Positions 1 to 26,300 of a DNA stretch of 26,300 nucleotides are shown here, one piece after another. Positions within the stretch are counted from its first letter, which is position 1; the number at the start of each line of letters is the position of its first letter. Source of the DNA: a virus; IMG/VR virus record IMGVR_UViG_3300005613_000360, positions 1 to 26,300 of that record, one strand, 5' to 3'. The notes below the pieces were generated by a model. That model worked only from the letters and a program-made list of their open reading frames with translations. It was not told the DNA's origin and did no database searches. A program made the translations under genes and the position numbers.

Positions 1-1160
1 TCGTCGAGAGCGGCGCGACCTTGCGCTTGAAGTTCCTCGGGCGTGAATCGGCTCGCGTCCGGCATCGCGTCGATCGCCGTTTGCAGCAAATCCGCCGCGT
101 CGCCTTCGGAAATCATGAAGTCGACGGACAAACTCGCGATTGCGTCGTCGAAGCCAAGCGACCCATCACGCACCTGCGAGGCGAGATCGCGGGCGTCGTC
201 CTCCATGCCATCGAGATCCGGCTCGATAGCCGAATCCTTTTCGTCGTCGTCGTCTTCGTCGTCGTCGTCTTCGTCGTCGTCGTATTCGTCGTCGTCGTAT
301 TCGTAGTTGCGATTGATTTCTGCCTCGCGTTCGTCAACCGCCCCTTCAATAATCTTTTCCGCGTCGGCAAACGACAAGCCGTGCATCGCAGCCAGTTCTT
401 CGGCAGCGTCTCCGATTTCCATTCGGCCTTCAGCGATTTCTTCCGCAAAGTCGGCTGCGTCAATGTCGACGTCATCCTCGGCGTCCGGTTGCTCCTCAAA
501 TGACCGATTTGGCTTTTTTGAAACATCTGGCGACTTCGTGTCATCAGAAGCCGCTTCCGACGCGGCCCGTTCCTCTTTTGTGGCAAACTTCCCGTCATTC
601 GCCCGCTTGATCTTTGACTCGTCAAAGGCAAAGGTCGCAGGCTCGACGTTGCGGACAAAGACCATCGGGGCGGCTCCTGTAGTCGCGTTGCGAGAGAATC
701 TCATATCGGGCAGCGGCCGGGCGGGCGTCTCACGGCCAAGCAGGGCCACCTCAGACAGGTAGCCGTCGGGCCAGATCTCGGCGGATCGTCGCGGGAAAGC
801 GCCAGACGCAATGTCCCGCTTGAATGTCTGCTCGGAAACGACAATATCGCCGACAATCATCGGCACGCCGGATCGGCCTTCGTATCGGATCTCGACGATA
901 TCGCCAAAGGATTCGTCCGGCGTATCCTGCCCCTCCCGCTGGTGCAGTTTGACGAGCTTCGGGTAAGCGCCGCGAGCCATATAGAACTTCGTGCGATCGA
1001 CGACGTCGCGGACCTTCTCGTCGTCCCACTTCCGCATCTCGTCGGCGTCTTCGCGGGAATCGTCGATTTCCGGGTCGTAGCCCGCGAAGAGTTCGACGTC
1101 CCGAATCAGGACTTTGCCTTCACCGTACGGCTCGGCGATGTGGGTTGCGGCGGTCGTCAT
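1..1160 (-). CDS. Phage capsid scaffold/protease-like protein, partial at left edge
   Basis: The frame is open from the ATG at 1160 to the window edge (386 codons, no stop), so the C-terminus is missing. The first ~155 residues have the look of phage capsid-assembly scaffold/protease proteins: a segment YPKLVKLHQ near residue 69, then a D..GDIVEIRYEG turn, and EVALLGRETP near 147-156, where the family usually reads EVALLG..PP. It should help assemble and mature the procapsid. The position directly after the portal and F-like genes fits the Mu-type head order, with the major capsid gene expected beyond the left edge. Residues ~170-285 are charged and low in complexity and contain a 22-residue run of only D, E and Y, then helical acidic sequence. 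A modest purine-rich site (AAAGGGTAGG) lies upstream. I did not identify catalytic residues, so protease activity is inferred from family resemblance and position only. Confidence 0.6.
   Translation of the reverse strand, partial: MTTAATHIAEPYGEGKVLIRDVELFAGYDPEIDDSREDADEMRKWDDEKVRDVVDRTKFYMARGAYPKLVKLHQREGQDTPDESFGDIVEIRYEGRSGVPMIVGDIVVSEQTFKRDIASGAFPRRSAEIWPDGYLSEVALLGRETPARPLPDMRFSRNATTGAAPMVFVRNVEPATFAFDESKIKRANDGKFATKEERAASEAASDDTKSPDVSKKPNRSFEEQPDAEDDVDIDAADFAEEIAEGRMEIGDAAEELAAMHGLSFADAEKIIEGAVDEREAEINRNYEYDDDEYDDDEDDDDEDDDDEKDSAIEPDLDGMEDDARDLASQVRDGSLGFDDAIASLSVDFMISEGDAADLLQTAIDAMPDASRFTPEELQAQGRAALD
240..305. repeat. GTC/TTC trinucleotide tract encoding a D/E/Y run
   Basis: Twenty-two consecutive triplets are only GTC, TTC or GTA on the plus strand. 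Read on the minus strand of the scaffold gene they give four-Asp blocks separated by Glu and Tyr. The near-perfect (GTC)n TTC pattern is prone to strand slippage. On the plus strand it makes an artificial poly-Val/Phe reading frame. Confidence 0.85.
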
Positions 1161-1164
1161 GGTT

Positions 1165-1527
1165 CTAACCTACCCTTTCGTCGGAGTCTGGAGATTGATT
1201 TTCCGCGTCCATTCGCGCTAATAGCGTTCGGCCGTCGTCGGTCAGCGTCAGGGAAAGCGACCGATGCGGAATGCCGTCCAGCAGGCCGGCATCAATCAGT
1301 CGCTGGACGATCCCGTGGACGGTCGACGGCGACTTGGCCGTCCGAGCCGCGATATTCGCGTATGTCGGGCTGTTCCAACGGGAGATGGTCTGGCATTCGT
1401 GAATGAGATCCGCAACCACGCGAAGCGTTTGCCGCTGAATCGCAGTAACGTCGGCGTAGTCGTCAGGCGGCGACAGCGGGGGTGATTCCGATCTTTCGGA
1501 ACCCGGGGTCGGGATAAAGCCCGGCAT
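1165..1527 (-). CDS. Small winged-helix DNA-binding protein inside the head operon
   Basis: About 120 aa from the ATG at 1527. The N-terminal ~25 residues are Pro/Ser-rich linker. The rest reads as a winged helix: a helix ending in VVADLIHEC, then a recognition unit TYANIAARTAKSPSTVHGI, then LIDAGLL, and a beta wing SLSLTLTDDGRTLLARMD. This resembles MarR or LexA-type DNA-binding domains, with no second domain. Its first 65 bases overlap the end of the F-like gene in another frame, and its stop lies 4 bases before the scaffold start. An upstream in-frame ATG at 1590 would extend it through sequence that is only a shadow of the F-like gene, so 1527 is preferred, though its ribosome site is weak. 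Mu-type phages usually carry a gpG-like protein at about this place. A transcription factor here is unusual. The DNA target is unknown. Confidence 0.7.
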   Translation of the reverse strand: MPGFIPTPGSERSESPPLSPPDDYADVTAIQRQTLRVVADLIHECQTISRWNSPTYANIAARTAKSPSTVHGIVQRLIDAGLLDGIPHRSLSLTLTDDGRTLLARMDAENQSPDSDERVG

Positions 1528-2536
1528 CAACGATTCGTTGCCGGTCCCCGTTGTAACGCCGGAGCGCTTGATGGTCGATTTGCCCTTCATCGTCAAAAAG
1601 TCCGAGTCGCCGCGCTTCTGAAGGAAGAACCGCCCGCAAGGCTCCGCGACAGTTGTAGCCGTTCGGCGGGACAAGATCCAAACGACGGATCTCGTCGACA
1701 GTGTTGATGTAGCCGTCCATCTGCCAGTGATATCCCGGGTTCGGGCCGCCCTTGCGGCCGTAGACGCCGCCCGGCGCCCCTCGGGTCCGGCGGTCCTTCG
1801 TCTCGACGATTCGGACCAGCGGAGCGACACGGCGGACGTCCCGGTCGGACAAAGCATCGGCCCGGGCGTTCCCGTTGGCTGCCATAAGATTCGTCCGATA
1901 AATCGTCTCCAGACGGTTATCCGTTAGGTTAGTGGCCCCCGCCAATCTGGCCCGGTCGATGAAATCCGGCAGGGTTTTCTCGCCTTCAACCTCGGGCATG
2001 CGGCCCCGGATAACGTCCGCAACGAGCGATTTCAGATTGACGACCGTTTCTAGATCGACGTCCGACACCCAAAACGCTGTCTCGATCGCCGCCCGAAACG
2101 CCACAGACCGCTTGACAAGGATCGGCAAGGCGGCGGCTGTTTCTCGGGACACGATCGCCGCTGCCGTCCGCATCGACGCCCGCGATAACCGATCGATTTC
2201 GGATCGGAGCCGGGGAATCCGAGACTCAAATTTCATCACCGCGTCGGCGTACGGCCCGACGAAGAAACGATCCGATCCGGTCGCCACGGATAACCCGGCG
2301 GTGTAGGACACCTCGCGTCGAAAGACCTCCACGCCTGCCCGAGTCAAAGCGTCCCAGACGTCGGCACGCCCGGCGACGTCGGCGAGTAGCAGCCCCCGGG
2401 CGGTGATCATCGCGAAATGCCGCGACGCTTCGTGAGCGTCCTCCCAGCGATTCTCCAGCATCGCCGCGATGAACTCGCGGTAGTGCGGGCGGGCCGCGTC
2501 CACAGCCGACGCAATCACCCGGCCGATATCACGCAT
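1463..2536 (-). CDS. Mu F-like head morphogenesis (minor capsid) protein
   Basis: 357 aa. Residues ~200-306 carry the SPP1 gp7/Mu F signature: LETIYRTNLMAANGNAR (about 209-224), then a basic loop and PPNGYNCRGALRAVLP (about 290-305), where the family has a PP-hPNCRC-type ending. The N-terminal half is helical and divergent. In Mu and SPP1 this protein enters the procapsid with the portal and affects DNA entry and head assembly. The ATG at 2536 overlaps the portal stop by 8 bases and is preceded by GGGGCGGA, so the two are probably translationally coupled. The C-terminus ends at 1463, past the start of the winged-helix gene. The family call is firm. The exact function is inferred from relatives. 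Confidence 0.88.
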   Translation of the reverse strand: MRDIGRVIASAVDAARPHYREFIAAMLENRWEDAHEASRHFAMITARGLLLADVAGRADVWDALTRAGVEVFRREVSYTAGLSVATGSDRFFVGPYADAVMKFESRIPRLRSEIDRLSRASMRTAAAIVSRETAAALPILVKRSVAFRAAIETAFWVSDVDLETVVNLKSLVADVIRGRMPEVEGEKTLPDFIDRARLAGATNLTDNRLETIYRTNLMAANGNARADALSDRDVRRVAPLVRIVETKDRRTRGAPGGVYGRKGGPNPGYHWQMDGYINTVDEIRRLDLVPPNGYNCRGALRAVLPSEARRLGLFDDEGQIDHQALRRYNGDRQRIVDAGLYPDPGFRKIGITPAVAA

Positions 2537-3971
2537 CGAAGTCCGCCCCGGTCAGACCGGCGAACTCATCCGTTTCCGGCGGTAGGGCGCCGTCCTCGGC
2601 GCCGGGCATCCCGCCGAATAGGGCATCGAGGCCGCCCATCCCGGCGTTGGGCGACAGCACCTCCTCATTGTTCTTGGGCTCGTCGATTCCGAGCCGCTGG
2701 CGAACCTGCCGGGCCGGGATCGACAGCCCCATGCCAAATGCCCGCTCGACGCCCGCCAGCCAATCGGCGGAGTCCGTGTCCTCGATTGCAAACTCAAGCC
2801 GGGGCTTGTAGGGGGTGTTCCCGAAGTTCCATTCGTGGAGAACGTGGACAAACTCAAACGTCAGCGTATCGGCGAGCGACATCGCATCGCCCTTGATGAT
2901 CCGCGTAAACGTTTCGGCGTGCTGGTCCCCGACCGACGATCCGAGGCCGGAGGACGTCGCCTCGGTTGTGGCCCGCTGACCAATGATGAGTTCCTTGATG
3001 AGGCCGGCGAGGAATTCGTCGATGATCTCCCGGTAGACCGACTGCGAACTCGTATTCGGTTCGTGGATTCGGATTCCGTAGGCATCGGGGTTGTTGGGGT
3101 CGACGGGCGAAAGAACCGAGACGTCGCCGACAAGATTGTCGAGAACGGATCGCATAGCCTCTTTCGCCTCGACGTTGCCCGCCGGATATCGGCCCTCGCG
3201 GATGCCCATCCCATAGCGTTCGTTGTAGGTCGTCCAAAGGCCGATTTGGGTATTGAGCATCAGCCAGAAGTACCACACGACGTCACGCAGGCCTCGACCG
3301 GCGTATACGAACCGGGCGTCGTAGGGCTCCTCGTAATCGGGGGCGGTCCGGTTAAACACGTGGACGACCGTTGCCTGCCGTTCGGCGCCAACAAGCGGAT
3401 GAACCCATCCCATATTCGCCACGACCTTTTCGCCGGGGTAGTTTTGGTTCACATAGAGCCCGACGTTGCCCTCGTCGTCGAAAGCGATTGAATCCCAGTG
3501 AAACGGCGTCCAAGTCGTCGGCGCAATCTTTCCGTTGGATGTCGGGGCGTAATGCACGTTGACAGCGGAAACCCCGCCCCAAACCGCTTCAAGCAGCGAC
3601 CGCATGAATTCGGTCGGCTGCCGAAGGTTTCGGACGATTAACGCCTCAAGTTCTTGTGCTTGCTGGACTTGGATCGGATCTTCCTCGTTCTCGGGGACGA
3701 TTGACCACGGGAGTTGCGCGACGGCGTACTGCCGCTGAAGCAGGGGCGACATAATTTGCGGATCGCGTCGCATCTCCCGCTGGAGATTGCGGTCCCGCCG
3801 GTAGGAGATATCCGACGAGAAAAGAATGTCCGAGGCGTACCTGAGGATTTGCCGCTGAAGGTTGTAGACCGATCGCGCGACGACGGTTCCTTGCCGGGGC
3901 GGCGGGGTGGCCCGCTCATCCGCCCAAAGGTTCGGTTGGTCGTTTGGCTCAACGCCGGGCATGGGGCTCAT
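2529..3971 (-). CDS. Portal protein, Mu gp29-like (DUF935)
   Basis: 480 aa from the ATG at 3971. It forms an ATGA overlap with the terminase stop and has AAGGA seven bases upstream. A longer frame begins with TTG at 4040, but that segment lies inside the terminase gene. DUF935 features appear in order: RDPQIMSPLLQRQYAVAQLPW with IVPEN (around residues 65-95, the 'exclusion of cargo at the ring' region), a tryptophan-rich WGGVSAVNV segment, ERYGMGIREGRYP (about 245-260), and ELIIGQRATTEA followed by GSSVGDQHAETF (about 325-355). The protein should form the dodecameric ring through which DNA is packaged and ejected. The C-terminus is acidic and Gly/Pro-rich. The gene sits between TerL and the F-like protein, as in Mu-type and many siphophage modules. 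The gene lies in a terminase module and no transposase is seen here, so Mu-like transposition is not implied. Confidence 0.92.
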   Translation of the reverse strand: MSPMPGVEPNDQPNLWADERATPPPRQGTVVARSVYNLQRQILRYASDILFSSDISYRRDRNLQREMRRDPQIMSPLLQRQYAVAQLPWSIVPENEEDPIQVQQAQELEALIVRNLRQPTEFMRSLLEAVWGGVSAVNVHYAPTSNGKIAPTTWTPFHWDSIAFDDEGNVGLYVNQNYPGEKVVANMGWVHPLVGAERQATVVHVFNRTAPDYEEPYDARFVYAGRGLRDVVWYFWLMLNTQIGLWTTYNERYGMGIREGRYPAGNVEAKEAMRSVLDNLVGDVSVLSPVDPNNPDAYGIRIHEPNTSSQSVYREIIDEFLAGLIKELIIGQRATTEATSSGLGSSVGDQHAETFTRIIKGDAMSLADTLTFEFVHVLHEWNFGNTPYKPRLEFAIEDTDSADWLAGVERAFGMGLSIPARQVRQRLGIDEPKNNEEVLSPNAGMGGLDALFGGMPGAEDGALPPETDEFAGLTGADFDA

Positions 3972-5431
3972 TGATACATCCTTCGGGGATCGCGGGACTT
4001 GCTTGGCCGACGATCGGATCGGTCGATCGTTTCCGCCCAACCGAGCGTAGCGGCGGCGTTTATCAGGTCAATCATGGTGTCAACGGTATCGTCGTGATCG
4101 CCTGCCGGAAAAGTCGTGACTTCATCGTAGTGGGATTGAAAATCCGCCCGCACCGTAAGTCGCCCATTCGCGCGAACGGCCGGAAGGTGATATCGGCCTG
4201 ACATCACGAACGGCTGGATTTCCGCCGCCCGCGTCACCTTGTCCGTTGCCCGGGGGACGCCGACGACCGGAAACGGGGCGTGGCGGTTGAAATCTTGCAC
4301 GAGGCCCATCTGCGGCCCGTTGCCCTCGGCGTAGGCGTATCGGACCCCCGCTTCCTTCATCCAGTCTATCGCGCGGTCCCGAAACTCGGGGTAAGTCAGC
4401 CGGGCGCGGAAAAGGCCCGTGGCAAATAGATGCCCGTCGCCTCGGCGGTCGCCGATGAGGCACACGGAATAGTCGGGGTTGCCGTCGCCCAGCCGCTTTT
4501 CTGTGAACGCGAAATCCAACGCCGCGACGCGAATCGTGTTGGATGGGCCTTCGGCGGTCGGCATCGGCGGCTCGTACAAAGCGGCGTCGAGCCATTCGCT
4601 TGGGAAGATTAGAACTTCGGACGATACCGGCTCCAGCAGCATCGCCCGGGCGTAGGCGACCGGCCCCCAGTCGGCCCGCCGCTCGGCGAGCAACTCCGGC
4701 GTGATCACCTCGGGCCACGGGGATTCCTCCGTGCCAATACAGGGACACCGAAGAAGCGAACCGTCCGGCCCGTGCTTTCGCCGCCAATCCGCCGTGATGT
4801 CATCCACGTGGTAGCAGGTGCCGACTTTGCGGAGGCACGGACGAACATCCGCCGATTCGTCCGCCATCGGCAGCCACGTATTCGCCCACGCCTCTTTCAC
4901 TTGCTCGCGTAGCGTCGCTTGTTGCACGGCGTTCCGAAGGTCGCAAATATCGTCCGCGACTATCAGATCCCAGCGACCACCGGCCCGGCCGAAGATGCCC
5001 CGAGCCTCAAACGTTGGGTCGCGTTGAATGCCGCCGCCCGGGAAATCGACCGACCACGCCCCCGACGCCGTTTCGCCACGCCGCAGGTTGACCGATGGGA
5101 ACACCCAACGGAACCGAGGCGAGCCAACGATTGCCCGCACCATTTTGCTTGTCTTGACGGCTTCGGGATCGGTCTGCTGGATGTACTTGATTCGGATCGA
5201 CGGCGTGTTCCCGATATCGAATGCCGTTCGCAAAGCCATCTGGACCGTTTTCCCGTGCCCTCGCGGAACCTCGACGTACGAATCGCGGTGAGTAGTCCAG
5301 TGCTTCTGCATCCGAACGTGGATGCGGCCCTGCTTTCGCCCGGTGATGAACGCGGCGAATAGATTCGGCGACGATCGAACTAAATACCGGACTTCCTCGG
5401 GCGTGCAGGATTCGATGGACGGGCTAATCAT
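3968..5431 (-). CDS. terL: Terminase large subunit (packaging ATPase-nuclease)
   Basis: 487 aa, typical TerL length. Walker A is VPRGHGKT (residues ~55-62), Walker B with catalytic acid is WDLIVADDI (~154-162), and a coupling-type segment VGTCYHVDD follows (~203-211). The RNase H-like nuclease domain shows AALDFAF (D306), AYAEGNG (E369) and GDHDDTVD (~444-451), the expected acidic triad. It pumps DNA into the procapsid through the portal and cuts concatemers. The start ATG at 5431 overlaps the small-subunit stop by 8 bases, and its stop overlaps the portal start as ATGA, so TerS-TerL-portal form one translational unit. No ribosome site stronger than GAGATC is seen, which fits coupling. All catalytic motifs look intact. 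Whether packaging is by cos or headful cannot be read from the sequence. Confidence 0.96.
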   Translation of the reverse strand: MISPSIESCTPEEVRYLVRSSPNLFAAFITGRKQGRIHVRMQKHWTTHRDSYVEVPRGHGKTVQMALRTAFDIGNTPSIRIKYIQQTDPEAVKTSKMVRAIVGSPRFRWVFPSVNLRRGETASGAWSVDFPGGGIQRDPTFEARGIFGRAGGRWDLIVADDICDLRNAVQQATLREQVKEAWANTWLPMADESADVRPCLRKVGTCYHVDDITADWRRKHGPDGSLLRCPCIGTEESPWPEVITPELLAERRADWGPVAYARAMLLEPVSSEVLIFPSEWLDAALYEPPMPTAEGPSNTIRVAALDFAFTEKRLGDGNPDYSVCLIGDRRGDGHLFATGLFRARLTYPEFRDRAIDWMKEAGVRYAYAEGNGPQMGLVQDFNRHAPFPVVGVPRATDKVTRAAEIQPFVMSGRYHLPAVRANGRLTVRADFQSHYDEVTTFPAGDHDDTVDTMIDLINAAATLGWAETIDRSDRRPSKSRDPRRMYQ

Positions 5432-5756
5432 CGGCGGATCTCAGGAGATCGTTCATCGCCTCGACGGCGGCGTCGTCCAACGGCGCGGTTTCATTCTCGG
5501 ATATTAGCGGATCGACTTCCGGCGCCCGTCCCTCGGTGCGGTCGAGGATTTCCTTGAAGAATCGAAAGTCTCCTTCCGCCGCAGCCCGGACGGCACGCCG
5601 GGCAAGCATTTCCTTGATTGTTTTCCCGGTCAGTCGCCCCCCGCGATCGACGGCTTCCTCGTTCAAGACTTCCCGAAGGATCTCCGACAACGTTCGGCCC
5701 AACGGGCGCCCGCGGCGGTTGATCCTCGGATCGCCTTTCACAAATCGGCCGGACAT
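5424..5756 (-). CDS. DUF5681-type protein, probable terminase small subunit
   Basis: 110 aa from the ATG at 5756. A TTG 42 bases upstream keeps the frame open but is less likely. The N-terminus GRFVKGDPRINRRGRP is the hallmark of DUF5681 proteins, usually found just before phage terminase large subunits. It is followed by helical sequence with TLSEILREVL and GDFRFFKEILDRTEGRAP, and an acidic tail. The gene overlaps the TerL start by 8 bases. By position it should recognise the packaging site and recruit TerL, though DUF5681 proteins have little direct experimental support. Upstream lies a plus-strand gene, so there is no close minus-strand neighbour for ~280 bases and a promoter or long leader may lie in 5757-6035. 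Confidence 0.82.
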   Translation of the reverse strand: MSGRFVKGDPRINRRGRPLGRTLSEILREVLNEEAVDRGGRLTGKTIKEMLARRAVRAAAEGDFRFFKEILDRTEGRAPEVDPLISENETAPLDDAAVEAMNDLLRSADD

Positions 5757-5806
5757 TTCTTCGTCTTTTCCGTGGGAAGATATTGACTCGGCGGGCAAAC
5801 TATCCG

Positions 5807-6055
5807 ATGATGACCACCATGAAGCACCACATCCGTCGTCAAATCAACGCCTTCCCGTATTTCAAGGTCGCCACGCACGACCCGCGCAGCTTTTGCTTCC
5901 GCGACGGCAAGCGGGCGTACGAAACGGAAGAAGCGGCTCACCTCGCGGCCGTCAAGTCCGGCCCGGGTCGGTATCGAATCTCCCGGGTCGACGAGGACGG
6001 CCGGACGGATCTCCAGCCTTTCGACGTCATCGACATCACGACGCCTGTTCGCTGA
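5807..6055 (+). CDS. Small hypothetical protein, opposite to the late operon
   Basis: About 82 aa from the ATG at 5807; further in-frame ATGs occur at 5810 and 5819, so the exact start is uncertain. A small basic-aromatic N-terminal half (FPYFKVATHDPRSFCF) is followed by RDGKRAYETEEAAHLAAV and a short beta-like end RYRISRVDEDG. The composition and the strong third-position C/G pattern look coding on the plus strand, while the antisense frame does not look like a folded protein. It is the only plus-strand gene in the leftmost 14 kb, divergent from TerS and converging on the methyltransferase gene with a 20-base overlap. GGCGGG upstream is a weak ribosome-site candidate. I do not recognise the family. 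It could be a host-interaction protein, perhaps expressed early from its own promoter. Confidence 0.65.
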   Translation: MMTTMKHHIRRQINAFPYFKVATHDPRSFCFRDGKRAYETEEAAHLAAVKSGPGRYRISRVDEDGRTDLQPFDVIDITTPVR

Positions 6056-7556
6056 TTTCGGCAAGGGCGGTCGGCTCGCCGCACGCCTTTGTCGCCTCGG
6101 TCGGGTCGCCCTTCACGAAAACGAGGACGTTTTGGTGGGTCTTGCCCATCTTCCGGCCCGACACGAACTGCTTCGCGGCACGGATCGGCAACGATCCCAG
6201 CGGGGTCACAAGGATCGCCTCGTTGTAGAGGCTCGCACCGGCGTCCTGAAACGCGGCGATAGTTTGCGACACGAAGTTGCGGTAAATCCCTTTCTTGTCG
6301 CGAACGTCCCCCACTACAAACGCGGCGAAGCGATTTGGCCGAAGTCGGGCGACGGCGGCGGCGATGATTTCCCGATAGGCGACGAGGAAATCGTCATCTT
6401 CCATCGCGGATAAATCGTCCGGGTTGTCGGAATAGTTTTCAAGGTCGTAATACGGCGGGCAAGACATCACAAAGTCGGCCGATTCGGTGATCGTCGGGAC
6501 TATTTCCCGCGAGTCCCCGCAGATCCACGTTGGGGCAATCGGCGTTTCTTCAACCGGGCCATCGGGATTGGCGGTGGCGATTCGGTTCCATTGATCGCGA
6601 TTCGCGTCAATCTGCTGGGCCGACAAATCAACGCCGATGTACGCGCGGCCGAGCAGCCCGGTAACCACCCCGCGAACCGATCCGCCCGCAAAAGGGTCAA
6701 GGACGGAGCCTCCCGCCGGCGAAAACCATCGGATGAGCAGTTCGGTGAGAACCGGATCAAAAACGGAGGTGCCGGACCCAGACAAGCCGCCTTCGGGGAT
6801 CACCAGATAGTCGGCCTCAAACTCTGCGTTGGATAGTTTCCGCCCGACGGATTTCTCGGCATCGGTTTTCTGCTGGTAGTAATCGGGAACGCGGCCGGAA
6901 AGGCTTTGTAGCGTCAACGCTTCCCCGCCCTTCTTTTCCTCGTTGTACCCAGCAATTCGCGCGGGCAAATCTGCCCACCCTCCGATCAAATCCTCTCCGC
7001 GTCCGAGTTCGGATCGGATACCGAGCGCAATCCAAGCCCGCTTCCGGTTCTGCCACCATCCCTCGCGGGCGTTGAGTACTGTGAACGGCGGCGCCCCAAA
7101 TCGTTCAGCGAGGGTCGTCGTTTCAGGGCTGTTTTCGTCGTCGGTTGGCACGTCGTCCAAAAGCAAATCGGACAGGTCGTCGTCGTCCCAGCCGATCCGA
7201 AGATCCTCGTCGAGCCCGGCGATTTGGGCGGCAAGGGCTGCTTGGTCCCATTCGGCAAGTTCGGCGGTCCGGTTGTCGGCGATTGCAAAAGCGATGGCTT
7301 CCGGGCCGGTCAAGTCGGTTCGCACGACGTCGATATCGGTCCATCCGAGCCTTTTCGCGGCGGCGTGGGTGCCGTTGCCCGCAACGATAATACCTCGGCC
7401 GTCAACGACGATCGGCTTTTGCTGCCCGAACGCTTGCAAAGAATCGGCGATGGCGTCTAGGTTCTTTTCCGGGTGAAGTCTGACGTTCGCCGGATCGGGT
7501 CGAACCGACTCAACCGAAACGCGCTCAACCACCATCGCCTTTACGGCCTCGCTCAT
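6036..7556 (-). CDS. ParB-like domain fused to DNA methyltransferase
   Basis: 506 aa from the ATG at 7556, which has GGGAGGA five bases upstream; the neighbouring TTG is not needed. Residues ~11-105 form a ParB/Srx-like domain (VRPDPANVR, IIVAGNGTHAAAKRLGW, IADNRTAE), the arrangement common in phage ParB-methylase proteins. An acidic linker (WDDDDLSD) and a middle region of ~100 residues follow. The methyltransferase part has the S-adenosylmethionine motif VLDPFAGGSVRG (285-296) with YIGVDLS, and the catalytic motif SCPPYYDLE (365-373), typical of amino-methyltransferases making N6-adenine or N4-cytosine. No restriction endonuclease lies beside it, so it is probably an orphan enzyme that protects phage DNA or changes its regulation. 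The target sequence and base cannot be deduced. It lies upstream of the packaging genes, after a 107-base gap with a hairpin. Confidence 0.92.
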   Translation of the reverse strand: MSEAVKAMVVERVSVESVRPDPANVRLHPEKNLDAIADSLQAFGQQKPIVVDGRGIIVAGNGTHAAAKRLGWTDIDVVRTDLTGPEAIAFAIADNRTAELAEWDQAALAAQIAGLDEDLRIGWDDDDLSDLLLDDVPTDDENSPETTTLAERFGAPPFTVLNAREGWWQNRKRAWIALGIRSELGRGEDLIGGWADLPARIAGYNEEKKGGEALTLQSLSGRVPDYYQQKTDAEKSVGRKLSNAEFEADYLVIPEGGLSGSGTSVFDPVLTELLIRWFSPAGGSVLDPFAGGSVRGVVTGLLGRAYIGVDLSAQQIDANRDQWNRIATANPDGPVEETPIAPTWICGDSREIVPTITESADFVMSCPPYYDLENYSDNPDDLSAMEDDDFLVAYREIIAAAVARLRPNRFAAFVVGDVRDKKGIYRNFVSQTIAAFQDAGASLYNEAILVTPLGSLPIRAAKQFVSGRKMGKTHQNVLVFVKGDPTEATKACGEPTALAEISEQAS

Positions 7557-7606
7557 CAAAATCCTCCCATATTTCTGATGCCTTAGTCGGGATTACCCGT
7601 TCACCC

Positions 7607-7637
7607 GCCTGCGGCGTGCAACGCAGAGGCCGCAGGC
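7607..7637. other. Inverted repeat between small genes and methyltransferase
   Basis: Arms GCCTGCGGC (7607-7615) and GCCGCAGGC (7629-7637) are perfect 9-bp complements around a 13-base loop. They lie in the 107-base gap ahead of the methyltransferase gene on the minus strand. There is no T run after it on the minus strand, so it is not a standard intrinsic terminator. It may be an RNA processing or pausing site, or an operator. The rest of 7557-7663 shows only the methyltransferase ribosome site. Confidence 0.5.
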
Positions 7638-7663
7638 AGGGGGGAACAGGGGTAGGTTCAACG

Positions 7664-7879
7664 TCACCAGACAGGCGGCGGAGGGACGTCCCGGGGAAGC
7701 GTTTGTCGGCCGGTCGGCTGGCTAACGTCTACGAGGCGCAGTTGGGGAACCCCGCCAAGCGCCGCAATCGCATCCCACGCATCAGTCGTTGTGAGATCGG
7801 GCCGGACCGGCGGCGCCTTTCCGATTTCGTCCTCGGAATAAGTCGGCCGGGAGTTCCTTTCATCGCGGGCCGGATTCAT
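7664..7879 (-). CDS. Small hypothetical protein
   Basis: 71 aa from the ATG at 7879, which overlaps the upstream gene's stop as ATGA. A GAAAGGAAACC segment upstream provides a ribosome site. The sequence starts polar and charged, carries EDEIGKAPPVRPDLTTTDAWDAIAALGG and ends Pro-rich (PRDVPPPPVW). No membrane segment, signal peptide or cysteine pattern is present, and I do not recognise the family. It is the last gene of a run of small overlapping genes before the methyltransferase. Its gene status rests on the tight overlap and ribosome site more than on sequence. Confidence 0.55.
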   Translation of the reverse strand: MNPARDERNSRPTYSEDEIGKAPPVRPDLTTTDAWDAIAALGGVPQLRLVDVSQPTGRQTLPRDVPPPPVW

Positions 7880-8208
7880 TCGGAGGTTTCCTTTCCGGGG
7901 ATTCCGATAGAACCATCGGGGCGTCGGACCGGAAACGACTCCGACGTCGATCCTGCCTTCTTAGATCGCTTGGCGGGCTCGGCGGGATCGGCAATCTTTT
8001 CTTGATGTTCGTCGCCCGGATCGGCATCGTCCGAAAGCAAACCCATCACGCCAAGCACCTTGATCTTGCAAGCAGACGACGAAAGGGCGTGGGGGGCGGC
8101 GAGATAGTCGAGGACAAGCGACCGATATTCCTGTTGCCGTTCAACGGGGACTCGATCAGGAACAAGCCACGGAATCTTGCGCAAACGCGCCGAGGTTTGG
8201 TCAGTCAT
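7876..8208 (-). CDS. Hypothetical soluble protein of the small-gene cluster
   Basis: 110 aa from the ATG at 8208 with GGAG five bases upstream and an ATGA overlap with the preceding gene. The first half is helical (KIPWLVPDRVPVERQQEYRS then LVLDYLAAPHALSSSACKIK), and the second half is a charged Lys/Glu/Pro-rich tail, likely disordered. There is no membrane segment. The first ~70 residues look like a compact helical domain, but I cannot name it. It lies between the coiled-coil membrane protein and the 71-aa protein in a translationally coupled chain. A packaging or lysis accessory role is possible by location only. Confidence 0.65.
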   Translation of the reverse strand: MTDQTSARLRKIPWLVPDRVPVERQQEYRSLVLDYLAAPHALSSSACKIKVLGVMGLLSDDADPGDEHQEKIADPAEPAKRSKKAGSTSESFPVRRPDGSIGIPGKETSE

Positions 8209-8681
8209 TGTCTCTCCAGTAAATACTCGACCCGAGTTAGTCGGTTGTCAAAAGCATTGATCGCCGAGGCGTTGGTTGCGTTTTCGGCGATATCGGTGAG
8301 CCGCCAGTTCTCGATGTTATCCAAGGCGGCGTCCATTGCCTTTGTTCGCGTATCGACCCGTTCTAACCATACCATCGTCTCGGTATGCCCGGGCAGATCA
8401 ATGTGACGTTGAATCCGCTCCGTGTTTCCCGAAATCAGGGTCCAGACAAGCGTTGATCCTAACGATACGACGGCAACAATCACGGACATGCCAATACCGA
8501 CCGGCGCCCAACTGAACTGTCGGGATCTGGTCCAGTCGGTGCGAAGAGATCGGATTTCCGAAACAATCTCTGTCCGCTCCCGTTCCCACTCGGTCGCCAA
8601 TCGCTCGACGATGGTTTCCAGTCGAGCAAGCCGGGCGTCCTGCTGCACTCGATTAGAATCAGTCAAAACGTCCACGGCCAT
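8205..8681 (-). CDS. Single-span coiled-coil membrane protein
   Basis: 158 aa from the ATG at 8681, with CGGAG upstream. Residues ~12-52 form a charged amphipathic helix or coiled coil (LARLETIVERLATEWERERT). Residues ~58-83 are a single hydrophobic span (VGIGMSVIVAVVSLG then STLVWTLI). The remaining 75 residues are another helical region (WLERVDTRTKAMDAALDNIE), ending LTRVEYLLERQ. This layout, with a cytoplasmic coil, one span and an outer coil, resembles small phage envelope proteins encoded near lysis genes (XhlA-like haemolysin proteins, i-spanins). A true i-spanin normally starts with its membrane span, so that label would be doubtful. It is coupled to the gene below by an ATGA overlap and sits 36 bases after the 65-aa gene. 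Confidence 0.72.
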   Translation of the reverse strand: MAVDVLTDSNRVQQDARLARLETIVERLATEWERERTEIVSEIRSLRTDWTRSRQFSWAPVGIGMSVIVAVVSLGSTLVWTLISGNTERIQRHIDLPGHTETMVWLERVDTRTKAMDAALDNIENWRLTDIAENATNASAINAFDNRLTRVEYLLERQ

Positions 8682-8717
8682 ACCGCACTCCGATTTCTGT
8701 ATTGTCCCGTTGGGAAA

Positions 8718-8915
8718 TCATCCCGTGGGAGGAATGCGGGAAGTATCGGCTACGGCTCTGAGGCGGGCAAGAGCGGCGGCGGATCGCACCCGGGCCTCCT
8801 CCATCTCGGGCTGCGACGGCGGCGCCTCGGCTTGGGCGACGCGAATCGCGGCGGCGATTTCTTCGGCGGCTTGGACAGCGGCCTCAAACAGGCGAACGGC
8901 GGCGAGCAGGCTCAT
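8718..8915 (-). CDS. Small Ala-rich helical protein
   Basis: 65 aa, starting with an ATGA overlap at 8915 on the lipoprotein gene. It is nearly all helix-forming (LFEAAVQAAEEIAAAIRVAQ, then MEEARVRSAAALARLRAV) with alternating Ala, Glu and Arg, suggesting a helical hairpin or coiled coil. There is no signal peptide or membrane span; the N-terminus is only mildly hydrophobic. It lies between a lipoprotein and a coiled-coil membrane protein, so a structural partner role in an envelope complex is possible. I do not recognise a family. Confidence 0.65.
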   Translation of the reverse strand: MSLLAAVRLFEAAVQAAEEIAAAIRVAQAEAPPSQPEMEEARVRSAAALARLRAVADTSRIPPTG

Positions 8916-9268
8916 TCGTGATCTCCGGCGGTCAAAACGGCGCGGATGATTTCCAGCGTCGCCCGGACCACGGCGAGGTTTTCCTCAAACGCGGATCGGT
9001 TAGACGGATCAATCGGATCGCCCGGGGATTCCGGCAGCAGGATGTAGGCGGCGTCAAGCGCGGCCGCGGCCTCATCGGCCCGGGGCAGCACGTGGTCGCG
9101 GACCGTTTCCGGCGGGATTGCCCCGTCCTCAGCGGCGTCAGCAATCGCGTTTGCCGTCGCGGTGAACGTCCCGGCCGCGATGTACCAATCTCGATGGGGG
9201 CTGCCGGTACACGCGGTCATCGCGCCGCAAACCAGCGCGAGGAAGATCGTCAGGGCAAGTCGGCTCAT
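8912..9268 (-). CDS. Small lipoprotein of the putative lysis cluster
   Basis: 118 aa from the ATG at 9268, preceded by GGAGGAACGTG; its ATG shares a base with the upstream stop (TGATG). The N-terminus is a lipoprotein signal peptide: SR, a hydrophobic stretch LALTIFLALVCGA, then MTAC with the lipidated cysteine at about residue 20. The mature part is helical (DWYIAAGTFTATANAIADAA, VLPRADEAAAALDAAYILLP), ending in another helix (LEIIRAVLTAG). It should sit in the periplasm, anchored to a membrane. Next to a holin-like gene, an outer-membrane spanin role is attractive. Typical o-spanins are shorter and Pro-rich, so this is only an inference. A lipoprotein in a phage lysis-like cluster suggests a host with an outer membrane, though some Gram-positive phages also carry lipoproteins. 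Confidence 0.72.
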   Translation of the reverse strand: MSRLALTIFLALVCGAMTACTGSPHRDWYIAAGTFTATANAIADAAEDGAIPPETVRDHVLPRADEAAAALDAAYILLPESPGDPIDPSNRSAFEENLAVVRATLEIIRAVLTAGDHE

Positions 9269-9477
9269 CACGTTCCTCCGTTAGCTTTGTCAGCCGCGTG
9301 CTGCTTTTCAGATCGCCCACGCCACGCGGCAAACGCAAGGAACGCGGTAGAAATCACCACGCCCCAATCGGCCACGGTCCCGGGATTGCCGTCGAACTGC
9401 GCCGTCAAGGCGGTTCCGAGAGCAGTCAACGCCGCGCCGATGGCGGCGGCACGCATATCAAGGTTTCGTTGAGTCAT
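9268..9477 (-). CDS. Holin-like small membrane protein
   Basis: 69 aa from the ATG at 9477, with AGGA seven bases upstream. It has two hydrophobic segments, residues ~9-28 (AAAIGAALTALGTALTAQF) and ~37-53 (DWGVVISTAFLAFAAW), separated by a short polar turn, and a charged C-terminal tail (RGRSEKQHAADK). Size, two spans and charged tail are as in class II-type holins, which make holes in the inner membrane at lysis. It is the first gene of the lipoprotein/coiled-coil cluster, supporting a lysis role. No endolysin was recognised nearby. The family label cannot be proved from sequence alone. Confidence 0.65.
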   Translation of the reverse strand: MTQRNLDMRAAAIGAALTALGTALTAQFDGNPGTVADWGVVISTAFLAFAAWRGRSEKQHAADKANGGT

Positions 9478-9486
9478 ACGGCCATC

Positions 9487-9864
9487 CTATTCAACGTCGG
9501 CAAAAGCAAAAGAAAATCCCGCGCGAATACCCCCGGACGCCGTGACGATGACGAAGCGATAGGGGTGCAGATCGGACGCCACGCGGATTCGGACCTTCGC
9601 CGCCTCCTCCCATCGGCCCTTCACTTCGTGGAACTCGATGATCCCGTCTACGCCGACAACGCGGAAATCGGGCGTGTACCACGCGGACTGCCCGCCGGAA
9701 AGTTTCGCGTGCGACAGGCGAAGGCGTTCCGGCTCAAAGGCCCACGCGGCGATCCGACCGGCGTGAAGATCGGCGTCGAGCCGATTCCGGGCGTAGGCGG
9801 CTTCTGCGGCGTTCATGCCCGTGATGGGGTCGATACGCCGAGCGCGTCCGCCGCGACGCCTCAC
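9487..9864 (-). CDS. DUF1064-like PD-(D/E)XK endonuclease
   Basis: 125 aa from the GTG at 9864, which forms a GTGA overlap with the upstream stop; a TTG at 9894 would reach back into that gene. After an Arg-rich start come NAAEAAYARNRLDADLHAG (damage-sensor-like helix) and WAFEPERLRLSHAKL, then the nuclease core: YTPDFRVV (catalytic Asp), IIEFHEVKG (E-x-K), and a helix EEAAKVRIRVASD with a final strand RFVIVTA. This matches DUF1064/T7-endonuclease I-like proteins found in phage recombination and replication modules, which are proposed to cut branched DNA. Here it follows the replication genes and precedes the lysis-like cluster, consistent with resolving branches before packaging. The active residues look intact. 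Confidence 0.75.
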   Translation of the reverse strand: MRRRGGRARRIDPITGMNAAEAAYARNRLDADLHAGRIAAWAFEPERLRLSHAKLSGGQSAWYTPDFRVVGVDGIIEFHEVKGRWEEAAKVRIRVASDLHPYRFVIVTASGGIRAGFSFAFADVE

Positions 9865-10637
9865 GGGGCGTCCCCGCCCGTTTCGTCGCGCCAATCAGCG
9901 AGGATCGACACCAGATCGCCCATCGAGAATCCGGGCGATGCCAACGCATCGAGCAAATTGGCCATCGATCCCGAAGGCGGCTCGACGTCCCGCAACGTCA
10001 CCGGCCAGTTGATCGCCGCCGCGATAACGCCGAGAGTCGCGCAATAGTTCGACGCCGACCAATTGCGGGGATCGAACCAGACCAATACGTCGTCGGACTC
10101 GTTTAACAACGAAACGGCGCGGTAGAAATCGCCGTGGGTCCAAAATCGCCCGCCGCGATTCGGAACCCACTGCCCTACGGCCGGAATCCAAACCGCCCGG
10201 TCGTATCCCGGCGGCAAATCAATGGTCTCGGATCGCCACCACTCGGGATCGTATCGGACAATCGACGGATTCAGACTGCCGGAGTATTCCGGCTTCACGC
10301 CGAACTGAAAGATCTTCGCCCGGCGACCCAACCGAGCCCGAAGCGGCGCCCAAACCGCCGCTTCCATCCACTCGGCCGCTTCGCGGGTTTGGCGGCTTTC
10401 CTGTCCGAGGACGTCAAAACGTGGATGGTCGAGGATAACCACCCGCGTGACGTCGTTAATCAGGCTGAGGGCGCGGGCCGTAGTTTCGGCCGTCTTGGGC
10501 TGGTCGATTTCAAACGACGCAAGATCGCGAGGGAAAATCGAGCCGTTGTTGTAGAGAACGCCGCGTCGTCCGGGCACGCTGCAAACGTACGGGACGGGTC
10601 CGTGAAACGGATTTGCGGTGAAATGAAAAGTGGTCAT
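9861..10637 (-). CDS. Hypothetical 258-aa protein
   Basis: 258 aa from the ATG at 10637, with AAGGA six bases upstream; the longer open frame to 10829 lies inside the next gene. The sequence alternates beta-like and helical segments: PYVCSVPGRRGVLYNN, TRVVILDHPRFD, AKIFQFGVKPEYSG, YDRAVWIPAVGQWVPN, DVLVWFDPRNW, YCATLGVIAAAINW. This rhythm, with Trp- and Asp-rich strand ends, could be a Rossmann or TIM-barrel-like enzyme such as a glycosidase, but no catalytic signature is certain. There is no signal peptide or membrane span. The gene is coupled to the DUF1064 nuclease (GTGA overlap) and lies 16 bases after the HTH-like gene. A DNA-metabolism role is equally possible by context. I do not recognise the family. 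Confidence 0.75.
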   Translation of the reverse strand: MTTFHFTANPFHGPVPYVCSVPGRRGVLYNNGSIFPRDLASFEIDQPKTAETTARALSLINDVTRVVILDHPRFDVLGQESRQTREAAEWMEAAVWAPLRARLGRRAKIFQFGVKPEYSGSLNPSIVRYDPEWWRSETIDLPPGYDRAVWIPAVGQWVPNRGGRFWTHGDFYRAVSLLNESDDVLVWFDPRNWSASNYCATLGVIAAAINWPVTLRDVEPPSGSMANLLDALASPGFSMGDLVSILADWRDETGGDAP

Positions 10638-10653
10638 CGGGCGTCCTTTCGGG

Positions 10654-11022
10654 TCAAGCGGGCACCATTTCGGCTGACCACTCCCGCTGAATCTGCATCG
10701 GGGTTGGCAGTTTGTTTGCGCGACGGTATTTCTCCCATCGGGCGAAGATTTGGTCCTTCGCGTTGCCGGGAATCTGTTCGGACCAAAGCGTCCGCGTCTC
10801 GTACACGCGGGGCTGGCCGATCCCGGCAACCTCGCTCGCGCACTTTAGGCTCGCCCCGTAAAGCTCGACGATGATTGCGACGGCGATCCATCGACCAAGC
10901 ACGCCGTTTGCGGATCGTCGACCCGGGTCGTTGATATCGCAGTATTGGCAGAATGCCGTCTCGGCGGCGAACTCGATAATGGCTTCGCAAAGATCGTCGG
11001 TAAGATTTCGTGGCTGAGGCAT
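10654..11022 (-). CDS. Possible helix-turn-helix protein, replication region
   Basis: 122 aa from the ATG at 11022, preceded by AAAGGAAATCT. The frame extends upstream only through sequence that belongs to the replication gene. The first half has two helices (LTDDLCEAIIEFAAETAFC) with a C-x-x-C pair (FCQYC). The core LGRWIAVAIIVELYGASLK then CASEVAGIGQPRVYETRTLW has the spacing of a helix-turn-helix, loosely like the DNA-binding end of DnaA. The C-terminus is basic and helical. Position ten bases after the initiator-like gene suggests a replication or regulatory partner. The DnaA comparison is weak and could be coincidence; the gene itself is well supported by its ribosome site and codon pattern. 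Confidence 0.7.
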   Translation of the reverse strand: MPQPRNLTDDLCEAIIEFAAETAFCQYCDINDPGRRSANGVLGRWIAVAIIVELYGASLKCASEVAGIGQPRVYETRTLWSEQIPGNAKDQIFARWEKYRRANKLPTPMQIQREWSAEMVPA

Positions 11023-11032
11023 AGATTTCCTT

Positions 11033-11938
11033 TCAAGGCGAATAATTGGATTTCGGATCGTCCGACGGTAGTGAGTCGGCCGGTTCGCGTCTAGCGCGGG
11101 ATCGCAAGATTGCGCGCCCAAACGGCGTGTCCGGCGTGACGTCGGGCGGAGCGGTTCGTTCCCGGGCGGCGGCGACGATCGCGGCCTTCCGCGCGGCGTC
11201 GGCCGCGTCGAGGTGTTCCTGACGGCGGATATCTCCAATCAGCGAAGGCGCGTCGTAGCATTCGTCGGCAAGCCATCCGTGGAGGGAGTAACGCCGTCGA
11301 TCGGCCGGCGTGATCGCGGCGTAGCGAGCGAGCCGGTCGACGATCCATCGCGCGGCGTCGTCGGGGGTGATCCTTTCTCGTTTCGCCACCCGGGCAATAG
11401 CATTTCGGGCGGCGGATTTAGCCTTTGGGGGGCTCGTCACCATGTCCGGCGGCGCGTCCCCGACGACTAGCTCCGCCCCTCTTAGTTCATAGGAAGGTTC
11501 TTGGTATGTTCCTCTGGCGCCTCGTTCCGGGTTTAGCGTCGTGGATTTCCGGGTTTCGGGCGCAGATTTCCGGGTTTCGGCCTGATCCGACGACGTAATC
11601 CCGGCACCCTGTTCCGGGTTTTCATCCAAATTCCCTGTCGTTTCGTTCCGGGTTTCGGGTATCTGAAGTTCAATCAAGGTCGTCCGGCCGCGTCCTCCAT
11701 CCGACCATCCATCGGGCACGGCGATCAATCCGGCGGCGGCAAGCCGTCGAAGCGACCCGCGAACGAATCGCTCCGATCGGCCCGCCGCGTCCGCGATCGA
11801 GGAAACGGACGGCCATAGTCGTCCGGTCCGGCTGTCGGCCCATTCCAGCAGGGCTAGCGCGACGCCACGATCTCCGCCGGGCAGCCCGCTGGATCGGACC
11901 GCAAGGCACCATCGGACCCATAGGGGTCGATCGCCCAT
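11033..11938 (-). CDS. Phage replication initiator-like winged-helix protein
   Basis: 301 aa from the ATG at 11938, with GGAG five bases upstream. Residues ~28-90 are a winged helix of the type used by phage replication proteins: LEWADSRTGRLWPSVSSIAD, then AAGRSERFVRGSLRRLAAAG and a beta wing. Residues ~92-145 are a polar, probably disordered linker with repeated ETRK and NPE segments, whose DNA holds the five-copy TTCCGGGTTT array. The C-terminal half is helical (AKSAARNAIARVAK, ARWIVDRLARYAAI, DRRRYSLHGWLADECYDAP), as in DnaD/O-type replisome-loading proteins. Iterons inside the initiator gene recall phage lambda O, suggesting that the protein binds its own coding DNA. The ribosome site and first five codons are duplicated upstream. 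No helicase or primase was seen in the window, so host replication factors may be recruited. Confidence 0.72.
   Translation of the reverse strand: MGDRPLWVRWCLAVRSSGLPGGDRGVALALLEWADSRTGRLWPSVSSIADAAGRSERFVRGSLRRLAAAGLIAVPDGWSDGGRGRTTLIELQIPETRNETTGNLDENPEQGAGITSSDQAETRKSAPETRKSTTLNPERGARGTYQEPSYELRGAELVVGDAPPDMVTSPPKAKSAARNAIARVAKRERITPDDAARWIVDRLARYAAITPADRRRYSLHGWLADECYDAPSLIGDIRRQEHLDAADAARKAAIVAAARERTAPPDVTPDTPFGRAILRSRARREPADSLPSDDPKSNYSP
11525..11655. repeat. Five-copy TTCCGGGTTT iteron-like array, candidate origin
   Basis: Exact copies of TTCCGGGTTT lie at 11525, 11547, 11568, 11612 and 11646. Spacings are 22, 21, 44 and 34 bp, the first three about two or four helical turns. Copies two and three share 16 bases. 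Within the initiator gene, copies at 11525 and 11612 encode NPE while the other three encode TRK or TRN in another frame, so the protein did not fix the motif. A relatively AT-rich stretch, 11481-11513, flanks it. This fits a replication origin inside the initiator gene, as in lambda O. Origin function is inferred. Confidence 0.6.
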
Positions 11939-11961
11939 ATCTGCTCCATTGCGAAGGCGAC
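11925..11961. repeat. 37-bp direct repeat, copy 1 (spans initiator start)
   Basis: Identical to 11997-12033, 72 bp away. On the minus strand it contains the GGAG ribosome site, the ATG at 11938 and the first codons of the replication gene. Confidence 0.95.
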
Positions 11962-11966
11962 GAGTG

Positions 11967-11991
11967 AACTATTCGGCAATCCCGAATAGTT
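11967..11991. promoter_or_regulatory. Perfect 10-bp palindrome between the 37-bp repeats
   Basis: Arms AACTATTCGG (11967-11976) and CCGAATAGTT (11982-11991) surround a CAATC loop. The site lies between the two 37-bp direct repeats and overlaps the 3' end of the leader-peptide ORF. It could be a repressor operator or an RNA stem that masks the initiator ribosome site, 24-odd bases downstream. No T run follows, so a terminator is unlikely. Confidence 0.6.
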
Positions 11992-12010
11992 GGTCAGGTC
12001 GATCGCCCAT
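11969..12010 (-). CDS. 13-residue leader peptide ORF upstream of initiator gene
   Basis: From the ATG at 12010 the minus strand reads MGDRPDQLFGIAE and then TAG at 11969. Its ribosome site (GGAG) and first five codons are exact copies of those of the downstream initiator gene (MGDRP...), because both lie in the 37-bp direct repeat. Its last codons run through the 10-bp palindrome. A ribosome reading it could hold that stem open and change initiation at the real start 31 bases further on, a translational-attenuation layout. It may instead be a non-functional by-product of a duplication. Confidence 0.4.
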   Translation of the reverse strand: MGDRPDQLFGIAE

Positions 12011-12033
12011 ATCTGCTCCATTGCGAAGGCGAC
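11997..12033. repeat. 37-bp direct repeat, copy 2 (leader start)
   Basis: Same 37 bases as 11925-11961. It lies in the gap between the RecT-like stop (12054) and the initiator gene, and provides a second ribosome site and ATG. Confidence 0.95.
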
Positions 12034-12053
12034 CCAAGCTATCCGACCGAGTA

Positions 12054-12941
12054 TCAATCCGTCGAGGCTGCGGCCCGCCGGGAATCGACGTCCTCGATCA
12101 TGGCTCCCCAAAGCCCGAGGTCCTCGTCTTTTGCCGCCGCAAAGATTTCCTGACTTCGATCGGGATGGTCCAGATCCTCGGGCGCGTATCCGCCCCGGAC
12201 CATCCATTGCCAAAGCACCTTTTCGGCCGTTTCCGAGGCCGTGCCGTGGCGGATGGCAAAGGCGTCAACCCATCGATCCCATCGTGACTTCTCGGCCGTG
12301 GCCGTGGCCGGATCGGGCGTTGGCGCGGATGTTGTGACCGATAGAGTCGTCGTCGGGGCAATCTCCGAGGCAACGCGATCGGCTTCTTCGGCCCTCGGCC
12401 CCGATGAGGCGACGATATCGGCCACCTCCGTCTCGTCGAGCATTCCGAGCCCGCAGAAGGAAAGGGTCGCGCGACGCTTCGCCTTCGTCACGGCCTTCAT
12501 CCGGGCGTTCGCCAGATCGGCCCCCGACAACGTGATCGTTTCGCGTCGCTTGAAATGGTAGAAGGACGTCGGGACGACGCCGACGTCCGCGTCGGTACGG
12601 CCGGACGGGTCGCGGACGAATACCGTCGCGGCGATTTCCGTATCCGATACGTCGATTCGGACGTCCGTGACCGAGATCGAGTACTTCGCCCGGAGTTGGT
12701 CGGTCGCGGCCTTCGTCGCGTAGAGCGTGAGTTTCGTCCGGCCCCCCTCTGTGGGCAGCGGGATAAACTCAAAAGGTTTCGTCAGCGGATTCAACCCGAG
12801 CGATTCCGTGACTCGGGCGTAGTACTTCATCCGGGCGTCCGGCGAAAGACGACTCAAATCGCCTCCGATGACGACCTCCTGCATGATCGACGCGATTTCT
12901 GATGGGGATGGCGTTCCCGTCGCGGATTGCAACTCGTTCAT
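12054..12941 (-). CDS. RecT/Bet-like single-strand annealing protein
   Basis: 295 aa from the ATG at 12941, with AAAGGAGGA upstream and an ATGA overlap with the XRE gene. Residues ~35-175 show the Bet/RecT-type pattern: YARVTESLGLNPLTKPFEFI, LTLYATKAATDQLR, SISVTDVRIDV, and late in the core LANARMKAVTKAKRRATLSF followed by CGLGMLDETE. Family members anneal complementary single strands with a partner exonuclease. The C-terminal ~100 residues are a Thr/Pro/Ala linker plus a helical tail with WDRWVDAFAIRHG and LWQWMVRGGYAPEDLDHPD, probably a separate small domain. The RecE-like exonuclease lies two genes upstream, which supports a RecE/RecT-like pair. It was assigned by motif memory, so the subgroup is uncertain. 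Confidence 0.82.
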   Translation of the reverse strand: MNELQSATGTPSPSEIASIMQEVVIGGDLSRLSPDARMKYYARVTESLGLNPLTKPFEFIPLPTEGGRTKLTLYATKAATDQLRAKYSISVTDVRIDVSDTEIAATVFVRDPSGRTDADVGVVPTSFYHFKRRETITLSGADLANARMKAVTKAKRRATLSFCGLGMLDETEVADIVASSGPRAEEADRVASEIAPTTTLSVTTSAPTPDPATATAEKSRWDRWVDAFAIRHGTASETAEKVLWQWMVRGGYAPEDLDHPDRSQEIFAAAKDEDLGLWGAMIEDVDSRRAAASTD

Positions 12942-13180
12942 TCGGCGTCCTCCTTTCGGACGTTGGCGACGCGACCGCAGAGATCGTCCATCGAGACATC
13001 GAGGGCGTTTGCGATGGCGTACAGGGTTCGGAGCGTCGGGACGGTCACACCCCGCTCGTAGTTGGAAATCTTCGGTACGCTCGCCCCGGATAGTTGCGCG
13101 AGCCGGGCCTGCGTCATATTTGCTGCGAGACGCGCGGCCGCCATTCTTGTCGCCAAATCGGCGCGAGGAAACTCAGTCAT
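12938..13180 (-). CDS. XRE-family helix-turn-helix regulator
   Basis: 80 aa from the ATG at 13180, with GGAGG six bases upstream; the longer frame begins with TTG at 13204. It is almost entirely a Cro/C1-type HTH domain: LATRMAAARLAANMTQARLAQLSGASVPKISNYERG is the classic MTQ..LA..SG.S...IS..ERG pattern, followed by TVPTLRTLYAIANALDVSMDDLC. No second domain is present, so it is Cro-sized. The gene overlaps the RecE-like gene by 8 bases and the RecT-like gene by ATGA, so it is cotranscribed with them and may act as a feedback regulator of this operon. Its site is not known; the palindrome at 11967 and the operator-like repeats at 16863 and 17357 are candidates to test. Confidence 0.92.
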   Translation of the reverse strand: MTEFPRADLATRMAAARLAANMTQARLAQLSGASVPKISNYERGVTVPTLRTLYAIANALDVSMDDLCGRVANVRKEDAE

Positions 13181-14054
13181 CAGTAGCCTCCAAATCTTCT
13201 TCAAATGCCCAATCGGGAGCCGAGATCAGTTCGACGTTCTCGCTGTATCCCGGCCACCATCCATCCTTTTCGGCAGATTGGATTGCCCGGATCAAATCCA
13301 GTCGTTGCCGCACGCCGAGCAAGAAAGTTGCCCGGTCAAACTCAAAGATGCGGATTCCGTACGGCCGGGTCGATTCCTGTACGAGGAAGATGAATCGGTC
13401 GAGCCGTTCGCCGTTCACTCGCGAGAATCCGTCGCAGTAGTGCGCCGCCCCGATGTGATATCCGAGGGCCAACGCCTGCCGCGTCCATGCCCGGACGTCG
13501 ATCGGCCGCGACGACACCTTGTAGTCCCAGCCAACGACCTGCCCGTCCATCTCGGATACGCCATCAAACCGGGCCTTGCATGCCGCGCCGGTCGTGGGGC
13601 ACGACCAAAGCAAAGATCCTTCGCGGACAATCAGCCGCCCGACAAGTTCGGACGCCATGCCGTGGCCGTTGATCGCGCCTCGCATCCCGGCAAAATCCGC
13701 CCGGCACTGCTCGTCGACGAAAATCGCCGTGGGATGCTTGGCCGTGAAATCCGCGAGTCGCCGTTTGTATTCGGCGGTCGCTTTCACGGCCTTATAGGGG
13801 TTTCCCTTCGCGTCGAAGATGCCGTCCGCGAGCGATTCGGGAATGACCACGTAGTCCGCTTCAAATCGCTCCGGCTCCAGCAGCGCCGCGTGAGCCGCCG
13901 TGCCTTTTGCCATCGCCTCGGTTTCTGGAATCCCGTCCGTCCGCATTGCGCGGTAGTGGGCAAGGCTTCGTCGAGCCGCCGTGATCGACGTCTTGGATAG
14001 TGCGTCGATTTTGAGGTAGTCGCCGAAATCGATGGCGAGAAAATCATTGTCCAT
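13173..14054 (-). CDS. RecE-like PD-(D/E)XK exonuclease (DUF3799 type)
   Basis: 293 aa from the ATG at 14054, with AAAGGAG five bases upstream. Motifs in order: SITAARRSLAHYRA (early helix), AKGTAAHAALLEPERFE (~49-65, the RecE-type entry signature), then the catalytic core CKARFDGVSEM (D164) and VVGWDYKVSS (D177, K179), followed by RQALALGYHIGAAHYCDGF (~192-210), the Q/Y-rich helix common to this family. These proteins digest one strand of double-stranded ends and hand the other to a RecT-type annealase. The RecT-like gene is two genes downstream with only the XRE gene between. The initial ~10 bases overlap the 86-aa gene. Confidence 0.86.
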   Translation of the reverse strand: MDNDFLAIDFGDYLKIDALSKTSITAARRSLAHYRAMRTDGIPETEAMAKGTAAHAALLEPERFEADYVVIPESLADGIFDAKGNPYKAVKATAEYKRRLADFTAKHPTAIFVDEQCRADFAGMRGAINGHGMASELVGRLIVREGSLLWSCPTTGAACKARFDGVSEMDGQVVGWDYKVSSRPIDVRAWTRQALALGYHIGAAHYCDGFSRVNGERLDRFIFLVQESTRPYGIRIFEFDRATFLLGVRQRLDLIRAIQSAEKDGWWPGYSENVELISAPDWAFEEDLEATDD

Positions 14055-14304
14055 TGTCGCTCCTTTCTAGTTCGGGTCGCCATGCTTCCGGGTCCGGCCG
14101 ACGATTGGCAGCGACCCGGATGATTGGATCGTGTAGTTGCAGCAGCCGATGCAGCCGCGTCAGGTCTCCCGACTCGTACGCCTCGCAGGCCGCGTCAAGG
14201 ATGACGCGGGCTACCGTGGCCTTGTGCGGCGCGGGTATTGCCTGCGAATCTCCAATAGCGAGTAGACGGGCCTCTAGATCAGCGTCGTCGATGAGAATAG
14301 GCAT
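14044..14304 (-). CDS. Small helical protein, first gene of the leftward operon
   Basis: 86 aa from the ATG at 14304; the upstream extension to 14544 crosses the divergent region and is out of character. It is predicted helical (LEARLLAIGDSQAIPA, VARVILDAACEAYESGDLTR, LHRLLQLHD), with no membrane span. No clear ribosome site precedes it (the upstream bases are CCTTCGCATT), so it may be leaderless or start from a nearby promoter. It is the most upstream gene of the leftward operon and overlaps the RecE-like start by 11 bases. The family is not recognised; a small regulatory or exonuclease-accessory role is possible. Confidence 0.65.
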   Translation of the reverse strand: MPILIDDADLEARLLAIGDSQAIPAPHKATVARVILDAACEAYESGDLTRLHRLLQLHDPIIRVAANRRPDPEAWRPELERSDNGQ

Positions 14305-14391
14305 AATGCGAAGGATACCGTAGTTTGCCGCGTTGGGTAGTACTCGCTCCGGAAAAGTTTGGATTAGGCGGCAGAAGGTCTTTCGCCGCGG
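14305..14391. promoter_or_regulatory. Divergent intergenic region between early operons
   Basis: This 87-base gap is the only divergent start between the leftward recombination operon and the rightward accessory genes, so promoters for both should lie in or near it. On the minus strand TACGGT close to the 14304 start is a weak -10 candidate. On the plus strand TTTGGATTAGG is a weak candidate. GAAGG before 14392 is the plus-strand ribosome site. No palindrome or repeat is clear. Confidence 0.45.
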
Positions 14392-14778
14392 ATGAAAATC
14401 GCCGATAGTGGCGTCATGGCATCCATCGATCCCGTTTTCGTTGTGCCGGCCGGAGGACGATTTCGCGTCGTCGTTTTCGGGCGCAACGTCTCCAACCACA
14501 ATTCGCTCGATTCTGCTCGCAAACGGGCCGATGAGTGGCGACAAGATCTGTCTGATCTCGTCGGATACGGCGCGCCGTCGCGGCGGAACGGGCCGATCAC
14601 GGACGCCAACCTCGACCGCATGGCCGAGCGAGTCCGAAACGTCGCCGCAACGACGATCGGCGACGGCAAACTACTGATGGACGAACGGCTCATGAGAAAC
14701 GTGATCGGCAACTATCGCTCCGACGGCCAACCGGCCGGGATCGGCTATCGTTCCCCCCAAACATCACGATCGTTTTAG
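14392..14778 (+). CDS. Hypothetical protein, first rightward gene
   Basis: 128 aa from the ATG at 14392, with GAAGG upstream; an in-frame ATG at 14416 is an alternative. It begins with a beta-rich segment (DPVFVVPAGGRFRVVVFGRN), then charged helices (LDSARKRADEWRQDLSDLVG, LDRMAERVRNVAATTIGDG, LLMDERLMRNVIGNYR). It ends in a polar tail. There is no membrane span, zinc motif or known domain that I can name. The codon pattern favours the plus strand; the antisense frames are Arg/Ser-rich shadows. It is a likely early accessory protein. Confidence 0.65.
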   Translation: MKIADSGVMASIDPVFVVPAGGRFRVVVFGRNVSNHNSLDSARKRADEWRQDLSDLVGYGAPSRRNGPITDANLDRMAERVRNVAATTIGDGKLLMDERLMRNVIGNYRSDGQPAGIGYRSPQTSRSF

Positions 14779-14786
14779 GAGGTTTT

Positions 14787-15038
14787 ATGGCACACTACGA
14801 TTTCACGGAGGAAATCCGCCTTTTTCAGTCCGTTGGCGGATCAATCACGGTCCACACAACACCCGGCGGGCTGATCGGATTTCGGATGCGTTGGTATGCA
14901 ACCTCAGAGTCGGGCGTCGCACGCGACCCGCAAACGATCGAGGGATCGTTGTCGGGATGGCCTTCGGCCGAGCTACTTCGGGACTTGATTCGGGAAGCTA
15001 CCGGCGAGCCGCAGCGAAAAGAGGTGCGGGGTGAGTGA
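14787..15038 (+). CDS. Small hypothetical protein
   Basis: 83 aa from the ATG at 14787, with AGGAGG five bases upstream, one of the strongest ribosome sites in the window. The protein is beta-rich at first (YDFTEEIRLFQSVGGSITVH, GGLIGFRMRWYATS) and ends with a helix (SAELLRDLIREATGEPQRKE). It may be a small soluble beta-sheet protein. No family is recognised. It overlaps the next short gene by 8 bases, starting a chain of three translationally coupled small genes. Confidence 0.78.
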   Translation: MAHYDFTEEIRLFQSVGGSITVHTTPGGLIGFRMRWYATSESGVARDPQTIEGSLSGWPSAELLRDLIREATGEPQRKEVRGE

Positions 15039-15195
15039 CCGCATCAAATCACTGCGTGCGGCGTACGAGGAGGCGCGCGACGCCCTCGCCGCCGTCTGGC
15101 TCGCCGCCGACGCCGACTACGCCGCCGCCAAAGCCGCTCTCGCCGCCGCCCTCGCCGCCCTCAAAGCGGCAGAGCGGGAGGTGCGGTGTGGGTGA
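15031..15195 (+). CDS. 54-aa Ala-rich helical peptide
   Basis: GTG start at 15031, inside the end of the previous gene (8-base overlap), with GAGGTGCGGG upstream as a ribosome site. The sequence is a single long alanine-rich helix: RIKSLRAAYEEARDALAAVW, then LAADADYAAAKAALAAALAA and LKAAEREVRCG. Charged residues fall on one side, as in a coiled coil. Its end overlaps the following GTG start in another frame (GTGGGTGA). There is no membrane span. It looks like a coiled-coil spacer or oligomeriser. Coding status rests on the coupled chain and the frame. Confidence 0.6.
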   Translation: MSDRIKSLRAAYEEARDALAAVWLAADADYAAAKAALAAALAALKAAEREVRCG

Positions 15196-15481
15196 CATTG
15201 AATGCGATTCGTGCGGCGGGACGGGTGAAATCGCCGGTCTGTCTTTTGGCGGGCGATCCCGAACAATGCCGTGTCCTTTCTGCGTTCAACGCGAAGTCAA
15301 AGTTCTCACCACGGCCTTTGACCTGTTTGTGGACGCGACGGTTGCACGATGCGATTCCGTGCCCGAGGGGGACATCCGATCCGACGCCGCAAACGCGATG
15401 GCGTCCGCCGCGAAGGCGGAAATCGCCGGATTACTCAGAAAATCCGAACGACCCGCTTCCAATCCGCCGACAAACGGCTAG
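15188..15481 (+). CDS. Zinc-ribbon-like small protein (CxxCxGxG, CPFC)
   Basis: 97 aa from the GTG at 15188, with GGGAGG upstream and an 8-base overlap with the preceding stop. Two cysteine pairs are visible, CDSCGGTG near residues 6-13 (DnaJ-type zinc knuckle) and CPFC near 32-35, about 20 residues apart, so one zinc ion could be bound. After this, helices VLTTAFDLFVDATVARCD and AANAMASAAKAEIAGLLRK dominate. A role in binding nucleic acid or a protein partner is plausible. A longer frame begins earlier in shadow sequence (Pro/Ser-rich) and is not used. Confidence 0.68.
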   Translation: MGDIECDSCGGTGEIAGLSFGGRSRTMPCPFCVQREVKVLTTAFDLFVDATVARCDSVPEGDIRSDAANAMASAAKAEIAGLLRKSERPASNPPTNG

Positions 15482-15492
15482 GGTTTTCGGAC

Positions 15493-15523
15493 CGGCAATT
15501 CCGCCGGGCATTTGAAAGGAACC
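15493..15523 (+). promoter_or_regulatory. Hairpin-plus-Shine-Dalgarno leader, copy 1
   Basis: CGGC-AATTCC-GCCG (15493-15506) forms a small hairpin, followed by AAAGGAACC (15515-15523), 3 bases before the TTG start at 15527. The same hairpin plus AAAGGAACC precedes three further plus-strand genes (16886, 17380 and 17662). Confidence 0.6.
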
Positions 15524-15526
15524 AAC

Positions 15527-16765
15527 TTGGCACACGAAATCACTGAAACCGACAACCTTGTCCTTGCCGGAAAACCGGCATGGCACGGCCTCGGCGTCGT
15601 CACCGAAAACGCCCCGACGCCGATGGACGCCATCCGGCTCGCCGGGCTCGATTGGCGGGCGGTCGTCGCAGATTTGTACGCGCACATTGACATCGACGAG
15701 GACATCGCGGCGGGACTAAACGCGAAGCGGGAGAAGCATTTCGCTCGGATCGCCGAACTCGACGCGATGATCGCTCGCGCCGCCGCGACCGAAACAAATG
15801 TCGACACAATTGAGGCTCTGAACGAGCAGCACGATGCCGTCCGGCACGAAATCGATCAGATCGACCGGGCAATCGAGGCGGGCGTCGTCCGCGTCCCGGT
15901 CCCGACCCACGCGGCGTCGATCCGCAGCGACACGCTCGACGCCCTCGGCGTCGCGTCGGCGTCCTACACCCCGGTCCAGAATCAGCAACTTGCCGAACTC
16001 GCCTACGAACTTCGCGGGCGGGACATCGACGACGGCGAGATCGAAGTCGAGTCCGCCGGATCGCTTCAGGCGGGCCGAAAGGTCTGGATGCTGCTGCGGC
16101 ACACATCGCTCATCAACGTCGCGTCCGGCAGCGGGGCAAGCAACGATGACACGATCCGTCCGTACGTCGCAATGACAAACGGACACGACGGCGGAACCGC
16201 TTTCGGATTCTTTCCGACGCCGATTCGGATTGTCTGCGCGAACACCTATCGCGCGGCCGAGCGGGCGACTGGAGATCGAATCATCCGATTCATGCACACG
16301 CCGTCGATCAATCAGCGGATCGAATCGTCGATGGCGGCGATTCGGGCCGCGATCCGGGGCACGATCGAATGGTCGGACATCGCCCGAAAGATGGCCCGGG
16401 ATGAGATGGCCGACGCGGCGATTCAGCGATACTACGAGGAAGTCTGGGAGCGGGTCTACGGCGCCATCCCGACGGCCGAGGACGCGGCCCGCGACGTCAA
16501 GGCGGGGAGGAAGCGAAAGCGGGCGCTGGCTCTTGTCCACGAATGGCAAACAATCCGATCAGGCGACAAGCAGTCGCGATTCGGGATCGACCGGACCGCT
16601 TGGGGGGCTTGGAACGGCATTTCCGAATGGGCCGACCACCGGAAGCGATATCATGCCCGAGACGACAGCCGCCTGATGGCCTCGGCGTATTCCCGCCTCT
16701 TTGGCGGCGCCCACGACGTCAAGCGGATTGCATGGAACGTCGCCCGCGAGATGGCTGGCGTCTGA
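15527..16765 (+). CDS. DUF932/TIGR03299-type phage protein
   Basis: 412 aa from the TTG at 15527; AAAGGA lies six bases before it, while the TTG at 15512 has no ribosome site. The N-terminus MAHEITETDN with GKPAWHGLG (about 15-23) and APTPMDAIRLAGLDW matches phage/plasmid proteins of the DUF932 group. Later ASYTPVQNQQLAELA, the core VWMLLRHTSL..., and TPIRIVCANTYRAA (about 245-260) also match. A helical insert at ~57-110 (AKREKHFARIAELDAMIARA) looks like a coiled coil. The C-terminus has SRLFGGAHDVKRIAWNVA. The family is often in phage and plasmid accessory regions; its biochemical job is unclear. It is followed by an intrinsic terminator, so this rightward unit ends here. Confidence 0.88.
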   Translation: MAHEITETDNLVLAGKPAWHGLGVVTENAPTPMDAIRLAGLDWRAVVADLYAHIDIDEDIAAGLNAKREKHFARIAELDAMIARAAATETNVDTIEALNEQHDAVRHEIDQIDRAIEAGVVRVPVPTHAASIRSDTLDALGVASASYTPVQNQQLAELAYELRGRDIDDGEIEVESAGSLQAGRKVWMLLRHTSLINVASGSGASNDDTIRPYVAMTNGHDGGTAFGFFPTPIRIVCANTYRAAERATGDRIIRFMHTPSINQRIESSMAAIRAAIRGTIEWSDIARKMARDEMADAAIQRYYEEVWERVYGAIPTAEDAARDVKAGRKRKRALALVHEWQTIRSGDKQSRFGIDRTAWGAWNGISEWADHRKRYHARDDSRLMASAYSRLFGGAHDVKRIAWNVAREMAGV

Positions 16766-16788
16766 CCCTACCTCCTTTCTCCTTCTTG

Positions 16789-16829
16789 CCCCCTCGGACG
16801 GCTCGTCTGTCCGGGGGGGATTTTCTTTT
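16789..16829 (+). terminator. Intrinsic terminator after DUF932 gene
   Basis: The stem CCCCCTCGGAC (16789-16799) pairs with GTCCGGGGG starting at 16809, with one bulged T. It is followed directly by ATTTTCTTTT. A near copy ends the next gene at 17284-17323. Confidence 0.8.
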
Positions 16830-16922
16830 GGATTATCCGATCAAGTCGCTTGCGGTATGTATCCGATGGGCTAATGTGAACCCATCGGCAATCCCGCCGA
16901 CCAACAAAGGAACCGACTAATG
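16815..16922. repeat. 108-bp promoter-leader repeat, copy 1
   Basis: This stretch matches 17309-17416 with only three differences (T/G at 16875, C/T at 16895, T/C at 16918). It spans the end of the terminator, a promoter, an operator-like palindrome, the hairpin leader, the ribosome site and the ATG. The first few codons of the two genes are also similar. Confidence 0.95.
16850..16877 (+). promoter_or_regulatory. Putative sigma70-type promoter, copy 1
   Basis: TTGCGG (16850-16855) and TAATGT (16872-16877) are spaced by 16 bases, a plausible -35/-10 pair. The -10 lies in the spacer of an 8-bp perfect inverted repeat, CCGATGGG and CCCATCGG (16863-16888), a likely operator for a repressor. The promoter reads into the 111-aa gene. 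Confidence 0.6.
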
Positions 16923-17255
16923 AGCAGCACCGAAACCATCAGCTTTTACTTCGCCGCGTCCGGCCCGCACGCCTTCACGGACAAGGATTGGGGCTTCGTC
17001 ATGTTCAAAACTGAAGCGGGCTTGAGCCTCGACGAGCTTTTCTATCGTCAGGGGAATAATCCGTCCGGCAGCAAGATCGTCAAGGACGGATACAGCCTTT
17101 CGGCGGGCGACATCATCGAACGCGGCGGCAAGATGTACCTCATCGATCGGCTCGGCTTCCGCGAGCTTTCTATGAACGACTTCAACACTTGGAAGGCGAC
17201 GCCGAGCCGAGACCGAAGCTGGGATTTCCTCACGCCGCTGCAATCGCGAATCTGA
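16920..17255 (+). CDS. Hypothetical 111-aa protein under the repeated promoter
   Basis: 111 aa from the ATG at 16920, with AAAGGAACC about five bases before it. Starts with SSTETISFYFAASGPHAFTD, a beta-rich region with several aromatics, then DWGFVMFKTEAGLSLDELFY, GYSLSAGDIIERGGKMYLID and FRELSMNDFNTW. It looks like a small soluble alpha/beta protein. No family, signal peptide or metal site is recognised. It is a single-gene transcript by layout: its own promoter before it and an intrinsic terminator after it. It is probably an early accessory (possibly host-interaction) protein. Confidence 0.75.
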   Translation: MSSTETISFYFAASGPHAFTDKDWGFVMFKTEAGLSLDELFYRQGNNPSGSKIVKDGYSLSAGDIIERGGKMYLIDRLGFRELSMNDFNTWKATPSRDRSWDFLTPLQSRI

Positions 17256-17283
17256 TCCGCCGTCGGCAATATTCCTTCCCGCC

Positions 17284-17323
17284 CCCCCTCGGCACGCCAA
17301 ATGCCGGAGGGGGATTTTCTTTT
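17284..17323 (+). terminator. Intrinsic terminator after 111-aa gene
   Basis: Stem CCCCCTC-GGCA pairs with TGCC-GG-AGGGGG around a CGCCAAA loop with one bulged base, followed by ATTTTCTTTT. The same T-rich tail ends the terminator at 16789. Confidence 0.78.
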
Positions 17324-17416
17324 GGATTATCCGATCAAGTCGCTTGCGGTATGTATCCGATGGGCTAAGGTGAACCCATCGGCAATCCTGCCGACCAACA
17401 AAGGAACCGACCAATG
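17309..17416. repeat. 108-bp promoter-leader repeat, copy 2
   Basis: Second copy of the cassette at 16815-16922, placed before the 62-aa gene. The -10 base change and the small leader change are the only differences beyond one base near the start codon. Confidence 0.95.
17344..17371 (+). promoter_or_regulatory. Putative promoter, copy 2
   Basis: TTGCGG (17344-17349) and TAAGGT (17366-17371), 16-base spacer, with the same CCGATGGG/CCCATCGG palindrome at 17357-17382. The T-to-G change in the -10 may make this copy weaker than the one at 16850. Confidence 0.55.
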
Positions 17417-17602
17417 AACAACACGACCAACGTCATCGTCCGATCGAAGACCGGCACCAAGCTTCATCGGAACGGCTGCGGCGGTCAGGGTCCGACGAAC
17501 TGCGGCATCCGCTTCCACGCCCGAATCGTCGCCGAGGACACCGCCGAGTCCCGTGAGAAGTACGCCAAGACGCTCTGCGATAAGTGCTTCCCGCGAGGTT
17601 GA
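17414..17602 (+). CDS. Small cysteine/histidine protein (zinc-binding candidate)
   Basis: 62 aa from the ATG at 17414, with AAAGGAACC about five bases before. Residues KLHRNGCGGQGPTNCGIRFH give one C/H cluster and CDKCFPRG at the end gives a CxxC, so the pattern C-x7-C...CxxC with nearby His could bind a single zinc ion. The middle is helical (AEDTAESREKYAKTL). There is no membrane span. It is likely a small zinc-stabilised accessory protein. It shares the promoter and leader layout of the upstream 111-aa gene and starts with a related Met-Asn-Asn/Met-Ser-Ser opening, which hints that the duplication included the start codon. Confidence 0.72.
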   Translation: MNNTTNVIVRSKTGTKLHRNGCGGQGPTNCGIRFHARIVAEDTAESREKYAKTLCDKCFPRG

Positions 17603-17620
17603 TCACTCCACGCCGCCCGC

Positions 17621-17651
17621 AGGCCCGGCCGTCCCCGCGACGCCCGGGCCT
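17621..17651. other. GC-rich inverted repeat after 62-aa gene
   Basis: Arms AGGCCCGG (17621-17628) and CCGGGCCT (17644-17651) are perfect complements around a 15-base loop. No T run follows, so it is at best a weak terminator or RNA stem. It lies between the 62-aa and 101-aa genes. Confidence 0.5.
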
Positions 17652-17652
17652 A

Positions 17653-17687
17653 CGGCGGTGACGGCAATACCGCCGACGAAAGGAACC
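17653..17687 (+). promoter_or_regulatory. Hairpin leader before 101-aa gene
   Basis: Contains CGGC-AATACC-GCCG (17662-17675) followed by AAAGGAACC (17679-17687), as before the other genes. A competing 7-bp stem, CGGCGGT with ACCGCCG (17653-17675), overlaps it. No promoter repeat is present here. Confidence 0.55.
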
Positions 17688-17690
17688 GAA

Positions 17691-17996
17691 ATGAACGAAC
17701 GCATCACCAATCTCGCCCGCATCCTTGAGGACTACGGGATCGGATCGACCGGCGCCCACGCCCTTGCGATGTACGTCGTCGAGGGGATTCAGCCGGGCGG
17801 ATTCTTGTCCGCCGTCCTTGCGAACGATCTCTTTGAGGCCGCCGCCCGGGCGGACGGCAGCAACCAGAAGATCCTGCCGCAGTGGGTCCGAGCGGTCTTT
17901 AACGCCGTGCCGGGGCGCGCATGGGGCTCACGCGACGCCGTGCAGGCATGGGTCAAACAAGGCGGACTCGCCGGACAGGAGGCCCTTCATGCTTGA
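17691..17996 (+). CDS. Hypothetical 101-aa protein
   Basis: 101 aa from the ATG at 17691, with AAAGGAACC just before; the longer upstream frame is shadow. A helical protein: NERITNLARILEDYGIGSTG, ALAMYVVEGIQPGGFLSAVL, NDLFEAAARADG, LPQWVRAVFNAVPGRAWG, VQAWVKQGGLAGQEAL. There are no membrane spans or cysteines. It might be a small DNA- or protein-binding helical bundle; no family is recognised. Its end overlaps the next gene by 8 bases, so the two are coupled. Confidence 0.72.
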   Translation: MNERITNLARILEDYGIGSTGAHALAMYVVEGIQPGGFLSAVLANDLFEAAARADGSNQKILPQWVRAVFNAVPGRAWGSRDAVQAWVKQGGLAGQEALHA

Positions 17997-18339
17997 CCAC
18001 GCAACGAACATGCTCGCCTTCACGCTGATTCAGGCCCGTCCAGTCACGGACGGCGATCCAGACCAGCATTTCGCCGACGCGGCAAAAATCGCTCGCAACT
18101 CTCTGGAAATCATGGCCTCGCAGATGGCATCGACCGGGGTTTTGCACGGCCGAGATTCCGCGATCCCTGAACTTTTCTTCCACTTCGGAGCGATGCTACT
18201 TGGCATCGAACTTTTGAAGATCTTCGCCGATTGGGATAACGACGGGCTGCCGGAGGCCGACGGATTGTCCGGGGACACGATCGCAAAGGCTGCTATGATC
18301 GTCGGGGATCGTGTCGCACGTATGGCGATGCTCGACTGA
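17989..18339 (+). CDS. Hypothetical 116-aa helical protein
   Basis: 116 aa from the ATG at 17989, with AGGAGG six bases upstream and an ATGCTTGA overlap. It is helical throughout: LDHATNMLAFTLIQARPVTD, AAKIARNSLEIMASQMASTG, LFFHFGAMLLGIELLKIFAD, then an acidic loop DWDNDGLPEADG and a final helix. The short hydrophobic patch FHFGAMLLGIELL is amphipathic more than membrane-spanning. The DxDxDG-like loop WDNDGL could bind a metal ion, but only as a weak resemblance. No known family. Confidence 0.7.
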   Translation: MLDHATNMLAFTLIQARPVTDGDPDQHFADAAKIARNSLEIMASQMASTGVLHGRDSAIPELFFHFGAMLLGIELLKIFADWDNDGLPEADGLSGDTIAKAAMIVGDRVARMAMLD

Positions 18340-18354
18340 GCGTCGGTTCCTTGA

Positions 18355-18382
18355 GGGGGGGGGCTTTGGTCGGCCCCCCCCC
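18355..18382 (+). terminator. G9C/GC9 hairpin, possible terminator
   Basis: GGGGGGGGGC (18355-18364) and GCCCCCCCCC (18373-18382) form a perfect 10-bp stem around an 8-base loop. It lies just after the 116-aa gene. There is no T run after it (GCTTGG), so it is not a classical intrinsic terminator; it may block polymerase or RNA decay. Confidence 0.5.
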
Positions 18383-18403
18383 GCTTGGACCGGGAGATCC
18401 CCG

Positions 18404-18502
18404 ATGACCGTGCTAATCGCCATCGGAGCCGCGTCCGTCATTTTGTTGCTGACGCTTGCTGTCACGCTTCCGGTTGCCGCCGCAGCGGGATGGTTCGATT
18501 AA
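18404..18502 (+). CDS. 32-aa single-span membrane peptide
   Basis: ATG at 18404 with GGGAG seven bases upstream. The product is nearly all hydrophobic: TVLIAIGAASVILLLTLAVT then LPVAAAAGWFD, one membrane span with no charged residue before the C-terminal Asp. A longer frame from 18311 goes through the hairpin and is unlikely. It overlaps the end of the minus-strand 109-aa gene by 41 bases in a convergent arrangement. If real it would be a small membrane peptide of the kind often missed in annotation; coding evidence is limited by its length. Confidence 0.5.
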   Translation: MTVLIAIGAASVILLLTLAVTLPVAAAAGWFD

Positions 18503-18791
18503 GGGCCTCGCGGCGGGCTTCGCAACGACAATCGGCGGCCCGTTTTGCGATTGGTTGCGGGGCGCGACGTACAAGCATTCGGCGGATCGGTTCGGCAATC
18601 AATGCCACAACGTCGCCGAGGCCCGTGATTCGGCCTCGTTCAAACGCCCCGGGCAGCGATCGACGCATAGCGGCGCCAATTTCGCGGTTGGACGCTCGCC
18701 GAAATCCTCGCTTGGCGGCCGTTTGAACGTCGAGGACAAGAATCGTCCCGTCGGCGTCGAAATAGTCGAGATCCGTCACGCGATGCTCCAT
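18462..18791 (-). CDS. Tail-region protein with a C-terminal CxC/LN motif
   Basis: 109 aa from the ATG at 18791, overlapping the stop of the Cys-rich gene by 16 bases. The start VTDLDYFDADGTILVLDVQT is beta-rich; the middle is basic and helical, and the end reads ADCRCEARREALNRTIPL. Phage tail-module proteins often end in a similar CGC-K-R-xx-LN-xx-P pattern, which may bind a metal or a lipid-linked partner. A good ribosome site is not obvious (GAGGG 12 bases away), consistent with coupling to the upstream gene. It is the last gene of the leftward tail operon and runs into the plus-strand 32-aa gene. Confidence 0.68.
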   Translation of the reverse strand: MEHRVTDLDYFDADGTILVLDVQTAAKRGFRRASNREIGAAMRRSLPGAFERGRITGLGDVVALIAEPIRRMLVRRAPQPIAKRAADCRCEARREALNRTIPLRRQPEA

Positions 18792-19474
18792 TCGATGGTG
18801 TAGCCCTCAACCTCAAAACAGGGGCTCCCCCCCCCGGATGGCGGATTTGGAAGGATCGGCGGCTCCCATCCGATTTCTGTCGGGCACGCATCAATCGGGC
18901 CGTTTTGCGTAGCCACCACAAACAAATAGACCAAACCGAATGAAGGTCTTATCAAAATTGACCACCTGTTTTGGTATGGCGGCGACGCCGCGTTTCCGCA
19001 TGTTGGGCATTCGATTCCTATAAAGCATTGAGAATCCCCGCAGACAAAGGAAATTACAGACGGCGGAATTTCAAAATCGGTGTTGCAAGACGGGTCGGGA
19101 TTAAGCCAAGATCGAGTCTCCACTATTGTTCCGGGGGCGAGCAAACCCCATTGGCACGACCCTTCGCACGCCGGGTCGTTTTCGGGATCACACAAAATCC
19201 CGACCTGCCTTACCACCTGCACAATCGTCGTCCGGACAACTGCGATCGAAATGTCACACTTTGTCTCGCAGACATCACGTAAGATATATTCTTCTCGGAT
19301 TGAAATCGTATAAACTGGATTGCATTCTGCACATCCGCAACAATCACCAACTTGCGGCGGGTTGTCGTTGTCGCAGCAACAATCGGTTCCGATTTCGTCG
19401 GTGGCGACTCGGCGACCTCGCAGGCGGATTTTCCGATCCCGGGAAATCAGCGACGTCACGCGAGATCCATCCAT
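18776..19474 (-). CDS. Cysteine-rich structural or tail protein
   Basis: 232 aa from the ATG at 19474. It contains 19 cysteines, including clusters TDCCCDNDN and DCCGCAEC near the N-terminus, CETKC, CQW, CGDSQC and CPTCG, mostly in a polar beta-rich background (VIETRSWLNPD, SILIRPSFGLVYLFVVA). It resembles metal-binding or disulphide-braced virion proteins more than an enzyme. Its DNA is noticeably AT-richer than that of its neighbours, suggesting a more recent origin or different selection. It overlaps the 115-aa gene by 19 bases and the 109-aa gene by 16. No signal peptide is seen, so disulphides would have to form after lysis or metals would be held in the cytoplasm. No family recognised. 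Confidence 0.72.
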   Translation of the reverse strand: MDGSRVTSLISRDRKIRLRGRRVATDEIGTDCCCDNDNPPQVGDCCGCAECNPVYTISIREEYILRDVCETKCDISIAVVRTTIVQVVRQVGILCDPENDPACEGSCQWGLLAPGTIVETRSWLNPDPSCNTDFEIPPSVISFVCGDSQCFIGIECPTCGNAASPPYQNRWSILIRPSFGLVYLFVVATQNGPIDACPTEIGWEPPILPNPPSGGGSPCFEVEGYTIEWSIA

Positions 19475-19803
19475 ATCGCAACAAAGGTCACGGGGGACGT
19501 CGTGGGTTCGACGGCCAACGACGCGATCAGTTCGTACTCCGATGTCACCATGATTTGCTTCCCGCGATCAAGGTCGTTCCCCGCCGCAACGACGAGCGGC
19601 GGAAAGACCGCAACAAAAAGCGGATCTCCGGACGGGACGACGCCCGTACGCCGCAGGCGGATTGACGTCGTAGACGACGCGGAATCACCGTTGATGATTC
19701 GGAGCGACGTCACAAGTCGCCGCACCGTAGGGGGCGGGGCTGGCACAACCACCACATCGTTCACACCATCGAGCGGCCCGAAAGCCGTATCGGAAAAGGC
19801 CAT
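19456..19803 (-). CDS. Small tail-operon protein
   Basis: 115 aa from the ATG at 19803, separated by one base from the upstream stop, with GGGGAT upstream; the longer frame to 19872 overlaps the neighbour. It is a beta-rich protein (TAFGPLDGVNDVVVVPAPPP, RRLVTSLRIINGD, FVAVFPPLVVAAGNDLDRGK, YELIASLAVEP, VTFVAIWM). This alternating beta pattern is typical of small virion or tail-fold proteins. No named family. It lies in the same operon as the large tail proteins, probably as a small tail or fibre component. Confidence 0.7.
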   Translation of the reverse strand: MAFSDTAFGPLDGVNDVVVVPAPPPTVRRLVTSLRIINGDSASSTTSIRLRRTGVVPSGDPLFVAVFPPLVVAAGNDLDRGKQIMVTSEYELIASLAVEPTTSPVTFVAIWMDLA

Positions 19804-19804
19804 A

Positions 19805-21415
19805 TCAGATCCCCAAGACCTGAGCCGTGAATGATTCGGGGCGAAGCCCCTGAATAGCGGCGCCCTCAACAAGCGGGACGTCGCACGATTCTGTCGGAAT
19901 CTGCTCCCACACTACGAGGGCGACGGATTCGGCGGACACGCGAAGCAACAAGCAGAACGCCCCGACCGACGCCGGAATGACGTCCACAGCCGCAAGGCTT
20001 ACCGGCCGATTGATCGGCGACTGATTCGTGACTGTAATCGAGGGATCGGTGATTGCGGCGGCGTTGTAGTTCAGGGACTCGGTATCCCGGGCAGTGATGA
20101 CTCCAACGAAAACGTCCGACGGCGATCCGAACGCGCGAATCTGCGTGGTGATCGGCCCTTCGTAGGCGATCGCTGATCCCGTTGCGTCAACGACACGAAG
20201 CGGGGACGTCCGAAGTGATCGTTGGACGTCCGACACAATCCGGGTCGTAGGCGGGTCGATCCCGTACACCACCTTGTCGATGGCCGAAATCATGCGAACG
20301 GTCGCAAATCCCCCGACAACGATATTCGGCGTCCCGACGTCGTGGACGGCGGCAACGAGATCGGCAAGCCGCTGGGCCTCGGCGTCGAGCGCCTCCTGAT
20401 TGGTCACCGACGCGGGATCGTCCCCGCCAAGGGTGGCGTAAATCGCGGCTCCGATCCGCTGCACAGGCCCCCGCCCGCCCGGGATGACCACCCGGACCCG
20501 GATTGATTCGTCCCGGTCCCACGGGGCGGCACGCGGGTATCCGTCCGCCCGCACTGCCGGGAAGGCAACTTCGACGGCCTCGGGTAGTTGGTTCGCGTTT
20601 ACCGCGATGGGAAATCCGGCCTGAACGATTCCCTCCCCGCCGCCGGTCAACGCCCCAGTTTCCGCCGTAGCGCCGATGGAGGCCCAGAGCGTAGCGTCCT
20701 TCAAAGCGGCGTAGGCGGACGCCAGACCGCTCGCCGACTCGGCCAACGGGCGGACCTCGTAACGGTGTTCAAGCGGGCTGGACGGGCCATATCCGGCCGG
20801 CAACGGGGCGCGGGCTTCGTAGGCCAGCGAGGGCAGCGGACACACCCGCAGGCCCGCGTAGGCGAGCAGGCGGTCAAGCGACACTCCGACCGGGGCTGCC
20901 GACAGCCGAACGTCGTAAGCGACGACGGCGCCGGTTTCCTCGTCCGGCCACGCCACGGCGCCAGAAAGGCCAAAATCGCCGGACGAAATAACCTGCTCGG
21001 CAAACTCTCGGATCGTTTCCGGCTCGTCTACCTCCGGCCGTTGCCCGGTCAGATTCATCGTTGAGTGGTTGATCGCCCCAAACCAGCGATATCGCTCATC
21101 GACGACATCGACAACCAGCATCGGCGGCGACCCGGCGGAGGGGAAGAAAATCCCCCGCCGGATAAGCGACAAGGCGTCGAACCGGATGTCGCCAAGAACT
21201 AGCGTGACCTCCGACGACTCAGGATCATCAAGGTCGGCGAGATCCTTCGCCATGACCACGAATCGGCCCCGGCCGTGTCGGCCAAGACCCATCGGCCAAT
21301 GCCACATATTGACGTCGGGCACCGACACGCCCATCTCGCGAAGTTCTGACGCGGCGGACTCCGGAACGGCGTAGATGGGGACAGTCGTCGCCCCGACAAG
21401 CAAATGTGCGCTCAT
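19805..21415 (-). CDS. Large virion/tail protein (536 aa)
   Basis: 536 aa from the ATG at 21415, with an ATGA overlap on the 614-aa gene. It is beta-rich throughout. Visible segments are VGATTVPIYAVPESAASELR, FDALSLIRRGIFFPSAGSPP, MLVVDVVDERYRWFGAINHS, VVAYDVRLSAAPVGVSLDRL, SIRVRVVIPGGRGPVQRIG and DKVVYGIDPPTTRIVSDVQR. There is no enzyme signature, transmembrane span or signal peptide. The architecture resembles baseplate or tail-tip/fibre proteins, and the place, after the tape-measure-like and 614-aa genes, fits the tail tip. I cannot assign a family. The gene is well supported by frame, start and operon position. Confidence 0.72.
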   Translation of the reverse strand: MSAHLLVGATTVPIYAVPESAASELREMGVSVPDVNMWHWPMGLGRHGRGRFVVMAKDLADLDDPESSEVTLVLGDIRFDALSLIRRGIFFPSAGSPPMLVVDVVDERYRWFGAINHSTMNLTGQRPEVDEPETIREFAEQVISSGDFGLSGAVAWPDEETGAVVAYDVRLSAAPVGVSLDRLLAYAGLRVCPLPSLAYEARAPLPAGYGPSSPLEHRYEVRPLAESASGLASAYAALKDATLWASIGATAETGALTGGGEGIVQAGFPIAVNANQLPEAVEVAFPAVRADGYPRAAPWDRDESIRVRVVIPGGRGPVQRIGAAIYATLGGDDPASVTNQEALDAEAQRLADLVAAVHDVGTPNIVVGGFATVRMISAIDKVVYGIDPPTTRIVSDVQRSLRTSPLRVVDATGSAIAYEGPITTQIRAFGSPSDVFVGVITARDTESLNYNAAAITDPSITVTNQSPINRPVSLAAVDVIPASVGAFCLLLRVSAESVALVVWEQIPTESCDVPLVEGAAIQGLRPESFTAQVLGI

Positions 21416-23256
21416 GGGTTCGATGCCGCCAAGCCGTACTCGGCCTCAAGGTCAAGACGCAGCACGTGGTCGAAGACTGTCGTTCCGTTGGATCGCGGAT
21501 GGACCCCGAAAATATTTCGGTTCCGAATGCTCGACGGGGATTCCGTTCGCGGGTCGCCCGGCAGGGCCAACGATTCCGGCTCAAAGGCGGTGAACTCGAC
21601 CTCGCCGACGCCGGGCACGTTGACGGATCTTGTGACGAATACGGCGGCGTTGACGTTCGATTTGGACAAGACGACCTCACGCTCGTACACCGCGACAAAT
21701 ACTCGATTGTTGTTTGCGTCCACCGTCCCGACTTCGACCGCCCAGTTTTCGTGGGTCACCATACCGCCGGGCGGGACGGCCATCATCACACGTTCCGGCG
21801 CGACTTTCAGCCGCACGATCGTCACCCGAGAGAAAATACGCACTACCGGCGCGGTTCGTTGAACCGGGATCGCCGATGCGGACGGGTCGATCGGCACAAA
21901 AAGGTGCCTCCGATCGTCGACCGAAACGTGTTCTTTGGCAGTGACGCGAAGATAGGAAGCATTTGCGTGATCTTGCTGGATGAACTCCGTTTCGTCGCCA
22001 ACGGGGATAACCGGCAAAATATCGCCGACCCCCGCGTCGACGTAGGAGTAGATTTCTTCAGAGGACTGATTGACCGATTCGTATTCGGCCTTCGTCGGCG
22101 CTTCGTACGTTCCGACGATCGCCCGCCGCACGCCCCGAACCAGCGCCGCTCCGTAGGCGTTCGGGCGGAAACCGGCTGTCAGTCCGTCCAATGCCCCGAC
22201 CAACGGCGTGCCGATGTCGATGGGCTGATTCGTCGACGGATTCCGCATCGAGAACGGAACGGCCGATCCGATCGCCTGAGCGACCACGGCAAGGCGAATC
22301 GAGTTTCGGGAGAATATGTCGTTCTCCTGAACCTCGACCGACAAGATCCGATCCGCCCCCGGCCCGCCCCAAACAATCCGATTCACCGAACAACGGACTG
22401 CCGCCGCGAGCAAATCGTTCCGATCGGCCTTTGGATCTCCTTCCAGTTCGACGTCAAACATTTTAATGCCGAGCAAAGCGCCTCCGCCCGACGTCGCGTC
22501 TCGACGCCAGACGAAAGATCCGCGACCAACGCGAGCGGGCGCCGGCAACGGACGGGCGTGTTCCGATGCCGTGATGGAGTAAATCAGGGCGTCGCCTTGC
22601 GGGGACACAGCGTACTGCGACGATTCGTGCCGAAAGTTTGTCGGGAGCGCCGGATAGATTAGTTCGCGGAAAGCGTCCGGGTTTGTCTCAAACGCGGGCG
22701 CCGATCCGAGTGTCTTGTCAAGGGCAACGACCAGTTGCCCGGATACCGTCCACTTTAGATATCCGGACTCGTCGTGATCCCACGATTGTGTCCACCAATG
22801 CGCGAGAATCGAGGACTCGGGCGACGCAACGGCCACCGGCGGCGTTTCCCACTCCAGCGTGAATCCGACGAACGCCGAAAGCTTCCCCGCCACCCGAGTG
22901 ATATTGATTTCGCCTCGGGGAAAGCCGATCGAGAAAGGCGGATCGTTGTCGGCGTCGAAGTCGACAAGATAGTCGTTTCCCGTTGAGTAAGCGTCGGACG
23001 AAATTTGCAGGGACTTCCCGACCGCCCCAAACGCTTCCTCAGCTTCTCGCCACCGCGCAAAGAAAGCAGCTTCTGTCGATTCGCGGATTAGAGCTGTTCC
23101 GCGAAGCACGTGTCTAGTTGCGCGCCGAGATACTCCGTCGTCTGCGTACTGAGGTTGCGCGGCGTACGCATCGATGGTTACGTGATACCAATCAGATTCC
23201 AATTCGGGACTCGTTAATTCGGTGCCGAACCCGTTATAGCGTACAAGCCATCCCAT
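21412..23256 (-). CDS. Large tail protein (614 aa)
   Basis: 614 aa from the ATG at 23256, which has GGGAGGAG upstream and shares a base with the tape-measure-like stop (TGATG); a second ATG at 23277 lies inside that gene. The N-terminus LVRYNGFGTELTSPELESDW starts a beta-rich region. Later are PFSIGFPRGEINITRV, VGFTLEWETPP, LKWTVSGQLVVALDKTLG, SFVWRRDAT, DRILSVEVQENDIFSR, SVDDRRHLFVPIDPSASAI and ALVRGVRRAIVGTYEAP. It most likely makes part of the distal tail or baseplate, being directly downstream of the tape measure. No named family is recognised. The antisense strand holds a 418-codon open frame that I treat as a shadow. Confidence 0.74.
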   Translation of the reverse strand: MGWLVRYNGFGTELTSPELESDWYHVTIDAYAAQPQYADDGVSRRATRHVLRGTALIRESTEAAFFARWREAEEAFGAVGKSLQISSDAYSTGNDYLVDFDADNDPPFSIGFPRGEINITRVAGKLSAFVGFTLEWETPPVAVASPESSILAHWWTQSWDHDESGYLKWTVSGQLVVALDKTLGSAPAFETNPDAFRELIYPALPTNFRHESSQYAVSPQGDALIYSITASEHARPLPAPARVGRGSFVWRRDATSGGGALLGIKMFDVELEGDPKADRNDLLAAAVRCSVNRIVWGGPGADRILSVEVQENDIFSRNSIRLAVVAQAIGSAVPFSMRNPSTNQPIDIGTPLVGALDGLTAGFRPNAYGAALVRGVRRAIVGTYEAPTKAEYESVNQSSEEIYSYVDAGVGDILPVIPVGDETEFIQQDHANASYLRVTAKEHVSVDDRRHLFVPIDPSASAIPVQRTAPVVRIFSRVTIVRLKVAPERVMMAVPPGGMVTHENWAVEVGTVDANNNRVFVAVYEREVVLSKSNVNAAVFVTRSVNVPGVGEVEFTAFEPESLALPGDPRTESPSSIRNRNIFGVHPRSNGTTVFDHVLRLDLEAEYGLAASNP

Positions 23257-24275
23257 CAGCCGACTCCTCCCGCCCATCCGGTCAGTTGGTCAGGATACGA
23301 AGGCGGCGTCGACGGTCCGGCCGCTCGACTTCGCTGCTGAACGTCGGCGGCGTTCAACGATCCACCGGACAGGATTTCAAAGTCTCGGAGCATCATCAGG
23401 TTCATCGAGTCGAGACTCCGTGTCGCGTCGCCGATCGCCACACGGGCACGAATAGACCCCATCTCGGCCGCGATCTTCATTTGAGCCTCGGCTGCCGCCT
23501 TTGCCGTTTCGTCGCCTGACGCCATCGCCTGCTCCATCATTCGCTTTGCCAGCCGGTACTGCTGCTCGGCGGCGGGATTAGTGAGCGCCGCTACTGCCGC
23601 CGAAATCGGCTCCGCGATAGCGGTTTTCGCACGGGTGAATGCCGTCGCTGCTTGCGCCTTGAAGTCTCGGAACGCAATTTGAATCGGGAGGATCGTCCGC
23701 TCGTAGTCGATTTGCGCACGGGCCATCGCGGTAAGCGACCCGGACAGAGCCGATCCCCTGATGAGATCCATTTGCAGACCGTGGACCGATAGACCGGCCG
23801 ACACCGCCGCCAGCGTCGGATTGATCGAGGCGAGATGCTCAAGCGAGGCCATCGCCTCGGACGACCAACGATTCATCATTGTTGCCGCGATCCCAACCGA
23901 CGCAGCAAGGACGCCCACCGCCCCGGCGGCGACCAACATCCCGCCGCTGAGGCCCATCGCTCCAGCAAGCCCGGCAATACGCGAAGCGCCGCCCGCAATC
24001 TTGCCGCCAAGGCGCGTCTTGCCCGCAAGCCGACCAAGCATCAGGAACCGATTGCCGCCTGCACCGCCGCCGCCGGACGTACCCGGCTGGGCCGGTTCCC
24101 CGCCGCCAACGGGCTTCGATGCCGCGTCGCGTAGGGCGTCGCTGACTGCCTTTGCGACCGCCGCGCCGATGATCTGAGCCTCGGCCTTGACCCGAAGTAG
24201 ACCCTCGACCGACGATCGCCCGGCGACCTCGGCCTCGTCCGTCACCCGGACCTCGACGGCGCCAAGTTGCTCCAT
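23256..24275 (-). CDS. Tape-measure-like tail protein (short)
   Basis: 339 aa from the ATG at 24275, immediately after the 153-aa stop (TGAATG). It is Ala/Gly-rich and helical: AEVAGRSSVEGLLRVKAEAQ, a Gly/Pro linker (~56-73), a hydrophobic stretch GLAGAMGLSGGMLVAAGAVG with VLAASVGIAATM (~100-132), and long amphipathic helices (TAIAEPISAAVAALTNPAAE, MMEQAMASGDETAKAAAEAQ). This is the usual look of tape-measure proteins, which set tail length and help membrane passage of DNA. At the roughly 0.15 nm per residue used for such proteins, 339 residues would give a tail of only ~50 nm. The gene sits between a probable tail-completion gene and the large tail proteins, as expected. Confidence 0.7.
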   Translation of the reverse strand: MEQLGAVEVRVTDEAEVAGRSSVEGLLRVKAEAQIIGAAVAKAVSDALRDAASKPVGGGEPAQPGTSGGGGAGGNRFLMLGRLAGKTRLGGKIAGGASRIAGLAGAMGLSGGMLVAAGAVGVLAASVGIAATMMNRWSSEAMASLEHLASINPTLAAVSAGLSVHGLQMDLIRGSALSGSLTAMARAQIDYERTILPIQIAFRDFKAQAATAFTRAKTAIAEPISAAVAALTNPAAEQQYRLAKRMMEQAMASGDETAKAAAEAQMKIAAEMGSIRARVAIGDATRSLDSMNLMMLRDFEILSGGSLNAADVQQRSRAAGPSTPPSYPDQLTGWAGGVG

Positions 24276-24737
24276 TCAATGTCTCCAGCCGAGATCGTAT
24301 TCGATTCGATAGGTGTCCTCGACGTAGGCCCACCCGGGGTGGTCCCGACTCATCATCGGACGCGATCCACCGATGAACTGCGGGAGAACGAGGAGGTTGG
24401 TGAAATCGGCGTTGTCTGCGGATCGCATGGCTTGTCGAACATTGGAAATGCCGGCAAGTACGCCTAGCGTGCCGCTCGCGATCAAATCTGAGGACGAAAT
24501 TGCGTAGTCTGTGAAAAGCCGACGCCAATAGACCACCGAGAATTCCTCGGCCACCGATCCTCCGCCGGATCGCGGATGAATCGCTCGGGGCGCCCCGGGA
24601 ACGATTTGGACAAGTCGATCATCGTGCGGAGCAAACGCCGGGATTGGCACGATATAGACGAAATCGTCGTCCGGGTCGGAAAGCGAGGCCCGCAAATAGG
24701 ATTCGATTTGTCGAAGTACGGCGTCCTGCGAAGGCAT
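24276..24737 (-). CDS. Tail-completion or head-tail joining candidate
   Basis: 153 aa from the ATG at 24737, three bases after the upstream stop. The start is helical (SQDAVLRQIESYLRASLSDP), then beta-rich (DDFVYIVPIPAFAPHDDRLV, EEFSVVYWRRLFTDYAISS), and it ends with VEDTYRIEYDLGWRH, a YxIEYDL close also seen in phage tail terminator/completion proteins. The place, directly before the tape measure, also fits. The family assignment is by size, position and the weak end motif only. Confidence 0.6.
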   Translation of the reverse strand: MPSQDAVLRQIESYLRASLSDPDDDFVYIVPIPAFAPHDDRLVQIVPGAPRAIHPRSGGGSVAEEFSVVYWRRLFTDYAISSSDLIASGTLGVLAGISNVRQAMRSADNADFTNLLVLPQFIGGSRPMMSRDHPGWAYVEDTYRIEYDLGWRH

Positions 24738-24740
24738 CGA

Positions 24741-26099
24741 TCAAGTCCCGCTGATTACGGCATCGCCGATAGTTTCTGTTCCTGATGTCGAGAAAGGAAG
24801 AACAACGCCGGTTTCTGAAATGCTGATCAAACGTTCAAGCCAGTATTGAAGCTTCGCTCCGTAAAGGTTCGCCGTCACTGCGACAGCGATCGAATCGTCC
24901 CGTACGAAGGGCGTCGACCCGGGGAGCAGCAACCCGTACAAGCCTTGAGGCGTCAGAGTTTCCATTTCGGCCAAACAAACGTCATCGACGTAGCAGAGCC
25001 CGTTATTGGTGATGGCGGTTGTCAACTCAAGGACAATTTTGGTGTTTAACGGGATATTCTTAGGCGTGACAAACTCGGCCTTGATCCGAGTCCAAGTATC
25101 ATCGGTCAGGCCCGAAAGTGTTGACGAAACTGCCGCGCCGCCCGAATCCAAGATTGTGTTGGACCCGTCCTTGACGGAAAGCCTCAAAACACCAGCAGCA
25201 ACCGTTGCATTGACACGCACTACGGCCGAAAGCGAATATCGAGTTTCCGGCTTGAGCTTGCCGGTTGTAGCGCCGCTTGTCCCGAAAACCTGCGACAAGG
25301 CATCGAGAGTTGAGCCGTCTCCATCGATTTTCAAGGAGGCGCCGTTTCGGAACACAACCGTGTTTTCCTCATCAACGGTCGAAGAGGAACCGACGTCAAG
25401 CGTCCAGTTGTTGGGGATATGGCCGCTGAACGAATCGAGACCCCCGTTAGTGAGGATGGATCGGCCGGGCGTTGACCCCGGCCCTTCGGAAGGATCGCAC
25501 ACGCGCAAGGTCTTTGCGGCACCAGATCCTCCGGGCCACTTAGTTGACGCGGTATCGCGTACAGATGCCTCGCCGGACAACCGGAAAAGTTCTCGGCCCG
25601 ACGTTACGGCGCCCTCTTGCGAGTCAGTTGTGCAAATAAGATGAATGTCTTCCGCACGGAGGTACTGGAAGAAATCATTAAATCTGTCCTTCACGGAAAG
25701 CACGATTTCGCCATCACCGACGTTGCCGCTTCCGTACGTCGTTGAAACAGACGGCTCGACGCCGTTGATCGACGCAGCCGACATCTGAGACTTAAGCTCA
25801 ATCAGGGCATCTTGCAAAGTCTTGTTCGCCAAAGGAACGTCATCGTTGACCATCTCAATAATGGTCGACCGGACGGTTTCGGCGAGGGATGGGAACGACG
25901 TACCGGCAGCCCGCGTGATATTTTCCTCACCTGCTACGATCGACGTCGCGTACGGGATATCAGTGTTGGAATAATCTGATCGCGCGTTCCGTAGCGCAGA
26001 CAAGACTGCCGATTGATGCGTACGAGCAATGTCAGCCGTGTAGATTACGGACCCAAGTCGCGTGAACAGCCCGTTTGATCCGGTAAGAGTAACGGCCAT
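24741..26099 (-). CDS. Virion protein with carbohydrate-binding-like domain
   Basis: 452 aa from the ATG at 26099, with GGGAG six bases upstream; a TTG one codon earlier is not needed and the start overlaps the previous stop (TGATG). Residues ~1-165 are helical (LTGSNGLFTRLGSVIYTADI, LKSQMSAASINGVEP). Residues ~215-380 look like a CBM4/9-type jelly roll: ILTNGGLDSFSGHIPNNWTL, FRNGASLKIDGD, RYSLSAVVRVNATVAAGVLR, WTRIKAEFVTPKNIPLNTKI, NNGLCYVDDVCLAEM. The last ~70 residues return to structural-type sequence (ANLYGAKLQYWLERLISIS). It is not a hydrolase by motif. It could be a major structural protein with a sugar-binding insert, or a tail/decoration protein. Confidence 0.7.
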   Translation of the reverse strand: MAVTLTGSNGLFTRLGSVIYTADIARTHQSAVLSALRNARSDYSNTDIPYATSIVAGEENITRAAGTSFPSLAETVRSTIIEMVNDDVPLANKTLQDALIELKSQMSAASINGVEPSVSTTYGSGNVGDGEIVLSVKDRFNDFFQYLRAEDIHLICTTDSQEGAVTSGRELFRLSGEASVRDTASTKWPGGSGAAKTLRVCDPSEGPGSTPGRSILTNGGLDSFSGHIPNNWTLDVGSSSTVDEENTVVFRNGASLKIDGDGSTLDALSQVFGTSGATTGKLKPETRYSLSAVVRVNATVAAGVLRLSVKDGSNTILDSGGAAVSSTLSGLTDDTWTRIKAEFVTPKNIPLNTKIVLELTTAITNNGLCYVDDVCLAEMETLTPQGLYGLLLPGSTPFVRDDSIAVAVTANLYGAKLQYWLERLISISETGVVLPFSTSGTETIGDAVISGT

Positions 26100-26300
26100 C
26101 AATGGCTCCCTTTATGCTTTTCGTGCCACGCGCGGACCTTAGCGCGAAGGATTTCGTCGTCGGTAGCTCCGGCCGCTCGGAGGACTGGTTCGGCATCGTC
26201 TATGCTGATCGACCCCGTGCCGATAGCAACGGCTTCTGCCGTTTCAAGCATTGATATCGCAGCCACGGCGGGGTGGGGCAACAAAAGCCCCCCCGCGCTT
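26099..26300 (-). CDS. Virion-operon protein, partial at right edge
   Basis: The minus-strand frame is open from the right edge to the stop at 26099 (at least 66 codons), so the gene likely begins outside the window. The visible part reads GGLLLPHPAVAAISMLETAE, then AVAIGTGSISIDDAEPVLRA and DEILRAKVRAWHEKHKGSH. It looks like the helical end of a small soluble phage protein. If it starts inside, TTG at 26284 or 26281 would be possible, without a clear ribosome site. It overlaps the start of the 452-aa gene (TGATG). Function unknown; by position a head-tail or minor virion protein. Confidence 0.55.
   Translation of the reverse strand, partial: SAGGLLLPHPAVAAISMLETAEAVAIGTGSISIDDAEPVLRAAGATDDEILRAKVRAWHEKHKGSH

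Follow-up and report, generated by a model that had tools for sequence, protein, structure and literature searches.

The window analysed here is the whole IMG/VR record IMGVR_UViG_3300005613_000360, which is 26,300 bases long. Pfam and PHROG profiles showed that it is a tailed-phage fragment carrying a terminase, a Mu-like portal, an exonuclease VIII-like gene and a Cro/CI-type regulator. An O-like replication initiator gene of 301 aa is located on the minus strand (11033..11938) and was annotated from PF13730 (HTH_36), phrog_270, phrog_391 and an AlphaFold model. The 301-aa protein scored 28.9 bits against HTH_36 (E = 1e-6), above the gathering cut-off of 25, and matched phrog_270 (E = 1.1e-9) and phrog_391 (E = 1.8e-7), families named replication initiation protein or replication initiation O-like. 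These matches agree with an earlier note on this DNA, which had described a winged-helix initiator-like protein. RepC (RP-C, PF03428) stayed under its cut-off (17.4 vs 24.4 bits, E = 0.004), and the Pfam lambda O family was absent among the matches of the protein at E ≤ 0.05. The layout of the initiator is therefore lambda-like, but Pfam does not make it a homologue of lambda O.

The AlphaFold model of the initiator comprises a winged helix, a disordered linker and a helical C-terminal part. The winged-helix DNA-binding domain covers residues 18–72 (11723..11887, minus strand; Pfam and AlphaFold), with blocks of pLDDT >90 across residues 11–70. The recognition helix SERFVRGSLRRL occupies residues 55–66 (11741..11776, minus strand; AlphaFold helix 56–68). 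Within it, Arg60 (codon 11759–11761, minus strand) is proposed as the specificity residue from a column correlation and an R/Q association described below. The linker, residues 92–168 (11435..11665, minus strand; AlphaFold), is mostly predicted to be disordered, with pLDDT <50 over most of residues 110–168, and its DNA carries iterons and AAC repeats. A PDB fold search with the model returned generic winged helices only (E ≥ 0.003), and a search among viral models returned many phage helix-turn-helix proteins, one of them named lambda GpO N-terminal.

The window holds exactly five exact copies of the 10-mer TTCCGGGTTT, which is AAACCCGGAA in the direction of the gene. All of them lie within 11525–11655 on one strand, the coding strand of the initiator gene. 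An exact word search placed copy 1 at 11646..11655 (minus strand, read ETRN), copy 2 at 11612..11621 (minus strand, read ENPE), copy 3 at 11568..11577 (minus strand, read ETRK), copy 4 at 11547..11556 (minus strand, read ETRK), 21 bp past copy 3, and copy 5 at 11525..11534 (minus strand, read LNPE), 22 bp past copy 4 and adjoining an AT-richer element. The five positions (11525, 11547, 11568, 11612 and 11646) given in the earlier note were thus reproduced. Along the window, the spacings are 22, 21, 44 and 34 bp. Steps of 21 and 22 bp correspond to about two helical turns, and 44 bp is 2 × 22; the 34-bp step departs from this and had already been called less exact in the earlier note. The array is located approximately 280–410 nt past the initiator start codon, and no exact copy occurs near the start of the gene.

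A synonymous recoding null was used, in which the protein was fixed and codons were drawn from six window genes. A 10-mer occurring five times in the gene arose in 0/5000 recodings; the maximum was 4 for any word and 3 for the iteron word. The iteron word is therefore conserved as DNA, and the use of two reading frames by the five copies likewise upholds the claim that conservation acts on the DNA. Single-strand folding of the array gave z = −0.35, indicating an array without hairpin structure. No sigma-70 promoters or terminators were found in 11000–13300. The cumulative GC skew, which the earlier note had suggested as a check for the replication start, made no turn at the array and gave no origin signal.

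The AT-rich stretch reported next to the array is real and modest: GC content is 0.45 at 11480–11519 vs 0.63 across the 11–12 kb block. Within it, AAC is repeated at 11510, 11499 and 11487, which had been overlooked. The first AAC (11510) is 24 bp past the start of iteron 5, and the AAC spacing is 11–12 bp. We regard AACATACCAAG / AACCTTCCTATG / AACTAAGA (11480..11510, minus strand) as a candidate unwinding element on the basis of a family consensus (G)AACC. The element of the window is degenerate (AAC ×3, not AACC), and the evidence for an AACC-type element from the window alone is weak.

A search for iteron pairs covered 2.9 million viral contigs plus one genome for each bacterial species. 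Winged-helix genes with the word directly past the domain were found in L003, L004, L008, L010, L011, L016, L024, L114 (Paracoccus marcusii) and L159 (a Rhodobacteraceae MAG). The L008 gene has six iteron copies that together use all three frames, as does gp8 of EBPR podovirus 2, which was reached by protein search alone. A reversed-motif control word gave 15 contigs or loci, and 0/15 had an initiator winged-helix domain. Distant initiators (EBPR podovirus 2, Paracoccus marcusii, the Rhodobacteraceae MAG and several viral contigs) thus keep the identical 10-mer in the same place and in all three frames, as the earlier note had asked of homologues. A whole-protein search for close relatives returned none in viral contigs and two remote phage matches elsewhere.

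In genome contigs, most word-pair hits fell in simple repeats or in genes other than initiators and were set aside. Tandem 8-bp CCGGGTTT arrays of 5–13 copies, unrelated to initiators, were seen in Actinobacteria and Cohnella (L083, L127, L142, L148). Three viral contigs (L005, L007, L015) have one common tandem 9-bp AAACCCGGA array outside initiator genes.

With only the winged helix as query, homologues were also collected from genomes belonging to the Paracoccus genome's family, order and class and to the order of an Azohydromonas genome; the resulting 100-gene set also includes loci first reached through the motif. An array was defined as at least three copies of a 9-mer beyond the synonymous null, with no word named beforehand. 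Arrays were found in 63/100 homologous genes, on the same strand and just past the winged helix, and 60 of these 63 used two or three frames. The other 37 had no array by the 9-mer criterion; some of them are incomplete or distant. Among the 50 genes long enough for controls, the linker held an array in 39, compared with 0/50 in the last 240 nt (C-terminal) and 0/50 in the winged-helix part. In 48/62 genes, the iteron step nearest the AT-rich side measures 22 or 23 bp. The iteron itself varies by clade (AAACCCGGAA, AAACCCCGCA, CCCCCGCA, CCGTGTCC, AAAAGGGGGC and others).

The (G)AACC element is clearer in the family than in the window. Across 62 genes, the 72 nt past the array had an AACC density of 3.2 per 100 nt vs 0.26 and 0.39 elsewhere in the genes. 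At least two AACC were present in 43 of the 62 genes, mostly in mixed frames, and the AACC–AACC spacing was 10–12 bp in 71/86 cases. The first AACC mostly begins 21–24 bp past the start of the last iteron. The block is A-rich, with an AT content of 0.55–0.58 vs a gene mean of 0.39. The AACC count was 144 observed vs 76 under the synonymous null, so the excess is partly protein-borne. In many homologues (e.g., L171, L261, L264 and L265) a GC-rich run such as GCGCGCGCGAG stands directly past the AACC repeats, and this run is possibly a third conserved origin element.

The closest related phage, L185, was reached through the terminase (78% identity), and a tree built without the helix columns placed the window and L185 as sisters (100/96). 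L185 has Gln at the Arg60 position and AAACCCCGAAC in its array, that is, Q with CCCCG vs R with CCCGG in the window. Its AT-rich side carries GAACTACCCAA twice and GAACC, at 12 and 11 bp spacing. In the sister phage, the exact 10-mer was lost, and the clear copies had all switched to one new sequence. The iteron and the recognition helix switched together, which favours co-evolution of protein and site over a loss of function.

The same relationship was seen across the family. Motif distance correlated with recognition-helix distance (Mantel r = 0.42) vs 0.24–0.30 for three other domain segments, and the Arg60 column was the best single column among 36–65 for motif correlation. For CCCNG motifs, Arg occurred with G or T (CCC[G/T]G) in 14/16 and Gln with C (CCCCG) in 10/10 (14:2 vs 0:10, Fisher p = 1.2e-5). 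Both Arg genes that break the strict rule carry CCCCGG, a word in which CCCGG is present as well. The later-added phages MD8 (AVQ), VSN-002 (TIQ) and Mvi-Yong1342-1 (TCQ) all have CCCCG. The iteron word of the window also occurs in a separate clade, likewise with Arg. R/Q switches numbered 7 on the whole tree and 2 on well-supported branches, and a phylogenetic sign test for R/Q did not reach significance with so few supported pairs. With only two well-supported switches, the Arg/Gln helix–iteron code is a strong lead, not proof.

The separate clade includes EBPR podovirus 2 gp8 (JF412295) and Paracoccus/Rhodobacteraceae prophage homologues. It resembles the window in the iteron AAACCCGGAA, its place and its mixed frames, but differs in having full AACC repeats (GAACCRTCA ×3) and the helix TERGAR. 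Because this group is not sister to the window and the sister of the window has another iteron, the common word looks convergent.

Several known systems resemble the locus. In lambda O/ori-lambda, as in the origins of Stx phages (PMC7466680), the origin is inside the initiator gene: the DNA-binding domain is N-terminal, iterons at a spacing of approximately 20–24 bp occupy the central part of the gene and an A-rich tract adjoins on the same side. Lambda O iteron starts are 20, 24 and 23 bp apart, with three exact 9-mer copies in three phases and then the A-rich tract. The comparison with lambda O made in the earlier note is therefore apt: both have in-gene iterons on the same strand, two-turn spacing, a downstream AT-rich tract and an N-terminal winged helix. 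However, lambda iterons are 18 bp long, whereas those of the window are the 10-mers AAACCCGGAA; the window also differs in its HTH_36 DNA-binding domain, its degenerate AAC element (11–12 bp spacing) and the lack of a recognised P-like neighbour.

Pseudomonas phage MD8 has an O-like initiator of the same winged-helix family, gp56. Repeats within its gene were noted and a lambda-like mechanism was inferred (PMC8508860). Six CCCCCGCAG copies and four AACC at 11–12 bp were found in this gene. MD8 differs from the window in its iteron CCCCCGCA, its helix AVQ and a P-like gene next downstream. In repABC plasmids, the oriV is inside the initiator gene repC, in or near an AT-rich region and reportedly without iterons (PMC3155836). 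The in-gene origin is shared, and the RP-C N-terminal domain matches the winged helix weakly and under the cut-off (E = 0.004), but the window has iterons. Iteron plasmid origins such as that of RK2 generally lie outside the initiator gene. RK2 TrfA origins combine iterons with a DUE of short repeats, and ssDNA binding by the Rep was shown (PMC4081077). They are alike in being two-part origins, and their DUE repeats are a precedent for the AACC block; they differ in a Rep with two winged-helix domains and in 13-mers instead of repeats spaced approximately 11 bp.

Taken from these comparisons, the locus is very probably a phage origin of the lambda-ori type embedded in its own initiator gene, with the array as the initiator-binding half. 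The suggestion of a candidate phage origin is thereby strengthened by the DNA-level conservation, the in-gene position, the spacing, the AT-rich repeats and the lambda O layout. From sequence, we infer initiator binding to the iterons and origin activity as follows. Each AAACCCGGAA would be bound by the winged helix of the 301-aa protein, whose Arg60 would make contact with the CCC-G-G part. Several protomers might then build a nucleoprotein complex on iterons about two helical turns apart, and this complex would open the adjoining AT-richer AAC-repeat block (approximately 11480–11510). The initiator itself or some other factor could then keep hold of the opened strand, and recruitment of the host helicase loading machinery would fall to the initiator's C-terminal part. 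Of the neighbouring proteins tested with Pfam and PHROG, none was recognised as a lambda P-like helicase loader, and the small downstream genes lack classification.

Other readings of the array were weighed against this origin. The winged-helix protein could bind an operator array only to regulate transcription of its own or a neighbouring gene, with replication beginning elsewhere. Solved winged helices of similar fold are mostly transcription regulators, and binding for control and binding for initiation are indistinguishable by sequence. Nevertheless, we consider an operator improbable: every exact copy in the window falls within the coding region and none is near the gene start, the array is coupled to the AT-rich repeat block at a distance that varies little from clade to clade, and the homologues are annotated as replication proteins, that of MD8 adjoining a P-like gene. 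It is very unlikely that the array is a partition (parS-like) site or a site for a different phage protein, since the repeat tracks the recognition helix of the very gene that contains it and such arrays sit in initiator genes of phages and prophages that are otherwise dissimilar. This reading draws on the iterated nature that partition sites can have and on a ParB-N-like domain encoded in the window, fused to a DNA methyltransferase at 6036–7559 (Pfam, PHROG).

A repeat at the protein level, with NPE or TRN motifs in the linker and DNA similarity as a by-product, would fit a linker that is repetitive in protein too and the single frame used in a few homologues (L182, L227, L235). Within the family, one DNA word nevertheless gives NPE, TRN/TRK or KPG, frequently in a single gene; these mixed frames, the predicted disorder of the linker and the loss of the array in fixed-protein recodings contradict it, and we give it scarcely any credence. 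Low-complexity stretches elsewhere in the window do contain three- and four-copy 10-mers, which would speak for a chance cluster in a G+C-rich gene. Chance has a negligible probability and is refuted by the comparison, with identical word, place and arrangement in distant homologues, 0/5000 recodings and 0/50 in each control segment.

In-gene repeats in the O-like initiator family are already known from phage MD8 (PMC8508860), and the window adds a member. No report of the helix–iteron correlation or of a family-wide AACC element was found in the literature searched, which covered few subscription papers. We lean slightly towards one common two-part in-gene origin for HTH_36 phage initiators (Alpha- and Betaproteobacteria and other hosts), in which helix-specified clade iterons would be combined with a widespread AACC element of 10–12-bp period for sequence-specific unwinding or strand capture. 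As one stretch of DNA holds both gene and target, local mutation could alter specificity, which would give a readable DNA-recognition code. The likely replication origin of uncultured phages may be locatable from sequence alone, inside the HTH_36 initiator gene, and a helix with its own iterons in one gene offers a natural data set for DNA reading by winged helices. If the code is true, Arg60→Gln would shift the preference from AAACCCGGAA to AAACCCCGAA, and Gln→Arg in L185 would do the reverse. The AACC repeat beside quite different iterons makes DNA opening by phage initiators testable in a defined element.

Further features were observed in the window. A perfect 37-nt direct repeat (11925–11961 / 11997–12033, 72 bp apart) covers the initiator RBS and start codon, and a 25-nt palindrome (11967–11991) lies between its copies. 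A 13-codon leader, MGDRPDQLFGIAE-stop, would begin in the upstream copy. The 37-nt repeat was not seen upstream of the initiator gene in the sister phage L185. The exonuclease VIII-like gene (12054–12941) and a gene for a 295-aa protein without a family match (13173–14054) flank the small Cro/CI-type regulator upstream of the initiator. The 295-aa protein is possibly the annealing partner of the exonuclease VIII-like protein. At approximately 236–300, a short GTC/TTC tandem repeat was found in open frames; read on the minus strand, it gives a protein repeat of the TTTTK/N type.
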